Below, piece after piece: positions 1 to 64,000 of a DNA stretch of 64,000 nucleotides. The stretch spans positions 1 through 64,000 of the forward strand of contig JAJZQH010000004.1 of NCBI GenBank assembly GCA_021810905.1, in the 5' to 3' direction. Position 1 is the stretch's first letter; every line of letters begins with the position of its first letter. The notes under the pieces were generated by a model that did no database searches, was not told the DNA's origin, and saw only the letters and a program-made list of their open reading frames with translations. The stretch comes from a bacterium (GTDB taxonomy: Bacteria > UBA10199 > 2-02-FULL-44-16 > JAAZCA01). The position numbers and the translations under genes were made by a program.

Positions 1-131
1 TGAACTGCTTCGTATGATTTCGTCGTGGTCTTCTCATCCCTTGCTCCTTTCGGTCCGTGCCTTACACGAACGTGAAAAGCAAGGCTATCACTTAACTACT
101 TGTCCAATCTTCCGGCTCCGGCTCTGACAAC

Positions 132-293
132 GTGAGCTATAATACTTTCAAGATAGAGGACGATCGGATGATCGAGCGCGCGATGAACGGCCTGCCGCAG
201 GAGCGAAGCATGCGCGATAAGTTCGACACCGACATGCAGTTCGTCAACGCCTCGCGCGGGATCAACTCGTATTCCTTCTCGCCGCGCCAGTGA
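132..293 (+). CDS. Possible small protein, 53 aa
   Basis: A short open frame runs from a GTG (or an ATG at 168) to a TGA at 291. The product would be acidic/basic mixed and hydrophilic, without a signal peptide, membrane segment or motif that I recognise. It converges on zwf. A frame stop lies about 30 bases upstream of the GTG, so it is not simply the tail of a long gene, although a decayed 3' remnant is possible. There is no clear ribosome binding site. The first 131 bases of the window show nothing codable. Confidence 0.3.
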   Translation: MSYNTFKIEDDRMIERAMNGLPQERSMRDKFDTDMQFVNASRGINSYSFSPRQ

Positions 294-355
294 AAGAGCT
301 GCATCTCCGGGTGCTCAACCGGCTCCATCCGAACCGCTATATCGTATTATTTCCT

Positions 356-1897
356 TCAGAGCGGCCGCCACTTTCTGCCGCCTCGTTCGATCAGCCGGTC
401 GGCCTCCGCGGGCCCCGCAGTCCCCGCTTCGTAGCTCACGAGCGGAGGGGCATCGCCTCCGGCCCACGCCTCCCGAACTGGATCGATCAAAGCCCAGGCT
501 GCTTCAAGGGCGTCGCTCCGAATGAAGAGCGTCTGATCGCCGCGCATGCAATCGAGTAGCAGCCGTTCATAGGCATCAGGCAAGTCGGCGCCGAAGGCCT
601 CGCGGTACCGGAAGTCCATCGCGAGCCGGCTGATGCAGAGTTTTGCGCCGGGACCTTTGGCCAGGATGGAGAGCGAGATCCCCTCGTCGGGCTGCACCGT
701 GAATACGAGCTCGTTTGCCGCAAGATCCTGGGGCACCATCAGCTCGAACATCGAATGCGGCACGTGCTTGAAAGTCAGTGCGATCTCGCTGCAGCGATGT
801 GAGAGACGCTTGCCGGATCGCAGATAGAAGGGCACTCCCTGCCATCGCCAGTTGTCGATCCACAGCTCGGCCGCGGCGAACGTCTCGACGTCGGAGTCGT
901 GCGCGGCGCCTTCTTCCTCGCGATAAGCCTTCGCGTCCTCGTCACCCACGCGTCCGCGCGCGTACTGCCCGCGCACGATCGGCAGCTCTGTATTCTGCTG
1001 CACGATGGGCCGAATGGCGCGCAGGAGTTTTACCCGCTCGTCGCGCACGCGTTCGGCATCGAACGATGCGGGCGGTTCCATTGCGATGATGGCCAGCATC
1101 TGCAGGAGGTGATTCTGGAACATGTCTCGCAGGAGTCCGCTCCCTTCGTAGTAGCGGCTCCGGTGTCCCACGCCTTCCGCTTCCGCGACCGTGATCTGTA
1201 CGTGATCGATATACTGATGATTCCAGAGCGGCTCGAAGATGGCGTTGGCGAATCGGAACATGAAGAGATTCTGCACCGTCTCTTTCCCGAGATAATGATC
1301 GATGCGGTAGATCTGATCTTCTGCGAGGTGTTCGCGCAACTTCCGATCGAGCTCACGTGCAGTCGCCAGGTCGCTGCCGAAGGGTTTTTCCACGACCACC
1401 CGCGCGCACGCAGGCATGGCGGCGCACGGAGAGACGAGCCCCGTTCGTCCCAGCTGGGCGACAATCGAAGGAAACACTTCCGGAGGGAGCGCGAGGTAGA
1501 AGATATTGGCCCCCGGCGTACCGCGGCCCGCGGCGTTCTGCGTGAGCTTCTGCGCAAGATTCTTGTACGCGAGCTCATCATCGTAATCGCCCTGCAGATA
1601 ATCGAAGCGGTGAGCGAAACGCTGGATATCGTCGGACGCGGCATCTGCGCAGGAGAGACCGATCGCGTCGCACGCCTTATGTCGAAATTCTTCGGACGTC
1701 ATCGGCATACGCGCAAAGCCGATGACATCGAAGGGATCGGGGAGAAGCCCGCGCTTGAAGAGGTTGAAAATGGCGGGGATAAGCTTGCGATACGTGAGAT
1801 CGCCGGATGCGCCGAAGATCACGAGCGTGCATGGATCCGGCGGCGCCTCGGCGCAAACGATAGGGCTTTCACGGAGATGGGTCTCGAACTTAACCAT
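356..1897 (-). CDS. zwf: Glucose-6-phosphate 1-dehydrogenase
   Basis: This cytosolic enzyme oxidises glucose-6-phosphate to 6-phosphogluconolactone with NAD(P)+, the entry step of the oxidative pentose phosphate pathway. The 513-residue protein has the usual family length. Its N-terminal dinucleotide-binding loop GASGDLTYRK is at residues 29-38, EKPFGSDL follows, and the signature RIDHYLGKE with the catalytic His is near residue 200. A GAGGAG ribosome binding site precedes the ATG by about 8 bases. It lies 18 bases downstream of gnd on the same strand, so the two form a gnd-zwf operon supplying NADPH and pentoses. Nothing looks truncated. Confidence 0.97.
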   Translation of the reverse strand: MVKFETHLRESPIVCAEAPPDPCTLVIFGASGDLTYRKLIPAIFNLFKRGLLPDPFDVIGFARMPMTSEEFRHKACDAIGLSCADAASDDIQRFAHRFDYLQGDYDDELAYKNLAQKLTQNAAGRGTPGANIFYLALPPEVFPSIVAQLGRTGLVSPCAAMPACARVVVEKPFGSDLATARELDRKLREHLAEDQIYRIDHYLGKETVQNLFMFRFANAIFEPLWNHQYIDHVQITVAEAEGVGHRSRYYEGSGLLRDMFQNHLLQMLAIIAMEPPASFDAERVRDERVKLLRAIRPIVQQNTELPIVRGQYARGRVGDEDAKAYREEEGAAHDSDVETFAAAELWIDNWRWQGVPFYLRSGKRLSHRCSEIALTFKHVPHSMFELMVPQDLAANELVFTVQPDEGISLSILAKGPGAKLCISRLAMDFRYREAFGADLPDAYERLLLDCMRGDQTLFIRSDALEAAWALIDPVREAWAGGDAPPLVSYEAGTAGPAEADRLIERGGRKWRPL

Positions 1898-1915
1898 AGA
1901 GCGTCTCCTCTCGCG

Positions 1916-2818
1916 TCACGCCTTCTTGATCTCGTGACCTCCGAATTCATTGCGCAGAGCAGCCAGCACCTTGTCCGCAAACGCGTCGCCCTCGCGCGAA
2001 CGAAAACGCTCGAAGAGCGCGTGCGCAAGCGTGGTGGCGGGCACGGCCGTTTCGATCGCCTGCTGAACTGTCCAGCGGCCCTCGCCGGAGTCCTCGACAT
2101 ACCCCTTGATGCCGGAGAGCTCCGGATCTTTTTTCAACGCCGACGCCAGAAGTTCCAGCAGCCAGGAGCGCACCACGCTTCCCTGATTCCAGAGGTTCGC
2201 GATATCGGCGAGTTTGATTTTTCCTTCAAAGGGCGCGGCGCGAAGTATCTCAAAGCCTTCGGCGTATGATTGCATCATCGCGTATTCGATTCCGTTGTGC
2301 ACCATCTTGACGAAGTGGCCTGCGCCGACGGGACCGCAGTGGAGAAAGCCGTCCTTCGGTGCGAGCGTTGCGATGAGCGGCTCGATGCGTTCGACATCCG
2401 CGCGCTCGCCGCCGAGCATGGTGCAATAGCCGATGGAAAGACCCCATATCCCGCCGGAGACGCCGGCATCCACATAATGGATCCCCCTGGGAGCCAGCGA
2501 CTCCGCATGACGGATATCATCCTTATAATAGCTGTTGCCGCCGTCGACGATGATATCCCCTGGAGCCAGCATGCCGGCGAGTGCGTCGATCTGCGCATCG
2601 ACCGGGCCGCCGGCTGGGAGCATGATCCATACGATGCGCGGCGGCGCGAGCTTGCCCACCAGCTCCTCCAGCGATGAAGTACCCACCGCACCCTCGGCAA
2701 CGATCTGATCCACTTTGCCCGGACTTCGGTTATATGCCACAACCTCATGCCCGCCGCGCATCAATCTGCGGGCCATGTTCATTCCCATTCGTCCAAGCCC
2801 CACGAGTCCGATCTGCAT
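1916..2818 (-). CDS. gnd: 6-phosphogluconate dehydrogenase, decarboxylating (short form)
   Basis: It oxidatively decarboxylates 6-phosphogluconate to ribulose-5-phosphate. The Rossmann motif GLVGLGRMGMNMA is at the N-terminus. DGGNSYYKDD, GVSGGIWG and KMVHNGIEYAMMQ carry the substrate-binding and catalytic Lys/Asn residues of the family. At 300 residues it belongs to the short type (GndA/YqeC-like, as in many non-enteric bacteria) rather than the 470-residue form, and such enzymes often prefer NAD+. A GAGGAG site lies just upstream of the ATG. It is the promoter-proximal gene of the gnd-zwf pair, and its partner catalyses the preceding reaction. Confidence 0.95.
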   Translation of the reverse strand: MQIGLVGLGRMGMNMARRLMRGGHEVVAYNRSPGKVDQIVAEGAVGTSSLEELVGKLAPPRIVWIMLPAGGPVDAQIDALAGMLAPGDIIVDGGNSYYKDDIRHAESLAPRGIHYVDAGVSGGIWGLSIGYCTMLGGERADVERIEPLIATLAPKDGFLHCGPVGAGHFVKMVHNGIEYAMMQSYAEGFEILRAAPFEGKIKLADIANLWNQGSVVRSWLLELLASALKKDPELSGIKGYVEDSGEGRWTVQQAIETAVPATTLAHALFERFRSREGDAFADKVLAALRNEFGGHEIKKA

Positions 2819-2845
2819 ATAGTCTCCTCACGTAATGACGCAGTC

Positions 2846-4429
2846 TTATCGCACGCCCGTGACCGGTTGCATCTTTGTGTCGCAGGCGCCGCCCACGGTC
2901 ACAGCCTTCGTATCTTCAGTACCCGTGCACGCTTCACCGCGGTCGCGGAGCTTGCATCGTATTGCGATCGATCCTCCAGACCCTATCCACGAAGGCATCT
3001 TCCTGTAGCGGCCGATCTCCTTGAAATGGCAGCCGCGCGGGATGCCGTAGGGAGTGCATCCGGAAGAGCTTTTGAGACTCACTTTTTTCGCGTCCAGGAC
3101 AAAGCCGGGATAGCTGTCTACGACGGAGGTAATGTCTCGATCGCGGCTCGGCTCCAGATTGAACTTTTTGAAGAGATAGCCGCCGTCGACTCTGCCTTCA
3201 ACTTCGACGCGCGTGTTGGCGATCAGGGCGAAGTCATCTCCTCTTTTCGCCACAGCGCCGGTTATGTACTCCACGCGCGGATCTTCCGGGAAGCACTTGC
3301 CCATGGCAGGGGGGTGATAGTAGTGCCTGAGTCCCTTGAGCGCCGAGAGCGGCGTGTCTGGAAAAACGTGCGCGAGATCGCTCTCATCGCCGAAGAGTAT
3401 ACGCTCTACGTCGGCCTCGTTCTGCTCGTACATCCTGCGTATCTTCTTGTAATAGTCGGCATTGAAATCGCGGCCCTCGCCGGCGCCCGCGGGGCCCCGA
3501 TCCTCGCTCAGATCGGATCGTAGAAAGCAGGAGGTCAGACCCGAGATCTGGGTGATGAATTCGTCCCAGATATTGTATTGCGAGATCTTCGAGGAGACCC
3601 CCTGAAAATCTCCCGAATACCCGCATCCCTGGCCCCGCGAGCATGATTCACGACCGCGGTTGCGGATCGAGAGCGCGATGATGTTCCGCTCGCAGGCGCC
3701 GTAGGCACTGCAGCCGCGATCCAGGTCGCCTTCAAAGAGAGCGGTGCGCATCGTGTAATCGAGGTGTCTGGCGCGAGCGAGGTTTTCCGCGGGCCAGCGG
3801 TTTCTGTTTGCCGAGACGAAGCGATCCCACGCCAGCTCGAGTGAGCCGCGTCGGCCTATGAGGGAGGAGTTGGCCTCCTCGCACTGCGCCGAGTTGTGAA
3901 ACGCGCGTACGATTTCGTCGAGGCCATCGGCGGCATCATCGGTTTTTCGCGCTCCGCCGGCACGCGGCGGATCGAAGAACGGAGGCTTGTCGATCTTGTA
4001 GAGCCTGCGAACGTCGATTACATATTTTACGCCGGCGTCGCAGTGGTTGTTGGGCACGGTCATGGAGTTACGTGCTGCCACTGCTGCCCTGAATTTATCG
4101 GCATCCGCGCGCGTGGCGGTTTTCGAATCGACCACGATCTCGAATCCCACGAACGGGGTGCCGCCGGCGTCGGTAAGCGGGGCGCCGTTTCGGATCACGA
4201 GGCAGGGGACGACGGAGCTGCCCTGGGCGAGCGAACCCGCAGGGATCATATTTCCACGCTCGAACGATTCGACCGTGTAGTACGGCGTGTCGATCGGCCC
4301 GCTGAAATCATAGAGCGTCATGACCGGCGTGGCCGGGATTTCCGCCCACGCCCATCCGGGGAGGCAGAGCGCAAGCGCGAAGAGAAGTCCAATAAGAGGC
4401 CGATTGAGATTTTGTCTGAGGTTGTTCAT
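2846..4429 (-). CDS. Secreted cysteine-rich protein of unknown function
   Basis: A 527-residue protein starting at the ATG at 4429 has a cleavable signal peptide, with a hydrophobic core at about residues 11-27 and a likely cut after WAWA. The mature part holds 14 or so cysteines, several in closely spaced pairs, suggesting a disulphide-stabilised periplasmic or surface protein. A Gly/Arg-rich segment lies in the middle. I recognise no catalytic motif or family. The in-frame TTG at 4450 is possible, but the ATG gives the better signal peptide. It lies 27 bases upstream of gnd on the same strand, so it may be cotranscribed, but no functional link is evident. Confidence 0.8.
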   Translation of the reverse strand: MNNLRQNLNRPLIGLLFALALCLPGWAWAEIPATPVMTLYDFSGPIDTPYYTVESFERGNMIPAGSLAQGSSVVPCLVIRNGAPLTDAGGTPFVGFEIVVDSKTATRADADKFRAAVAARNSMTVPNNHCDAGVKYVIDVRRLYKIDKPPFFDPPRAGGARKTDDAADGLDEIVRAFHNSAQCEEANSSLIGRRGSLELAWDRFVSANRNRWPAENLARARHLDYTMRTALFEGDLDRGCSAYGACERNIIALSIRNRGRESCSRGQGCGYSGDFQGVSSKISQYNIWDEFITQISGLTSCFLRSDLSEDRGPAGAGEGRDFNADYYKKIRRMYEQNEADVERILFGDESDLAHVFPDTPLSALKGLRHYYHPPAMGKCFPEDPRVEYITGAVAKRGDDFALIANTRVEVEGRVDGGYLFKKFNLEPSRDRDITSVVDSYPGFVLDAKKVSLKSSSGCTPYGIPRGCHFKEIGRYRKMPSWIGSGGSIAIRCKLRDRGEACTGTEDTKAVTVGGACDTKMQPVTGVR

Positions 4430-4544
4430 AGAGCGCGGCGGAGTATCCAATTATTTTCGCGGAAGATCAATTATTCATGGAAGAATTGCGCGCCGAGATA
4501 CACGATGCTACATTCATGCACAGAATATTGGAGGTCGGGATATC

Positions 4545-4820
4545 ATGAGCATCGCAGAGATCGTCATGCTCTTCTGTTTCGGGATCGGCTGGCCCATCTC
4601 GATAGCCAAGAGCCTGCGCACGAAGATCGTCGCGGGCAAGAGCCCTGTTTTCATGACCGTGGTGGCCACGGGTTACGTGGCCGGGATCGTTCACAAATAC
4701 TATTTTGGCTGGGACTGGGTCGTTGCGCTCTATGTGCTCAATCTCCTCATGGTCCTCGTCGACCTCGCACTCTATTTCCGATATCTCCCCCGCGACCGTG
4801 TTCGCGTGCTGCCGGGTTGA
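4545..4820 (+). CDS. Small three-helix membrane protein, PQ-loop-like
   Basis: The 91-residue product has three predicted membrane helices, at about residues 3-20, 34-50 and 56-77. The segment FGIGWPISIAKSLRTK, followed by a GKS turn, resembles small PQ-loop/SemiSWEET-like proteins found scattered in bacteria, but I cannot name a substrate. GGAGGT at about 4530 sets the ATG at 4545. Its last 74 bases overlap the 3' end of the convergent ada gene, so both reading frames are used in the overlap. Confidence 0.75.
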   Translation: MSIAEIVMLFCFGIGWPISIAKSLRTKIVAGKSPVFMTVVATGYVAGIVHKYYFGWDWVVALYVLNLLMVLVDLALYFRYLPRDRVRVLPG

Positions 4821-5892
4821 TCTCTCTCATTCCCTGTTCCAGATCGAGCAGCCATTTCTTGCGCCACAGCCCGCCGCCGTAGCCGGTGAGCGAGCCGTCC
4901 GCGCCGACGACGCGGTGACACGGTATGAGGATCGCGATCCGGTTGTCGCCGTTGGCCCGCGCGACGGCGCGGACCGCGGAAGGGACACCCGCGATCTTCG
5001 CCTGCTCGGCGTACGAGCGCGTCTGACCATAGGGGATGGTGAGCAGACTGTCCCAGGCCTTTCGCTGGAATTCCGTCCCGCGCATATCGAGCTTTGATTC
5101 GAAGCGCTTGAGCTTCCCGGCAAAGTAGCGGTTGAGTTCATCAGACAGGAGCTCGAAGTGAGGGCTCTTGCCGGGTAGTAATCTTGCGCGAAATAATTTC
5201 TTGAGCCGTTCGATCTGTGTTTCGATCATGCGCCTGTCGACGAACTCGAAGAGGCAGATGCCTGCATCGCTGGCGCCCGCGAGCATGGGGCCCAGCGGCG
5301 TCTCTATCCTCGTGACGGCGATCACCGCGCCTTCCTGACCCTTGGCGGTTCCCGAAGCGCGAGTGGGAGGAGCTCCGAGCGCCTTGCGGAACGCATCGCC
5401 GAAACCGGAGAGCGATTCCCATCCATGATCGAACGCTGCAGCGGTGGCCGTGTCGCCTTGTTTAATGCGTCCGAACGCGGCGCTTATACGAAGGGCGCGG
5501 ACGTAACCCTGGAAGGTCATGCCGTGATTTTTTTTGAACCAGCGGCGAAGCGTGGCGGGCTCGATCCCCCGCGAACGCAGATCCGAATCGCGCAGCCTGA
5601 GGCTCGGGTCCGCTTCGACTTCAGCCATGAGCCGGCGCACGGGCTCGGGCGTTGAATCTGGCGGCTCCACGGGGCGGCAGATGCGGCATGGCCGATAGCC
5701 GCCCAGCAGCGCTTCCTGCGCGGTGGGCAGGAATACGACGTTCTCGGGGCGAGGTTTCCTGGCGGTGCAGGCAGGGCGGCAGAAGATGCCGGTAGTCGTG
5801 ATGCAGGCGAAGAATACGCCGTCAAAGGACGCATCCTTCTCTACAAGTGCGCGGTACATGGTCTTGCTGTCTGGCATGATCTGTTTTGTCAT
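4747..5892 (-). CDS. ada: Bifunctional Ada: methylation-response activator and alkyltransferase
   Basis: Ada repairs methylated DNA and, once methylated itself, activates alkylation-response genes. The 381-residue protein has the full architecture. The N-terminal zinc-thiol domain carries C38, C42, C69 and C72 at the same numbers as E. coli Ada. An AraC-type helix-turn-helix spans roughly residues 85-180 (LRRWFKKNHGMTF). The C-terminal O6-alkylguanine transferase domain has the acceptor Cys in IPCHRVVG, preceded by the Asn-containing ARANGDN. It stands alone, without an alkA or alkB neighbour. No family-typical Ada box was identified. Its 3' end overlaps the small membrane protein gene on the other strand. 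Confidence 0.94.
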   Translation of the reverse strand: MTKQIMPDSKTMYRALVEKDASFDGVFFACITTTGIFCRPACTARKPRPENVVFLPTAQEALLGGYRPCRICRPVEPPDSTPEPVRRLMAEVEADPSLRLRDSDLRSRGIEPATLRRWFKKNHGMTFQGYVRALRISAAFGRIKQGDTATAAAFDHGWESLSGFGDAFRKALGAPPTRASGTAKGQEGAVIAVTRIETPLGPMLAGASDAGICLFEFVDRRMIETQIERLKKLFRARLLPGKSPHFELLSDELNRYFAGKLKRFESKLDMRGTEFQRKAWDSLLTIPYGQTRSYAEQAKIAGVPSAVRAVARANGDNRIAILIPCHRVVGADGSLTGYGGGLWRKKWLLDLEQGMREINPAAREHGRGGDIGNRVRGRRGP

Positions 5893-6019
5893 GGCGGCAA
5901 GTTACTCCGGCTTCGCAAAGAGCGACAACCGAAAAATGGACTACTAATTTTTTTTTGTGTCAAACCCCCTATTTCGGCCAGGCGCCCCTTTTCAAGGGTC
6001 GGCGGGCTTTCATAATGAA

Positions 6020-6048
6020 TTGACAACCGGCCGCCAAGGTCGTAAATG
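6020..6048 (+). promoter_or_regulatory. sigma70-type promoter for the zinc-ribbon gene cluster
   Basis: A perfect -35 TTGACA (6020-6025) is followed after 17 bases by TAAATG (6043-6048) as a -10. The ATG of the zinc-ribbon gene lies 32 bases further on. This promoter could drive the whole run through rnhA. Confidence 0.7.
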
Positions 6049-6079
6049 AGGCAATCCATTTTTGAAAACCGGAGAATTG

Positions 6080-6829
6080 ATGACAGCCTCATTCGAAGAC
6101 CAACTGGCATTCCTGAGCGAACTTCAAGATATCGATCTGGACCTTCACACACTCAATAAGACTCTGGCTGCCCTGCCCGAAAAGATCGCTGCGGCCGAAT
6201 CCGCCTATTCCGAAGTAAAACAGAAATTCGACGCTTTAAAGGCCGAACTGGCCGAGGTGGAGCATAACAAGCGAACCGACGAGTCCGAGCTTGCCGCCTC
6301 GGTCGAACATCTGCGTGAGCGGGAGGCAAAGCTCTACGCGATAAAGACAAACAAAGAATACCAGGCCGCCATCAAGGAGGTCTCCGAAGGCAAGCGAATG
6401 AATCGCGAGCGCGAAGACCGCATCCTGGCCGCCATGGAACGAATAGAGGCCCTTTCTAAAGAAATCACGCAACTCGAGAGCGAATGTGCCGAAAAGGAAG
6501 GTGCGCTGACGGCCGGCCGCGAGGCTGTACAAGCGGAAGAAGAGGCAATACTCGCGAGGATAAAGACGGAGTCGGCGAGGAGACCGGAACTGCTTCGGCG
6601 CATCGAAAAAGACGTGCTCAGAAAATACGACACCGTGAGGAGTCGCCACGCACAGGCGATGGCCGGAGTCACCCAGGGCATCTGCCAGGGCTGCTCCACT
6701 CGGGTTCCTCCTCAGCTGTATAATGAAATGCTGAGGCGCGAGAGCTTTAAAGTTTGTCCCAGCTGCCAGCGCCTGTTGTACGTGGTGGCGGCGAGCGCGG
6801 AAGCGGAAGAGGGCGAAGAGAAAAAGTAG
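6080..6829 (+). CDS. C4-type zinc-ribbon coiled-coil protein (DUF164/CdsZ family)
   Basis: The product is almost entirely a long alpha-helical coiled coil (about residues 5-185) followed by a C4 zinc ribbon, with CQGC and CPSC knuckles near residues 207-235. This is the architecture of the DUF164 family, linked in other bacteria to nucleic-acid or ribosome-associated roles. The start is set by GGAG at 6071 with 5-base spacing to ATG 6080; an upstream in-frame TTG at 6062 is less likely. Downstream lie a small protein gene, RNase HI and the RNase P RNA, a neighbourhood that fits RNA/nucleic-acid metabolism. The exact function is not deduced here. Confidence 0.9.
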   Translation: MTASFEDQLAFLSELQDIDLDLHTLNKTLAALPEKIAAAESAYSEVKQKFDALKAELAEVEHNKRTDESELAASVEHLREREAKLYAIKTNKEYQAAIKEVSEGKRMNREREDRILAAMERIEALSKEITQLESECAEKEGALTAGREAVQAEEEAILARIKTESARRPELLRRIEKDVLRKYDTVRSRHAQAMAGVTQGICQGCSTRVPPQLYNEMLRRESFKVCPSCQRLLYVVAASAEAEEGEEKK

Positions 6830-6867
6830 GACAAAGCAAATACCATTCAACCCATGAGGAGGACGCC

Positions 6868-7164
6868 ATGAAGAAAATCACTACGATGCCAAAGGCAACG
6901 CTGGCCGAACTGCTCCTCTTTCTGGCGGAGAATGAGGGCTTCTCTTCGGTGAAGGAACTCAAGGGCGGATTTACGGTTTCGGAAGTGCGCGCGGCGCTGC
7001 GAGAGGTTGCTCGCGAGCTCGCCGTTGAGGCGGAATTGGAAGGCGATACGCACGATGCACACGCGGAACCGGAATTATCGTCCAGGACCCGCGAGATTAT
7101 CTCGTCACTTTCGCGCAGCGACAGCGAAAAACTCCTCTCGGCATTCGGCCTTACTTCAAAGTGA
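6868..7164 (+). CDS. Small hypothetical protein, 98 aa
   Basis: A strong GAGGAGG site at about 6855 precedes ATG 6868. The acidic, helical protein has an N-terminal stretch (about residues 8-45) resembling a compact helix-turn-helix-like fold and a charged C-terminal helix with SSLSRSDSEK. There is no signal peptide or cysteine. I do not recognise a family. It sits 38 bases after the zinc-ribbon gene and 26 bases before rnhA, so the three are probably one transcript. Confidence 0.75.
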   Translation: MKKITTMPKATLAELLLFLAENEGFSSVKELKGGFTVSEVRAALREVARELAVEAELEGDTHDAHAEPELSSRTREIISSLSRSDSEKLLSAFGLTSK

Positions 7165-7190
7165 ATCCCTGATTTTTATCCGAGGTAACT

Positions 7191-7595
7191 GTGGCTGACA
7201 TCATTATATATACTGACGGCGCGGCGCGCGGCAATCCGGGGCCGGCCGGGGCAGGTGCGGTTCTTTCGACCGAAGGCGGCGAGCTGATCGCCGAGGTTTC
7301 CGAATATCTCGGCGAGATGACGAACAACCAGGCGGAATACAGGGCGCTTCTGCTGGCTCTGCTTGAAGCGAAGCGGCATGGCGCAACGCGGCTTGAGATT
7401 TATTCGGATTCGGAGCTTATGGTGAAACAGTTGCGCGGTGAGTACCGCGTCAAGAACGACGGACTCAAGCCGCTGTACGCGGAGATCCTTCGTCACTTGC
7501 GGCAGATCGGTCGATATACTATAGAACATGTACCGCGCGAGAAGAACTCACTCGCTGACGCGCTGGCAAATCGGGCGATAGATGAAAAACAATAG
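7191..7595 (+). CDS. rnhA: Ribonuclease HI-like protein
   Basis: It cleaves RNA in RNA-DNA hybrids. The 134-residue product carries the RNase H fold with the active-site acids: YTDGAARGNPGPAG (Asp), NNQAEYRALLLAL (Glu), YSDSELMVKQ (Asp) and the C-terminal N-S-L-A-D (Asp). This short form, without the basic protrusion of E. coli RNase HI, resembles the YpdQ/Sto-type enzymes. The start is GTG 7191, with GAGGT just upstream. It is directly followed by the RNase P RNA gene. Confidence 0.9.
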   Translation: MADIIIYTDGAARGNPGPAGAGAVLSTEGGELIAEVSEYLGEMTNNQAEYRALLLALLEAKRHGATRLEIYSDSELMVKQLRGEYRVKNDGLKPLYAEILRHLRQIGRYTIEHVPREKNSLADALANRAIDEKQ

Positions 7596-7649
7596 CCTTC
7601 GGCGCGAAATAAATGAAGGCCACAGTTTTTTTGCTGATCTTTGAAATGA

Positions 7650-8175
7650 TGGCGCAGGTCGAACGGCCGCTTCGCCGCGCAAGCGGCGGGGAGGAAAGTC
7701 CGAGCTCCACAGGATGCCATGCTGGATAACGTCCAGGCCCCGGCTATTGTTCGGAGATGACGGGGACGGAAAGTGCCACAGAGAAGAGACCGCCTTGAGG
7801 TTGTCGAGGGGCAAGCCCTTCGATGCGCCGACCTACGGTCGGCTTACTCAGGGCAAGGGTGAAACGGCGAGGTAAGAGCTCACCGCGTTCCCGGCGACGG
7901 GAACGGCACGGAAAACCCCATGGGGAGCAAGGCCAAGCAGTCATCCCGGTGCGCCGCAAGGCGCGCCGCAGGGCGATCCGTCCAATGCAGCTTAAAATGC
8001 GGCGGGATGGCGGGTAGGTTGCTCGAGGTCGTCGGCAACGGCGATCCCAGATTAATGGCCGTTACCTGACTACAGTTAAAAGGGAAATCGAATCGATCAA
8101 CTTTTACCTTTCAACTTAAAACTTTGAACTTTTAACTGTAGTCAGGGACAGAACTCGGCTTACAGGCCTGCGCAT
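7650..8175 (+). ncRNA. rnpB: RNase P RNA, type A, with expanded P19
   Basis: This is the catalytic RNA of RNase P, which matures tRNA 5' ends. The universally conserved GAGGAAAGTCCG (from 7691) and ACAGAACTCGGCTTA (from about 8149) form P4. P1 is GCGCAGGTC (7652) against GGCCTGCGC (8165). P2 is AACGGCC (7662) against GGCCGTT (8057). GGGTGAAACGGCGAGGTAAGAGCTC corresponds to the conserved CR II/III region, described here only by its position around 7857-7885. The RNA is about 525 nt, longer than the usual 350-400. Much of the excess is a 17-bp hairpin between the P2 and P4 3' strands (the P19 site), entered separately. It lies 54 bases after rnhA on the same strand. Confidence 0.96.
8066..8145 (+). 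repeat. Heptamer-repeat hairpin inside RNase P RNA (P19)
   Basis: A perfect 17-base inverted repeat (8066-8082 against 8129-8145) encloses a 46-base loop. The right half reads as successive 7-nt units: CTTTTAC, CTTTCAA, CTTAAAA, CTTTGAA, CTTTTAA, CTGTAGT. Its position between the P2 and P4 3' strands equals helix P19 of other RNase P RNAs. The AT-rich unit composition is unlike the surrounding RNA and suggests a repeat that invaded the gene. Confidence 0.85.
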
Positions 8176-8186
8176 CTCCTTTTTTG

Positions 8187-8257
8187 GCCCCGCTCTCTTC
8201 CGGCCCCGCCTCAACCAGGCCGGCCGGGAGGGGTGGGGTATTTTTTTAGAAACCGCG
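8187..8257 (+). terminator. Rho-independent terminator of rnpB
   Basis: A long GC-rich stem (CCCCGC.CTC..CCGGCC against GGCCGG..GGGAG.GGGG) with a loop around 8210 is followed by seven T residues at about 8250. It starts some 12 bases after the end of P1 of the RNase P RNA. Confidence 0.7.
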
Positions 8258-8292
8258 CAACTTGAGAGACGCGGCGGACGATAAGAGGGTGA

Positions 8293-9393
8293 ATGTCAGG
8301 TAAATACGAAAGCATCGTCAGCAGGGTCCCGGAATCCGCATCTGCGATGCCGGCCCTTCAGGCCTTTGACAGAAACGGCGGCGCCTTCGGGGCCGACGCC
8401 GTCTCGGCGCACACATCCGCGATAGTCCGCGCTTTGCCGGTCACGCACAGGGACGAAGTGCAATCCCAGGCGAAGATAGGCAAGGCTCTCGTATCTCTGC
8501 GCAACGGGCGGCGCTCGGAGCGCATTAACGCCGCACGCGAACTCGGCGACATCGCAATCTCATTTGGAGTGAATGTACCGGAAGCCGTAGTCCCTCTCAG
8601 TGTGACGCTGAGCGGCGATCGCGATCCCGTGGTACGGCAGGAAGCCGCGTGGTCTCTGTGGAAATTGGGCGACGAACGCGGGTATACACCTTTGCTGCGC
8701 GCATTGCTTGACGACCCGTCCGCTGCGGTTCGCGAGAAGGCGGCGCGCGCCTTGGGTCTCATGGGCGTGAAGGAATCGATTCCCGCCATGATCGATCTGA
8801 TCTCCCTCGATCGGCACGTGCCCTCTCGCCTCAGGGCTGGAATCGCGTGCGCCTTCGGATATCTTGCGGAAGAGCGATTGCTTCCTTATCTCATCAAGGC
8901 CGCGTCTGAAGCGGAGCCGCTGGTGCGCTATGAGGCGGTGAGATCTCTCGGCAGGTTCCTCGTGGGGTTTTCGCAGGAGATAACGGACCGAGTGTACAAG
9001 CTTCTCATGCGATATCTCAAGCATTCATCCGAACCGTGCGGCGCAATAAGAAAGGCGGCCATCAAGGCGCTGCGATTCTCTTCCGAGGAGTCGACCAATA
9101 TAGCCGTGGCGCGCTCGCTCTCATCGGATCCCGATTCCGAAACCCGTGAGGTCGCAGCAGAAACGCTCTTATTGTGGGACAGCCGCCATTCGGAGGCCGC
9201 GCTTATAGCCGGACTTTCCGACGATTTCTGGCCGGTGCGCAAGACGGCCGCGCGTTCGCTCTCGCGTTTCATCATGCGCTACAGAGTTTACGATAGCACC
9301 GCAGTCTGCGAGGCGCTCCGCAGGATGGAGCGCATGCTGCCCGCGCATTCTCTCGAATGGCGGCTCGCTGCCGAGGCCTTCGCCTCCCTCTGA
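8293..9393 (+). CDS. HEAT-repeat protein
   Basis: The 366-residue protein consists of five or more HEAT/PBS-lyase-type helical repeats. Units such as VRQEAAWSLWKLGD, VREKAARALGLMG, VRYEAVRSLGRFL and VRKTAARSLSRF are spaced about 31-40 residues apart from about residue 70 to the end. Such proteins are scaffolds for protein-protein contacts. No enzyme domain or signal peptide is visible, so it is probably cytosolic. ATG 8293 follows a GAGGG site. It converges on lolA across a 217-bp palindromic element. Confidence 0.85.
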   Translation: MSGKYESIVSRVPESASAMPALQAFDRNGGAFGADAVSAHTSAIVRALPVTHRDEVQSQAKIGKALVSLRNGRRSERINAARELGDIAISFGVNVPEAVVPLSVTLSGDRDPVVRQEAAWSLWKLGDERGYTPLLRALLDDPSAAVREKAARALGLMGVKESIPAMIDLISLDRHVPSRLRAGIACAFGYLAEERLLPYLIKAASEAEPLVRYEAVRSLGRFLVGFSQEITDRVYKLLMRYLKHSSEPCGAIRKAAIKALRFSSEESTNIAVARSLSSDPDSETREVAAETLLLWDSRHSEAALIAGLSDDFWPVRKTAARSLSRFIMRYRVYDSTAVCEALRRMERMLPAHSLEWRLAAEAFASL

Positions 9394-9410
9394 GAGCAAA
9401 AAACAACAAG

Positions 9411-9627
9411 GCGACAACTCTGTCGGGAGATACCTTTTTCGGCACGCTCTCGTCGCCGCCCCGCAGCGCGGTATCCACGCTGCGGGACTTCAGCATTAGA
9501 TACACCATGCTGTCGGAAGGTCGCAGACGCCGGCTCCTCGGCTGCCCTCCGGACGCCGCGTCATTAGAGGCTTAGAAAGCGGCGTCCTCCGAGCACCGAA
9601 AAAGGTATCTCCCGACAGAGTTGTCGC
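9411..9627. repeat. Long palindromic element between HEAT gene and lolA
   Basis: Perfect 32-base inverted arms at 9411-9442 and 9596-9627 enclose 153 bases. The interior contains two more perfect 9-bp hairpins: 9460-9468 with 9478-9486, and 9551-9559 with 9579-9587. The outer arms continue imperfectly (GAGCAA.. against ..TTGCTC). The transcript of either strand would fold into a branched structure. It lies exactly between two convergent genes and has no coding frame. A MITE-like element or a bidirectional terminator are the options. Confidence 0.9.
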
Positions 9628-9645
9628 TGAATTGTTATTGCTCGA

Positions 9646-10311
9646 TCACTCGGGAAGGGTATCGGGGGTGGCTTTGCCGGAGGAGAGCGTGAAGATCTTG
9701 TCCGGCAGGCCGGAGTTCGTCTTTACGTCGCTGAATTTGTAGCGGCTCACGTTGCCTGATGTGTTTTTCACGACAAGTTCCGCGAGCAGATGGTCCGGGC
9801 CGAAGAGTGCGTCCAGATATTGATACTGCGGGCTCTTGCTGCGGGGAACCATATGCAGCGCAACGGAGCCGGCGGGAACGTCCTTGAATGTATTTGTCGC
9901 GGAGAGTTCGAACTCCTGCGAGAGTTTGCCGAAGCCGTTCATGAACGAGAGTGCTTCCTTCGGCACGCTGTTGTCGTTGACCGCGAACGTCTGCAGGCTT
10001 GCGTCATCCTCGGGAATGAAGGTCCACAGGGTCGAGCCGTCCGATACATAGATCTTGCCGTCCTTGCCTTCGTATTCGATGCGAAGTTTGCCGCCCTTCT
10101 TGAACTGGAACACGCCGCGTTTGGTAACGGTGCGCCCGACCAGCGCGATTTCGGTCGTCTGCACGAATTTCGCAGTCAGGTCATTGAACGATCGGTAGGC
10201 GGATTCGACGGCCGCTACGTCATCCTTCGGCGCCGCAGGTTCCTTTGCAGAGGCGTTCGCGCAGAGGAACAAGCAAGCCATCAAAACGCTGAAATATATT
10301 TTTAATTTCAT
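9646..10311 (-). CDS. lolA: LolA-family outer-membrane lipoprotein carrier protein
   Basis: It is a periplasmic chaperone that ferries lipoproteins from the inner to the outer membrane. From ATG 10311 the product has a signal peptide (KLKIYFSVLMACLFLCANASA) followed by a typical LolA beta-barrel sequence: FNDLTAKFVQTTE, KRGVFQFKKGGKLRIEY, SDGSTLWTFIPEDD and SRYKFSDVKTNSGLPDKIF. A GTG at 10335 is in frame, but those extra residues would be encoded by a heptamer repeat, so ATG 10311 is preferred. It lies just downstream of ftsK, the classic ftsK-lolA order. No lolB or lolCDE is in the window. Confidence 0.87.
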   Translation of the reverse strand: MKLKIYFSVLMACLFLCANASAKEPAAPKDDVAAVESAYRSFNDLTAKFVQTTEIALVGRTVTKRGVFQFKKGGKLRIEYEGKDGKIYVSDGSTLWTFIPEDDASLQTFAVNDNSVPKEALSFMNGFGKLSQEFELSATNTFKDVPAGSVALHMVPRSKSPQYQYLDALFGPDHLLAELVVKNTSGNVSRYKFSDVKTNSGLPDKIFTLSSGKATPDTLPE

Positions 10312-10328
10312 GATCAATTTGGTTTTAC

Positions 10329-10356
10329 GATTCACAAATCACGATTCACGAATCAT
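10329..10356. repeat. Heptamer tandem repeat between lolA and ftsK
   Basis: Four successive 7-nt units GATTCAC, AAATCAC, GATTCAC, GAATCAT fill the gap between the two genes. The ftsK stop codon lies inside the last unit. Confidence 0.75.
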
Positions 10357-12851
10357 GTGTTGAGGCCGCCAGCCAGTACCTGCCGCGGCTTGCTGCCCTC
10401 AGCCGGGCCCACGACTCCCTCGGCCTCCATGCGTTCGATCATGCGGGCGGCGCGATTGTAACCGATGCGAAGTCTGCGCTGCACCATCGATATCGATGCC
10501 TGCTTTGTCTCGGCCACGAGCCTCACCGCCTGATCGTAGAGCTCGTCGTCTCCCTCTTCGATTTCGCCGCCTGCAGTTCCCGCTGCGGGCTCGGCGAGGA
10601 TCGATTCGTCGTAGACCGGTTCTCCCTGCTCCTTGAGGTGCGCAACGACCCGCGAGATGTCGTCGTCGGTGACGTAGCAGCCGTGGATGCGGATGATGTT
10701 GCCGCCCTGCGGCGTCATGAAGAGCATGTCGCCGTTGCCGAGGAGCGTCTCAGCTCCGTTGCCGTCGAGTATGGTGCGCGAATCGTGCCTCGCCGTGACT
10801 TTGAAAGCGATGCGGGCGGGAAAGTTCGCCTTGATGAGGCCTGTTATCACGTCAACGCTGGGCCGCTGCGTCGCGAGTATGAGATGGATGCCCGCTGCGC
10901 GCGCCATCTGCGCGAGCCTCGTGATGCACTCTTCCATATCCTGGCTGGCTGTCATCATGAGATCGGCCAGTTCGTCGATGATTATTACGATGTAGGGCAG
11001 GGTGCCCAGGTGAATCACGGCCTCGGGATCGGCGGCCACTATCGCCTGCGCCTCCTCCGGAGTGGAGATTTTCACCTTTCCCGCTTTCACGTGCTCATTA
11101 TAGCCGAGGATATTCCTGACGCCGGCCTCCGCGAGCATGCGATAGCGCCTCTCCATCTCGCGGATCGCCCAGCGCATCGCGGTAACCGCTTTCTTGGGCT
11201 TTGTCACGACGGGCAGGAGCAGGTGCGGAACGCCGTCGTAGATGGAGAGTTCGAGCATCTTGGGATCTACGAGTATGAAGCGCACGTCAGCGGGCGAGGA
11301 TTTCAGCAATATGCTGATGATGAAGCTGTTGATCGCGACGCTTTTGCCGGAGCCTGTGGCGCCCGCTACGAGCAGGTGAGGCATCTTTGCGAGGTCGGTC
11401 ACCACTGGATGGCCCGCGGTGCTCGATCCCAGCGCTATTGCGAGCTTGCTCTGCGACTTGCCGAACTGCGGAGTCGACGCGATTTGTCTGAGCCATACCG
11501 TCTCACGATCGCTGTTGGGGATTTCAATTCCCAACGCCGCCTTACCCGGGAGGTGAGGCACGATGCGAACGCTGCGGCCGCCGAGCGTCAGGGAGAGATC
11601 GTCCTGAAGGCCGACGATCTTGTTAACCTTTGTTCCAGCGGCCGGCTCGAACTCGTACATCGTGATCACCGGACCGGGATGTATCGCCGTCACGTGGCCA
11701 TCGACGTCGAAATCCTTGAGCTTCATCTCAAGCAGCATGGAGTTTTTCTTGAGCGTCTCTTCGTCGATCTCGACTTTCGAACCTTCGCCAGCGTCAAGCA
11801 GCGATATTGGAGGAGGCTCGTACCCTTCCGCGGATATTTTCTGGAACTTGAGCTGATCCGCGCCCGCCTTCGGCTTTGCATCCGCGCGTTTGAGTATCTT
11901 GGGCCCGGCGCCGGCCGCCTCTGCAGCGGCGCTCGTCTCCCTGACCGCTTCCTCCTGCGCTGCGTTTTCCTGTATTGCGGCAGGCTCCGCCATTGCAGCT
12001 CGAGCCGGCTCGGCAGCTATTGAGGGTGCGGATAGCGAGCCCTTGAGTTGCCTGATCGGAGCGAGCGTGACCACTTCGTCGTCCCTGGTTTTCTTTGTGC
12101 GCTCGGGTTTTGGCTGCTCTTCGCCAGCCTTGACGATGACAGCGGGAGAGGGCTTCTCAGTTTTGACCTCCGCCGCCTTCTTGTTCTTTGCGCCGATGCC
12201 GCAGAACGCCGCGCGTGCGCGCGTTAGGCCAGCCTTGAACGCCGAAACAGAGGCGCGACCAGAAGCGGCGCCGGCCTTGTTCATGAGACGCCACGCGATG
12301 GCGCCGACGCCGCTCGCTATTTTGGCCATGTCGGAGACGGAAAGCTTTGTGGCGAGCGTCGTGAAGAGCAGAAGGGACGCTGTAGAAATGATGTACGCGC
12401 CCGGCCTGTTGAAATAGCGCGCCAGAGTTTCTCCGAGCAGGCCGCCGATAATTCCGCCGCCCGCTATAGCGTGGCCTCCCAGCGACACGGTCTCGAAACG
12501 CAGGTGTATGAGCGACGCGGCGCACGCCAGCATTCCCACGTAATAGAACGCCTCGCGCACGCGCATGCGGATGGGCCTGCCCAGGAATTGCAGCACGCTC
12601 AGCAGCAGGAATATCGCCGAGGTGAAATAGGCGCTGATCCCGAAGACGATGTAGAGCACGTCGGCGACGTAGGCGCCTACTATGCCGCCCCAGTTTTTGA
12701 CGTAGGGCAAATTCGACGCCGAATTGAGCGCGGGATCGGTGGGGCTGTACGAGGCCAGGCACAAAGTCGTAAAAACGCCGAGGAACAGAAATAGGACGGC
12801 GAATATATCCTTGCGGAAGTCGATGTGATTTTTTTTGCTGGGCGAAGGCAT
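10353..12851 (-). CDS. ftsK: DNA translocase FtsK/SpoIIIE
   Basis: It is a hexameric DNA pump that clears and orients chromosome termini at the division septum. The 832-residue protein has four N-terminal membrane helices (about residues 17-160). A variable Ala/Lys-rich linker spans about residues 210-330. The motor domain has Walker A GATGSGKS, Walker B ILVDP and the later IIIIDELADLM. A C-terminal winged-helix gamma domain (QASISMVQRRLRIGYNRAARMI) binds orienting DNA sites. The linker is shorter than in enterobacteria. It is followed by lolA. The ATG start has only a weak GAGAG site. Confidence 0.96.
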   Translation of the reverse strand: MPSPSKKNHIDFRKDIFAVLFLFLGVFTTLCLASYSPTDPALNSASNLPYVKNWGGIVGAYVADVLYIVFGISAYFTSAIFLLLSVLQFLGRPIRMRVREAFYYVGMLACAASLIHLRFETVSLGGHAIAGGGIIGGLLGETLARYFNRPGAYIISTASLLLFTTLATKLSVSDMAKIASGVGAIAWRLMNKAGAASGRASVSAFKAGLTRARAAFCGIGAKNKKAAEVKTEKPSPAVIVKAGEEQPKPERTKKTRDDEVVTLAPIRQLKGSLSAPSIAAEPARAAMAEPAAIQENAAQEEAVRETSAAAEAAGAGPKILKRADAKPKAGADQLKFQKISAEGYEPPPISLLDAGEGSKVEIDEETLKKNSMLLEMKLKDFDVDGHVTAIHPGPVITMYEFEPAAGTKVNKIVGLQDDLSLTLGGRSVRIVPHLPGKAALGIEIPNSDRETVWLRQIASTPQFGKSQSKLAIALGSSTAGHPVVTDLAKMPHLLVAGATGSGKSVAINSFIISILLKSSPADVRFILVDPKMLELSIYDGVPHLLLPVVTKPKKAVTAMRWAIREMERRYRMLAEAGVRNILGYNEHVKAGKVKISTPEEAQAIVAADPEAVIHLGTLPYIVIIIDELADLMMTASQDMEECITRLAQMARAAGIHLILATQRPSVDVITGLIKANFPARIAFKVTARHDSRTILDGNGAETLLGNGDMLFMTPQGGNIIRIHGCYVTDDDISRVVAHLKEQGEPVYDESILAEPAAGTAGGEIEEGDDELYDQAVRLVAETKQASISMVQRRLRIGYNRAARMIERMEAEGVVGPAEGSKPRQVLAGGLNT

Positions 12852-12953
12852 CTCTCAAATCCGTGTTGTTTGAATGCTGTTTTATACGCCTCACGCCGCG
12901 AGCTGTCAACGTGAGAACCTCCCGCAGATCTTCTGTCCATGCGGTTCGGAGGC

Positions 12954-14516
12954 TTATCCGCTGATCAATCCCGTGAATTTCTCCACGAGATCCGGATCGA
13001 ACTGTTTTCCCGCCTCTTTTCTGAGTTCGGAGAGCGCGGCATCCAGCGAGAGCGGCTCGGGCCTGTACGGCTGGGGGGACACCATCGTGTCCCACGCCTC
13101 CGCAATGCCCAATATGCGCGCCGGCAGAGGGATCTCTCCGCCGGCCATGCCGTCCGGATAACCGCTCCCGTCAAAGCGCTCATGATGATGCATGATCGCG
13201 TCCACCGCGTTGCCCAGAAGAGGGGTGCGGCCGAGTATCTGTACGGCAAACGCGGGGTGCTGCCGCACGAGCGCTGCCTCTGGTTCGGAGAGCCGCGATG
13301 GCTTCATAAGTATATCGCAGTCGATTGCGAGCTTGCCCGCATCGTGCAGGAGCCCGGCCTTGTAGAGGATGCGCGCGCCCTCCGGCGTAAAGCCCGAGCG
13401 TTCGGCGAGCCGCTGCGTGAAAAAAGCGACGCGTTCCGAATGCGGCAGCAGGAGTTTCTTCATGAGAGGAATATCTCCGACGGCCTTTATCAGCGAACGG
13501 AAATACGCGAACTGCGCCTCTGAAGTGATCGCGGCTATGCGTTCCGCGAGCTGTTCAATGAGCTGGCGGTTTTCACGCAGCGTCTGCCGTCGCGATTCAA
13601 CGTCGTTCGAGGTGCAGATGGCGCCGCTGCCGTTGCGCTTTGCCTCTATGAGTGCTCCGAGCGCCGTCTTGAGCAGCGCCTCCTTTGTTTCGATCGAAGG
13701 CGAAAGCGCTGCAACGCCGGAACTCACGGCTATGCGCGGAAACGCGTTGTCACTGGGAAGCTCTATGGCGCAGAGCGCGTCGCGCATTCTCGCCGCCACT
13801 ATTTCGGCTGCGTCCTCGTCCGATTCGGGGAGGATGACTGCAAATTCATTGTCGCCGTATCGCGCCGGGATGTCGACTTCGCGCACCGCGCTGCGGATGA
13901 TCTCGGAGGCCCTGGTCAGAATCCTGTCTCCCTCGTGATGGCCGAACGTTTCATTGAGCGAGGTGAAGTTCTTTATGGAGATGATAACGAGCCCCAGCGG
14001 TCTCTTGTACCGGTTTGCCTTCTTGATTTCGCACGCGAGTACTTCGTTGAAGTGTCTGTGGTTGTAGAGCCCGGTGAGTTCGTCGCGTATCGACTGCTCC
14101 TTAAGCCGGTGCGCCGCCTTGCGCAGCTGTTCCTGCAGTTTCTGGCGCTCCAGCAGGTGATGCACGGCCTGTATGAGGCCGATGCCGTCGATATCAGCCC
14201 TCGTGACGATCGCGCGGCGGCCGCTCAAATGACGGCTGAACTTCCGGACCTCCGTAAGATCCTTTACGATTACGACGATCGGAAGCTCTCCCGCAGAATC
14301 GAGTATGTGCTCGATCCTCACGTCCGATGCGGCTTCCTGGTCGATGATTGCGAAAGAAGCCCCGCACGCGTCGAGCTTCGATACGTCATCCGCCGCAAAG
14401 ACGTTCACGTTCTGGAAGACGCGTTCCAGGGCCTTCTGCACAAGGCGGCTGTCGTCGGGGCGACTTGTCAGGATAGGAATATGAAGCGTTGCCTGGGCCG
14501 TAGCGATGGATGTCAT
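12954..14516 (-). CDS. Degenerate GGDEF plus HD-GYP phosphodiesterase-type signalling protein
   Basis: From ATG 14516 (a TTG at 14564 is the alternative) the 520-residue protein has three parts. An N-terminal receiver-like domain covers residues 8-125 and lacks an obvious phosphoacceptor DD pair. A GGDEF domain follows at about 145-300. A C-terminal HD-GYP domain spans about 355-515. The cyclase signature reads GDNEF (221-225) instead of GGDEF, so synthesis of c-di-GMP is probably lost. The HD-GYP part is intact (HD at 391-392, HHERFDGSGYPDG near 443-455), consistent with c-di-GMP hydrolysis. The degenerate domain may act as a GTP sensor; that is inference. Confidence 0.9.
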   Translation of the reverse strand: MTSIATAQATLHIPILTSRPDDSRLVQKALERVFQNVNVFAADDVSKLDACGASFAIIDQEAASDVRIEHILDSAGELPIVVIVKDLTEVRKFSRHLSGRRAIVTRADIDGIGLIQAVHHLLERQKLQEQLRKAAHRLKEQSIRDELTGLYNHRHFNEVLACEIKKANRYKRPLGLVIISIKNFTSLNETFGHHEGDRILTRASEIIRSAVREVDIPARYGDNEFAVILPESDEDAAEIVAARMRDALCAIELPSDNAFPRIAVSSGVAALSPSIETKEALLKTALGALIEAKRNGSGAICTSNDVESRRQTLRENRQLIEQLAERIAAITSEAQFAYFRSLIKAVGDIPLMKKLLLPHSERVAFFTQRLAERSGFTPEGARILYKAGLLHDAGKLAIDCDILMKPSRLSEPEAALVRQHPAFAVQILGRTPLLGNAVDAIMHHHERFDGSGYPDGMAGGEIPLPARILGIAEAWDTMVSPQPYRPEPLSLDAALSELRKEAGKQFDPDLVEKFTGLISG

Positions 14517-14584
14517 TGATGTCCGATAATAACTGAGGAGAGTCTCGCTTGCAACGCATATCAAGTGATGATACTCGATAGTAT

Positions 14585-15700
14585 ATGCGCAGAGCGATCT
14601 TACTGTTTGTCTTGCTGTTCACTTTCTCATTTCCCGCCGGTGCGAGCGCCGGAGTCGCGCTCGCTGAGTGCTCTTCCAAGGATGACGAGGCCATCGCCGC
14701 AAAATCCATGGAAGGCCAGGCAAAAATCTTCGAAAGGCGTTACGGCGAAGCCAAAAAGCTGTTCGAAGCGCTTGTGAAGGAATACCCGGATTCTCCGGCG
14801 GGCGCCTTTGGGCTTATGGCTGTGGCCGAAGTGCAGATGCTCGAACGTGAAGATTTTCACCTCGAAGGCGATTTCTTAGCGGCGGCGAGGGATGGAAACG
14901 CGCTCGTGAAGCAGATCCTGCAGTGTTATCATCCCAGCGAGTGGCAGCTCTTTCTCTCCGGCTCATTGCTGGGGCTCGATGGCTTTTTCAAGGCGCGCAA
15001 GGACCAGTGGTGGGAAGCCTACGTGCAGGGAGGGAAATCGCGCCAGCTCTTCCGCAGGGTGAAGGAGATGGACCCATCCTTCATCGACGCGGATTTCGGG
15101 CTCGGCATGTATCTCTACTGGAGGTCGGTCTTCACTAAAGACCTCTGGTTTCTGAAGATGTTTCCCGACAAGCGCGCCGAGGGGATCGCAACCGTTGAGA
15201 AGGTTGCGCGCGAGGGGCGGCTGGCAAAGGACCTCGCCCGAGCGAACCTGATCATAATGTATTTCGAAGAGCGGCGCTTTGCGGACGCCAAAAAACTGTT
15301 GGACGAATACCTTGCGCGATACCCGAACAACGTCATCCTCAAGAGGCTCATGGGCAAGGTCATGATAGCGCTCAAACAGTACGACTCTGCCGTGGATCAA
15401 TTCCGCGGAATCATCTCTATCGATTCCGCCATCACCCAGCCACATTACTTCATCGGCGTCGCCCTCGTGCTCAAAAACGATCCGGCGAGGTTCGAGGAGG
15501 CGAAGCGCGAACTCAATGAGTTCATCCGCATCCAGGGAGGACGCTATTGGCCCGCTTATGCGCATTACTGGCTGGGCAGGCTCGCCGAGGCGCGCGGCAA
15601 CAAGGAAGAGGCCACGGCCGAGTACAAGACCGCGGTCTCGCTCGAACCCAAGATACAGGACGCCGTGAAGAGGATAAGGGGACTGGGCGGCGGCGTCTAA
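14585..15700 (+). CDS. Secreted tetratricopeptide-repeat protein
   Basis: The 371-residue product begins with a signal peptide (hydrophobic core residues 4-22). Helical repeats follow that fit TPR geometry: FERRYGEAKKLFEALVKEYP, YFEERRFADAKKLLDEYLARYP, ALKQYDSAVDQFRGIISIDS and LAEARGNKEEATAEYKTAV. A less regular middle part (about 110-210), rich in Trp and Phe, separates the first TPR from the rest. It is likely a periplasmic or outer-membrane-associated scaffold. It is divergent from the HD-GYP gene across 68 bases and convergent with the radical SAM gene. Confidence 0.82.
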   Translation: MRRAILLFVLLFTFSFPAGASAGVALAECSSKDDEAIAAKSMEGQAKIFERRYGEAKKLFEALVKEYPDSPAGAFGLMAVAEVQMLEREDFHLEGDFLAAARDGNALVKQILQCYHPSEWQLFLSGSLLGLDGFFKARKDQWWEAYVQGGKSRQLFRRVKEMDPSFIDADFGLGMYLYWRSVFTKDLWFLKMFPDKRAEGIATVEKVAREGRLAKDLARANLIIMYFEERRFADAKKLLDEYLARYPNNVILKRLMGKVMIALKQYDSAVDQFRGIISIDSAITQPHYFIGVALVLKNDPARFEEAKRELNEFIRIQGGRYWPAYAHYWLGRLAEARGNKEEATAEYKTAVSLEPKIQDAVKRIRGLGGGV

Positions 15701-15704
15701 AGAC

Positions 15705-15769
15705 CGTCGTTCGTCGTTCGTGAATCGTAAAAACCCGAAGCCGTTACGATCCACGAACGACGAACGACG
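15705..15769. repeat. Inverted heptamer repeat at a gene 3' end
   Basis: Arms 15705-15730 and 15744-15769 match at 25 of 26 positions and are made of 7-nt units (CGTCGTT, CGTCGTT, CGTGAAT). The right arm encodes the last residues and stop codon of the convergent radical SAM gene. It could serve as a hairpin terminator, but no T-tract follows. Confidence 0.85.
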
Positions 15770-16688
15770 AATCACGGTATTTTTTCCCCTGCCACGTATC
15801 TCTCCTCTCAAGTTCCGCCTCCACTGCGTTGAATACTCCAAGTTTGTTGATCGACCATTCAGGTGCGACAGTGAATCTCCGCGGGCTGTGGCTGTTGAAA
15901 CGGTGAATGACTATCGAGGGCGAAAGTTCTTCGAGAAAATCCGCCACGCAGGAAGCGTATTCTTCCAGCGTGGCAACCGTCACTTCGCCGCGCAGGAACA
16001 TCCGCTCGAGTTCCGTTTCCGAGAGCACGTGCAGGTTGTGTATCTTCACTCCCCAGATGCCGATGCGATTGATAAAGCGCGCGGTCTCCATCATCATCGT
16101 ATGCGTCTCGCCAGGGAGGCCAAGTATCACGTGCGCGCAGGTGAAGATTCCAAGTTTCTGCAGGCGCCGGCAGGCTTGCATGAACTGCTCCACGGTGTGC
16201 CCGCGGTTTATCAGCTCAAGCGTCTTGTCGTGGGAAGACTGCAATCCCAGTTCAACCCATAATAGCATCTGATCGCTGAATTTTTTGAGGATCCGCAGGT
16301 GATCGTCAGGCATGCAGTCGGGTCTCGTGGACACCGCGAGCCCCACGACGTCTTCATGTTCGATCGCCTCATTCAGCATGAACTCCAGGACTTCAGCTGA
16401 AGTGTACGTGTTTGTGCCGTTCGCGAAATGAGAGATTACCTTCCCGGCGCCGTGTCGGCGCCTTAGATAACGAATGCCTTCTTCCACCTGTGCGCGAATG
16501 GATGATGCCGGTTCGCCGAGTGCACTCCATGGCCTGAACGAGTCGGTGCTGCAGAATATGCAGCCGTCCCTGCCGTGTTTGCCGTCCCTGTTGGGGCAGG
16601 TCAATCCGCTCTCAATACCCACCTTATATACCCGCTTGCCAAAGCGATGTTTCAGCCAGTCATTTAGAGAATTATATCGTTTATTCAA
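15744..16688 (-). CDS. Radical SAM protein, TIGR01212/YhcC family
   Basis: The N-terminal motif GIESGLTCPNRDG...GCIFC has the cysteine spacing typical of YhcC-like radical SAM proteins. NGTNTYTSAEVLEFML, VGLAVSTRPDC and ELGLQSSHDKTLELINRGHT are family hallmarks that continue through the TIM-barrel. The 314-residue length is normal. The substrate of this family is not established to my knowledge. The start is a TTG at 16688 with GAGGG seven bases upstream. The C-terminal few residues are encoded by a heptamer repeat. Confidence 0.9.
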   Translation of the reverse strand: MNKRYNSLNDWLKHRFGKRVYKVGIESGLTCPNRDGKHGRDGCIFCSTDSFRPWSALGEPASSIRAQVEEGIRYLRRRHGAGKVISHFANGTNTYTSAEVLEFMLNEAIEHEDVVGLAVSTRPDCMPDDHLRILKKFSDQMLLWVELGLQSSHDKTLELINRGHTVEQFMQACRRLQKLGIFTCAHVILGLPGETHTMMMETARFINRIGIWGVKIHNLHVLSETELERMFLRGEVTVATLEEYASCVADFLEELSPSIVIHRFNSHSPRRFTVAPEWSINKLGVFNAVEAELERRDTWQGKKYRDSSFVVRGS

Positions 16689-16945
16689 GTAATTACCCTC
16701 GATCTCACCTTTAATACATTCCCTTCGCGTTGTACAGTGGGTACGACAAGACCTTCAGTCAAACGCCTGACAAAACTGTTACCCATTCACAACATCATAA
16801 AATAAAAGAATATTATCATTATGAGATGGCATTATTGAGAATATACGGTTAATTAATACCCATCAACTTGTGCATTTAAAATTATACATATCAATAACTA
16901 TTTATAAAATAAGGTTAAATTAGCGATTTATAGTTACGACATGGC

Positions 16946-16961
16946 TGGCACGTCCCTTGCT
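16946..16961 (+). promoter_or_regulatory. sigma54 (-24/-12) promoter for the M30 lipoprotein gene
   Basis: TGGCACGTCCCTTGCT matches the sigma54 consensus TGGCACG-N4-TTGCW at every specified base, with GG and GC separated by exactly 10 bases. It ends 37 bases before ATG 16999. The 250 bases upstream (16690-16940) are strikingly AT-rich and gene-free, suitable for an upstream activator site and DNA bending. The candidate activator in this window is the FHA-AAA protein at 55458-57077. Confidence 0.92.
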
Positions 16962-16998
16962 CTCTTAGAGGTCGGAGGGTTTGGGAAAGGAGCCGGCC

Positions 16999-18663
16999 AT
17001 GAAGCCGAAAAGGGAGAGGGGAAATAAGGGGTGGTTGGTTGGGCTCGCGATTATAGCAGCTGCAGTGCTCAGCGGTTGCGGAAGTTACAGCGGTGCAGCA
17101 GCTAATGACATGACATCAAATTCTGGGGATTCGGGCGGCTCCGGCACCACGGTGACCGCCCTTCATTCATCCCCCAAGGAGCTTGCAGTTGGCGACGCCA
17201 TGGTAGTGGACCTCAGTGACGCTGCGGAGCAGCGAGTGGATTTCAGCGGAGTCGATGCGAATGCGAAGTTCATAGTCGCATTGGGTTCCTACGGCACCAG
17301 CGGCACGAACAGCTCGGTTCAAATCTCGGGAGACGTATCGTTACCCGAAGTTGATCCCGCTTCAAAAGCCATGGGCGTCGATGCCGAGGCTGTTCCCGAA
17401 AACGAAGGATATGGCCCGGAAGAGATGATGAGCGCGTGGCTCAGGGCCAATGAAGCCGTGCTGGCGGATAGTGAGATACCGGCTGAACCCGCCATGAAGT
17501 CTATGAGCGTCAAGGCGGCGGCTGTGGCGGGTGGCGAGAGCTTCAGGGTTCTCTCCAGCCTCACCGCGGTGAATTCATACGTCAACGTCACGGGCAACGT
17601 CCGCTGCGAGAAGGATGCCGTGGTCTTCTACGTGGACGCATCGGTCCCGGACAGCGTCCTCAATGACGACGACATCAATACTCTTTGCGCTGAATTCAAC
17701 CGCGTGGTGGTAGAAGAACAGCAGATATTCGGTGCGACTTCAGACGTGGATGGCGACGGCAAGCTGCACGTGCTCATGACCAGCCAGATCAACAAGCTCG
17801 GAGCGCTCGGCGGCGGCGTGGTCACCGGTTACTTCTATGCCGGCGATCTCTACGAACGAAGCGATTCCAATCAGGTCTCCAACCACAGGGAAATAATCTA
17901 CACGATGGTGCCCGATGAGTCAGGACAGTACGGTTACTCAATCAGCAAGGAATTTGCCATGCAGAACCTGCTGCCGGCCGTTCTGCCGCACGAACTGCAG
18001 CATGCAATCAGCTACAACCAGCACGTATTCGTCAACGGCGGGCAGCCCGAGGAAAATGGGATAGGTGAAGGACTCTCTCATCTGGCGGAAGACATCATGG
18101 GACATAATCGTGAGAATCCCTCCAGATATGCTCTCTATCTGGCGAGCCCTTCAACCTATGGCTTCGTGACCCAAGGATCCCCAAATCTCATGGAACGCGG
18201 CGCCGCATACCTCTTCCTCCGTTTCCTGTACGAACAGGCGAATGACGGCAATGCCTTCCTGCACGCCCTTGAGACGAGTTCGCTGCGCGGCATTGCCAAC
18301 ATCGAGGCCGCGTTCTCCGGTCCGGCAGATCTGAAGAGCTTCCCTGATTTCGTAAGCAGGTGGGTGATTGCGCTCGCCATGACCGATCGGGGAATCAGTT
18401 CGGACTCCCGGTTCATCTATCGTCCCCGAGTCAAAGATGTGGAGACCGGTGACTGGACGGGCGTGATCCTGTCGGGTGACGCTGAAGACGGTCGCGGAAC
18501 TATACTGACCGGCGTTAACCTCAACTCTTACAGCGGTAACAGCATGGCGTCGGTCGACAGCGGCACTGCAAAATTTTACGATCTCTCCACGGTCCCGGAT
18601 GCGTTGACTTTATCCGGATCGGCTGGTGGCGGCAACTTCGCGGCACTGATTCGCTACCAGTAA
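16999..18663 (+). CDS. Secreted lipoprotein metalloprotease, M30 (hyicolysin)-like
   Basis: From ATG 16999 (AAAGGAG six bases upstream) the protein starts with a basic stretch, a hydrophobic helix and a lipobox LSGC with lipidated Cys at 27. The Ser/Gly-rich linker that follows is typical of surface lipoproteins. The zinc motif HELQH is at residues 331-335, and GIGEGLSHLAED about 25 residues later supplies the third Glu ligand; both are as in peptidase family M30. A Ca-binding-like DVDGDGK precedes it. It is probably anchored in the outer membrane and degrades extracellular proteins. It stands alone behind a sigma54 promoter and is closed by a terminator. Confidence 0.88.
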   Translation: MKPKRERGNKGWLVGLAIIAAAVLSGCGSYSGAAANDMTSNSGDSGGSGTTVTALHSSPKELAVGDAMVVDLSDAAEQRVDFSGVDANAKFIVALGSYGTSGTNSSVQISGDVSLPEVDPASKAMGVDAEAVPENEGYGPEEMMSAWLRANEAVLADSEIPAEPAMKSMSVKAAAVAGGESFRVLSSLTAVNSYVNVTGNVRCEKDAVVFYVDASVPDSVLNDDDINTLCAEFNRVVVEEQQIFGATSDVDGDGKLHVLMTSQINKLGALGGGVVTGYFYAGDLYERSDSNQVSNHREIIYTMVPDESGQYGYSISKEFAMQNLLPAVLPHELQHAISYNQHVFVNGGQPEENGIGEGLSHLAEDIMGHNRENPSRYALYLASPSTYGFVTQGSPNLMERGAAYLFLRFLYEQANDGNAFLHALETSSLRGIANIEAAFSGPADLKSFPDFVSRWVIALAMTDRGISSDSRFIYRPRVKDVETGDWTGVILSGDAEDGRGTILTGVNLNSYSGNSMASVDSGTAKFYDLSTVPDALTLSGSAGGGNFAALIRYQ

Positions 18664-18687
18664 CTAACTACGCTCCTTTTCCCAAAC

Positions 18688-18727
18688 CACACGGGGCGGC
18701 CGTCAATAGTGACCGGCCGCCTTCGTG
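18688..18727 (+). terminator. Hairpin terminator after the M30 lipoprotein gene
   Basis: The stem GGCGGCCG (18695-18702) pairs with CGGCCGCC (18714-18721). It is extended by ACACG/CGTGT on the outside. It begins about 25 bases after the stop codon. No strong T-tract follows. Confidence 0.6.
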
Positions 18728-18740
18728 TATGTAAGAAGCA

Positions 18741-18817
18741 GCAAGCAAGGCCAGCAACGCCAGCAACCTTGTATCTCAAACGTTGCTTGCGTTTCTCGCC
18801 TTGCTTGCGTTGCTTGC
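18741..18817. repeat. Nonamer repeat, inverted pair, upstream of lgt
   Basis: The left part (18741-18767) is three 9-nt units on the minus strand: GTTGCTGGC, GTTGCTGGC, CTTGCTTGC. The right part (18782-18817) is four on the plus strand: GTTGCTTGC, GTTTCTCGC, CTTGCTTGC, GTTGCTTGC. The same units occur in frame inside nth at 29759-29812. Confidence 0.85.
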
Positions 18818-18869
18818 AGATATTGATTCCCCTTTACTTCTCACAGGGCTTTCCTTATACAAATCGTCT

Positions 18870-19682
18870 ATGTATCCGGTTCTGTTCAAGATTCCGCTTT
18901 TCGGCGGGATAACAGTCTATAGCTACGGCGTCATGGTTGCCCTGGGCTTCATCGCCGGCATGGCCTGGGTCGTGCGCGAGAGCAAGCGCGTGGGAGAGGA
19001 CCCGGGCCGGGCTATGGACCTGGTCTTCTACATAATACTCGCGGCCATCATCGGATCGAGGATTCTGGACGTCGTGGTGAGCGAGCGCGAGCGCTTTCTG
19101 CGCGATCCCCTCATGTTTTTCAGGATCTGGGAGGGGGGGCTTGTCTTCTATGGCGGACTCATCGGTTCCTTCCTGGTAGGCATCTGGTACATGCGGCGTC
19201 ATCGCATGAATTTTTTGCTGACGTGCGATATCTTCGCGCCTGGGATTGCGCTCGGACATGCCTTAGGAAGAATAGGCTGTTTTCTTGCGGGCTGTTGCTT
19301 CGGAAGGACTCTCGACGGTTCGGCATGGTACGGCGTCACGTTTCCTCTCAACGCGCATTCATTCGCTCCTGGAGGCGTGCCGCTCTATCCCACGCAGCTC
19401 ATGGAATCGATTGGCGAGTTCATCAACTTCGGAATACTCGTTCTCCTGAGTCGCTGGAAGCGCTTCGACGGCCAGATCATGGCGGCCTACCTCATGCTGT
19501 ATGCCGTTCTGCGCGCAATCGTGGAATTCTTCCGCGGTGACGTGGAGCGCGGCTTTGTGATCGATCCGTGGCTCTCTACGTCGCAATTCATCTCGATAAT
19601 CATGTTCGCCGTGGGCGCGGGTTTTTATATCCACCATTGGAGAAAAAAGCGCGGTCCCGATGTTAAAGGGGAGGGACGATGA
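18870..19682 (+). CDS. lgt: Prolipoprotein diacylglyceryl transferase
   Basis: This inner-membrane enzyme transfers diacylglycerol from phosphatidylglycerol to the lipobox Cys of prolipoproteins. Seven hydrophobic segments are visible. YSYGVMVALGF, GGLVFYGGLIG, the signature HALGRIGCFLAGCCFGR and the C-terminal EFFRGDVERG match the family. ATG 18870 (YPVLFKIPLFG follows) is the normal Lgt N-terminus; upstream in-frame codons fall in the nonamer repeat. The stop overlaps the next gene (ATGA). It opens an operon that also holds ileS, lspA and a second lgt-like gene. Confidence 0.95.
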   Translation: MYPVLFKIPLFGGITVYSYGVMVALGFIAGMAWVVRESKRVGEDPGRAMDLVFYIILAAIIGSRILDVVVSERERFLRDPLMFFRIWEGGLVFYGGLIGSFLVGIWYMRRHRMNFLLTCDIFAPGIALGHALGRIGCFLAGCCFGRTLDGSAWYGVTFPLNAHSFAPGGVPLYPTQLMESIGEFINFGILVLLSRWKRFDGQIMAAYLMLYAVLRAIVEFFRGDVERGFVIDPWLSTSQFISIIMFAVGAGFYIHHWRKKRGPDVKGEGR

Positions 19683-20158
19683 AGAAGGCTCTCATCCTTT
19701 GTGCGATAGTTGCAGCGGCGCTCGCGGCCTGCAGCAAACCCATGGTCAGGGCGAAGGTGCTTCCGGACGTTCACTATTACAGCCGAAGCTATGCGGCGAA
19801 CGCGAACGATACCTACTACGCGGTGCGCTGGGCTTTGAAGGACGTCAATATGCCGGTGGCGACGGAAGATTTGAACGCGGGCATAATCACCACGAAGTGG
19901 GAGCCGGTGACCTCCGATTCACACTACGTTGAGATGTTCGGCAGGCCCGACTATGGAGTCACCAATTCGTATCATCAACTGGAAGTCCAGATCAGCTTCG
20001 ATCAGGGGCGCTCCATGGTGAAGGTCGGGTCCCGCATCAAGTCTCTCGTGGCGCGCCTGCAGACTTCGGGCATTATCGAGAAAAAGGTGCTGGACGGCAT
20101 CGGAAATTTCCTGAGAAATTCCGAGCCGGATATCACCAACCTTGGCGTGAGCGAATGA
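19679..20158 (+). CDS. Small lipoprotein of unknown function
   Basis: The 159-residue product has a lipoprotein signal peptide ending in LAAC, with the modified Cys at 18. A mixed alpha/beta domain follows (YYAVRWALKDVNMPVATEDLNAGIITTKW), which resembles small outer-membrane-attached lipoproteins of the DUF-type but is not identified. Its ATG overlaps the lgt stop codon, so translation is coupled to the enzyme that would lipidate it. ileS follows 28 bases later. Confidence 0.82.
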   Translation: MKKALILCAIVAAALAACSKPMVRAKVLPDVHYYSRSYAANANDTYYAVRWALKDVNMPVATEDLNAGIITTKWEPVTSDSHYVEMFGRPDYGVTNSYHQLEVQISFDQGRSMVKVGSRIKSLVARLQTSGIIEKKVLDGIGNFLRNSEPDITNLGVSE

Positions 20159-20186
20159 AGTGAGGAAAGGGCAGGAACAAGGAGAC

Positions 20187-22982
20187 ATGGAGACGAACTA
20201 CAAAGACACGCTGAATCTTCCCGTTACCGAATTCCCGATGAAGGCGAATCTCGCGGCGCGCGAGCCAGTACAGCTGGAGCGCTGGGAGAAGGATCGGATC
20301 TATCACAAGATGGTTGAGGCGAGGGCGAAATCGCCGCGCTACGTGCTTCACGACGGCCCGCCTTACGCAAACGGCCATCTGCACCTGGGCACGATTCTCA
20401 ACAAGATACTCAAGGATATCGTCGTAAAGTACAGGAATATGTCCGGCCAGCGCTGCGATTTTGTCCCCGGCTGGGACTGCCACGGCCTTCCCATTGAACT
20501 CGAAGTGGACAAGAAGCTTGGCGCTGCAAAGCGCTCGATGAACCCCGTAGATGTGCGCCGCGCCTGCCGCGAGCACGCGGCGAAATTCGTGGATATCCAG
20601 CGCAATGAGTTCAAGCGCCTGGGCTGCCTCGGCCGATGGGAGAAACCGTATACTACGATGTCGTTCGATTATGAGGCCTCGATAGTGAGGGAGTTCGGCA
20701 AGTTCGTGCGCGCGGGTTCCGTGTACAAGGGAAAGAAACCGATCTACTGGTGCGCGTCATGCAGAACGGCGCTGGCAGAGGCCGAGGTCGAGTATGCAGA
20801 CCATACCTCGCCGTCGATATACGTGAAATTCAGGCTCAAGGACGACGGCGCTTTCAGGAAGGAATGGAAGCTCGGTGCCGAGCCGATATATCTCGTCATC
20901 TGGACCACCACTCCCTGGACCATTCCTGCGAACGTCGCGGTGGCGCTCAATCCCGATCTGCCGTACGTCGCGGTAAAGGTGGAGGGCGAGGTCTGGGTCC
21001 TGGCGGAAGGCCTTCTCGATTCCGTAATGGAGGCGGTGGGCAAATCCTACAGCACCGTCGTCGGAAGGCCCAGGCCCGAGAAGCTGGAGCACATGCATTG
21101 CGCGCATCCGCTCATCGAGCGAAACTCACTGATCATACTGGGCGAGCACGTGACGCTGGAGGCGGGAACCGGGGCGGTGCATACTGCGCCTGGCCACGGC
21201 CAGGAAGATTATGACGTGGGCCAGAGATACGGGCTGGAGGTGCTTGCGCCCGTTGACGACGCGGGGCGATTCACCCCTGAGGCCGGGCTCGCTTGGCTCA
21301 CCGGGGAATTCGTGGAAGACGCGAATGCTCCGATCATCGAGAAGCTCAAGGAGACCGGCGCTCTCGTGAAGAGCCGCGAGATAACGCACTCGTATCCGCA
21401 CTGCTGGCGCTGCAAGAAACCGATCGTCTTCCGTTCGACGGATCAATGGTTCATTTCGATGCAGCAGAGGGAGCTGCGGGCAAAGGCGCTCCAGGCGATA
21501 GACAAAGTGGAGTGGATTCCTCCGTGGGGGAGACAGCGCATAGCTGGCATGGTATCCGTGCGGCCCGACTGGTGCATTTCGCGTCAGCGGTTGTGGGGCG
21601 TGCCCGTGGTTGCGCTGGTCTGCGGTTCCTGCGGAAATTCGCACACGACTCCCGAGCTTGCGGAGCGCGCGGCCCTTCTCTTTGAAAAAGAGGGAGCGGA
21701 CGCGTGGTTCTCTCATTCCGCCGATGATTTCAAACCAGATGGTTTCAAGTGCCCGTCGTGCGGCGAGACGGAGCAGTTCGGCAAGGAGCCGGATATCCTG
21801 GACGTATGGTTCGATTCAGGCGTCTCCTTTGCGGCAGTGCTGGAAAACGAGGAAGGGATAAAGGATCAGGCCGATCTCTATCTCGAGGGGAGCGACCAGC
21901 ATCGCGGCTGGTTCCACACTTCACTTCTGACTTCCATCGGCACGCGCGAGCGTGCCCCTTACAAGCGTGTGCTCACGCACGGATTCGTCGTGGACGGCGA
22001 GGGGAAAAAATACTCCAAGTCCGCAAGGAACTACGTTCCGCCGGAAAATCTCATCAACCAGCACGGCGCGGAGATCTTGAGGCTCTGGGTTGCGTCTGAG
22101 GATTATCGCGACGACATACGCTTCTCCGACGAGATTCTCACGCGCTGCATCGAGGCATACCGCAAACTCCGCAACACGGCGCGCTATATGCTCGGCAATT
22201 TGAATGATTTCGATCCCGACCGCGATCAGTTGCCCGAGGGCGATCTGCTTGAAATCGACCGTTGGGCGCTGGCGGAGCTTGCACGCGTTACAAAAAAAGT
22301 GCTGAGCGCCTACGAGTCGTTCGAGTTCCACGCGATAGCGCAGGCGCTCGGCAGGTTCTGCACGGTGGAGATGTCGTCGTTCTATCTCGACGTGCTCAAG
22401 GACAGACTCTATGCGGAGAAGGCGCAGGGCAAACTTCGACGCTCCGCGCAGACGGTCCTTTGGCGGATCCTCGACGCAATGACGAGGCTCATGGCGCCGA
22501 TCTTTTCCTTCACGGCAGATGAAGTTTGGCTTTCGATGCCGCGCGGGAAAGGGAGCCCCGACAACGTATTCCTGGCGGATCTTCCGAAGGGCGCGGACGG
22601 CGATCAGAAGCTCATAGAGCGCTTTGATCGCGTGATGTCGGTGCGAGGGGCGGTGACAAAGGCCCTAGAGGCTGCGAGGGCGGAGCGCTTCATCGGCAAC
22701 TCGCTCGCCGCCAAGATTACGATAGAGTGCGATTCCGAGCTGCGATCGTTTCTGGAAAGCTTTGGAGAGATGCTGCCCGATCTCTTCATCGTCTCCGGTG
22801 TCTCATTCGGAAAGGCTGCGGGCAATTACCTCATGGCAAGCGATGAAGTGAGTGGGCTCACTGTCTCCGTCGACAAGGCCGACGGCGTCAAGTGCGCCAG
22901 ATGCTGGAAGTACTCTACGAGCGTGGGAAGCGATTCAGATCATCCAACCATTTGCGCGAGATGCGCCGCCGTCCTCAAATGA
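20187..22982 (+). CDS. ileS: Isoleucyl-tRNA synthetase
   Basis: This cytosolic class I enzyme charges tRNA-Ile. The start is ATG 20187 with AAGGAG just upstream; a GTG at 20160 is in frame but less likely. HLHLG (residues 64-68, the HIGH motif), the editing domain with LVIWTTTPWTIPAN, the KMSKS-type KYSKS near residue 605 and a C-terminal zinc ribbon (CARCWKYS...CARC) are all present. About 931 residues is the normal bacterial length. The ileS-lspA order is common in proteobacteria. It sits inside the lipoprotein-maturation operon. Confidence 0.97.
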   Translation: METNYKDTLNLPVTEFPMKANLAAREPVQLERWEKDRIYHKMVEARAKSPRYVLHDGPPYANGHLHLGTILNKILKDIVVKYRNMSGQRCDFVPGWDCHGLPIELEVDKKLGAAKRSMNPVDVRRACREHAAKFVDIQRNEFKRLGCLGRWEKPYTTMSFDYEASIVREFGKFVRAGSVYKGKKPIYWCASCRTALAEAEVEYADHTSPSIYVKFRLKDDGAFRKEWKLGAEPIYLVIWTTTPWTIPANVAVALNPDLPYVAVKVEGEVWVLAEGLLDSVMEAVGKSYSTVVGRPRPEKLEHMHCAHPLIERNSLIILGEHVTLEAGTGAVHTAPGHGQEDYDVGQRYGLEVLAPVDDAGRFTPEAGLAWLTGEFVEDANAPIIEKLKETGALVKSREITHSYPHCWRCKKPIVFRSTDQWFISMQQRELRAKALQAIDKVEWIPPWGRQRIAGMVSVRPDWCISRQRLWGVPVVALVCGSCGNSHTTPELAERAALLFEKEGADAWFSHSADDFKPDGFKCPSCGETEQFGKEPDILDVWFDSGVSFAAVLENEEGIKDQADLYLEGSDQHRGWFHTSLLTSIGTRERAPYKRVLTHGFVVDGEGKKYSKSARNYVPPENLINQHGAEILRLWVASEDYRDDIRFSDEILTRCIEAYRKLRNTARYMLGNLNDFDPDRDQLPEGDLLEIDRWALAELARVTKKVLSAYESFEFHAIAQALGRFCTVEMSSFYLDVLKDRLYAEKAQGKLRRSAQTVLWRILDAMTRLMAPIFSFTADEVWLSMPRGKGSPDNVFLADLPKGADGDQKLIERFDRVMSVRGAVTKALEAARAERFIGNSLAAKITIECDSELRSFLESFGEMLPDLFIVSGVSFGKAAGNYLMASDEVSGLTVSVDKADGVKCARCWKYSTSVGSDSDHPTICARCAAVLK

Positions 22983-22986
22983 CCAA

Positions 22987-23517
22987 ATGAAAACAAAATA
23001 TAAAATACTCATTGCGATCGTGCCCGCTATCTTCCTGCTCGATCAGGCGACAAAGCTCCTGATAATTAAGACCATGGAGTTGGGCGCCCGCGTGCCGGTC
23101 ATCCCCGGTTTCTTCGACATAGTCAACTACCGAAACACCGGCGCCGCATTCGGCTTGTTCTCCGGCATGGTGGATCACGTGCGCATCCCGTTCTTCTACA
23201 TCATCGCGCTGGTGGCGGTGGTGCTCATGTCGCTGCTCTATCGCTCGCTCGAAGAGGACGAACGTCTGATGCCAATCGCCCTTTCCCTCGTGCTTGGAGG
23301 GATCGCCGGAAATATGATGGATCGCATCAGGCTGGGATCGGTCGTGGATTTCCTCTCGTTCCACGTTGGAGACGATGTCCTGGATTTCACGCTGGCGGGC
23401 CGCCATATAAGCTTGCCGCTCGAATGGCCCGCCTTCAACGTGGCCGATAGCGCGATAACTGTGGCGATGATTCTCATATTCATCGCAGCGCTGCGCAGGT
23501 CGAGGGGAGCAGCATGA
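22987..23517 (+). CDS. lspA: Lipoprotein signal peptidase (signal peptidase II)
   Basis: It removes the signal peptide of diacylglyceryl-modified prolipoproteins in the inner membrane. It has four membrane helices, LLDQATKLLI near the N-terminus, NYRNTGAAFGLF, and the catalytic aspartates in GNMMDRIRLGSVVDFL and FNVADSAIT. ATG 22987 lies four bases after the ileS stop. Its stop overlaps the next gene by four bases. The length of 176 residues is a little above average. Confidence 0.95.
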   Translation: MKTKYKILIAIVPAIFLLDQATKLLIIKTMELGARVPVIPGFFDIVNYRNTGAAFGLFSGMVDHVRIPFFYIIALVAVVLMSLLYRSLEEDERLMPIALSLVLGGIAGNMMDRIRLGSVVDFLSFHVGDDVLDFTLAGRHISLPLEWPAFNVADSAITVAMILIFIAALRRSRGAA

Positions 23518-24305
23518 GACCATTCCTTTTTCATATTGGCAGCATGGGCGTGCCGTCGTTTTTTTTTATGATCATGGTAGGAGCCCTCGCCGCGACTTTC
23601 TTTGCCGCGCACACGGCGCGCCGCGAGAAGGCAGATCCCGTGGTCATGCTCGATTTCGGCATCATCGCCATTATCGCTTCAGTGATCGGTTCGCGCATCT
23701 TTCACATCCTTGTCGAGAATCCTTCCTATTATTGGGAGAATCCGATCCGCGTATTCTATTTCTGGCAGGGCGGCTTTGTATCGATCGGCGCTTACGCCGC
23801 TTCGGTCGCGGGCTGGTTCGTATACATGTGGAAGCGCAAGCTCAACTACTGGCGATATCTGGATATAGTAACCACCGCGGTGCCGATCATCGTCTTCTTC
23901 GTGCGCGCAGGATGCCTCTGCGTCGGGTGTTGTTACGGCAAACCTACGAATTTTTTCATTCACCTCGTGTTCAACGACCCAGCGTCTACGGCAGGCTATT
24001 TCCATCTGGGTGAAAAACTTCACGCGACGCAGCTCTACTTTATGGCGAATGCGCTCGTGATGTGGGGTGTCCTGCTGCTCGTGTACCGTTACAGAAAATT
24101 TTACGGCCAGGTGCTGGCGGCTTTTTTTATGTACTACGGTGTGACGCGCTTCTTTCTCGAATTCCTGCGCGGGGATGAAGACCGTGGGATATGGCTGGGC
24201 GGAATGGTTTCCACGGGACAGATCGCGATGATCTTCTTCTTTGCCGCGGGAGTCGCTATCTGGATACTGCGGAGAAAGACCAGGATACCGGAGGTAACGA
24301 AGTGA
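23514..24305 (+). CDS. Second prolipoprotein diacylglyceryl transferase-like protein
   Basis: The 263-residue polytopic membrane protein is clearly homologous to Lgt: GSRIFHILVENP, FYFWQGGFVSIGAYAAS, VRAGCLCVGCCYGKPT and FFLEFLRGDEDRG. It is diverged at signature positions: the HALGRIGCF stretch of the first copy reads FFVRAGCLC here, without the conserved His. It may act on a subset of lipoproteins or have another acyl/phosphatidyl substrate. ATGA overlap couples it to lspA, and a GTGA overlap couples it to the CPBP protease. Confidence 0.85.
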   Translation: MRPFLFHIGSMGVPSFFFMIMVGALAATFFAAHTARREKADPVVMLDFGIIAIIASVIGSRIFHILVENPSYYWENPIRVFYFWQGGFVSIGAYAASVAGWFVYMWKRKLNYWRYLDIVTTAVPIIVFFVRAGCLCVGCCYGKPTNFFIHLVFNDPASTAGYFHLGEKLHATQLYFMANALVMWGVLLLVYRYRKFYGQVLAAFFMYYGVTRFFLEFLRGDEDRGIWLGGMVSTGQIAMIFFFAAGVAIWILRRKTRIPEVTK

Positions 24306-24970
24306 CGCGGCGGCGTTCGCTTGCCATCGAGATCGCTCTCGTAACCGCGGCTCTGCTGGCGGTAATTCACCTGCTCTATTTCGCGCGCGGGAGCAGTTTC
24401 ATCGGTCCCAGGATATCTTACTTTGTCGCGTATCTTTTGCTAGGCGTCCCGGTGCTCGTACTCTGGCTGCGGAGGCGCCCTCTCGATTTTTTCGATACTG
24501 GATGGCGTGCGCTGCTCTCTTCCGCGCTCATATTCGCAGTAGCAGCACTCGCCATATTCCCGCCGTTTCTCCTCGGCGCCCACGCGTGGCAGCGCTTGGT
24601 GATGCACGCAGGCGCTTTCTCTCCCGCCGGCTTTCCCGACTTCGGAAACGCTCTGCTCTTTCAGCTGCTGTTGATAGCGCTTCCAGAGGAATTCTACTTT
24701 CGCGGCTACGTTCAGTCGGCGATGAACTCAATCTTCGAGCGCCGATGGAGTTTTATCGGCACGCGGTTCGGATGGGGCCTGCCGATCACCGCCGCCATTT
24801 TCGCCGTGGCGCACACCTTCGTGACGTATCAGTGGTGGCACTTCTCGATCTTCTTTCCTGCTCTCGTCTTCGGATACCTGCGCGAGCGCACCGGCTCAGT
24901 GATAGCACCCACGCTCTTCCACGCGGCCTCAAATCTCCTCATGAACTGGTTCGCACGCTGCTACAGCTGA
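24302..24970 (+). CDS. CPBP-family intramembrane glutamic protease
   Basis: The 222-residue polytopic membrane protein carries all three CPBP (Rce1/Abi) motifs: EEFYFRG with the catalytic Glu pair, FAVAHTF with His, and FHAASNLLMNW with His/Asn. Such enzymes cut substrates within the membrane. The GTG start at 24302 overlaps the preceding stop as GTGA. As the last gene of the lgt-ileS-lspA-lgt2 operon it may process a membrane or lipoprotein substrate; that link is by position only. No terminator was seen after it. Confidence 0.88.
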   Translation: MTRRRSLAIEIALVTAALLAVIHLLYFARGSSFIGPRISYFVAYLLLGVPVLVLWLRRRPLDFFDTGWRALLSSALIFAVAALAIFPPFLLGAHAWQRLVMHAGAFSPAGFPDFGNALLFQLLLIALPEEFYFRGYVQSAMNSIFERRWSFIGTRFGWGLPITAAIFAVAHTFVTYQWWHFSIFFPALVFGYLRERTGSVIAPTLFHAASNLLMNWFARCYS

Positions 24971-25004
24971 TTCCAAGTGCGCATGTTTTGTTAAATAAAG
25001 ACCG

Positions 25005-25033
25005 TTGATTACGTGTTCTTCCTATGCTCTAAT
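25005..25033 (+). promoter_or_regulatory. sigma70-type promoter of the retropepsin pair
   Basis: TTGATT (25005-25010) and TCTAAT (25028-25033) are separated by 17 bases, 22 bases before the ATG of the small gene. Confidence 0.6.
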
Positions 25034-25054
25034 CATACTTAGCGGGAGGCTGCT

Positions 25055-25309
25055 ATGGTCGCAAGAATGACGTGGGCGGAAATTGCTGCGAAATATCCTG
25101 ATCAATGGGTTTCTCTGATTGATGTCAGTTTGGAAGAGAATGGCGATGTGAAATCCGGGATTGTTGAAGCGACTGGTCCGGATTTGAAAACGGTTATTAA
25201 AAAAAACAGAAACGTTCGCTCTTCTTCCCATCAGTTTAAATATACGGGAGCTGTCAAAAACTTTCTCGGTTTTGCAAAATGGGATTTAGAAAATGCCGCG
25301 GCTCACTGA
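25055..25309 (+). CDS. Small protein paired with a retropepsin-like gene
   Basis: The 84-residue product contains KYPDQWVSLIDVSLEENGD followed by a D-L-K-turn. This resembles the short DUF5678-type proteins often encoded next to aspartyl-protease-like genes. A GGGAGG site precedes ATG 25055. Its last 17 bases overlap the retropepsin gene in another frame, so the two are translationally coupled. The base composition is more AT-rich than the flanking housekeeping genes, suggesting transfer. Confidence 0.8.
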   Translation: MVARMTWAEIAAKYPDQWVSLIDVSLEENGDVKSGIVEATGPDLKTVIKKNRNVRSSSHQFKYTGAVKNFLGFAKWDLENAAAH

Positions 25310-25721
25310 AAAAGGCGGGCTCCTTTTTGCGACAGTCTCTGTGCCGTTCAAAAATCAGGACACATTTGAGTTGTTGGACCTTGTTGTCGACACGGGCGCT
25401 TTTTTGAGCATCGTCGATACGAGCCTTGTGGACTATCTTGGCTATTCGGCAGCAGATGCCTTGAAGAAGTCTGTTTTAGATGGTGCCGCGGGCAGGTCCG
25501 AGGGTTATCTGATCAAAGTCCCTAACTTCAAGTGTCTTGGTTTTGAAATTCCGGATTTTCAAATTGCCTGTCACGACATGAATACGCGATTGGGCGTCGC
25601 TGGAATCCTGGGAATGAATTTTTTAAAATTGTTTCGCATTGATCTCAATTACAATACCGGAGAAATTTATCTCATGGAAAAAATCATTCCAGCATCAGCC
25701 CGCAATAGAAACTGTCCGTGA
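25293..25721 (+). CDS. Retropepsin-like aspartic protease
   Basis: The 142-residue protein has a single retroviral-type aspartyl protease domain. LVVDTGAFLSIVD has the catalytic DTGA, a hydrophobic flap region follows, and ILGMNFLKLFRIDLNYNTGEIYL is the C-terminal I-L-G-x-x-F hallmark. Such proteins act as homodimers. There is no signal peptide, so it is probably cytosolic. It is coupled to the small upstream gene; such pairs resemble toxin-antitoxin cassettes in layout, but I cannot show that here. A strong terminator lies about 155 bases downstream. Confidence 0.87.
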   Translation: MPRLTEKGGLLFATVSVPFKNQDTFELLDLVVDTGAFLSIVDTSLVDYLGYSAADALKKSVLDGAAGRSEGYLIKVPNFKCLGFEIPDFQIACHDMNTRLGVAGILGMNFLKLFRIDLNYNTGEIYLMEKIIPASARNRNCP

Positions 25722-25875
25722 AATGCGTCTTCCGAACCGGGCGATCCCGGGGCGACGAACCTGTGTTAAGGCAAAACGGAATCTCATCTTGGTGAAATAT
25801 TCATTCTGACGAAATAAGGGTATCCTGATGAGAACATGTTGAATGATTCCAAGGGTTCATTCGACGTCACCCAAA

Positions 25876-25915
25876 AGAACGGGGCATCGCCAAAGCGCGA
25901 TACCCCGTTCTTTTT
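25876..25915 (+). terminator. Rho-independent terminator
   Basis: AGAACGGGG (25876-25884) pairs with CCCCGTTCT (25903-25911). The inner stem is ATCGC/GCGAT and a T-tract follows. It is bidirectional in principle (A-tract on the left) and separates the retropepsin pair from the convergent secreted-protein gene. Confidence 0.88.
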
Positions 25916-25942
25916 CGAGCATTTTTTTATAACTTCTTTACA

Positions 25943-26527
25943 TTACATGGGACCGCCGATGTTCGATGAACATATCCATGCATCAAAAGAGCTCACCGAG
26001 GAAAGTGAATCGGGCCATTTTCCACAGGCCTCACAAACCTTAGACTGAGCAGCGCTCAGATTGGCTGTAGCAGCATCGAGGCTGGGGGACACGAAATTAC
26101 ACTGATACCAAAGTCCCTCTTCGCTGGATTTATCACCCCAATAACGCTTATGCGCTTCGTTTTCCTTGGCCGCATATGTATTTTCATATTCGTCCAGAAC
26201 GGGTTGAACTGAATCCAGGCGGTGATCGAATCCTAATTTAAAAGAAATAAAATACCGTATCTCACGCGCAACCAGTTCATCCTGCTGGGCCTGCTTCATC
26301 GCCTGACAAATAGCGGCCTTCGCATCAAGGGCTTCTTTAGCCGTCAGATATGACGAAATGGCAATCGGACAATCAGAAGGTTTCATAATATCATCTCTTG
26401 AGATTCCCTTCAGGGCGGGTGTAATGCCAAGTTTGTTAACAGTCGACGGGGGGGCTGCGCGCAGTTCAAATGCAATGGCCGCCAATACTACCAACAAAAC
26501 TGCACTAACAGCGATCTTGAATTTCAT
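25943..26527 (-). CDS. Secreted protein of unknown function
   Basis: The 194-residue product has an N-terminal signal peptide or anchor (FKIAVSAVLLVVLAAIAFELRA) and a mainly helical mature part. Four or more Cys sit near the C-terminus (CNFVS, VCEACGKW, WICSS). No family was recognised. A GGAGG-type site lies upstream of the ATG. The 640 bases upstream (26528-27171) contain no convincing gene: only an inverted repeat (26775-26876) and the promoter region of the caspase-like gene. Confidence 0.78.
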   Translation of the reverse strand: MKFKIAVSAVLLVVLAAIAFELRAAPPSTVNKLGITPALKGISRDDIMKPSDCPIAISSYLTAKEALDAKAAICQAMKQAQQDELVAREIRYFISFKLGFDHRLDSVQPVLDEYENTYAAKENEAHKRYWGDKSSEEGLWYQCNFVSPSLDAATANLSAAQSKVCEACGKWPDSLSSVSSFDAWICSSNIGGPM

Positions 26528-26774
26528 ACATAGCCTCCTTTTGGCTGTTATTTGAAAAAATCTTTAACACAAGCCTATAGAACTGTCACTTTGTTTCACA
26601 CTGTAGGACGAAATACTTTTTGGCGGGGCGGATGCTTCGGCGCGTCCTCGAGGAGATTGCTGCCGAAGCTGACGCGTCCACTGGACGCTCCGGGATCGTC
26701 TGGTTCGGAACGCGTCTCCCGCGGGGGGACACAGCCCTCTCGGCAGGCTTCGTGCCACGAAGGACGCGCGGCTC

Positions 26775-26876
26775 CCTCCCTCCCGGCGAACGAGTCGACA
26801 CCGACTTAATTTCTGATCATACAGCTAACGGTGGAGCATAAGCCGGTGCGTTCCAGTTCGTTCGGCGGGAGGGAGG
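26775..26876. repeat. Inverted repeat in a gene-free stretch
   Basis: Arms 26775-26793 and 26858-26876 match at 18 of 19 bases (pyrimidine-rich CCTCCCTCCC side against GGGAGGGAGG side) around a 64-base spacer. It has no coding content. Confidence 0.7.
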
Positions 26877-27105
26877 AAACCACGCTTGCTGCGTACCACT
26901 CAGCTGAAAATTACCCTATCGCTCCCTTCGATCTTCCGTACCAGTTGATTTCAAAACGCTGATATCTTTGTATTTTCCAGCAACTTTTCTGCATTTCAGC
27001 CGATAATTCATCTGAGGGCGTGTTGAAGCCCTGCGATATCAGGCGGCGAGCAGGATCCCGCGCGTGAATGCGGGGTGAGACGCCTAAGCCACCTCGATCA
27101 CGCGG

Positions 27106-27117
27106 GAACGTATGTTC
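27106..27117 (+). promoter_or_regulatory. Candidate LexA (SOS) box upstream of the caspase-like gene
   Basis: GAACGTATGTTC has the GAAC-N4-GTTC core seen in the lexA promoter at 32148-32176. Four more complementary flanking pairs (CGCG/CGCG) lie outside a single mismatch. It sits 55 bases before the ATG. No good -35/-10 pair was found around it, and an 8-base core can occur about once by chance in a window of this size. Confidence 0.45.
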
Positions 27118-27171
27118 GCGCGGAATCGTCTCGATGAACGAGATCGCGTGGACGCATGAGGAGGAAGGAAT

Positions 27172-29148
27172 ATGGCGGATACGCCGAAAATAACGTCCAT
27201 TATCGTTGCTGCCGATACGACCGATTTGCCAAATGAAGATAGAGGCGTTGATAATGCGGCGAACAGCTATGCTGAGGACGCACTCGTCTCCGCATTTACG
27301 TCGAAACCGATGCAGGGCATGCTCAATTATTCACCGGTGTCAAAACAGAGCTTCGAGAGGCTGGCGGGAACGCTGATCCGGCAGCATGGCGCCGGCGGAT
27401 TTCTCCATATCGCCCAGTTCGGTCATGGTGGAGACGGGCCGCGCATGCTCCTCGGGGACGACGTTATGTCTCCTCCTGAATTGCTGCGGCTCCTATCGGA
27501 GAATATCTCACAGACGCAGCGCCCGTATGTCGCCATCATGATGGGCGGCTGTTACTCCGGAGGATTCGCGAAATATTTTCTCACTCCGAATTCGAACGGG
27601 ATGATGCCGGATTTCTTCTTCGGCGCATCTCCCCCCTATACGGTGAATCATGCGGGACTTTGGGAATTCTACGAAGCGGATGAAAAAGAGGGCGACTATA
27701 ATCACGATGGCGTCGTGACGCTCAGAGAACGCGGCATCTATCAGATGAACAAGAGCAATTCTCCGCTCGGAGTGATGATCTCGAGGAGGGGGAGCAGGGA
27801 CGTTGATCTCAATGGAAAGCCCGCATCTCGGCCGTATTTCCCTAAATCAGTCGAGTCGGTGAGCGATCATGCGGAGCTTTTGGAAATGGTCGATCACCTG
27901 AGGTTTGGCGAGCAGGTGGTCGTGTTCGTGGATGACGGGAGCGATGCATCAAAGGAAAAATACGCGTGGTTCGAACGGGAGGCCAAGGAAGGCGACGGCT
28001 TTTATAAATTCGTCTCGATACCCGATAATCCAGAGAGCAGTCGCTTTTTCGGTGTCACGGGGGCGGCCGCCGTTTTCGCAATGGGACCGAACTTGAGGCG
28101 ATCCGGAGTCCCCCTCAACATGACGGAACCGATAGGCGACCAGATGCCCCGTGTTCTTGCGAACGAAAACACGCTCATCGTGATGCGTGACTGGAAGCAG
28201 AAGATCCTAAAATCAGGCGACACGTACGAAGGTATCTACGACGAGGTCTTGAAATATCTGGATCAGAACCCGCAGTTCACGCTGGATGATCTTGTCAACG
28301 AGGGATGCCGCCTGATCACGGTCAAAGACGTGAGTCTGCAGCTCAAAGGCCTTCACCTTCTCAAGGCGATCATTCAGGCGGATGGCGTGAACCATGACAA
28401 AATCTATCAGGCCCTCCATGCCCTGTCGGAAAAACTCGTCGCCGATAATTCTGCTCCGGACAAACAGGTGATCATCGCCCTCATCGACACGCTGGATGCC
28501 CTCAAGAGTGAGGATGCCGAACACGATCGGGCAAAGGTCTTTGAGGCAGGACTGAAGCTCTATCCGTCGCTGGAGAACGACCTGGCCGCTCCCGAGGAAT
28601 TCGCACGGCAGAGGAGGAATGCGCACAGGCTGAGATGGAAGGCGCAATTCGATTACACGCAGTCATTTATCGGAGGAAGGGCTCAGGATGACTGGATCGG
28701 AGGGATCGCCTTCAGCGGGGCATTGAGACTTCAGAAGGGTTTATTCATTGATCGCGAGGAAGAGCACATCGTGGCGATGGGGATCGAATCTGGCCTCGCC
28801 GTTTCTCCGATCTGGAAGCACGGTTGGGTCCAGTTCATGCCGACCGTTGAACTCACGCTGGATTTCCAGACGGAAAAAGAAACGGGCGGCGAGAACAATC
28901 TGCCCAGCGCCACTTCGTGGGGGCTCAGCGGCGGATATGCGGGACGATATGCGCACGGTGAGAATGGTTGGGACTATGTCCATGGATGGACGGCAGCCGT
29001 GAACTATCTCTTTCAAGATAGTATGAATTATAACAAGGAGACGCATGAGTTCGCCTCGGAGTTGCTCGCGGGGCCGTTTGTCCGTGGATTCTATTTCCCT
29101 GCCGAAAGAGGATATCTCATTACCGCTGGTGTTGAGGGCCGGCTATGA
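27172..29148 (+). CDS. Caspase/C13-like cysteine peptidase with a beta-rich C-terminal region
   Basis: The 658-residue protein starts at ATG 27172 after a strong GAGGAGGAA site. The N-terminal 210 residues look like a clan CD peptidase: strand-His GHGGDG (His85) and strand-Cys MMGGCYSGG (Cys127), with the 40-residue spacing expected. An EF-hand-like DYNHDGVVTLRE (175-186) follows. Residues 230-480 form an uncharacterised mixed/helical region. From about 500 on the sequence is beta-strand-rich with alternating hydrophobics, like a barrel or jelly roll. No signal peptide is seen, so it is probably cytosolic unless the start is wrong. It stands alone between repeats. A candidate LexA box lies upstream. 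Confidence 0.8.
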   Translation: MADTPKITSIIVAADTTDLPNEDRGVDNAANSYAEDALVSAFTSKPMQGMLNYSPVSKQSFERLAGTLIRQHGAGGFLHIAQFGHGGDGPRMLLGDDVMSPPELLRLLSENISQTQRPYVAIMMGGCYSGGFAKYFLTPNSNGMMPDFFFGASPPYTVNHAGLWEFYEADEKEGDYNHDGVVTLRERGIYQMNKSNSPLGVMISRRGSRDVDLNGKPASRPYFPKSVESVSDHAELLEMVDHLRFGEQVVVFVDDGSDASKEKYAWFEREAKEGDGFYKFVSIPDNPESSRFFGVTGAAAVFAMGPNLRRSGVPLNMTEPIGDQMPRVLANENTLIVMRDWKQKILKSGDTYEGIYDEVLKYLDQNPQFTLDDLVNEGCRLITVKDVSLQLKGLHLLKAIIQADGVNHDKIYQALHALSEKLVADNSAPDKQVIIALIDTLDALKSEDAEHDRAKVFEAGLKLYPSLENDLAAPEEFARQRRNAHRLRWKAQFDYTQSFIGGRAQDDWIGGIAFSGALRLQKGLFIDREEEHIVAMGIESGLAVSPIWKHGWVQFMPTVELTLDFQTEKETGGENNLPSATSWGLSGGYAGRYAHGENGWDYVHGWTAAVNYLFQDSMNYNKETHEFASELLAGPFVRGFYFPAERGYLITAGVEGRL

Positions 29149-29226
29149 GTGCGCTTTCTCAGGAAAGCGTTGAGAAATATACTGGTGGAATCGCCGGTTC
29201 GCCCTGAGCTCTGCATCAGTGATACG

Positions 29227-29552
29227 GAATCGTCTGATTCGACTCCGTCGTCTACTCTGACACATGGCCTGCAGGAGTTCTTGCTGGGCGACTCGCGCAG
29301 TGAGCCGTCTTTGTCGGCGAGTGGTTGCCGGTCGTGCCTGAGGAGAAGTCCGAGCTGCACTACGCCGAGGCTGTTCGAGCTTGCGGAAGCGTGGTTTTCA
29401 AATTGTAAAGGCTTCTTTTGCTTTCGCGAGCGAGTTCCGAGGCGAGGCAACCCGAGACCGTTACAAAGACGTGCGAACGGAGCGTCGGAGCACAGCAAGA
29501 ACTCCTGCGGGCCGTGTGTCGACTTGAACGACGGAGTCGAATCAGACGATTC
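29227..29552. repeat. Long interrupted palindrome at the nth 3' end
   Basis: Arms 29227-29285 and 29494-29552 are complementary with a perfect 25-base outer block and a perfect 15-base inner block. Weaker complementarity continues inward (ACAAAGAC and neighbours). The right arm supplies the last codons and stop of nth. The stretch 29149-29541 between genes is otherwise empty. Overlapping open frames in it are weak and have no ribosome binding sites. Confidence 0.82.
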
Positions 29553-30288
29553 TGGAGCCTCGCGTTTTCTGTGGCACAACGTGGTGTTTCAATGCGTACT
29601 TGCAATACGGTGCGATGGGGCACTGCGGGCACTTGGGGGAGCGGGCCGTGCATAGCGTGCGGCCGTGGTGGATCAGCCAGAAGTGCGCGGCGCCGAGCCG
29701 GCGCCTGGGGATGATTTTCTCTAACTGTTCTTCGACGAGGAGCGGTGTTAGTTGTACGTTGCTGGCGTTGCTTGCCTTTCTCGCGTTGCTTGCCTTTCTC
29801 GCGTTGCTGGCTGCCTGCGGTGTTGCCAATCCTATACGGGTTGCGACTCGGAATACGTGCGTATCCACGGGCATGGCCGGTACGCCGAATGACTTGATGA
29901 GCACTACGTTTGCCGTCTTGCGGCCGACCCCTGGCAGCCGCGTCATTTCCTCGCGCGACGCTGGGACCTTTCCGTTGAAATCCTTTTCAATCATCGCAGC
30001 TGTTGCGACGATGTTGCGCGCCTTGGCCTTGTAGAGACCCACGGATTTGATGATGCGCTCCACGTCTGCGAACCGCGCTTTTGCGAGCGCTGCCGAAGAA
30101 GGATATCGGCGAAAGAGCGTCGGCGTCACCACGTCCACCTGCGCGTCGGTCGTCTGCGCGGAGAGGATCGTGGCTATGAGCGTTCGGAATGGATCGCTGC
30201 GATGCGCCCACGGGCGTTCGCCCCTGGGATAGAGTCGCGCGAGCGACTTGAGTATGTGGTCAATTGCAGGAGGAACGCGCATTTTCAT
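29542..30288 (-). CDS. nth: Endonuclease III with an in-frame repeat insertion
   Basis: It is a base-excision-repair glycosylase/AP lyase for oxidised pyrimidines. The helix-hairpin-helix LPGVGRKTA (118-126) contains catalytic Lys123-equivalent, and VDTHVFR has catalytic Asp142. The [4Fe-4S] loop C213-x6-C220-x2-C223-x5-C229 is intact. At 248 residues it is about 35 longer than E. coli Nth. Residues about 159-176 read ASNARKASNARKASNASN, encoded by six 9-nt repeat units, and the C-terminal tail is encoded by a palindrome arm. Its ATG overlaps the stop of the L,D-transpeptidase gene by four bases. Confidence 0.95.
   Translation of the reverse strand: MKMRVPPAIDHILKSLARLYPRGERPWAHRSDPFRTLIATILSAQTTDAQVDVVTPTLFRRYPSSAALAKARFADVERIIKSVGLYKAKARNIVATAAMIEKDFNGKVPASREEMTRLPGVGRKTANVVLIKSFGVPAMPVDTHVFRVATRIGLATPQAASNARKASNARKASNASNVQLTPLLVEEQLEKIIPRRRLGAAHFWLIHHGRTLCTARSPKCPQCPIAPYCKYALKHHVVPQKTRGSRIV
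29759..29812. repeat. Six nonamer repeat units inside nth
   Basis: The units on the plus strand are TTGCTGGCG, TTGCTTGCC, TTTCTCGCG, TTGCTTGCC, TTTCTCGCG, TTGCTGGCT. A 9-nt period keeps the reading frame. The same unit family forms the inverted repeat at 18741-18817. Confidence 0.9.
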
Positions 30289-31229
30289 CGGCTGTATTTC
30301 GTGCGGCGCTTTGTCGTGGGCGGTTTCTTTTCCGGTTTTGCTTCCTTCTCAACAGGCGCTTTTATCAGCGTTGCTATCTGTACCTCGGTCTTCTCGGTCG
30401 GCCAGTGCGCGGCGAGTTCGTCGATCTTCTCATCATCGAGTTCCGCGGGCGCGGCGCCGCTTGCCTCAATCGCGGCGACGATCGCATCCTTTCTCTGCTT
30501 CGTCGTCTTGAATTTTTTGTAGTAATCCTTGTAGAAGATGAGCGAGCCGTCCTTCGCGATCACCGGTTTGTAGGTCAGCCTCACCGGGACGGGAGGGTTG
30601 AGCTCCACTACGTAGGTCGTCTTGCCGTGCTTCTTGTAGAGTTCGCGAAGTTCAGGGTCTTTTTTATCGGAAAAATGACTCTGCAGATACCACGCCATCT
30701 CGACCGCATCGGCATTGAACATGCGCATGCAGCCGTGCGACGCGGGGCGGCCCACCGATTTTTCCTTGTTCGTGCCGTGAAACAGGATCGCGTCCGAGAG
30801 CGCCATCTTCACGAGCCCCAGCGGATTGCCGGGCCCTGGCGGCGTGGGCTTGTCGTCCTTTGCCCACGCGGCGGGAGGGGGATACCACCACGGGTTCCAT
30901 TCGATCTTCTTGATGTGCGATTCCTGTTCCGGCGTCGGATACACTCCCTGGCCGATAGCGATCGGTTTCACGTAGAGGGGTTTCCCGTTTTCAAAGAGGG
31001 TGAGCTCCGTCGCGGGTATGTTCACTTCGATTAAGACGTCCGGAGGCGGCGCCTCTTTCTTTTCTTCGACTGCCGCTGTTTCTTCGGAGGGTGCAGCGGC
31101 AGCGCTCTTTGTCCGTTCCCTGTGATATTTGTTCGATGCTGCATGCAGATTGATGGAGATAGACGAGATGAAAAAAAAGGCCGAGAGCGACGCGAGGAGT
31201 GCTGTGGTAATTTTTATTCTCGTCTGCAT
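30285..31229 (-). CDS. L,D-transpeptidase (YkuD domain)
   Basis: It is a periplasmic enzyme that makes 3-3 peptidoglycan cross-links or attaches proteins to peptidoglycan. From ATG 31229 there is an N-terminal membrane anchor/signal (about residues 8-30), a charged linker, and a YkuD domain with VLIEVNIPATELTLFENG. His151 starts HGTN and the catalytic motif is SHGCMR (Cys167). The C-terminal tail is Lys/Pro-rich. An in-frame TTG at 31268 lacks a ribosome binding site. It sits between lexA and nth on the same strand, possibly one lexA-LDT-nth transcript. Confidence 0.9.
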   Translation of the reverse strand: MQTRIKITTALLASLSAFFFISSISINLHAASNKYHRERTKSAAAAPSEETAAVEEKKEAPPPDVLIEVNIPATELTLFENGKPLYVKPIAIGQGVYPTPEQESHIKKIEWNPWWYPPPAAWAKDDKPTPPGPGNPLGLVKMALSDAILFHGTNKEKSVGRPASHGCMRMFNADAVEMAWYLQSHFSDKKDPELRELYKKHGKTTYVVELNPPVPVRLTYKPVIAKDGSLIFYKDYYKKFKTTKQRKDAIVAAIEASGAAPAELDDEKIDELAAHWPTEKTEVQIATLIKAPVEKEAKPEKKPPTTKRRTKYSR

Positions 31230-31289
31230 AAGGCCGCGCAGCTTCTTACAGAGCGGGGCTTTTTGCAAGGGATGTCGGCACGTTCGATG

Positions 31290-31877
31290 TCAGTATTTTC
31301 TTATCACGGCCTTGATGATCCCGCCGACGGAGAGCTCCGCCCTGGGCCTGATCACCGGATATTTTGAATTTGCAGGGACCAGCTCCACTGCACCGCCAGC
31401 GCGGTGGAAATATTTAAGCGTCCACTCCTCGTCCACGCATGCGAGCACTATGTCGCCCGATGCGGGCTGTCCGCCCCGTTCCACAATCACCAGATCGCCC
31501 TCGTGGATGCCTGCGTCTATCATCGAGTCGCCGGAGACCTTGAGGAGGAAGGAGGCCTGCGGTTTGTCGATGAGGTATTCGTCCAGCGAAAGCGTGTCGA
31601 TCAGCTCTTCCTCTGCTGGCGAGGGGAAGCCCGCCTGAACATATCCCACGAGTGGGATGCCGAGCCGCTCTCCCTTTGGGGTGAGCCTTCCCGTGGCGTC
31701 CTTCTCGATATAACCTTCCTCGATGAGCTTCTTCGCAAGCCTGAACGCGGCGTTCTTGGAGCCGTACGCGAAGATGCGGCACATCTCAGAGTAAGTGGGC
31801 AGGCGCTTGTTGCGGCGCCAGAAGCTGCGCAGCGCCTCGATCTGATCTTCATCAACCGGTTTTGTCTGGTTTGCCAT
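31290..31877 (-). CDS. lexA: LexA-type self-cleaving SOS repressor
   Basis: The 195-residue protein has an N-terminal DNA-binding part (about residues 9-70) whose sequence (RRNKRLPTYSEMCRIFAYGSKNAAFRLAKKLIEEG) departs from the usual LexA winged helix but keeps the helix order. The C-terminal S24 protease domain is complete: cleavage site Ala82-Gly83 in VQAGFPSP, Ser118 in SGDSMIDAGI and Lys155 in WTLKYF. It would block SOS genes until RecA-stimulated self-cleavage. A small gene lies directly upstream, and both follow a promoter with an SOS-box palindrome, implying autoregulation. Confidence 0.9.
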   Translation of the reverse strand: MANQTKPVDEDQIEALRSFWRRNKRLPTYSEMCRIFAYGSKNAAFRLAKKLIEEGYIEKDATGRLTPKGERLGIPLVGYVQAGFPSPAEEELIDTLSLDEYLIDKPQASFLLKVSGDSMIDAGIHEGDLVIVERGGQPASGDIVLACVDEEWTLKYFHRAGGAVELVPANSKYPVIRPRAELSVGGIIKAVIRKY

Positions 31878-31955
31878 GATCTGTTTCTCTTTACCCCCGC
31901 CCCGCGGGAGGGGTGGTCGCGCAGGGCAGGGGGAAGGCTCTTTATCTTCCGGCCT

Positions 31956-32108
31956 TCATGATTTGTATTCTTTTAGGTGTACCGGGCGGCCCTGTTCCCT
32001 CTTCATGCTGCGGATGCATAAGGGATATACCTTCGTGTTGTAGATGCGCGCATATCCTCGCCTTGATTCGCCCCTGATTTTTCTGATAAACATCATAAAA
32101 AACAACAT
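31956..32108 (-). CDS. Small SOS-promoter-proximal protein, 50 aa
   Basis: A perfect GGAGG site five bases before ATG 32108 supports translation. The product begins with a short hydrophobic stretch (LFFMMFIRKI) and continues as a basic chain (RRGYARIYNTKVYPLCIRSMKREQGR). It is the first gene after the lexA promoter and precedes lexA by 78 bases. I do not recognise it. A small membrane-active SOS peptide or a leader peptide for lexA are both possible. Confidence 0.6.
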   Translation of the reverse strand: MLFFMMFIRKIRGESRRGYARIYNTKVYPLCIRSMKREQGRPVHLKEYKS

Positions 32109-32147
32109 ATTAACCTCCAATACCGTTTTGACTGCCACCGAGTGCAA

Positions 32148-32176
32148 AGGTAAGTGAACGCCCGTTCACTTGTCAA
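32148..32176 (-). promoter_or_regulatory. lexA promoter with SOS box in the spacer
   Basis: Read on the minus strand, TTGACA (complement of 32171-32176) and TTACCT (complement of 32148-32153) are 17 bases apart. The spacer is filled by a 20-base near-perfect palindrome at 32152-32171, AAGTGAACG-CC-CGTTCACTT. Its core GAAC-N4-GTTC is the Gram-positive-type SOS box. The rest of 32177-32384 holds no gene. Confidence 0.88.
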
Positions 32177-32384
32177 TCGGGAAAAGTGCGTTTGCAGAGA
32201 ATCTGCTTTGATGACCTCTCATGGAGAGGACTGCATGCCCTGGATCTGATGCGATAGTCGTTATTTTGACACATCTATCGTTATGAGACTGGCCAGCCCG
32301 GATAAAGTTTTATCGGCGCGAGAATAATTTATTTATAAACAACAAGTTAAGGATGATCATGAGGAGGTGTGAAAATCATCTATA

Positions 32385-32400
32385 TGGCGCGTTTATTGCT
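32385..32400 (+). promoter_or_regulatory. sigma54 promoter of the FnIII lipoprotein gene
   Basis: TGGCGCGTTTATTGCT differs from TGGCACG-N4-TTGCW at one position and keeps the invariant GG-N10-GC spacing. It ends 36 bases before the ATG, as at 16946. Confidence 0.88.
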
Positions 32401-32436
32401 ATAATATGACTTGGTGCAATTCAAAAGGAGAGAGCT

Positions 32437-34626
32437 ATGAAGATCTATATGCGAGGATTTTTTATCATAGCGGCGTTGGCAGCTGTGCTCTTCGCTGCAT
32501 GCAGTGGAGGGGTCGAGCAGGGCCAGCAACCGCGTCTGGAAATCGGCATCACTGGAGCACCACCGGTAGAAGAAGGCACATTGCCGGAAGGCGCGCTGCC
32601 GGAAGGCGCTGAAACGACTGTGGCTGAGGAATCCGCCAGGGCGCCTGCGCCGCCGTTCAACATTGTGGCAACACCAGGCGATGCACAGGTTACAGTCAGC
32701 TGGGCGCCTGCGCCGGGCGCGGATTATTACAACGTCTACTGGGCACAGTCAGCAGGCGTGACTACGAACAGCACAAAGGTTCCAAAGATCACCGGTCCGT
32801 TTGTTCATGACAACCTCGTGAACGGCACAAAATATTTCTACATAGTCACGGCACAGAACGCGTCAGGCGAGAGCAAGCCTTCGACTGAAGTATCCGCAGT
32901 TCCTGCAGGGCAGCAACAGCAGATAAACGTTCCTGCGGCGCCTTTGAATCTCAAGGCACAGGCCGGAGATTCGCAGGTTATGTTGAGCTGGGATCAGGTG
33001 ACGGGTGCGGACAGCTACAATGTATACTGGGATACACAGCCGAATGTGACGATCAACAGTACGAAGATTGCACAGGCTGCACTGCCTTATCTGCACGGCA
33101 GTCTCGCGAACGGTACCGCATACTATTATATCGTCACCGCGCAGAACAGCGCCGGCGAGAGCGTGCCCTCAGCGGAGGTCACGGCAACGCCTGTCCAGCC
33201 GGGGCAACCGTGTGTAACACCGGCAAAGCCGATCAATCTTCTGGCAGAGGCCGGAAATCAGCAGGTGACATTGAAGTGGGATGTCGTGCCGGACGCAACT
33301 GAATACAATATCTACTGGGGCAATGCCACAGGCGTAACGCCGGTCAACAACATGAATACAAAGACGACTGTTGCAAATTTATCCTTTGTCCATAGCGGCC
33401 TCAGCAATGAAAAGCCCTATTATTATGTGGTCACGGCAGTGGCCAAGCAGCAGAGCTGCGAGGGACCTGCTTCGGACGAGGCGTCGGCAACGCCATCGTT
33501 ACTTGGAGAGCTGGTGTCCGATATAAGTGCGGTCAATTCTTCGTTGTTGGGCAGTTCGGTGGCCATAAGCGGGGTGAGGGGCATCGCCGGGTCTCCACTC
33601 AATCAGCCAGGCAGGGTATATATGCTGGAACTCCAGAACGGAACCTGGCAGGCCACTATGCTCAATCGAATTACGCCTGGGCAGTCAGGCGATCGCTTTG
33701 GAACATCAGTGGCGATAGACGGAGACTACGCGATAGTTGGCGCACCGGTTACAAATGTGAATAACATAATAGAAGCAGGGGCCGCCTACATCTTCCATTT
33801 TGAAAACGGCAAGTGGGTGGAAAAACAGCAACTGAAGGCACAGACGCCTGGAGCTGGCGACTGGTTCGGGTCCTCTGTTGCGATCAGCGGAAAGTATGCG
33901 ATCGTAGGTGCCGACCCGGCGTCTCCTTCCAACTCCGGCATGGCGCATATCTTCCGCCTGGATCAAAACGGTTGGATACTTGTGAAGAAATTGACTCCTC
34001 CCGCAGGACAGCAGAGTGAGAATTTTGGCTATTCGGTCGCGATCAGCGGCGACAATGCGATCATAGGCAGTCCAGGGAGGGATGTTTCAGGCAAGGTGGA
34101 TGCAGGTGCGGCGTTTATTGCACATCGCGACAATTTCGGATGGGACCTGGATGGGGTCATCCATTATGCTTCTGATTTGCAGGAAAAGGCGTTGTTCGGA
34201 TCTTCGGTTGCCATTGATGGCGATGACGTGTTCATAGGCGCGCCGCACGTCAAGGCGAACAACGTTGTCAACTCAGGACAGGTTTATGCATATCATTATA
34301 ATGGCAACGCCTGGAATGAGACGCAGAAGATCGTAACTTCAAATCCACATCCATGGTATGAACTGGGAGCCGCTGTTTCATTGAAAGGCCCTTATGCCAT
34401 TATAGGCCAGCCGATGAAACCTTATAGCAGCGGCGGCGCGGCCTTCATCCTCCATCGCGGCAACCAGGGCTGGGAATTCACAGGGCCAAAGCTGGAAGAG
34501 CCGGCGGGCACAGGTCATGTCGATGATAATTTCGGTGGGGCAGTAGGCATAAGCGAATCGTACGCAATCGTTGGCGCCTCCAAGGTGGGGAATAACGATG
34601 CAGGAAAGGTATTCATATTCCGGTAG
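32437..34626 (+). CDS. Surface lipoprotein: three fibronectin type III domains plus a seven-bladed propeller-type repeat region
   Basis: The 729-residue protein has a lipoprotein signal with LFAAC (Cys22) and a Pro/Glu/Gly linker. Three FnIII domains lie at about residues 68-155, 165-255 and 268-355, each with the A-x-x-Y-N-V/I-Y-W motif and a Y-Y-V/I-V-T-A-Q/V strand. A C-terminal region follows of about seven repeats of the form FGSSVAISGKYAIVGAP, like integrin-alpha/FG-GAP blades. A role in adhesion or surface binding is likely but inferred. The ribosome binding site AAAGGAGAG precedes the ATG. It has a sigma54 promoter and ends at a shared bidirectional terminator. Confidence 0.9.
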   Translation: MKIYMRGFFIIAALAAVLFAACSGGVEQGQQPRLEIGITGAPPVEEGTLPEGALPEGAETTVAEESARAPAPPFNIVATPGDAQVTVSWAPAPGADYYNVYWAQSAGVTTNSTKVPKITGPFVHDNLVNGTKYFYIVTAQNASGESKPSTEVSAVPAGQQQQINVPAAPLNLKAQAGDSQVMLSWDQVTGADSYNVYWDTQPNVTINSTKIAQAALPYLHGSLANGTAYYYIVTAQNSAGESVPSAEVTATPVQPGQPCVTPAKPINLLAEAGNQQVTLKWDVVPDATEYNIYWGNATGVTPVNNMNTKTTVANLSFVHSGLSNEKPYYYVVTAVAKQQSCEGPASDEASATPSLLGELVSDISAVNSSLLGSSVAISGVRGIAGSPLNQPGRVYMLELQNGTWQATMLNRITPGQSGDRFGTSVAIDGDYAIVGAPVTNVNNIIEAGAAYIFHFENGKWVEKQQLKAQTPGAGDWFGSSVAISGKYAIVGADPASPSNSGMAHIFRLDQNGWILVKKLTPPAGQQSENFGYSVAISGDNAIIGSPGRDVSGKVDAGAAFIAHRDNFGWDLDGVIHYASDLQEKALFGSSVAIDGDDVFIGAPHVKANNVVNSGQVYAYHYNGNAWNETQKIVTSNPHPWYELGAAVSLKGPYAIIGQPMKPYSSGGAAFILHRGNQGWEFTGPKLEEPAGTGHVDDNFGGAVGISESYAIVGASKVGNNDAGKVFIFR

Positions 34627-34654
34627 AGCTGAATAAACTCAGTTGAAGCCATAC

Positions 34655-34689
34655 ATAAAGACCCCGGAAAATCTTTCCGGGGTCTTTAT
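34655..34689. terminator. Bidirectional terminator
   Basis: A perfect 16-bp stem (ATAAAGACCCCGGAAA against TTTCCGGGGTCTTTAT) with a 3-base loop lies between two convergent lipoprotein genes. A and T tracts flank it on either side, so it can stop both transcripts. Confidence 0.93.
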
Positions 34690-34710
34690 TACTGCCGTCA
34701 CATGACGCGA

Positions 34711-36972
34711 TTATTCGGCACGCGCTTGTTTGGAGCCAGGCAGCGTCACATCCATGATGACTGCCGATGCATTCCCGCAGTTGAGGTTCATGCCGCTTAT
34801 GTATTCTCCGCCCAGGAAACTGCATGTATAGCCGGATACCGTTCCTCCCCATTCGGAATTAATAGCGCCTTCGATCGTAAGGTCTTTGTATCCGTCGTTG
34901 TTTATGTCCCCCGCCGGTTCCATGAACGAACCGAGTGAGTAGTAATACATATCCCCCCAATCATCAGTATACGGCGCCCAGTCATGCGTGATGGTTGCAT
35001 CTGCAGCAGCAGGCGCTATCGCGCCCGCAAAATTTTCCCTGCCGTGGAATATGTAGATCTTTCCAGTGCCCTGATAATTCTTGTGTTGCGGAGCTGCTAT
35101 CGCCATGTCTGCAAATCCATCGCCGGTAAGATCAGTGACCGCGACAGCACTGCCGAAACCATCGCTGACATCCAAAGAAGGTTCACCGGTAAAAACTGCT
35201 TCAGCAGATTCGGTATTCATGACTCCGCTCAGCCCGACCGCGCCCTTGAAGAGATAGGCCTTGCCTGAGATCATGACAGGATCGCCATCGCCAGGAGGTA
35301 TGATGGCCATAGCGAGGTCAAGACCCGGGATGGGATTGATATCAAATTTCGGGATTCCTACAGGTTTACCAGCAAGGCCGGGCGCGCCGACCAGCAGGTC
35401 GGACTTGCCGTCGCCGTCAATGTCTCCGGCAGAGAGCGCGGCGCCGAAGAAATTTCCAGCAACCGCACTCGTTATCCTCAGATCCGCTGAAACGAGCGCG
35501 TCCAGATTCGAAGAACCGTAATGAATCGAGACGATCCCGGACGGCAACATCTGCATTTCATCCACGGCGACCGTTGCAAAATCTCCTATCCCGTCGCCGT
35601 TGAAGTCGCCGATCGCCGAAACCACTCCGATCATCATCATCGTTTTTTCCGGATCCGCACCCGTCTCCTGATACTGCGTCCATGACGCGTTTGCACTTGA
35701 GAGCGGGATCTCGCCGGAGAAGCTGTTACGTCCGAGGAAGAGATAGAGCGTTTGCTCAAATCCAAGTTCGCCCATCGCCATTTCAAGCACGATAAAATCA
35801 GACTTGCCGTCGCCGCTCACGTCGCCTACTGATCTGGCCATGAGATACGACCTTTGCTTCTCCGAATAGAAGGTCGCGGCCTGTTGAACCGGGGCGATCG
35901 GGTCGCTCACGTTATCCCAGTACAGCAGCTCGGCACGCTCGGGAAGCGCACCTTCGCAGGGCCCGCTTTCACAGCTGTTCCAGTCGAGGTCGCAAGTATA
36001 TCCTTCCGGACAGAAGGACCCGACGTCATCACACCAGGCGTCGATTTGACACATCCCCGTCCAGTCGTTGCAGAATTCGCCTTCAACGGAACAAGTCCCT
36101 TCAACAGCGTTGCGCATGTCGCCGATGAGGAAGTCAGAGCGCCAGTTTCCGCTGACATTGCCCAGGTTCTGCGCTTCGTATCCGATGGCCGTCCTTTTAT
36201 ATTCCGGATCGGTGAAGAAGGGTGCGGGGAATGAGAAAAAGGCAGGGTCCATCCCGCCGTACTCACCTGCAAGATCCATCCATATCGGCATGTCGATCGG
36301 GTTAGCGGCAAAGAGGCTGTTGCCCGGCAGTACGAATCCGGCGCCAATGTTATCTCCGCCGTCGCCGTTCTCCAGATAGTATTCAGTATATCCGCGTACA
36401 AGGTCTGCCTTACCATCGCCCTCGATGTCCAGGGGGTTATGCGTCGTGAGCATGATGTATTGCATGCTGTTGGAAAGCTTCGCAGTGTAGTCCGCTGTCT
36501 GCCATCCTTGTGTGAATTCTATCATGTATACTGAGTCGTATTGCGCAGCCCACTTCATCTCTATGTTCAGCGCATCTTTCCAGGTGTATGTCATCGCGAC
36601 CTCTTTATAACTTCCGTCCTTATCCTGAAGATAGACCGTGACATAGTCAGCAGTCGCATCTTTATCCATCGGTTGATCAAAGGTGAAGGCCGCCAGTTTA
36701 AGGGAGTCCGGATTGATCCCCTCGTTGATCACGCCGGGCAAAAATGAGGTGCTAATTGTGACTGAGCCTACACCTGCCGGTGTCGGCGTGTTGCCGCCGC
36801 CTCCACTGCTGCCTCCGCCGCCGCTGTCCGTGCCATTGATGAGATCACCCGCGGTCAACTGCCCTCCGGCATTGCAGCCGAATGAGAAGACAATAGCAGC
36901 GGCTGCAGCCATTGCCAGGAACGACCAGAAGAGCCTGCGCGGTGCTTCCATAACAAGGAATTTGGTCTTCAT
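34711..36972 (-). CDS. Surface lipoprotein with FG-GAP repeats and a Cys-rich insertion
   Basis: The 753-residue protein has an N-terminal signal with a putative lipidated Cys33 (FSFGC), then a Gly/Ser-rich linker and an Ig-like or Big-type domain (about residues 70-165). At least six FG-GAP/calcium-loop repeats of the type GDxxGDGxxD follow (DIEGDGKADLVRG, VGDVSGDGKSDFIV, IGDFNGDGIGDFAT, AGDIDGDGKSDLLVGAP, VTDLTGDGFADMAIAAP, AGDINNDGYKDL). Between the first and second repeats lies an insertion of about 50 residues with eight or so cysteines (about 290-345), EGF/disulphide-like. It is probably a Ca-binding surface propeller. It has a sigma54 promoter and converges on the FnIII lipoprotein. 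Confidence 0.9.
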   Translation of the reverse strand: MKTKFLVMEAPRRLFWSFLAMAAAAAIVFSFGCNAGGQLTAGDLINGTDSGGGGSSGGGGNTPTPAGVGSVTISTSFLPGVINEGINPDSLKLAAFTFDQPMDKDATADYVTVYLQDKDGSYKEVAMTYTWKDALNIEMKWAAQYDSVYMIEFTQGWQTADYTAKLSNSMQYIMLTTHNPLDIEGDGKADLVRGYTEYYLENGDGGDNIGAGFVLPGNSLFAANPIDMPIWMDLAGEYGGMDPAFFSFPAPFFTDPEYKRTAIGYEAQNLGNVSGNWRSDFLIGDMRNAVEGTCSVEGEFCNDWTGMCQIDAWCDDVGSFCPEGYTCDLDWNSCESGPCEGALPERAELLYWDNVSDPIAPVQQAATFYSEKQRSYLMARSVGDVSGDGKSDFIVLEMAMGELGFEQTLYLFLGRNSFSGEIPLSSANASWTQYQETGADPEKTMMMIGVVSAIGDFNGDGIGDFATVAVDEMQMLPSGIVSIHYGSSNLDALVSADLRITSAVAGNFFGAALSAGDIDGDGKSDLLVGAPGLAGKPVGIPKFDINPIPGLDLAMAIIPPGDGDPVMISGKAYLFKGAVGLSGVMNTESAEAVFTGEPSLDVSDGFGSAVAVTDLTGDGFADMAIAAPQHKNYQGTGKIYIFHGRENFAGAIAPAAADATITHDWAPYTDDWGDMYYYSLGSFMEPAGDINNDGYKDLTIEGAINSEWGGTVSGYTCSFLGGEYISGMNLNCGNASAVIMDVTLPGSKQARAE

Positions 36973-37011
36973 AAGAAAGCCCCTTTCTTGATATTCACCA
37001 CAGAAAAATAC

Positions 37012-37027
37012 AGCAGGAAATGTGCCA
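37012..37027 (-). promoter_or_regulatory. sigma54 promoter of the FG-GAP lipoprotein gene
   Basis: On the minus strand the site reads TGGCACATTTCCTGCT: GG-N10-GC spacing is exact, with two departures from TGGCACG-N4-TTGCW. It ends 39 bases before the ATG at 36972, the same distance as the other two sites. Confidence 0.82.
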
Positions 37028-37154
37028 AAATGATGGCTGGTTGGTCCCGGTAAAACATCAATTAAATCAACGTGCTAATTGGGAGAAGAACGGATTTGAG
37101 TGAATAAGGGGGGTATGTAGCAACTGCTATTGCCAATAATTTGACGACAGTATT

Positions 37155-37910
37155 TCAAATCACAGGAATGCGGACCAAAGATCGCCGATCGGAGACAAGA
37201 CAGAACGATAAAATAAGGGCAATTATCACCGAGCTTGAGATGCCCAACTTCCATTCGCCTATTGAAAACGTAACAGCTACGTTGAACAGGGCGATGCTGG
37301 AGTAGAAGGCTGGGTAAAGCCAATTCGTACGTTGGTACGTTGGTACGTTGGTACGATCGTACAAAACCTTGGGAAAGATGTGCCAGGCAAGGACATTGAA
37401 CCCTATGATAGCGAAGGAGACGAGAAACCATCCTGCGAAGTTGGAGAAGGGGACTCCGAAGTACCAGCCCGGATGGACGTAATAGTGGATCTGTCCCAGA
37501 AACCACCGGTCGCCCATTGTTGCTATAGGGTCCACGATTACATCGAGCAGCATCGTCAACAAGGCGCCAAGTGCCGCGGCCTTCAAGCCGGTAGCGCATC
37601 GCTTGCAGAGGATAAACGATGCTGTGACATAGCCTGCGAAGGTGAGGAAGGGGTAGGAGAGCGAATCGAAAAACGGAACTCCCGCAATCATGAGTTCGCC
37701 CTTCATGCTCTCGTAGACGTATTTGTAATCCCCGTACGGAAACCCGTTATTGATCGACGAGACTTCTGAAAGCCATGCGATCGCATAGCCGGATACGAGC
37801 CAGAGCACAGTCTTGCGGATGCCGAAATATCTCCATGCGAGGATGGCGTACGCTGCAAGGAACGCAAACACATAAGGTCTATGGGTGATCGATAAGAAGA
37901 GTTGGTTCAT
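37155..37910 (-). CDS. Carotenoid biosynthesis-type membrane protein (DUF422/CruF-like)
   Basis: The 251-residue protein, from ATG 37910 (a GTG at 37943 is in frame), has seven or eight membrane helices. Family-like motifs are YAIAWLSEVSSINNGFPYGDYKY, FDSLSYPFLTFAGY, DVIVDPIATMGDRWFLG and PGWYFGVPFSNFAGW. The CruF-type members hydrate C50 or myxol carotenoid ends; the substrate here is unknown. Residues about 183-195 (YDRTNVPTYQRTN) come from an 8-nt repeat. It starts five bases after the epimerase stop. Downstream (37028-37154) nothing else is seen apart from the sigma54 promoter of the lipoprotein gene. Confidence 0.82.
   Translation of the reverse strand: MNQLFLSITHRPYVFAFLAAYAILAWRYFGIRKTVLWLVSGYAIAWLSEVSSINNGFPYGDYKYVYESMKGELMIAGVPFFDSLSYPFLTFAGYVTASFILCKRCATGLKAAALGALLTMLLDVIVDPIATMGDRWFLGQIHYYVHPGWYFGVPFSNFAGWFLVSFAIIGFNVLAWHIFPKVLYDRTNVPTYQRTNWLYPAFYSSIALFNVAVTFSIGEWKLGISSSVIIALILSFCLVSDRRSLVRIPVI
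37326..37362. repeat. Octamer repeat inside the carotenoid-type gene
   Basis: Tandem 8-nt units GTACGTTG, GTACGTTG, GTACGTTG, GTACGATC, GTAC lie within the coding frame, between two predicted membrane helices. The same unit occurs in the valS insertion at 61819-61913. Confidence 0.88.
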
Positions 37911-37915
37911 GATCG

Positions 37916-38926
37916 TCAGAAATTGGGATTGTTCAAGTGCCACTCGACTGCACAGCGAACCGTATCGCCCAGCGCACGCGCGGCGAGTCCCAGTTCCCGC
38001 TGCGCCTTTTCACTGTTGAAGAACCACGGATAGCGCACCGTGCGCAGACCGCTTACTGTAACTCCTGGATGGGTGCGGAGAAACGCCGATTTAGCGCAGC
38101 GTGCGGCCGTTATTGCAAGCGCGGTCCGATAACCGAGCTTGATCTTAGGCGCGCGAACTCCGGACGCAATTTCGATCTGCGCAAATAATTCGGAAAGTCT
38201 CACGTTGTGCGCACCCAGGATATACGTCTCTCCTGTCTGACCTCTTGTGAGCGCCGCGACATGTGCTGCGGCGACGTCTCTCGAGTCGATCACGTTTATT
38301 CCAGCGTCATAGTAAACTGGTATCCTTCTATCAAGGAATGTGCGGATCAGAAGTCCCGGTGGCGTTCCGTGGATATCGCCCGGCCCGATTACGGCCGTAG
38401 GACGCAGGATCACCGCAGGCAGCCAGTTCATGATATGGCGCCTGACCGCCTGTTCCGCGAGCAGCTTGCTCCGTTCGTAATGCCCGCGCACCCTGGAGGG
38501 CTCGAGCGGCCGCATCTCGTCCGCAGGCCAGTCAGGCATTGCGGGTCCGTTCACTTCGCATGAGCTGGTGAAGATGAAACGGGAGACGCCTGCTGCCATA
38601 GCGCTGCGGCAGGCGATCTCTGTACCTTCGACGTTGACGGAATAGAGCTCCTCCGCGCGCTTGTGCCAGAGCGAGTTGATAGCCGCGCAGTGAATGATAG
38701 CCGTGCATCCGCTGGCCGCCGCATACATGGCCGCAGCGTCGCGCACGTCGCCCCGGAGTGCGGAAATACCGGCCAGGTCTTCTATATTTGTCGGCGGTTC
38801 ATCAGGCGCGAGAAACGCCCTGACGGCAATTCCTTGGGCCGAGAGTTCGCGGCATATGGCGGAGCCTATCAGGCCTCCGGCCCCGGTGACTAATACTGGG
38901 CCATCGATTGCACGGCGATTGGTCAC
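37916..38926 (-). CDS. NAD-dependent epimerase/dehydratase (extended SDR, HpnA-like)
   Basis: The extended short-chain dehydrogenase has the nucleotide loop TGAGGLIGS near the N-terminus, the IIHCAA strand, a Ser/Thr-rich FTSSCEVNG segment and the catalytic YERSK. GRTAVIGPGD-type and VIDSRDVAAAHVAAL motifs resemble hopanoid- or sugar-associated epimerases. The substrate is unknown. The GTG at 38926 overlaps the stop of the HD-GYP regulator as GTGA, and the carotenoid-type gene follows five bases after its stop. Lipid or terpenoid modification is therefore plausible. Confidence 0.87.
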   Translation of the reverse strand: MTNRRAIDGPVLVTGAGGLIGSAICRELSAQGIAVRAFLAPDEPPTNIEDLAGISALRGDVRDAAAMYAAASGCTAIIHCAAINSLWHKRAEELYSVNVEGTEIACRSAMAAGVSRFIFTSSCEVNGPAMPDWPADEMRPLEPSRVRGHYERSKLLAEQAVRRHIMNWLPAVILRPTAVIGPGDIHGTPPGLLIRTFLDRRIPVYYDAGINVIDSRDVAAAHVAALTRGQTGETYILGAHNVRLSELFAQIEIASGVRAPKIKLGYRTALAITAARCAKSAFLRTHPGVTVSGLRTVRYPWFFNSEKAQRELGLAARALGDTVRCAVEWHLNNPNF

Positions 38927-39879
38927 CCCTGCTCCTTGATGGCGTCGAACATCGCGTGCACGCAGACAGGATCCCACTGTCCGCTTTCCATCTCGTTTTC
39001 GAATATTGCGCGGGCTTCATCGCACGTCATGCCGCGGCGGTAGGGGCGGTCCGTGGTCATTGCGTCGTACGAATCAGCGACCGCGGTTATGCGCGCGGCC
39101 AGCGGTATTCTCTCTCCCGCGATACCGTCAGGGTATCCGTCTCCGTCCCATCTTTCGTGATGAGAACGGATGATCGGGAGGCATGGTTCGAGGCTCTTGA
39201 GCGGCGCGCATATATCGTATCCCCGCGCCGCGTGCGTGCGGATATGAGCCATCTCCTCCTCGGTGAGCCGACCGGGCTTGAGCAGGATGGATTCCTTCAC
39301 CCCGATCTTGCCGATATCGTGAAGGAGCCCGCCTCTGCGTATGGCTTCTATCTGCCTCTCGCTCATGCTCATCTTCCTGGCGATGTCTACCGCGAGAAGA
39401 GAGACGCGCTCGGAATGACCGCTCGTGTAGAAGTCTTTTGCTTCGAGCGCGGCGGCGAGGGAGAAGAGAATGCTCTCGCTCGTATCGAGGTCGTCGTGAA
39501 GGAGTTTCATGCGCAGCAGGGACTTGATCCGCGTCGTCAGTTCGAGCCGGTTGATCGGCTTCACGAGAAAGTCGTCGGCGCCGAGTTCGATCGCCTTGAG
39601 CTTGTCTCCCTGCTCGGTGAGCGCCGTGATGACTATGATAGGAATGAACTGGGTATGCTTTTCGCTTTTTATGCGGCGGCATATTTCAAAACCCGATATC
39701 CTGGGCATCATCAGATCGAGCAATATGAGATCCGGCGGTTGCCTGCGTATCTTATCGAGGGCTTCCTCTCCGTCCATGGCGGTGTCCAGTCGATATTGGA
39801 ACGGTTTGAGCTGTGATTTGAGGAGCTCTACTACGGTGGCGTTATCGTCTACGATGAGGATCAGAGGTTCTCTATTCAT
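38923..39879 (-). CDS. Response regulator with HD-GYP output (RpfG-like)
   Basis: A 318-residue protein. The receiver domain (residues 5-125) has acidic DD at 11-12, phosphoacceptor Asp55 in LLDLMMP, the Thr of ITAL and Lys of VKP. The HD-GYP domain (about 140-315) has HSERVS, GLLHDIGKIG and HHERWDGDGYPDG. It should hydrolyse c-di-GMP under control of a sensor kinase that is not in the window. It heads a three-gene operon with the epimerase and the carotenoid-type gene. Confidence 0.93.
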   Translation of the reverse strand: MNREPLILIVDDNATVVELLKSQLKPFQYRLDTAMDGEEALDKIRRQPPDLILLDLMMPRISGFEICRRIKSEKHTQFIPIIVITALTEQGDKLKAIELGADDFLVKPINRLELTTRIKSLLRMKLLHDDLDTSESILFSLAAALEAKDFYTSGHSERVSLLAVDIARKMSMSERQIEAIRRGGLLHDIGKIGVKESILLKPGRLTEEEMAHIRTHAARGYDICAPLKSLEPCLPIIRSHHERWDGDGYPDGIAGERIPLAARITAVADSYDAMTTDRPYRRGMTCDEARAIFENEMESGQWDPVCVHAMFDAIKEQG

Positions 39880-39985
39880 AACAGTTCACGCAGTATAACA
39901 GAGCCTGCGGGCGCTGTCCACGGCGGTACGCGTTTTTGAAAGGCGAATACGCGCTGAGTCGGCGAAAAACTCCGAAAAAAGCGGG

Positions 39986-40015
39986 TTGACAGGCGGCTTG
40001 AGGCTCCGTTACTGT
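39986..40015 (+). promoter_or_regulatory. sigma70-type promoter
   Basis: Perfect TTGACA (39986-39991) and TACTGT (40010-40015) lie 18 bases apart, 32 bases before the ATG of the small membrane protein. Confidence 0.65.
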
Positions 40016-40047
40016 CGCGCAAAATCTTAAGCGCGGACGGGGGCAAT

Positions 40048-40527
40048 ATGTTTAAGCTGATAAAATGGCTTATTTTCCTGGCAATCGTCGGTGCAATAGT
40101 ACTTTTTATCACCGGATGGAAAATTCGGGGCAAGACGCTTGAAGAGCATTTGAAGCCTTATACGGAATCCAAGATGTTTCAGGAGGGCGTGCACGACATC
40201 CGCGCCATCGTGGGAGAAGGCCTCAAGGCCGCCGGAGAGGCGATCTCCGAGGACGTCACGCCTGACGAACGCAAGCAGCTCGACGATATGGTGAAAAAAG
40301 AGATGATGGAGGGCAAACCCGTGGAGATGGCGCCTGGCCAGCAGGCACTTCCTCCTCTGCCGAAGACCGGGGCCGAGGCGGGTACGGCAAAAACGATCCA
40401 GCCCAGGCCCACGGTTCAAGAGATGCAGGTCATGAAACCGGCTGAAAAGCCGGCTGTTCAGGCGCTTCCGGCTACCCCGCAATCGCCTCCGGCACAACTG
40501 CAGACGCCGCCCACTACGACATACTGA
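40048..40527 (+). CDS. Membrane-anchored protein with Pro/Gln-rich tail
   Basis: A 159-residue protein. One N-terminal membrane helix (residues 3-23) is followed by a helical amphipathic region (about 30-90) and a low-complexity Pro/Ala/Gln tail (about 95-159). GGGGG lies just upstream of the ATG. No family was recognised; its topology suggests an inner-membrane or periplasmic accessory protein. The next gene starts 27 bases downstream. Confidence 0.78.
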   Translation: MFKLIKWLIFLAIVGAIVLFITGWKIRGKTLEEHLKPYTESKMFQEGVHDIRAIVGEGLKAAGEAISEDVTPDERKQLDDMVKKEMMEGKPVEMAPGQQALPPLPKTGAEAGTAKTIQPRPTVQEMQVMKPAEKPAVQALPATPQSPPAQLQTPPTTTY

Positions 40528-40554
40528 TTCATCAACATAAAGGAGAGTAAGACA

Positions 40555-40896
40555 ATGGCAGCGAAGACCGAAAAGGTGAAGAAGACTAAGAAGGATGCCG
40601 CGCAGGCGGATGCCGGCGCAAAATCATGCAGCGTCGCAAATTGCAAGCGGCCGTATCGGGCGAAGGGATATTGCAACGTGCACTATAACAAATGGCGCCG
40701 CGGAGAGCTTGAGGCAAAACCGCGCTATCGCACGTGCGGAGAGGAAAACTGCCGCAAGCCGACTTTCAAGAAAGGTTACTGCGAGCAGCACTATTCCGCG
40801 TGGTCGGCTTCCAAGAAGCCGGAGGCGCCGAAGGCAAGCACTCCGCCGGCCGAAGCCCCGGCCGCAGAGAAGCCTGCCGAAGGCGCGCAGGCATAG
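40555..40896 (+). CDS. Small protein with two C-C-C-H zinc-binding-like modules ('vegetative protein' type)
   Basis: The 113-residue protein has two identical-spacing modules, C25-x4-C30-x9-C40-x2-H43 and C61-x4-C66-x9-C76-x2-H79. A basic linker (NKWRRGE) lies between them and an Ala/Pro/Lys tail follows. The pattern K-R-P-Y-R-A-K-G-Y-C-x-x-H-Y is that of small proteins annotated as vegetative proteins in deltaproteobacteria. It is probably nucleic-acid-binding; function unproven. An AAAGGAGAG site precedes the ATG. Confidence 0.85.
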   Translation: MAAKTEKVKKTKKDAAQADAGAKSCSVANCKRPYRAKGYCNVHYNKWRRGELEAKPRYRTCGEENCRKPTFKKGYCEQHYSAWSASKKPEAPKASTPPAEAPAAEKPAEGAQA

Positions 40897-40919
40897 TATG
40901 TGTTAACATCTGCTCATGT

Positions 40920-40950
40920 CATCCGCTCCATCATCGAGATGGAGCGGATG
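40920..40950 (+). terminator. Hairpin after the zinc-module gene
   Basis: A perfect 13-bp stem (CATCCGCTCCATC against GATGGAGCGGATG) with a 5-base loop starts 24 bases after the stop codon. No T-run follows, so it may be an mRNA-stabilising hairpin instead. Confidence 0.5.
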
Positions 40951-41002
40951 AGCTTTATGTGGATGAGATTTGTTGTCGCGGGACGAGGGACGCTAAATCC
41001 TT

Positions 41003-41653
41003 ATGCGGAAGAACATCATGATGGATGCCTTCGATCGCATGCTCCGCCATTTCGGCCCCCGAGGCTGGTGGCCGGGCGAGACTCCGTTCGAGGTGATGAT
41101 CGGCGCAATCCTCACGCAGAATACCAACTGGAAAAACGTTGAGCGCGCGATCGCCAATCTGAAATCAGCGGGCGTTCTCGATCCACATGCAATGCTTTCG
41201 CTTGAGCCGTCAATACTGGCCGAACTCATACGGCCCGCCGGATATTTCAGGATAAAGACCGGGCGGCTGCGTTCCTTCCTGACATATTTTGTGGAATGCT
41301 ACGATGGCAGCGTGCCACGGATGGCCGCACGCCCACTGGACGAATTACGGCCCGAGCTTCTTGCGGTGAAGGGCATAGGCCCCGAGACCGCGGACTCCAT
41401 CCTGCTCTATGCGCTCAAAAAGCCGGTCTTCGTGATCGACGCGTACACGAAGAGGATCCTCTCCCGACATGGCCTTTGCTCTGAGGATGACGGCTATTCA
41501 GAGTTGCAGGAGTTTTTCATGGACAGGCTTTGTTCTGACATCCCCCTGTACAACGAATATCATGCTCTCATCGTGGAGGTCGGCAAGAAATTCTGCCGCA
41601 CGACGCCTATGTGTGAAGGGTGTCCGTTGAACGGATGGAACGATCGCCCTTGA
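41003..41653 (+). CDS. Endonuclease III-related DNA glycosylase (HhH-GPD, MagIII-like)
   Basis: The 216-residue protein has the HhH-GPD fold: GAILTQNTNWKNVERA, the helix-hairpin-helix LLAVKGIGPETADSILLYAL and FVIDAYTKRILSR with catalytic Asp. Unlike Nth, the Lys position of the HhH is Glu, and the iron-sulphur motif FCRTTPMCEGCPL shows three Cys before the end. This fits the monofunctional 3-methyladenine glycosylase-like branch. With ada and nth it forms the base-repair set of this window. It is not adjacent to them. Confidence 0.87.
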   Translation: MRKNIMMDAFDRMLRHFGPRGWWPGETPFEVMIGAILTQNTNWKNVERAIANLKSAGVLDPHAMLSLEPSILAELIRPAGYFRIKTGRLRSFLTYFVECYDGSVPRMAARPLDELRPELLAVKGIGPETADSILLYALKKPVFVIDAYTKRILSRHGLCSEDDGYSELQEFFMDRLCSDIPLYNEYHALIVEVGKKFCRTTPMCEGCPLNGWNDRP

Positions 41654-41885
41654 GCCGCATAACAGAGGATTTTTGTTTGACTTTCGTTAGTGAAAGATCA
41701 ATAAATCGTTCAAGAAAAGAGGAACCGATTCAGGGCGGTCTGGGTAACCGCAATCCCCCAAATGGAATTCGACATGAACCATCCGAGATTGTGTTTTAAC
41801 ATGCAACAGAGTTGGGGGTGGGGGAGAAACGCAGAGGCCGTAGAATTCAGGATCACACCGAATACGATCGATAAGCAGTAGTGGC

Positions 41886-41920
41886 AGGGCGCGTTTAGAA
41901 GACGCGCCCTTTCTTTTTTT
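41886..41920 (+). terminator. Rho-independent terminator in the gap before the GH13-like gene
   Basis: GGGCGCGT (41887-41894) pairs with ACGCGCCC (41902-41909), followed by TTTCTTTTTTT. It lies 233 bases after the glycosylase stop and 40 bases before the next ATG. The gap 41654-41885 has no gene but holds a G-rich element at 41798-41825, and may encode a small RNA ending here. Confidence 0.85.
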
Positions 41921-41959
41921 GGCAGAGTTGTCCGCAGTTCGCAAAAGCAGGGGGATGAT

Positions 41960-43621
41960 ATGACGCTCATAGCGCTGCCGACAAGCACGGGATTTGGTGG
42001 AGCAGGATCCTTTGCAGCGGATGAAGCCGTCTCGTCAGTTGGAGTGGGCAGTGGCGCGGATGCAACGACTGCTGAGGCGGATGATTTTGGGGACAGCGCA
42101 AATGGTGTCGAAAGCGGATCAGTGAATGTCGCTCAGGAAGCCGCCGCGTTTCCGCAATCGGTGTATCAGTTCGGTACGGGCGTAAGATTCGATGAAATAC
42201 TCGGTGTTGTGCCTGAGATTGCGCGAGATGGTTTTGATTCAATACTCCTTGCGCCTGTATCGCTGCCATCCAGCACGCGATTTGTAAGCGCGGACGGCAG
42301 GATAAAACACGGCTCTTCATACGGTCCGGTTGATATCCATCGAATTAATCCAGTTGTTGCCGGCATTATGTCTCGCGAAAGTTTTTTGCGCGGCGATCGG
42401 CTGGATTATCCCGTCGGAACCGGTTGGGAGCGCTATGGAAATTTTGTCAGTGCAACGAAAGCGTCAGGAATACCTCACGTCGGCGCAGACATGGTCATGG
42501 GCCACACGGCGCGCGACCCGGGCACAATTGCATGGTACGAAGGTAAATTTGGTCTTGAAGTTTATGAAAGGGATTATTCTCGGTCGGATGGCATTGCGGT
42601 CCGCAGAGGACTGGAATCAACGGGGTATCAGGGCCCCTGGGACGACACTGCACCGCTAAATTTCGTTGGCGCAGCACGAGGGAGATTGCTCAGACACCAG
42701 ACCGAAGCCTTTGTCCGTAATATGAAAGCCGGCGTCGACCTCTTCAGGCTTGATGCTGCACAATATCTGTTGCCAGGAAATTACCTCCACGATCTTCTGA
42801 CTTCCGTTAAGCACCGAGCCGGTGAATTGGGGGTACCGCGGCCAAGGTTTATAGCCGAAGTCCTTGGTGACTATGACGGGGTCCAGGATGACATGATCAA
42901 TGCGATTAAGTCGGGCGCGGACGCTGTCTTCGCCTCCACGCATTGGTGGAATCTTAGAGACCCATGGTACGTGGCGCTGCATAACCGCATCCATGATTTT
43001 GGCGGCAGAATGGTCGCTTTTCCCTCGAATGCCGACACTCCAAGGAAGCTGGGGTTACAGGAGCTCATCATGAGGGCGCTCCTTGCAGGGGCTACTGCAT
43101 CTTACACATATATGCAGGGCGCACATTACGGAGAAAAGCCCACCGTATTCCTTGGAGAGCTTTCAGCCGCAAGAAGTATAGACCTCTATTTTGGGAAGCC
43201 GAGCATGGCCGCGGCTGTAACGCAAAATGCCCTCCGCATGTTGAACGCGCTAAAGGGCGAACCCGTGTTTTCCGACGATAAGCGACTTTCTATGGATGTG
43301 CACGGGCCTCTGACGGTCATAACAAAAGCAGACAAGAGATCGGAACAGACGGCGATTATAGCCATTCACACTGGAATGGATGAGCACGGAGTGATATATG
43401 GTGGAAAGCTGAGCGTATCGGTACCATTCGAGGGAGCAGGGATCTTGTACGCAAACAACCAACATGTCGGCTGGATACCGCACGGCAGGGACAGTGCGGG
43501 CAATCTCGTTCATGAGTTCGAGCTCATTCCTTACGGCATAGCTGTGTTTTATCAACCGCGGGCCGATGCGGCTATGGAATTTGCGCAACAAGTCGCCATG
43601 GGCGGAAGGACCATGGGCTGA
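41960..43621 (+). CDS. Alpha-amylase-superfamily (GH13-like) protein with altered motifs
   Basis: The 553-residue protein has a low-complexity Gly/Ala/Asp N-terminus (residues 1-65) without a signal peptide, then a GH13 TIM barrel. Region I is ADMVMGHTA, region II GVDLFRLDAAQ (nucleophile Asp), region III FIAEVLGD (acid Glu) and region IV AFPSNADTPR, where the usual NHD reads NAD. A C-terminal beta domain (about 460-540) follows. Region IV lacking His suggests changed specificity or a transferase/isomaltulose-type role. AGGGGGAT precedes the ATG. It converges on an orphan gene with six bases between stops. Confidence 0.8.
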   Translation: MTLIALPTSTGFGGAGSFAADEAVSSVGVGSGADATTAEADDFGDSANGVESGSVNVAQEAAAFPQSVYQFGTGVRFDEILGVVPEIARDGFDSILLAPVSLPSSTRFVSADGRIKHGSSYGPVDIHRINPVVAGIMSRESFLRGDRLDYPVGTGWERYGNFVSATKASGIPHVGADMVMGHTARDPGTIAWYEGKFGLEVYERDYSRSDGIAVRRGLESTGYQGPWDDTAPLNFVGAARGRLLRHQTEAFVRNMKAGVDLFRLDAAQYLLPGNYLHDLLTSVKHRAGELGVPRPRFIAEVLGDYDGVQDDMINAIKSGADAVFASTHWWNLRDPWYVALHNRIHDFGGRMVAFPSNADTPRKLGLQELIMRALLAGATASYTYMQGAHYGEKPTVFLGELSAARSIDLYFGKPSMAAAVTQNALRMLNALKGEPVFSDDKRLSMDVHGPLTVITKADKRSEQTAIIAIHTGMDEHGVIYGGKLSVSVPFEGAGILYANNQHVGWIPHGRDSAGNLVHEFELIPYGIAVFYQPRADAAMEFAQQVAMGGRTMG

Positions 43622-43627
43622 GGTAGA

Positions 43628-45556
43628 TCAGGATGGTTTTATCGTAGATGTTGTAAAAGGAAGACAAACGCCGGTCGTGCCTAAAGCGTCCATCATTTCA
43701 GCACTCGCCTCAACTACTTCTTCTGTGCCAGGCAAATATCCGTTGTCATTTACCGGAACAATAGAGTCCAAATCTTCAGGAAACACGGCTTCAATCGAAG
43801 CCGCGGGCGGACGATACGATTGTCTGGCGTTCGTATTATCGGCGCCATTTTTCGAACTGCCTGTCCTGGGTGACGAACTGTCTCCACGTCTATTGCGAGG
43901 CGGCGAATTGTAATCTTCTCCATGCCGGGTGATACGAATTACGGTCATTGGGTTAGAATTACCAGCGGATGCAGGATCAATATGCTTGCTGTCGGTCTCA
44001 GTGATAGTGAAACCGGCACGACGCAACGGGTCGAGTTGAAGAAGCATTGCAGGCGAACCGCCGATCACGTCCGTACAGCCGGATCGTTCCATCGCCAGTA
44101 GAGCCGATAACACGAGCTGCAGCAATCTATCCTGCGGAGGCGATACAATAACAGCGCGCCTTGCAAATGGGCCATGAACCGCAGCTATCGGGCCAATTTC
44201 CCACGGCCAACCTATGTATTGCCTGAAATTCTTCGGCCATCGGCCTTGAGCTAATGGTCTTACGCGTTCCTGTGCTTCAGCCTGGGCGATTGCCACCACA
44301 AGGAGGTTCGTGTTTGATCTCGCCAGCCTTAGTCCATAAGGTTCCTTTGCTCCGGAAGTAAAATCGAGGACTAGAGACAGGCCCCCTTGCAGTAATTGCA
44401 TTATCGTATTGGAGAGCGAATGCCTGCGCTGGCTTAAAGCAGCAGTGCGTCCCGTTGTTCCCATGAATGCCCTGCGGAGGAGTGGCGCGACCGGTTGGAA
44501 CTGTTCCGGGGACCATCTATGCCGGAAACATGCATGCATTATTGTCGAGCCCGCAGCAAGGGGATTGCCTCCCATCAATGCGATAATTCTGGGCACTACC
44601 GTATGTATATCGCCATTCGCGATCATCCTCAGTGCCATGCCTTCGACTTCAGACAAAGACATTGCGCCTGGACCGACGGTCGGAGAGGCGGCCTGGCTCG
44701 GAGCCGTGTCCCATTCAAGGCGTCCGGATGGTGGCGGATCTGATCTTGGGTTCTTTCTATCCATCTCCTGAATACTTGATAACAGCAGGAAGGCTTCGAC
44801 AGCCGCTGCGCGGAATTCGCCTTCACCAATATCCTGAGACACAAGACCCTGGCTGAGAAATCCTTGCAGCTCCTCAACTTTGGATTGTGACGCGTCGCTT
44901 GCCATCTGCGGCAACGTAGCAAGTTTGGATAAGAGATCGCCCGCTGTTTTGCGGAAGTTCGAATACGGGGCATCCAGTAATTTCAGAACAACGCTGATTG
45001 TGTTCTCAATCCTCTGCAATATTTTCCGAGCGGTATCAGCATCATATTTGTCAGCGCGGATGCCATCAATCTCATCAAGCATCGCGCAGAGTACTTTTGT
45101 TGAGTGAGGACGGAGTGTCGTTCTAGCCGTTACAGATGCGAGACTCTCGGCAATCCTGGCTGCACTTTCGGCGATATCGGGATAGGTTTTACTGAGCCAG
45201 AAACCGCATGACGGCGCTAGATTTCTCCCAGCGGTTTGCTGAAACGATCCTTCGGCATGTTCAGTACCGGAAAGGATGGCTAAGAATCGATTATACCTCG
45301 CGTGCAGATTCTCGTCCGGTACGATAACTCTGCGGTAAAGTTCTTCGAGTTGAGGCTGCAACACCCTGTTTCCAAGAAGGAGCCGCGGAGATTCCATAGC
45401 TTCGCGAATTTGTTCTGGGTCATATAATGTCGGCGCATCATTACTTTCACGCGCTGCGCGCAATACGTCATTCATCCACTCGGCGACATCCGTGGTACCT
45501 AGTACAAAGAGAATTTGGCAGATGCTCGACATATTATTGTTCATACCTCTAAACAT
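43628..45556 (-). CDS. Large helical protein of unknown function, 642 aa
   Basis: It is predominantly alpha-helical, without a signal peptide. Residues about 60-250 look like irregular helical repeats (LLDAPYSNFRKTAGDLLSKLATLPQ). A Pro/Ser-rich linker lies near 270-295. A second domain (about 295-540) includes LRLARSNTNLLVVAIAQAE and RAVIVSPPQDRLLQLVLSALLAMERSG, which read like alpha/beta elements. The tail is polar and disordered-looking. No family was recognised. The start is uncertain (ATG 45556 or 45544, the latter next to AGAGG). Composition is more AT-rich than its neighbours, suggesting an accessory gene; it pairs convergently with the GH13-like gene. Confidence 0.75.
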   Translation of the reverse strand: MFRGMNNNMSSICQILFVLGTTDVAEWMNDVLRAARESNDAPTLYDPEQIREAMESPRLLLGNRVLQPQLEELYRRVIVPDENLHARYNRFLAILSGTEHAEGSFQQTAGRNLAPSCGFWLSKTYPDIAESAARIAESLASVTARTTLRPHSTKVLCAMLDEIDGIRADKYDADTARKILQRIENTISVVLKLLDAPYSNFRKTAGDLLSKLATLPQMASDASQSKVEELQGFLSQGLVSQDIGEGEFRAAAVEAFLLLSSIQEMDRKNPRSDPPPSGRLEWDTAPSQAASPTVGPGAMSLSEVEGMALRMIANGDIHTVVPRIIALMGGNPLAAGSTIMHACFRHRWSPEQFQPVAPLLRRAFMGTTGRTAALSQRRHSLSNTIMQLLQGGLSLVLDFTSGAKEPYGLRLARSNTNLLVVAIAQAEAQERVRPLAQGRWPKNFRQYIGWPWEIGPIAAVHGPFARRAVIVSPPQDRLLQLVLSALLAMERSGCTDVIGGSPAMLLQLDPLRRAGFTITETDSKHIDPASAGNSNPMTVIRITRHGEDYNSPPRNRRGDSSSPRTGSSKNGADNTNARQSYRPPAASIEAVFPEDLDSIVPVNDNGYLPGTEEVVEASAEMMDALGTTGVCLPFTTSTIKPS

Positions 45557-45747
45557 TCTTGCATAGATCGATTGGAACCGTCAGTTACGGTTTCGATCGC
45601 TCGCCTATCGCATATTGAGGCTTTAAATGCCTTGTATATTGCTTTTGCTGTGGATTCCATCAAAATTTATAAAAAAAATGGAAAAATATATAAATATGAT
45701 CGCTCGGTTTTTTTGAACATGCACTGCAGGAAAGCGGGTTCAAATGA

Positions 45748-45803
45748 GGTGCCAGGCACAAAAGTATCGTAAAGATTGAGCCTGCCATTTTGGTGCCAGG
45801 CAC
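45748..45803. repeat. Two copies of a GGTGCCAGGCAC motif in a gene-free gap
   Basis: The palindromic 12-mer occurs at 45748-45759 and 45792-45803 in direct orientation; further TGGCA/GGCACC fragments lie to about 45905. The gap 45557-45915 is AT-rich and otherwise shows no gene. Such palindromes are often REP-like or leftovers of REP-associated transposition, but no transposase is present. Confidence 0.65.
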
Positions 45804-45915
45804 GAAATTTAGAGCTTAACTATTTGATTTTAAAGTATTATTTATTCGGTGTCGTAATATACGTGCGGCACCAGACATTTTTTGGCGACTGGCAATTTTT
45901 TGGCACAGCTCGCGA

Positions 45916-48468
45916 TCAAGCGGGCCGGATTACTGCCATGGTGTAGGCGTGGGGATGAATTATACGTCTCGCGACCCGAAGTACGTCATCAGCAGTCACT
46001 GCCATGATGCGTTCCGGGTATCTCGCGGCCTCCGCTATTCCCAGGCCGTAGAGCTCGTTGAACGTATGGATGCTCGACATGGAACTGTTGCGCTGCGAAT
46101 CGAGCTCATAGGTGCCGACCAGATATTGCTTAGAGCGCATGAGTTCTTCCTTGGTCACCGCTGAATTCCTGATGGCTTCAAGCTCATTGAGGATGCCCTT
46201 CACGGCGATCTCAATCTTGCCGGGTTCGGTTCCGATATAGACCGCGAAATATCCCGGCTCTATTCCTTCCTGGTTCACCGAACTCACCGCATACGCCAGC
46301 CCCATCTTGTCGCGGAGCGTGAGGAAGAGGCGCCCGCCCTGACCGGTCAGGATATTGTTGAGAACGATCATCGCATAACGATCGCGGTCCTTGAATGTCG
46401 TGCCCTGAAAACCTAGCACTATATGAGCCTGCTGCTTTTCTCTCTTCTCGATGACCTTTTCGCGTGGCTTCATCGCCTTTGGATCGCATTTTGGTTTGAG
46501 GGCTCGCGTATCGCCTCGCGGGAGATCGCTCAGATATTCCTCCGCAAGCCTGGACGCCTCTGCCGGATTTACGTCGCCCGCAACCGTGACCACCATTCTG
46601 CCTGCGCGCATGATGCGGCGGTGGAATTTTGCAACATCCTCGTGCGTCAATTTCTTTACGGATTCTATTGTCCCGAGTTGCCGCAGACCGTACGGATGCC
46701 TTGGATAGAGCGCCTTGAGAAACTCCGAAAACGCCAGCGACGACAGCGCATCTTCCTGATCCCTTATGGCTTTGAGTACGATCCTGCGTTCCTTGGCGAC
46801 CTCGGAAGCCGAGAAGGCAGGATGCGCGAGGACATCGGCGAATAGCTCGAAGCCGTCGTGGATGTGCTCGCTTAAGAACTCGCATTTGACGCCGGCCGTA
46901 TTGCGGCCGCTGAAGGCGTCGATGTTGCCCGCGATGCGCTCGATGTCCTCGGCTACTTTGACGGCGGAGCGCTTCGTCGTGCCTTTGGTCATGGCACGCG
47001 TCATGAGCCCTGAGATTCCGTTATTCGACCGGGTTTCGAAGCGAGTGCCGCCCTCCACAGCGGCGCAGATAGATACTATCGGATGGTGATGATTCTCCAT
47101 CACGATGAGCGTAGCGCCGTTGCTGAGTTTTGACTTGTGGATGCCGTCCAGGGTGGGAACAGCCTTCGGCTTTGCGCGTACTTTGGCGGGCGCGATCGCA
47201 GCCTTGAGTTGCGCCGCCTTGCGCGTCCATTGAGAGCCGTTGGGCACGATGAGGGAGATGGTGCAATTGGCTTCCGTGAGATAGCGGCGCGCCACTTCGC
47301 GCACGTTCTCGGCCGATACGTCAGTGAGCATCTGATAATAACGTGCCTCGAATTCGTGGCTGCCGGCTGTCGCCATGAATGAAGCGATCTTGCTGCTCTG
47401 TCCGCCGACAGTCTCCCGGTCGTAGATCTCAGTCGAGCGTATGTTGAGCTTCGCGCGGGCCAGTTCCTGCGACGTCACCGGCTCCTCCTTGAGCCGCTCG
47501 ATTTCGTCGCGTATCGCCCCGATCGAACTCGCAACATCCGCATCGGCCAGCATCGCGCCGATCACAAATATCCCGGGATGTTTCGGCGTGAACGCGTACG
47601 CATAGATGCTGTGCACGAGCCTGCGGCGTTCCTTGATCTCCTGCTCGAGGCGGGATGAATCGGAGCCGCCCATGATGTGCGCGAGCACGTCTACGGCGGG
47701 TACGTCCTCGTGCACTACCTCCGGGACGATGAAGCCGAGCGAGAGGTATGCGCTCTGAACGTTCATTTCCTTCACCAGTATGGCGGGACTCTTGTGTTCC
47801 GGCTCGCGAGGGATATCCTGCTTCGGGGCCGGTTTGCCGGCAAAGTCAGCGAAATTCGATTCGATCCTGGCGAGCATCTTCTTTGTGTCGAAATCGCCGA
47901 CCGCGATGAAGACGATGTTTTCAGGAGTGTACCAGCGGCGGTGAAATTCCATCAGTTGCGCGTGAGTGAACGACTTCACCGTATCAGGAAACCCGATGAT
48001 CGGCCTTCCGTACGGGTGCACGCGATAGGTTTCGTGGAAGAGGTTCTCCGTGAGTATGCGATGGGGATTGTCCTGTTCGCGGCGGATCTCTTCGAGGATC
48101 ACCTCGGTCTCGCGCGCGAGTTCCTGCACGTCAAAGAGCGGGTGCTGGATTGCGTCGGCCAGGATCTCGAGGCCCTTGTCGGCAAAGAGCGACGCCATGT
48201 TGATGTAGAATACGGTCTGATCGATGGAGGTATATGCGTTGATGTCTCCGCCTGCCGCCTCCACGTCGCGGGCGATTGTCCCCATGGACCTCGTGGGCGT
48301 GCCCTTGAAGAGCATGTGCTCTATCACGTGACATATGCCGGCTTCTTCGTTGTTTTCGTTTGCGGATCCGACTTTGACGAGTGCGTTGAAAGAAACGACC
48401 TTGGCCGCGTGGTTCTCCTCCAGAAGTACCTGCATGCCGTTCTTGAGTGTGAATGACTGGATGGTCAT
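45916..48468 (-). CDS. M16-family zinc peptidase, fused two-unit form
   Basis: It is a pitrilysin/insulinase-type peptidase. From ATG 48468 the first unit carries the inverted zinc motif HVIEH (47-51) with the downstream Glu in EVILEEIRREQDNP. The second unit begins near residue 440 (SKLSNGATLIVMENH). It lacks the HxxEH motif (GLMTRAM at that place) and is the structural, substrate-clamping half. About 850 residues equals two fused M16B units, which many bacteria encode as two genes. No signal peptide, so cytosolic. An AGGGA site lies before the ATG. Confidence 0.93.
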   Translation of the reverse strand: MTIQSFTLKNGMQVLLEENHAAKVVSFNALVKVGSANENNEEAGICHVIEHMLFKGTPTRSMGTIARDVEAAGGDINAYTSIDQTVFYINMASLFADKGLEILADAIQHPLFDVQELARETEVILEEIRREQDNPHRILTENLFHETYRVHPYGRPIIGFPDTVKSFTHAQLMEFHRRWYTPENIVFIAVGDFDTKKMLARIESNFADFAGKPAPKQDIPREPEHKSPAILVKEMNVQSAYLSLGFIVPEVVHEDVPAVDVLAHIMGGSDSSRLEQEIKERRRLVHSIYAYAFTPKHPGIFVIGAMLADADVASSIGAIRDEIERLKEEPVTSQELARAKLNIRSTEIYDRETVGGQSSKIASFMATAGSHEFEARYYQMLTDVSAENVREVARRYLTEANCTISLIVPNGSQWTRKAAQLKAAIAPAKVRAKPKAVPTLDGIHKSKLSNGATLIVMENHHHPIVSICAAVEGGTRFETRSNNGISGLMTRAMTKGTTKRSAVKVAEDIERIAGNIDAFSGRNTAGVKCEFLSEHIHDGFELFADVLAHPAFSASEVAKERRIVLKAIRDQEDALSSLAFSEFLKALYPRHPYGLRQLGTIESVKKLTHEDVAKFHRRIMRAGRMVVTVAGDVNPAEASRLAEEYLSDLPRGDTRALKPKCDPKAMKPREKVIEKREKQQAHIVLGFQGTTFKDRDRYAMIVLNNILTGQGGRLFLTLRDKMGLAYAVSSVNQEGIEPGYFAVYIGTEPGKIEIAVKGILNELEAIRNSAVTKEELMRSKQYLVGTYELDSQRNSSMSSIHTFNELYGLGIAEAARYPERIMAVTADDVLRVARRIIHPHAYTMAVIRPA

Positions 48469-48560
48469 GAAAATTCCCTTTGAAGTTAGTTGATATTCCA
48501 AATGATTTTGCTAGGTTACCTTGCGATTTGTAGCAACGCATGTGACGAAAGGAAAGTGAA

Positions 48561-49214
48561 ATGTTGGAGATCCTGTTTATCCGCCACGGACAGACGGAGT
48601 GGAACTCAAAAAGGCACGTGATGGGGCGCAGGCCCATACCCCTTAACGAGACCGGCCGCTCCCAGGCCGAGGGCGTGGCGAAATATCTTGAGAATGTGCA
48701 GATAGACGTGCTGCGCGCAAGCCCGGTTGAGCGTGCGCTCGAGACGGCGCGAATCATCGCATCGAGGCATAAGGGACTCGACGTGGAGCAGGACGAGTCA
48801 TTCATCGAAATCGATTACGGCGATTGGGTGAATTGTACGTTTGACGAACTGCCGATCAAGTTTGCGGATGAGTGGAGTAAGTATCGCACGGATACCGCGG
48901 GCGCGGCATTTTCCGGCGGCGAGTCCATGAAGGCAGCCGCTGCGCGCATAACCGCGGGCGTCGATCGTTTGCTCAAGATGGCCGAGGTTGAGAGGGCGGT
49001 CGTGGTAGCTCATGCGGACGTGCTCAAGATAGCGCTGGTGCACGTGCTCGGAATTGAGATGAAATACATGGGCCGTTTCGGCATTGATAATTGCGCGGTC
49101 GTGCTCGTGCGATTGGCAAAAGATGCGGGCCCGCGGCTCATCATAGCCAACACTTCGATGGGTTTTGGACGCGATATCAGGATCTCGGAGGCTGTTTCTT
49201 CCGCAAAATCATGA
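48561..49214 (+). CDS. Histidine phosphatase superfamily protein (PGM/CobC-like)
   Basis: The 217-residue protein has FIRHGQTEWN with the phospho-accepting His at the N-terminus, ASPVERALETA, the acid Glu in FIEIDYGDW and the second catalytic His in VVVAHADVLKIAL. Closest in pattern to CobC/GpmB-type phosphatases; the substrate is not evident. Its stop overlaps the start of ligA (ATGA), so they are cotranslated. Divergent from the M16 peptidase gene. Confidence 0.88.
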   Translation: MLEILFIRHGQTEWNSKRHVMGRRPIPLNETGRSQAEGVAKYLENVQIDVLRASPVERALETARIIASRHKGLDVEQDESFIEIDYGDWVNCTFDELPIKFADEWSKYRTDTAGAAFSGGESMKAAAARITAGVDRLLKMAEVERAVVVAHADVLKIALVHVLGIEMKYMGRFGIDNCAVVLVRLAKDAGPRLIIANTSMGFGRDIRISEAVSSAKS

Positions 49215-51124
49215 AAAAAAACCGGGAAGACATGACGGTGCGCGAGCTTGAGGCGGAAGTCAGGAAGCACAACCGCCTCTATTTTCTGGAACACAAGCCG
49301 GTGATCTCGGACGAGGAGTTCGATCGCCTCGTGGAGATACTGCGCGAAAAGGCCCCTAACTCCCCGGCTCTGACGGAGCTCGTCTCGGACGTGAGAGCGA
49401 CGGGCGTCAAGGTGAGGCATGAGACGCCGATGCTCTCGCTGGATAAATGCTACGACGAGAAATCTCTCGTCGATTGGGCGTCCAAATTCGAAGGCGATGT
49501 GATCGCATCTCCGAAGATAGACGGCGTGGCAGTGAGCCTCCGCTACGATCGAGACGGGCGGCTTGTACAGGCGGCGACGCGCGGCGACGGGGTCGAGGGC
49601 GAGGATATCACGCCTAATGCAAGGCGCGTGCACTCGATTCCGCAGGATGCCAAATCGCTGGCTAAGAAAGGAAAAATCGAAGTGCGCGGCGAGGTCTACA
49701 TGCCGCTATCTGTGTTTGCGCGATACAAAGGGGAGTTTGCGAACCCCAGGAATCTCGCTGCCGGCGCGGTAAAACAGAAGGACCCTGCAAAGACCGCGGA
49801 CTACAATCTTTCGTTCTTTGCCTACGACCTGCTCGGCACGGACGTGGCAACGGAAGATGAAAAACTGAAAAGGCTGGCGGCCGCAGATTTTCCAACGTTC
49901 GAGTGGAAAAAGCTCGGCCGTGAACAGATGCAGTCTGCGTTTGAATATTTCATCAAGCGCCGCGACAAATACGACTTCGAGACCGACGGCGTGGTGTACA
50001 AGGCGAACTCGGTTGCGGAACAAAAACGCCTCGGCGCGACGTCCCATCACCCTCGCTTCGGCATCGCTTATAAGTTTCAGGGCGACTCGGGCGTCACCAC
50101 TCTTATCGACGTTGAGTGGAGCGTCGCGCGCACGGGTGCGATCACGCCAGTTGCGATAGTCGAGCCGGTGGAGCTTTCCGGCGCCATGGTCCGCCGCGCG
50201 TCGCTGCACAACATGGGATACGTGCGGAAGTTAGGCCTCACGAAGGGCGCAAAGGTGTTGATGATGCGCAGAGGAGGCGTGATCCCGAATCTGGAGTCCG
50301 TAACTGAGCCTGGCAAGGGAAAGATCGATATCCCGCGCGCGTGCCCATCGTGCGGCGCGCCCACGCGCGAAGAAGAGGATTTTCTCTATTGCACGAACGC
50401 GAAGTCGTGCGTGCGCAGCAAGATCGCAGAGCTCGAACATTTCGTGAAGACGGTTGGCATCGACGGATTTGGGGACAAGCTTTTGGAGCAACTCTATGAG
50501 AGCGGCATAGTGACCGACGCATCTGAATTCTACGAACTCACCATGGACGATCTCATGCAGATGGAGCGCATGGGGGAGACCCTTGCCGCTAAGCTTTTGA
50601 AAAACGTCGAGTCGAGCCGCAGCATACCGCTCTCCGTATTCCTGCAGTCCCTCGGCATCAGGGAGCTGGGCAGACACGCCGCAAAGATCCTCGCGGGATT
50701 CGGTACGCTCAAAAAAGTGACGGCGCTCACTGAAGAAGAGCTCTCGCAGGTGCACACGATAGGAGAGGTGATCGCGCACGAGGTGGTGGAGGGGTTGAAA
50801 AAGAAAAAGCCCCTCATCGACAAACTCCTGCGCCACGTGCGTATCGAGAAAGAGGAAGCGCCCGCACGCGGCGGCAGGCTCGGAGGCAAGTCGTTCCTCT
50901 TCACTGGCGTCATGCTCGCCATGAAGCGCGAGGAGGCGCAGGGGCTCGTTGAGGAGCAGGGCGGCGTTGCGGCGCTATCGGTGAACAAGGATCTGGATTA
51001 TCTGGTAGTGGGCGACGGCGGAGGCGCAGGGTCGAAGCTCGCGAAGGCAAAAAAACTCGCCGCCTCGGGCGGCAAGGTCAAAATCATTGAGGAAAGTGAG
51101 TTTTTGAAGATGATCAAGCTGTGA
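49211..51124 (+). CDS. ligA: NAD-dependent DNA ligase
   Basis: It seals nicks in replication and repair using NAD+. The start ATG 49211 overlaps the phosphatase stop. Domain Ia (residues 5-70) is followed by the adenylation domain with nucleophile Lys102 in SPKIDG and an OB-fold. The zinc finger CPSCGAP...CTNAKSC, tandem HhH motifs (about 430-560) and a C-terminal BRCT domain (about 565-637) complete it. 637 residues is slightly short of the 670 norm. The stop codon lies in the left arm of a long palindrome. Confidence 0.97.
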   Translation: MKKNREDMTVRELEAEVRKHNRLYFLEHKPVISDEEFDRLVEILREKAPNSPALTELVSDVRATGVKVRHETPMLSLDKCYDEKSLVDWASKFEGDVIASPKIDGVAVSLRYDRDGRLVQAATRGDGVEGEDITPNARRVHSIPQDAKSLAKKGKIEVRGEVYMPLSVFARYKGEFANPRNLAAGAVKQKDPAKTADYNLSFFAYDLLGTDVATEDEKLKRLAAADFPTFEWKKLGREQMQSAFEYFIKRRDKYDFETDGVVYKANSVAEQKRLGATSHHPRFGIAYKFQGDSGVTTLIDVEWSVARTGAITPVAIVEPVELSGAMVRRASLHNMGYVRKLGLTKGAKVLMMRRGGVIPNLESVTEPGKGKIDIPRACPSCGAPTREEEDFLYCTNAKSCVRSKIAELEHFVKTVGIDGFGDKLLEQLYESGIVTDASEFYELTMDDLMQMERMGETLAAKLLKNVESSRSIPLSVFLQSLGIRELGRHAAKILAGFGTLKKVTALTEEELSQVHTIGEVIAHEVVEGLKKKKPLIDKLLRHVRIEKEEAPARGGRLGGKSFLFTGVMLAMKREEAQGLVEEQGGVAALSVNKDLDYLVVGDGGGAGSKLAKAKKLAASGGKVKIIEESEFLKMIKL

Positions 51125-51299
51125 ATGGTGATTAGAACTCATTTCAAAACCCTAATGCTCGGTACGGATTGTCCTTCTGGACGCAACTTCGGAGGGGAAA
51201 ACCCCCTCCCCGTGGCCTGCGGCCACGGTTCCCCTCCCCAGAGTCCATAAGGACAATCCTCCCCTCGCAGGATTTTGAAATGAGTTCTAATCACCATTC
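51123..51299. repeat. Long palindrome between ligA and nadA
   Basis: Outer arms 51123-51149 and 51273-51299 are perfectly complementary over 27 bases. Nested inside are 51166-51181 against 51244-51259 (15 of 16), a GGAGGGGAA/TTCCCCTCC pair and a CCGTGGCC/GGCCACGG hairpin. The whole 177 bases can fold as one long stem. It starts at the last bases of the ligA stop codon and ends 28 bases before the nadA ATG. Confidence 0.9.
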
Positions 51300-51327
51300 A
51301 CTACTCGAACTTCACTTGAAGGAAACC

Positions 51328-52398
51328 ATGAATACCTTTCAGACCATTCCAGACGAATACCGCACCCTCGACGAGGTCGAGGTCAAGCGGCGCATCTCTG
51401 CCGCAAAGCAGAAGCTCGGGCGCGACCTCACGATACTCGGTCACTATTATCAGCGCGACGAGGTCATCGAGTGGGCGGACCACGAGGGAGACAGCTTTGA
51501 GCTCTCTCGATTCGGCGCGTCCACTCCCGCAAAACACATCGTCTTCTGCGGCGTGAAATTTATGGCCGAGGCGGCCTCGATACTCTCGCGACCCGGGCAG
51601 CGCGTCTATCTTCCGAATCAGGAGGCGGGCTGCCCGCTCTCGGATATGGCCGACATCGAGCAGGTGGAGGCTGCGTGGAAGGCGCTGTCAGCTGCAGGCG
51701 TTGCGGATTCGTTGCTGCCCGTCGCATACATGAATTCGAGCGCCGAGATAAAGGCGTTCTGCGGGAGAAACGGCGGCACGATCTGCACTTCTTCATCTGC
51801 CGCCAAGGCGTTCGCGTGGGCAAAGTCGCAGGGCAAACGGGTATTCTTCTTCCCGGACGAAAACCTCGGGCTCAATACTGCAATGGCCTCGGGAATCGAG
51901 CGCAGCAGAATCGTGACGTGGGATCCGAAGGCCGCGGATCATGATGCCGAGGCGGCATGTGCGGCAAAGGCAGAGGCGATCGTCTGGCGCGGGCACTGTC
52001 ACGTGCACACGTTATTTACGCCGGAGCACGTGGCCGGCGCGCGCGCCCTGCACGAGGGTTGCAAGGTGGTCGTGCACCCCGAATGCACGCCCGAAGTCGT
52101 GGCGCACGCGGACGCGAACGGTTCCACGTCATTCATAAAGAAATACGCGGAGCAGGCGCCTGCCGGTTCCACGATAATCATCGGCACTGAAATCAATTTC
52201 GTGAACCGCATCGCGCGCCAGAACCTGGACAAGCGCATCAAGCCGCTCGCGCGTTCGCTCTGCCCCAACATGTTCCGCACCTCGCTGGCAGATCTGCTCT
52301 GGACGCTGGAGCGGATAGGCGAGGTCAATGAGGTGCGCGTGCCCGAGCGCGTTGCACTGGAGGCGAGGGTCGCCCTGGACAGGATGTTGAAATTGTAG
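51328..52398 (+). CDS. nadA: Quinolinate synthase A
   Basis: This [4Fe-4S] enzyme condenses iminoaspartate with dihydroxyacetone phosphate to quinolinate in NAD synthesis. ATG 51328 follows a GAAGGA site. LGHYYQRDEVIEWAD, FCGVKFMAEAA (cluster Cys), VVHPECTPEV (cluster Cys), GTEINFVNR and CPNMFRTSL (third cluster Cys) define it. About 356 residues is normal. Upstream in-frame codons belong to the palindrome. nadC is also in the window (59569), but nadB is not. Confidence 0.96.
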   Translation: MNTFQTIPDEYRTLDEVEVKRRISAAKQKLGRDLTILGHYYQRDEVIEWADHEGDSFELSRFGASTPAKHIVFCGVKFMAEAASILSRPGQRVYLPNQEAGCPLSDMADIEQVEAAWKALSAAGVADSLLPVAYMNSSAEIKAFCGRNGGTICTSSSAAKAFAWAKSQGKRVFFFPDENLGLNTAMASGIERSRIVTWDPKAADHDAEAACAAKAEAIVWRGHCHVHTLFTPEHVAGARALHEGCKVVVHPECTPEVVAHADANGSTSFIKKYAEQAPAGSTIIIGTEINFVNRIARQNLDKRIKPLARSLCPNMFRTSLADLLWTLERIGEVNEVRVPERVALEARVALDRMLKL

Positions 52399-52404
52399 CA
52401 GTTG

Positions 52405-52569
52405 CACTCCACATGAGGATCATGGTTTCGGGTCCTGTCGCCGGCCACCCCCATTTTCGGCATCGCCGCCTTTGTCACCGAGTTAATGCGGTTATCGAGA
52501 GCGGCTGCTGGCATAAAATGGAGGTCCCCCGTCCGGCACCACCCAAAACCATGATCCTCATGTGGGGTG
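52405..52569. repeat. Long palindrome directly after nadA
   Basis: Arms 52409-52428 and 52546-52565 are perfect over 20 bases and extend outward to 52405 and 52569 with one mismatch. Internal complementary pieces (CATTTT/AAAATG and others) suggest a branched fold. The stretch 52399-52735 holds no gene. Besides this element it contains an AT-rich piece and a G-rich element (52681-52705) just upstream of the next gene. Confidence 0.87.
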
Positions 52570-52735
52570 ATCGAGTGACAAAAGCTTCCTTTTCCCAATC
52601 GCGTTGCGGGCCTTGTCAGGAATTGTGCCGATAATTACGGTTGTAAGGCTTTAATAAATATAGAGAAAATATTTTCCAGAAACACGCAACTTTGGGGTGG
52701 GGGGGTGTCGATAATACTTGTGGAGGGAAGTATCT

Positions 52736-53623
52736 ATGCGGAGTGGTGGTTTCTCAGTCGAAAGTGCTCGCACAGACCTCAATTCGAGGTCTGGTGAGCT
52801 TAGTGATGCTAGCGCTGCGAGTACTGAGGCGCGGAACGAATACGATACTAGCGCCGAAGGCTACAGGCAGGCAGATGAAAAGCGCGGCCTTGCGCAGGGT
52901 GACATGAGGCAGGCTGAAGGCGAGCAGACCGGCGCCAAGAACCAGATGGAAGGCGCGCAGGATGGAGTCCGTCAGTTCCAGAACAGCAACTACGAAGCCA
53001 ATATCAATGTCCGTACAGAATTCGCGCGAGCTGAAGAGGTGTGGAGGAACGCGTGGTTTGCACACCAGGTATGGGAGACCGAAGTCAGGCGGGATATTCT
53101 TCAAGCCGGGCGCGAGGGTATCGCATATATCAAAAATTTGGCTGGCCGCTCACTTTTGACGGCTATTTCCGCTATGATTGCGATGAATAATGCCCATCTC
53201 GGAACCAGGACTCCCTTAGCACAGCCGATATACGAGCCGCCGAATACCCTTAATAACCGTGAGGCAAGGACGGATCAGGGTATTCAGCTGTTTGGTCAAT
53301 ATACGGCTCAATTCAACAGCGCAGTCGCCAATGCAGCGGCAAATATAGAACGTTCGGCCAATAAGTTCTATGAGAACAATCTGCAGGATAAGACAGGCCG
53401 CTTTAACAAGGCCGTGGCCGAGTACATGGGTACAATTGCTGCCTATAATATCAGTGACAAGACCTCTGAGGATGCGAAGGCCGCAAGGGATGCTGCCCGC
53501 GCCGATGCCGAAGCCGCAGCGGTGGCTGCTCAGGATGCAAACAATGCCGTGAACGACGCAGATCGTACGTACAACCAGGAAGTCAGGGACGAGCAGGACG
53601 CCAAGTATAACAAGAAGGCGTAG
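52736..53623 (+). CDS. Ala/Gln/Glu-rich coiled-coil protein of unknown function
   Basis: The 295-residue protein, from ATG 52736 after a GGAGGGA site, is almost wholly helical. Heptad-like stretches lie at about residues 5-95 (SELSDASAASTEARNEYDTSAE) and 170-290. A less charged centre (about 125-165, LLTAISAMIAMNNAHLG) could insert in a membrane. There is no signal peptide and no Cys. It resembles secreted coiled-coil or structural proteins in composition only. The promoter region holds the same G-rich motif as that of the GH13-like gene. Confidence 0.75.
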   Translation: MRSGGFSVESARTDLNSRSGELSDASAASTEARNEYDTSAEGYRQADEKRGLAQGDMRQAEGEQTGAKNQMEGAQDGVRQFQNSNYEANINVRTEFARAEEVWRNAWFAHQVWETEVRRDILQAGREGIAYIKNLAGRSLLTAISAMIAMNNAHLGTRTPLAQPIYEPPNTLNNREARTDQGIQLFGQYTAQFNSAVANAAANIERSANKFYENNLQDKTGRFNKAVAEYMGTIAAYNISDKTSEDAKAARDAARADAEAAAVAAQDANNAVNDADRTYNQEVRDEQDAKYNKKA

Positions 53624-53713
53624 AGTTTCCGCAGTGCTTCACCCCGCCGCACCCAATCCAACACTATCGATGAGGGACTTGTTCTTCGGGCACTCGCTCA
53701 TGTATTCGCTTGT

Positions 53714-54331
53714 TCATCGCGTTTCGAGCGCTGTGAGGCGGACATCATGGTCATCAAGTCGCTCACCATGGCCGTCGAACTTGTCGGAGAGGCGTTTTTC
53801 CATCTGATGCATTTCTTCCGTAAGCTCCGTACGTACGCCCCGAATTTCTTCCCTGAGTTCCGTGCGTACGCCCTGAATTTCTTCCTTGAGTTCCGTACGT
53901 ACGCCCTGAATTTCTTCCTTGAGTTCCGTACGTACGCCCTGAATTTCTTCCTTGAGTTCCGTACGTACGCCTTGAATTTCTTCCTTGAGTTCCGTACGTA
54001 CGCCCTGAATTTCTTCCTTGAGCTCCGTGCGCACGCCGTCGATCTTCTTATCAAGAGTCTTGATGGCCCTTGTGTTCTCAAGGACCGCGACCTGGGTTAT
54101 TTTCAATTCTGAACGAACGCTGCCTACCTCTTTTCGAACGCCATTGATATCTTTTCGCAGCTCCGAACGAACGCCGTCGATCTCTTTTCGCAACCTGGTC
54201 TCCGAAGCATTCGCAGTGGATTGAACAAAATCCTTGAGATCCTCAAAATACGGGACGAGGTGCTCTCTTGTAAGCGGGGCCGAAGCCTGCGCCTGTTTGC
54301 GTGATAGGGGAGATGATGATGGCCGTTTCAT
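53714..54331 (-). CDS. Coiled-coil protein with 11-residue repeats
   Basis: About 205 residues from ATG 54331 (GAGGG nine bases upstream; ATG 54346 and TTG 54370 are alternatives). The centre consists of tandem GVRTELKEEIQ units (hendecads), flanked by related units (GVRSELRKDIN, GVRKEV). This predicts a long right-handed coiled coil. The N-terminus (SREHLVPYFEDLKDFVQS-like) and C-terminus (LDDHDVRLTALE) resemble small DUF-type coiled-coil proteins and phage-like fibre stalks. Function unknown. Confidence 0.78.
   Translation of the reverse strand: MKRPSSSPLSRKQAQASAPLTREHLVPYFEDLKDFVQSTANASETRLRKEIDGVRSELRKDINGVRKEVGSVRSELKITQVAVLENTRAIKTLDKKIDGVRTELKEEIQGVRTELKEEIQGVRTELKEEIQGVRTELKEEIQGVRTELKEEIQGVRTELREEIRGVRTELTEEMHQMEKRLSDKFDGHGERLDDHDVRLTALETR
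53825..54022. repeat. Six tandem 33-bp repeats in the coiled-coil gene
   Basis: Six near-identical 33-nt units are contiguous with no spacers, each encoding one 11-residue hendecad. Units differ at one to four bases, mostly silent or conservative. Repeat number is likely variable among strains. Confidence 0.95.
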
Positions 54332-54373
54332 TGAAGCAGCCCTCATAGTAATGAACCTGCATCCAGTCAACTG

Positions 54374-55387
54374 TCAAAAAATCCCATCGATTCGGGAACG
54401 GCACTTGGGGCATTCGCTCCGGTTCGTGACGCGATTTGACTTCACGAAGAACCCCTCGCGCTCGATGAGCGTCTCGCCGCACTCGTAGCAGAGCGTATTC
54501 TCAGACGGATCTCCGGGCACGTTGCCGAGATAGACGTAGCGCAGCCCCGCTTTTTTGCCCGTCTCCATCGCGAGCTTGAGGGTCTTGATCGGCGTGGAAG
54601 GCATGTCCTGCATCTGGTACTGCGGGTGGAAGCGGCTGATGTGCCACGGGATGTCGCGGCCGACCTCCACCAGGAACTTGGCGATGTCGGCGAGCTCTGC
54701 GGGATCGTCGTTCATGCCCGGCACCACGAGCGTGGTCACCTCCACCCATATTCCCAGCTGCTTCATGTATTTTATCGAGTCGAGCACGCCGTCGAGCTGC
54801 GCCTTCATTATCTTTCTGTAGGTGTCCTTGCGGAACGACTTGAGATCGACGTTTGCCGCGTCGAGGTACGGTTTGATCGTGTCCAGCGCCTCGCGCGTCA
54901 TGTAGCCGTTGGTCACGAAGTTGTTGCCCAGCCCCTGTTCGTGCGCGATCTTTGCGGTGTCGTGGGCGTATTCGAAGAAGATCGTTGGCTCCGTGTACGT
55001 GTAGGAGATGCTCTGGCAGCGGTGCGCCTTTGCCTGCGCCACGATCTTCTCGGGCGGCACTTCCGTGGTGGGAGCCCTGCCTCCCTCCGCGCGGCCGTAT
55101 TGCGAGATGTCCCAGTTCTGGCAGAACGAGCACTGGAAGTTGCAACCCGGCGTGGCGATGGAGAACGCGAGCGAACCGGGCTTGTAATGAAACAGAGGCT
55201 TCTTCTCGATCGGGTCCACGGCCATCGCAACAGGCCTGCCGTAGAAAATCGTGTAAAGCGTGCCGCCTTTATTGAGGCGCACGTTGCAGATTCCGTATTT
55301 GTCTTCCGCGATCAGGCAGGAGTGGTGGCAGAGATTGCAGTGCACCTTGTTGCCGGATTCTTTTGTATACAGCATGGCTTCTTTCAT
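54374..55387 (-). CDS. amrS: AmmeMemoRadiSam system radical SAM enzyme
   Basis: The 337-residue protein has an N-terminal Cys cluster (CNLCHHSC, GICNVR), the radical SAM motif CNFQCSFCQNWD, and the C-terminal zinc-like pair CYECG...CPKC. The stretch TPGCNFQC with YTYTEPTIFFEYAHD is diagnostic of AmrS-like/PflA-related proteins. Its usual AmmeMemoRadiSam partner genes (AmmA and Memo) are not in this window, so its role here is unsettled. GGAG lies just upstream of the ATG. It follows the sigma54 activator on the same strand. Confidence 0.92.
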   Translation of the reverse strand: MKEAMLYTKESGNKVHCNLCHHSCLIAEDKYGICNVRLNKGGTLYTIFYGRPVAMAVDPIEKKPLFHYKPGSLAFSIATPGCNFQCSFCQNWDISQYGRAEGGRAPTTEVPPEKIVAQAKAHRCQSISYTYTEPTIFFEYAHDTAKIAHEQGLGNNFVTNGYMTREALDTIKPYLDAANVDLKSFRKDTYRKIMKAQLDGVLDSIKYMKQLGIWVEVTTLVVPGMNDDPAELADIAKFLVEVGRDIPWHISRFHPQYQMQDMPSTPIKTLKLAMETGKKAGLRYVYLGNVPGDPSENTLCYECGETLIEREGFFVKSNRVTNRSECPKCRSRIDGIF

Positions 55388-55404
55388 GGAACTCCTTGTA
55401 TTTA

Positions 55405-55475
55405 GTGACCAGTGACCAGGAACACCTTGCGGTATACACGGTTTTACTGATCACTTATCACTGGTCACTGGTCAC
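55405..55475. repeat. Inverted heptamer repeat between amrS and the sigma54 activator
   Basis: Perfect 15-base arms (55405-55419 and 55461-55475) are made of 7-nt units: GTGACCA twice on the left; TGATCAC, TTATCAC, TGGTCAC, TGGTCAC on the right. The right arm encodes the last residues (LVTSDQ) and stop codon of the activator. Confidence 0.88.
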
Positions 55476-57077
55476 CAAGTTGTATCTCTTCACCTTCGCC
55501 TGCAGAGTCGTGCGCGCTATGCCCAGCTGCTTTGCAGCGTGCGTGAGGTTGCCCTTACAGTTGCGCAGCACATCCATTATATAGGAGCGCTCCTGTTCCT
55601 TGAGCCTTCCGTTATCGTCTTCGACGCGCACGTCCAGATCGACAAAGCATAGATCCTCCGCCTCGATGGCGTCGTGATCGATGAGCAAAAGCGTGCGCTC
55701 GATTGTGTTTCGCAGCTCGCGCACGTTGCCCTGCCACTGGTGCAGCGCGAGTCTGGATAGCGCCGCGTCCGTAAACGCGGGGCTGCGGCCTTCCGCCGCG
55801 AGGCTGGACGCGAAATGCCTCGCCAGCAGAGGCACGTCCTCAGGGCGTTCGCGCAGCGCCGGCATGGCGATGGGCACCACGAAGATGCGATACAGCAAAT
55901 CCTCGCGAAAGCGACACTCTTTCACGAGCGCCGCCAGATCGCGGTTGGTGGCGCAGATGAGGCGAAAATCCACGGGGATATCCTCCTGCCCGCCAACGCG
56001 CCGCACGCTCTTTTCCTCGAGCACTCGCAAGAGCCGCGTCTGCAGCGGGAGTTCCATCTCGCCGATCTCGTCGAGAAAGAGCGTGCCGCCGTTTGCCTGT
56101 TCGAAGAGCCCAGGCATGCGCTCCACCGCACCCGTGAACGCTCCGCGCTCGTGGCCGAAGAGCTGACTCTCTATTATATTTGCCGGAATCGCGCCGCAGT
56201 TTGCGGCGACGAAGGGCCCTCGGCTGCGGCCGCTCACGCGGTGCAGCTCGCGAGCGGCGAGCTCCTTGCCGGTGCCAGACTCGCCCGTGATGAGCACGGT
56301 CGCCTGCGACGGGCCCACTCTTTCAATGAGCGAGAAGAGTTCGCGCATGACGCGCGACGCACCGACCATGGAGCCGAGCCTAGTCGAATTTGACGGCTCC
56401 ACCTCTTCGACCTCCGTGACCAGATTGTAATTCACAAGCGAGCGGCCGATGCGGAATGAGCCTCGCGCTGGCATAGCAATCTGCGTGACCCTCGTCTCTC
56501 CCACGTAAGTGCCGTTGGTCGAGCCGAGATCCATAAGCTTAACCTGCCCTTCGCTGATAGAGAGGTTACAGTGTCTGCGCGATACGTAGGGATCCGCCAC
56601 GGCCACTTCGCACGCCGCGTGATGTCCGATGGTGATCTCCGATGAAGATATGCGCTTGCGCATTGGTCCTTGATCCGGAGAGCGCACGAGAATTTCGATA
56701 CGTTCGGAGGTGATGCGTTTTTTCTCGGCATCGAAAGAGAGCACGCGCGTTGCGTGAGCAGTGTGGGCAACGGTCTTCATAGGCACCGCATCTATCGACG
56801 TCTCTACATGAGCGGTCCAATGTCCGATGACGATTCGGTCGCCGACATCAATTTGCGATTCCTTGCGCAGCTCGCCGTTGACGAACATGCCGTTGCTGGA
56901 GAGGTCCACCGCGAAGAGGGCGCCGTCCCTCCATTCTATTCTGCAGTGATGCCGTGAGATTTCCGGATCGGTGAGGCGAAGCTCGTTGTCCACCGCGCGG
57001 CCGATCCTGAGTGGAGATTCGGTGATCGGTTGACGCATGAGTTTCTTGTTACCGCGCTGGAGAGCCAACTCCAACAT
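55458..57077 (-). CDS. sigma54-dependent activator with two FHA domains
   Basis: The 539-residue protein has FHA domain 1 at about residues 22-90 (RIGRAVDNELRL, ISRHHCRI, SSNGMFVNG) and FHA domain 2 at about 145-215 (IGHHAACEV, VSRRHCNL, STNGTYVG). The AAA domain has Walker A GESGTGKE, GAFTGA (sigma54 contact), Walker B GGTLFLDEIGE and the arginine-finger region. A C-terminal Fis-type helix-turn-helix follows (LTHAAKQLGIARTTLQAKVKRY). The paired FHA domains imply control by Ser/Thr phosphorylation. It is the likely activator of the three sigma54 promoters in this window. The gap to the next gene (57078-57255) holds only a small GCAGCG/CGCTGC hairpin. Confidence 0.96.
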   Translation of the reverse strand: MLELALQRGNKKLMRQPITESPLRIGRAVDNELRLTDPEISRHHCRIEWRDGALFAVDLSSNGMFVNGELRKESQIDVGDRIVIGHWTAHVETSIDAVPMKTVAHTAHATRVLSFDAEKKRITSERIEILVRSPDQGPMRKRISSSEITIGHHAACEVAVADPYVSRRHCNLSISEGQVKLMDLGSTNGTYVGETRVTQIAMPARGSFRIGRSLVNYNLVTEVEEVEPSNSTRLGSMVGASRVMRELFSLIERVGPSQATVLITGESGTGKELAARELHRVSGRSRGPFVAANCGAIPANIIESQLFGHERGAFTGAVERMPGLFEQANGGTLFLDEIGEMELPLQTRLLRVLEEKSVRRVGGQEDIPVDFRLICATNRDLAALVKECRFREDLLYRIFVVPIAMPALRERPEDVPLLARHFASSLAAEGRSPAFTDAALSRLALHQWQGNVRELRNTIERTLLLIDHDAIEAEDLCFVDLDVRVEDDNGRLKEQERSYIMDVLRNCKGNLTHAAKQLGIARTTLQAKVKRYNLVTSDQ

Positions 57078-57255
57078 GACTTTGTTCTAGCAACAGGGGT
57101 CGATCATAGTCAACGAACAAGATGGCTTGTGCCCGTTTTTTGTTGCAGGTGCAGCGATTCGCTGCAGCGCATCGCTGGAGGTCCCTTTTTAATGCGTTTT
57201 AAAGGGGCATACCTCGAACCGGAAAGTGGCATGATCCCTGCATTAGCTGTCTGAC

Positions 57256-57816
57256 ATGTGCACGGCTATGCTCGCAGCGCTGCTCGTTATATTGTGCAAT
57301 CTGCCGTACACGGCGTGCGCAGATTTGCGGATTGACGAACATGCGGGGCGTGCGATCAGGTTGGAGAGAGAGTTTGACGCGATCGGCGATCCGCTCGGCG
57401 ATGTTTTTGAGACGCGCATTCGTGCACCTGTCATGTTCGTGTTGCCTGCGAAGGGCGTGATCACGTCTTATTTCGGAAATCGGACTGACCCGCTGCACAA
57501 GGGCGCGGCGTATCACGAAGGCATAGATATCGCCGAGGCTGCAGGGTCGGCGGTGCGCGCGGCCGGCGCGGGCCTCGTGACGAGGGCGGGGCCGATGGGC
57601 GGCTGCGGCATTGGGCTCGTGATCGAGCACGGCGCGGGGCTCTCGACGCGATATTGTCACCTCGCTGCTGCGTTCGTACACCGGGGGAAGCGCGTGACCG
57701 GCGGCGAGCCCGTGGGCATCGTAGGTTCCAGCGGCCGCTCCACCGGACCGCACCTGCACTTTGAGGTCCGCGATCACGGAAGGCCCGTGGATCCCGTCGA
57801 GCGGCTGTATCTATGA
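57256..57816 (+). CDS. Secreted M23 (LytM) peptidase domain protein
   Basis: The 186-residue product has a short signal peptide (LAALLVILCNLPYTACA) and an M23 domain with zinc ligands His87 and Asp91 (HEGIDIA), His135 (YCHLA) and HLH at 166-168. All key residues are present, so it is probably an active peptidoglycan endopeptidase rather than an EnvC-type activator. ATG 57256 or 57268 may be the start; neither has a clear ribosome binding site. Confidence 0.88.
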   Translation: MCTAMLAALLVILCNLPYTACADLRIDEHAGRAIRLEREFDAIGDPLGDVFETRIRAPVMFVLPAKGVITSYFGNRTDPLHKGAAYHEGIDIAEAAGSAVRAAGAGLVTRAGPMGGCGIGLVIEHGAGLSTRYCHLAAAFVHRGKRVTGGEPVGIVGSSGRSTGPHLHFEVRDHGRPVDPVERLYL

Positions 57817-57878
57817 AATGAAATTGCCATTCAGATCAATTCGATATACGCAGGCGAAACTTACGGGAAGAGGTGCGT

Positions 57879-59165
57879 ATGACCAAGGTTCTCCATTCCG
57901 ATCTCCGCGAAGAATCGCTGCGATATCACCGCGAGGGCAGGCCGGGCAAGATCGAGATCGGCATCACCAAGCCCTGCGCAACGCAGCGCGACCTCTCGCT
58001 CGCATACACGCCCGGCGTGGCCGAACCGTGCCGAGAGATCGTGCGCGATCCGGCGGCTGCGTTCGATTACACCGCGCGCGGGAACTTGGTTGGCGTGATC
58101 ACCAATGGCACGGCCGTGCTGGGTTTGGGCGACATAGGCCCGCTCGCCGGCAAGCCGGTGATGGAGGGCAAGGCGCTGCTCTTCAAACGATTTGCGGACG
58201 TGGATGCGTTCGATCTGGAGATCGACGAAAAAAATCCTGCCAGCCTTATCGAGATCGTCAAGAAACTCGCGCCCACGTTCGGCGGCATCAACCTGGAAGA
58301 TATCAAGGCGCCGGAGTGTTTTGAGATCGAAAAGGCGCTCATCGAGGCGCTCGACATCCCGGTATTTCACGACGATCAGCACGGCACTGCTATCATCACA
58401 GCAGCGGGTCTCATCAACGCGCTTGAGATTGCGCAGAAGCATGCCTCCGATGTGAAGGTCGTATTCTCCGGCGCTGGCGCAGCGGGGGTCGCGTGCGCGA
58501 GGATGATCGAATCCATCGGCGTGCCGCTTGCAAATATATGGATGTGCGACAAGGGAGGCGTGGTCACACAAGACCGCGCGGCGGCTGAGCCGTATCGCGG
58601 CAGATATGCAAAGGGCAATAAGCCTGCCACGCTCGCAGATGCGATGCGCGGCGCGGACGTCTTCGTTGGAGTCTCCGCCGCAGGCATTGTGTCGCAGGAG
58701 ATGGTGAAGTCCATGGCAGCGCGGCCGATCATATTCGCGATGGCCAATCCCGATCCCGAAATCATGCCGGATCTCGCGCGGGCGGCAAACCTCGACGCCA
58801 TCATCGCCACCGGCCGCTCGGACTTCCCGAATCAGGTCAATAACGTGCTGGGCTTCCCGTTCATCTTCCGCGGCGCGCTCGATTGTGCCGCCCGCAGGAT
58901 CAACGAGGAAATGAAGCGCGCCGCCGCGGAGTCGCTGGCCCAGCTCGCTCGCCAGCCCGTGCCAGCGGACGTATGCAAGGCGTACGGCGTGAAGTCGCTG
59001 GAGTTCGGCGCCGACTACATCATCCCCAAGCCGCTCGACCCGCGCGTTCTATTGTGGGAAGCGCCCGCGGTCGCCGAGGCGGCGATGAAATCCGGCGTGG
59101 CAAGGAGGCAGATAAAGGATATGGATGAATATCGGACGGGCCTGCGACAGCGGATGAGACGGTAG
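57879..59165 (+). CDS. Malic enzyme (NAD(P)-dependent, short MaeB-type)
   Basis: It oxidatively decarboxylates malate to pyruvate. The 428-residue protein contains the malic domain ([28 protein letters not shown], with catalytic Lys in [16 protein letters not shown]). The NAD-binding domain follows ([27 protein letters not shown]). It lacks the phosphotransacetylase-like C-terminal half of enterobacterial MaeB. GGGAAGAGG lies five bases before ATG 57879. Directly after its stop codon comes the DUF559 cassette. Confidence 0.94.
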
Positions 59166-59568
59166 CCCTCCCCCTGGAGGGGGGAGGGTAGGGTGGGGGT
59201 GGCATTTGCATCACTTGACCAGATTTGCCAAGTCATTGCGAAAGCAATCGACTGATGCAGAACGAAAGTTATGGTTTTTATTACGCGACAGACGTTTACT
59301 GGGACTAAAATTCAGAAGACAGCAACCCATAGGAAATTATATTGTCGATTTCATTTGTTTTGAGAAAAGCCTGATTATCGAATGCGATGGAGGTCAGCAT
59401 TTGGAAATAGCAACAGACGATAAAGAGAGAGACGCATGGTTGATGGCACAGGGTTACAGGGTGCTGAGATTTTGGAACGATGAGATTTTCAAGAAGAGAG
59501 ATGAGGTGCTCACGGTTATTTGCGAGGCGTGTCAGGGCCACCCTACCCCCCTCCCCTCAAGGGAGGGA
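59166..59568 (+). mobile_element. DUF559 cassette bounded by G/C-rich inverted repeats
   Basis: The left arm (59166-59203) and right arm (59537-59567) are imperfect inverted copies of a pyrimidine-rich/G-rich sequence (GGGTAGGGTGG, CCTCCC...GGAGG). Together they enclose the DUF559 gene. The unit begins at the base after the malic enzyme stop and ends at the base next to the nadC stop. The gene is more AT-rich than both neighbours. This looks like a small mobile or gene-cassette-type unit; no transposase is present. Confidence 0.7.
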
Positions 59569-59583
59569 TTAGTTACCAAGTAA
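59206..59583 (+). CDS. DUF559 endonuclease-like protein
   Basis: The 125-residue product has the PD-(D/E)XK-like core of DUF559 (Vsr-related): RKQSTDAERKLWFLLRDRR, FRRQQPIGNYIVDFICFEKSLIIECDGGQH and a final helix with RVLRFWNDEIFK. Asp in VDF, Glu in IECDGG and the QH complete the usual active-site set. Only a TTG start (59206) is available. Its C-terminal residues (PTPLPSREGL) are encoded by the right inverted repeat, and its last 15 bases overlap the nadC 3' end. Nuclease activity and mobility are inferred from the family. Confidence 0.85.
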   Translation: MHHLTRFAKSLRKQSTDAERKLWFLLRDRRLLGLKFRRQQPIGNYIVDFICFEKSLIIECDGGQHLEIATDDKERDAWLMAQGYRVLRFWNDEIFKKRDEVLTVICEACQGHPTPLPSREGLVTK

Positions 59584-60402
59584 AATCAACATGTGAATGT
59601 CCGCCGCTGGCGCCGAATGGGTGATCGCGCCGACTGATATGAAATCGACTCCGGTTTCCGCGTAGGCGCGGATGTTTTCAAGATTGATGTTGCCGGAGAC
59701 CTCCAGCAAAGCCTTTCCTTTCACGACTGCCACCTCATCTCTCACCTGATCAACGCTCATGTTGTCGAGCATGATGACGTCGGCGCCGCCCGCGAGCGCT
59801 TCCTTCACGTCGTCGATCGTGCGCGTCTCGATCTCGATCTTCTGCCCGGTTTTGCGCGCGGCCTTTGCGCGTTCGAGCGCCGTGGTTATGGAGCCTGCCG
59901 CCGTGATGTGATTGTTCTTGATGAGGAAGTGATCGTAGAGCCCCATGCGGTGGTTTTCGCATCCGCTGGATTTCACCGCCTGCTTCTCAAGGCTGCGGAA
60001 GCACGGGATCGTCTTGCGCGTGTCGAGCACCTTTGCGTTCGTGCCCTTCACTGCATCCGCGTAGAGCCTGGCCTGCGTGGCGATGCCCGAGAGATGCTGC
60101 AGGAAATTGAGAGAAGTGCGCTCGCCCTCGAGCAGCGAGCGCGCAGAACCTTCGAGCAGCGCGATCACGTCGCCTTTATTGCAGCGATCTCCCTCGCGCA
60201 GCACGGTCTTCCACGATACTGACCGATCGATTGCAGCAAATACGCGTCGCGCGGCTTCGAGCCCGGAGATGATAAGATCCTGCTTTGCGCGGATCTCGGC
60301 CTTTGCACGGAGGTTAGCGGGGATCGTGGCGAGAGAGGTGATGTCTCCCTCACCCACGTCTTCTTCAATCGCGAGTTTGATGAGTATATCGAGATGATCC
60401 AT
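59569..60402 (-). CDS. nadC: Nicotinate-nucleotide pyrophosphorylase (carboxylating), QPRTase
   Basis: It converts quinolinate and PRPP to nicotinate mononucleotide, the step after NadA. The 277-residue protein shows EEDVGEGDIT, ERTSLNFLQHLSGIAT, VLDTRKTIPCFRSLEKQAV, GGCENHR-type, LIKNNH, IEIETRT and VIMLDNMS motifs, all typical. ATG 60402 has GAGG upstream. It lies 33 bases downstream of valS on the same strand. Confidence 0.95.
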   Translation of the reverse strand: MDHLDILIKLAIEEDVGEGDITSLATIPANLRAKAEIRAKQDLIISGLEAARRVFAAIDRSVSWKTVLREGDRCNKGDVIALLEGSARSLLEGERTSLNFLQHLSGIATQARLYADAVKGTNAKVLDTRKTIPCFRSLEKQAVKSSGCENHRMGLYDHFLIKNNHITAAGSITTALERAKAARKTGQKIEIETRTIDDVKEALAGGADVIMLDNMSVDQVRDEVAVVKGKALLEVSGNINLENIRAYAETGVDFISVGAITHSAPAADIHMLILLGN

Positions 60403-60435
60403 GTAATCCTCGCAGCTGGCTTTGCTGGCACTTCA

Positions 60436-63177
60436 TCACCCCAGTGCAATCAGCGCGGCCTTGAGTTTGCTTATCTTCTCTTCAGACTCGCGCAGGCGCT
60501 GGCGCTCCTTTTCGACTATATCCGCAGGCGCCCTCGCTATGAAGGATTCGTTCCCGAGTTTTCGCGAGGTCGCCTCGATCTCGCCGGCCGCCCTCGTGAT
60601 CTCCTTCTCAAGGCGCGCGCGCTCCGCATCCACGTCGATGAGTCCTGCGAGCGGAATGACCGTGATCTGGTTCGCGGTCACGTTGGTGGCGACTTCCTTC
60701 ATCTCGCTGAGCTCTGACTTGAGCTTTGCTTCGAAAGAATCGACTCTCGCCAGATGCTCGACATAATTTCCGGACGCGATGGCGGCGAGGACGGTCTCGG
60801 AGTCGTTGAATCCGGAGATCGCATTCGGGATGCGCTTTCCCGGGGGCACGTTGCTCTCGCCGCGTATGTTGCGGATCGCTTCCACCGGTTCCTTGATCGT
60901 GATCTCAAAAATATTCGCATCTTCCGCGAATGGAATCGCCGCGGCTTCGGGATATTTCGAGGCGATGAGCATCCCCGCTTTCGGCATGAGGTGATTCCAT
61001 ATCTCCTCGGTGATGAACGGCAGGAACGGGTGCAAAAGCTTAAGGATCGAGGCGAGCACGTGCTTGAGCGTATGCTGTGTGGCGGCGCGTGATGTTTCGT
61101 TCTGTTTGTCGTTGAGGTGGAGTTTCGCCGCCTCCAGGTACCAGTCGCAGAATTCGTTCCACACGAACTGGTAGAGAGTCTGGGCTGCCACGCTGAACTT
61201 GAAATCTGAGAGCGCCGCGCGCACTTCGCTAGTTGTCTGCGCGAGGCGGTTTAATATCCATTTGTCCGCAGGATTCAGATCTTCCTGAGAAGGCGCTGCT
61301 AAGGATGCGTCTTCAAGATTCATCATCGCAAAGCGCGCCGCGTTCCAGAGTTTGTTGCAGAAATTGCGGCCCATCTCGAATTTGGATTCGCTGAGCTTGA
61401 GATCCTGTCCTTCGGTGGAGAGCACCACGAGCGAGAAGCGCATGGCGTCGGCGCCGTATTTGTCGATGATGTCGATCGGGTCTATTCCGTTGCCGAGCGA
61501 CTTGCTCATCTTGCGGCCCTGCTCGTCGAGAATCGTGCCGTGGATATAGACGTCGGAGAACGGCGCCTTGCCCATCATCTTGAGCCCCATCATCACCATG
61601 CGCGCGACCCAGAAGTAGATGATGCCGCGGTCGGTGACGAGCGTGCTCGTAGGGTAGTAGTGCGCGAGCGTCTCGGTCTTCTCAGGCCAGCCGAGCGTGG
61701 AGAATGGCCAGAGCGCGGACGAGAACCACGTGTCGAGCACGTCCTCGTCCTGCGTAAGCTCAGTGCCTCCGCAGTGCGGACACTTGCTCGGGGATTCGCG
61801 GGCAACAATCGGCGGACAAGTAGTACGTTGGTACTTTGGTCCGTTAGTACTTTGGTCTGCGGTGTTTGAATCTGTACCATCGTACGAACGTACCAACGTA
61901 CTAACGTACGACTGGCAATACCAAACTGGTATCCTGTGCCCCCACCATATCTGGCGCGAGATGCACCAGTCGCGCGCGTTCTCCAGCCACTGCATGTAGA
62001 ACTGAGTCCAGCGTTCGGGGTGGAATTTTACCTTTCCCTCTTCAGTGGCGCGGATCGCCTTCTCTGCGAGTGGACGCATGCGCACGAACCACTGGTCCGA
62101 TAGCCACGGCTCGATGGTGGTGTGGCAGCGGTAGCAGTGGCCCACGGCGTGCTGGTGTTCCTCCACCTTATCCAGCAGCCCGGCGGCAGTGAGCGCCTCC
62201 ACGATCTTCTCGCGGCACGCCTCGCGCGTGAGGCCCGCATAAGTCGCTCCAGCTTCCTCGCTCATCGTGGCATCCTCGCTCATCACGTTGATGCGCGGGA
62301 GGTTGTGTCGCTCGCCGATCTGAAAATCGTTCGGGTCGTGGGCGGGCGTCACCTTCACGCAGCCGGTGCCGAATGTGGAGTCGACAAAATCATCCGCAAC
62401 GATCGGGATCTGACGGCCTGTTTCCGGCAGCTGCACCATCTTGCCGATGAGATGCGAGTAGCGCTCGTCCTTCGGGTTCACAGCGACTGCGGTATCGCCG
62501 AGCAGCGTTTCCGGCCGGGTGGTGGCCACGGTGACGTGGCCCGAGCCGTCGGCAAAGGGATACCGGATGTGCCAGAGGTTTCCCTTTTCGTCCTTGTGAT
62601 CCACCTCGTCGTCCGCGAGCGCGGTGCGGCAGCGCGGGCACCAGTTCACGATATACTTGCCGCGGTAGATGAGCCCCTCGTCGTAGAGACGTACGAAGCA
62701 CTCGCGTACCGCGGCGGAGAGGCCTTCGTCGAGCGTGAAGCGCGATCGCTCCCAGTCGCAGGAGGCGCCGAGAGCGCGGAGCTGCAAGAGGATCCGGTCG
62801 CCGTATTCCTCGCGCCACTTCCAGATGCGCTGGATGAGCGCCTCGCGGCCGATCTCCTGGCGGCGCTTGCCTTCCTTCTTGAGCAGCTCGCGCTCGACCA
62901 CGTTCTGGGTGGCAATGCCCGCGTGATCCGTGCCGGGCTGCCACAGCGCCGCAAGCCCCTCCATCCGCTTCCAGCGGATGAGAATGTCCTGCAGGGTGTT
63001 GTTGAGCGCGTGCCCCATGTGCAGGGCGCCGGTGACGTTCGGCGGAGGAATGACGATGCAATAAGTCGGGGCGCTGGGGGAGTCGGGGACATGGAAATGC
63101 CCGCCCTTTTCCCAGACGGAGTACCACTTCGATTCCACGGCCTTGCTGTCGTAAGTCTTGGCGAGTTCTTCCTGCAT
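60436..63177 (-). CDS. valS: Valyl-tRNA synthetase with an in-frame repeat insertion
   Basis: This class I synthetase charges tRNA-Val. PPNVTGALHMGHALN (HIGH motif HMGH), editing domain TTRPETLLGDTAVAV, GRKMSKSLGNGIDP (KMSKS) and a C-terminal coiled-coil arm are all present; total 913 residues. Between WYCQ and CPPIVARESPSKCPHCGG, in the zinc-binding segment that precedes DEDVLDTWFSSALWPFSTLG, about 34 extra residues (about 421-453) are encoded by an inverted octamer repeat at 61819-61913. The frame is kept. A GAGAGGAAA site precedes the ATG. nadC follows. Confidence 0.96.
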   Translation of the reverse strand: MQEELAKTYDSKAVESKWYSVWEKGGHFHVPDSPSAPTYCIVIPPPNVTGALHMGHALNNTLQDILIRWKRMEGLAALWQPGTDHAGIATQNVVERELLKKEGKRRQEIGREALIQRIWKWREEYGDRILLQLRALGASCDWERSRFTLDEGLSAAVRECFVRLYDEGLIYRGKYIVNWCPRCRTALADDEVDHKDEKGNLWHIRYPFADGSGHVTVATTRPETLLGDTAVAVNPKDERYSHLIGKMVQLPETGRQIPIVADDFVDSTFGTGCVKVTPAHDPNDFQIGERHNLPRINVMSEDATMSEEAGATYAGLTREACREKIVEALTAAGLLDKVEEHQHAVGHCYRCHTTIEPWLSDQWFVRMRPLAEKAIRATEEGKVKFHPERWTQFYMQWLENARDWCISRQIWWGHRIPVWYCQSYVSTLVRSYDGTDSNTADQSTNGPKYQRTTCPPIVARESPSKCPHCGGTELTQDEDVLDTWFSSALWPFSTLGWPEKTETLAHYYPTSTLVTDRGIIYFWVARMVMMGLKMMGKAPFSDVYIHGTILDEQGRKMSKSLGNGIDPIDIIDKYGADAMRFSLVVLSTEGQDLKLSESKFEMGRNFCNKLWNAARFAMMNLEDASLAAPSQEDLNPADKWILNRLAQTTSEVRAALSDFKFSVAAQTLYQFVWNEFCDWYLEAAKLHLNDKQNETSRAATQHTLKHVLASILKLLHPFLPFITEEIWNHLMPKAGMLIASKYPEAAAIPFAEDANIFEITIKEPVEAIRNIRGESNVPPGKRIPNAISGFNDSETVLAAIASGNYVEHLARVDSFEAKLKSELSEMKEVATNVTANQITVIPLAGLIDVDAERARLEKEITRAAGEIEATSRKLGNESFIARAPADIVEKERQRLRESEEKISKLKAALIALG
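61819..61913. repeat. Inverted octamer repeat inside valS
   Basis: Arms 61819-61856 and 61876-61913 (38 bases) match at about 31 positions with a 19-base loop. Units are GTACGTTG-like (GTACGTTG, GTACTTTG, GTCCGTTA, GTACTTTG). Related units occur at 37326-37362. Confidence 0.88.
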
Positions 63178-63290
63178 GAAAGTTTCCTCTCGGGTAGGTA
63201 CAGGACTTCTAAGAAGGCAGAATATCTATGGAATCTGGGAGGCAGTGTCAATGAGGAAGGGCGTGTCTGCGATCAAGGGAACGTCTAGCC

Positions 63291-64000
63291 TCACCCCTTC
63301 GCCTTGCCCTGGCTGGCTACTGCTGCCTGGGCCTTTTTCACCTCGTCGGGGTCGCCCAGGTAATAGCTGCGGATCGGTTTGAGGGAGTCGTCGAGTTCAT
63401 AGATGAGCGGGATGCCCGTGGGGATGTTGAGCTTGGGGATTTCCTCGTCGGAAATGTTGTCGAGGTGTTTTACGAGTGCGCGGAGGCTGTTGCCGTGCGC
63501 GGCGATGATGATCTTTTTGCCTGCGCGCAGTTCCGGTACGATCATGTCATGCCAGCAGGGGAGGAAGCGCGCGACCGTGTCTTTGAGGCATTCCGTGAGC
63601 GGCAGTTCGTCTGCGGTGAGGGTACGATATCGCGGGTCGCGTCCCGGGCAGCGCTCGTCGTCCTGCTTGAGCGCCGGCGGTGGTACGTCATAGCTGCGCC
63701 GCCAGATCTGCACCTGCTCCTCGCCGAACTTCTCCGCCATCTCGGATTTGTTGAGCCCCTGCAACGCGCCGTAGTGCCTCTCGTTGAGCCGCCACGAGAT
63801 CTGCACCGGTATCCACATGAGGTCCATGTTATCCTGCACGATCCAGAGCGTGCGGATCGCGCGCTTGAGCACGGAGGTAAATGCGAGGTCATAGCTGAGC
63901 CCGGCCTCCATGAGCAGCATAGCCGCGCGCTTTGCCTCCTCCACGCCCTTGTCGGAGAGGTCCACGTCAGTCCAGCCAGTGAAGCGGTTCTCCTTGTTCC
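63291..64000 (-). CDS. gpmA: 2,3-bisphosphoglycerate-dependent phosphoglycerate mutase, 5' end outside the window
   Basis: It interconverts 3- and 2-phosphoglycerate in glycolysis. The visible part starts in the [19 protein letters not shown] segment. It continues with [28 protein letters not shown] (acid Glu), RRSYDVPPP and [15 protein letters not shown] (second catalytic His). The N-terminal RHG with the phosphohistidine would lie just beyond base 64000, so about 15 residues are missing. The reading frame is open to the edge. The 113 bases to valS show no terminator. Confidence 0.95.

Follow-up and report, generated by a model that had tools for sequence, protein, structure and literature searches.

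A dispersed non-coding hairpin at helix P19 of a bacterial RNase P RNA, probably a mobile element related to the IVS/S23 class

The window, a 64,000-nucleotide stretch of bacterial DNA, contains rnpB, the gene for RNase P RNA, which is present once in the 2.98 Mb genome (21 contigs; completeness 99.5%, contamination 0.9%). A full covariance-model match and a conserved core place the RNA in class A (RF00010). A hairpin is inserted after the 3′ strand of P2 and ahead of that of P4, in the following arrangement:

7651–8178, plus strand: rnpB, bacterial class A RNase P RNA (RF00010, 266.7 bits, E 6.8e-86; model positions 1–367, the full length)
8057–8063, plus strand: 3′ strand of helix P2, the 5′ border of the insertion (covariance alignment)
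8065–8146, plus strand: inserted hairpin element at the P19 position, 82 nt, matching a dispersed family in the minus orientation
8065–8082, plus strand: left arm CCTGACTACAGTTAAAAG, the terminal inverted repeat of the family (fold)
8099–8137, plus strand: tandem 7-nt units, AACTTTT/TTTNAAC (Tandem Repeats Finder, period 7, 5.6 copies)
8129–8146, plus strand: right arm CTTTTAACTGTAGTCAGG, the perfect complement of the left arm (fold)
8148–8162, plus strand: 3′ strand of P4 with CR-V (ACAGAACTCGGCTTA), intact (covariance alignment)

Folding with an RNase P covariance model, a check proposed in a preliminary description of the sequence, found rnpB otherwise intact with the insert at P19; the location of the element and the integrity of the core are thus established. 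P1, P2, and P4 had been described as perfectly paired, and this held for P2 and P4 but not for P1, whose outer end contains one non-standard pair. The hairpin itself was perfect, as claimed, but its stem extends over 18 bp by folding (8065–8082 with 8129–8146) and not 17. Its minimum free energy is −28.7 kcal/mol compared to −11.9 ± 2.8 kcal/mol for shuffled sequences (z = −6), and 0/200 shuffles were equally stable. The 7-nt units noted across the loop and right arm were recovered by Tandem Repeats Finder, which also gave a period-14 row at 8097–8137; the unit is indeed a heptamer, but its motif is better given as TTTNAAC/GTTNAAA than as the original "CTTT-A-type." Fewer units occupy the left arm, so slippage or deletion has probably altered the array since insertion.

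The P19 segment, measured from the AGAnnAATG motif through the end of P4, was compared among relatives. In 48 outside relatives (other genomes, labelled mostly Deltaproteobacteria or Nitrospirae), P19 is absent or short and mostly GC-rich, and the segment measures 33–66 nt; the 114-nt segment of the window rnpB is nearly twice the longest of these. The class was sampled with 46 genomes, and the genomes compared all lie outside the genus of the window. P19 sequence varies among the class genomes examined and is unconserved even inside the family. The window P19 sequence was not found in any relative compared (the 48 outside relatives and the class genomes examined); its conservation in distant relatives, which the preliminary description had named as refuting, was not observed. 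This established absence agrees with the earlier account of an inserted, AT-rich heptamer hairpin; judged from the sequences, the P19 hairpin is not ancestral.

A genome search with the P19 insert revealed related sites elsewhere, giving approximately eight family hairpins when rnpB is counted:

C2:143482, C2:231629, C2:248434, C2:248892, C2:249078, C4:117830 (weaker, E 0.09), C12:110862, and rnpB: members of the hairpin family

Weak heptamer sites at C9 and C12:178 (E > 0.2) were left out of this count. What the family sites share is the end TGACTNCAGTTAAAAG, a centre free of repeats, and arms that carry GTTNAAA heptamers. The end TGACTNCAGTTAAAAG of the rnpB left arm recurs at C2:248892 and C12:110862, and the rnpB copy, in the minus orientation, aligns over its full length with C2:248886, including the centre GAAATCG..GAAT and the end GAAGTCAGG/GTAGTCAGG. 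This alignment scored 57 against a shuffle maximum of 32, and 0/500 dinucleotide shuffles scored as high as the alignment to any one of six copies, with the qualification that heptamers this rich in A and T can make copies look more similar than they are. A covariance model (R1) was built from four family copies with the rnpB copy held out. R1 recovered rnpB in the window at 8053–8145 on the minus strand (E 2e-5) and 8066–8144 on the plus strand (E 2.1e-4) in a 126-kb search, and again genome-wide (E 4.8e-4), the E-values of the model being rough throughout; it also added the copy at C2:143482–143559, which makes up the whole spacer between two tRNA genes. The held-out match, together with the common ends and centre, places the rnpB copy in the GTTNAAA hairpin family and establishes the relationship. 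The preliminary description of a short-period repeat invading P19 was therefore correct in recognizing a repeat insert but too narrow, since the rnpB hairpin belongs, as one copy among several, to a defined family of hairpins dispersed in the genome. Its stem is the most perfect of the family (18 bp vs. 6–12 bp), which fits either recent insertion or selection for RNA pairing. The family heptamer also fits the GTTRRRY of integron attC sites.

Five of the eight copies are located within 50 nt of a tRNA gene, all among the seven copies outside rnpB and in or beside tRNA-gene spacers. A post hoc binomial test gave P ~6e-12 over the whole genome, or 3e-8 with an assumed 10% intergenic DNA open. 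Three of the tRNA-adjacent copies fall within one tRNA-tuf operon, and a tuf 5′ region is common to C2:231629 and C2:248434; for both reasons, the count obtained after merging clustered sites (3/6 near tRNA genes vs. 0.015 expected) is the safer one. One hairpin family is present both in RNase P RNA and in the spacers of tRNA operons, which RNase P processes.

Comparison with rnpB of relatives, also suggested at the outset, confirmed the absence of the window insert and uncovered a phenomenon wider than first described, involving other palindromes and an S23-coding insert. Within the class, other palindromes occur in P3, P12, P16/17, and P19. In G002, from the same family, the palindrome CCGAGCACTCAA...TTGAGTGCTCGG lies in P12 and P19, and portions of it occur in P3 and P16/17; the genome holds 16 half-sites, four of them in rnpB, and at the sites elsewhere the outer 12 nt are identical and the inner stems similar. 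The inserts of ~120 nt in P12 and P19 of G043 are nearly alike and are longer than those of G002, with similar ends. Hairpins of the CCGCCACT type are found in several rnpB helices of G001, G004, and G040. P12 of G006, from the same order (L020, G006:C27), is established to contain a 427-nt insert encoding a 118-aa 23S rRNA intervening-sequence (S23) protein (PF05635, E 1.5e-32; the protein also matches bAvd, below cut-off), and the ORF is flanked by complementary heptamer arms. Outside the class, P12 of the single-contig genome G180 (L253, G180:C1) has a ~200-nt insert with inverted heptamer arms (0/1000 shuffles); a long ORF was not found in this insert. The best explanation for these data is repeated insertion, in this clade, of intervening-sequence (IVS/S23-type) elements and of other palindromes into peripheral helices of RNase P RNA. 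The palindromes GAGCTTGT/GACAAGCTC and CCCTGAG..TCGAAGGG, which may be REP elements, lie in P3 and P12 of rnpB in an unrelated genome (L254, G289:C1).

S23 loci in the class were examined for arms of this type, scored as an upstream vs. downstream inverted match above the 99th percentile of swapped pairs. Inverted-repeat arms, mostly of period 7 or 8, were found at 18 of 26 loci and at 0/104 control placements. The S23 element in the genome of the window (C2:1938–2252) has GTACGTTN octamer arms, and none of the S23 genes seen in that genome is accompanied by the GTTNAAA motif. Matches to the GTACGTTN motif are scattered through the genome (314 vs. 1 for the reversed pattern), and the motif often forms ORF-less hairpins of 80–156 nt, with a palindrome in 14/14 sampled regions. 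Such hairpins are found in frame in tgt-like and coaBC-like genes (L223, L224; G000:C20; named from sequence) and, in the window at 61820–61915, in valS (valyl-tRNA synthetase; minus-strand gene 60436–63177), where the octamer insert gives ~24 extra residues after WYC relative to 1gax. The octamer array GTACGTTG at 37325–37362 lies in frame in a carotenoid-biosynthesis-like protein (RTNVPTYQRTN; minus-strand ORF 37155–37943). The possibility that the octamer and P19 hairpins form a single family was considered and rejected, since both unit length and sequence differ. An initial assignment of the P19 units to the same kind of repeat found elsewhere in the window was not upheld in this respect, because the GTACGTTN repeats, although alike in architecture, belong to another motif family. 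The GTACGTTN repeat-arm motif occurs with and without an S23 gene in one genome; this supports, but does not prove, assigning the rnpB hairpin to the IVS/S23 class as a member without an ORF. Because the S23 element of the genome has GTACGTTN arms, the link between the P19 hairpin and S23 elements is one of shared architecture. Divergent S23-like gene pairs separated by a short palindrome were observed at L114 and L122 (the genome of the window and G004). The window further contains short-period arrays (AGCAACGCC/CGTTGCTTG) at 18744–18817 (inverted) and 29757–29808, and a 33-nt tandem repeat (6.9 copies) at 53811–54037.

The preferred reading, with a probability of roughly 0.7, is that a small non-coding mobile hairpin, one of the approximately eight related copies and comparable to an IVS/S23 element lacking an ORF, inserted at the tip of P19 and was tolerated. 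In architecture, elements of the IVS/S23 class have inverted arms of 7–8-nt repeats, and an S23 four-helix-bundle gene may or may not lie between the arms. The hairpin would have arrived as a DNA unit bounded by the terminal inverted repeats, with arms of family heptamers, and would be transcribed along with the RNase P RNA. The palindrome is predicted to fold back as an extended P19 that leaves the core unchanged, and the RNase P RNA presumably works despite it. Survival of the hairpin is attributed to the peripheral position of P19 between P2 and P4 and to the self-folding of the palindrome. By analogy with rRNA IVS, the hairpin may be cut by RNase III; it would be either kept or nicked without loss of function.

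Cleavage is central to a different explanation, in which the hairpin is kept as a functional processing signal and RNase III generates a two-piece RNase P RNA, as happens with rRNA IVS. The perfection of the rnpB stem and the S23-coding insert in P12 of G006 lend this some weight, as do the 23S rRNA IVS with complementary ends that RNase III excises with no religation (PMC4990558). Perfect pairing would also follow from recent insertion, and retention for processing is considered unlikely, if far from negligible. A stem of 18 bp is short for an RNase III site. Growth in place, by which an ancestral P19 hairpin gained heptamers through replication slippage and without transposition, in the manner of a microsatellite or the cyanobacterial STRR repeats, would account for the tandem units in the loop and right arm and is in keeping with the probable alteration of the array since insertion. 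It is nevertheless improbable, given that the non-repeat centre and outer ends are common to the tRNA-spacer copies and that the held-out model recovers the rnpB copy.

The remaining alternatives invoke no mobile element in P19. P19 is a recognized variable helix, and the short, mostly GC-rich versions in many relatives might suggest a vertically inherited structural helix under selection. The window sequence is instead AT-rich, in a segment exceeding all those of the outside relatives, is unconserved even within the family, and has copies elsewhere in the genome; the P19 comparison and the genome-wide model search already disfavour inheritance, which is very improbable. Misassembly of a metagenome-derived genome split into 21 contigs could in principle create an insert, but the single rnpB with its full-length model match, the position of the insertion exactly where it is tolerated, and the completeness and contamination values make such an error scarcely credible.

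S23-coding and ORF-less hairpins in RNase P RNA extend the range of the little-understood IVS beyond rRNA to another essential ribozyme. The rnpB inserts of the clade, found in P3, P12, P16/17, and P19, amount to a natural insertion scan of these helices. Most S23 genes of the class are flanked by inverted heptamer arms, which suggest the identity of the mobile unit and could help explain IVS movement; the concentration of one family in RNase P RNA and beside tRNA genes lends itself to direct testing. A broader and quite speculative proposal is that IVS/S23-type hairpins with inverted heptamer arms regularly land in RNase P RNA across phyla and that some are excised by RNase III, leaving a fragmented, active RNA; in the genome of the window, the hairpins in rnpB and in tRNA-operon spacers could pair in trans or be co-processed.

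Large helix extensions are described for RNase P RNAs of candidate phyla bacteria, with no cause given in the available text of the report (PMC8172020). Rickettsia palindromic elements (RPE) and MITEs are short dispersed palindromes within genes (PMC10969869, PMC3733652), as are the octamer hairpins in the valS-, tgt-, and coaBC-like genes here, and the window element shares with MITEs its terminal inverted repeats and multiple dispersed ORF-less copies. The arms of the window element differ from RPE and MITEs in consisting of tandem 7–8-nt units. RNase P is not mentioned in the accessible portions of those two papers on RPE, MITEs, and REP elements, and a literature search on Rickettsia that paired palindromic elements with RNase P RNA returned nothing. 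The palindromes in rnpB helices of G002, G043, G001, G004, and G040, dispersed genome-wide in G002, resemble REP elements, from which the window element is distinguished by its heptamer arms. IVS in 16S and 23S rRNA, such as those of Coxiella burnetii, are removed by RNase III without religation (PMC4990558) and, like the 18-bp P19 hairpin, have complementary ends at the tip of a peripheral helix in a structural RNA; the S23 protein encoded in G006 rnpB is a further likeness. The known hosts are rRNA genes, whereas the host here is RNase P RNA. The window copy, too short at 82 nt, has no S23 ORF, but only some IVS encode S23. The literature searched, which misses most subscription papers, contained no case of an RNase P RNA with an S23-coding insert. 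The closest precedent is the STRR heptanucleotide repeats in rnpB of heterocyst-forming cyanobacteria (Vioque 1997, NAR 25:3471; cited in PMC2858038). Both cases involve short tandem 7-nt repeats inside rnpB (period 7, 5.6 copies in the window). In contrast to STRR, the window repeats form the arms of a palindromic dispersed element in P19 with common ends and centre, and other members of its clade carry palindromes or an S23 ORF in rnpB.
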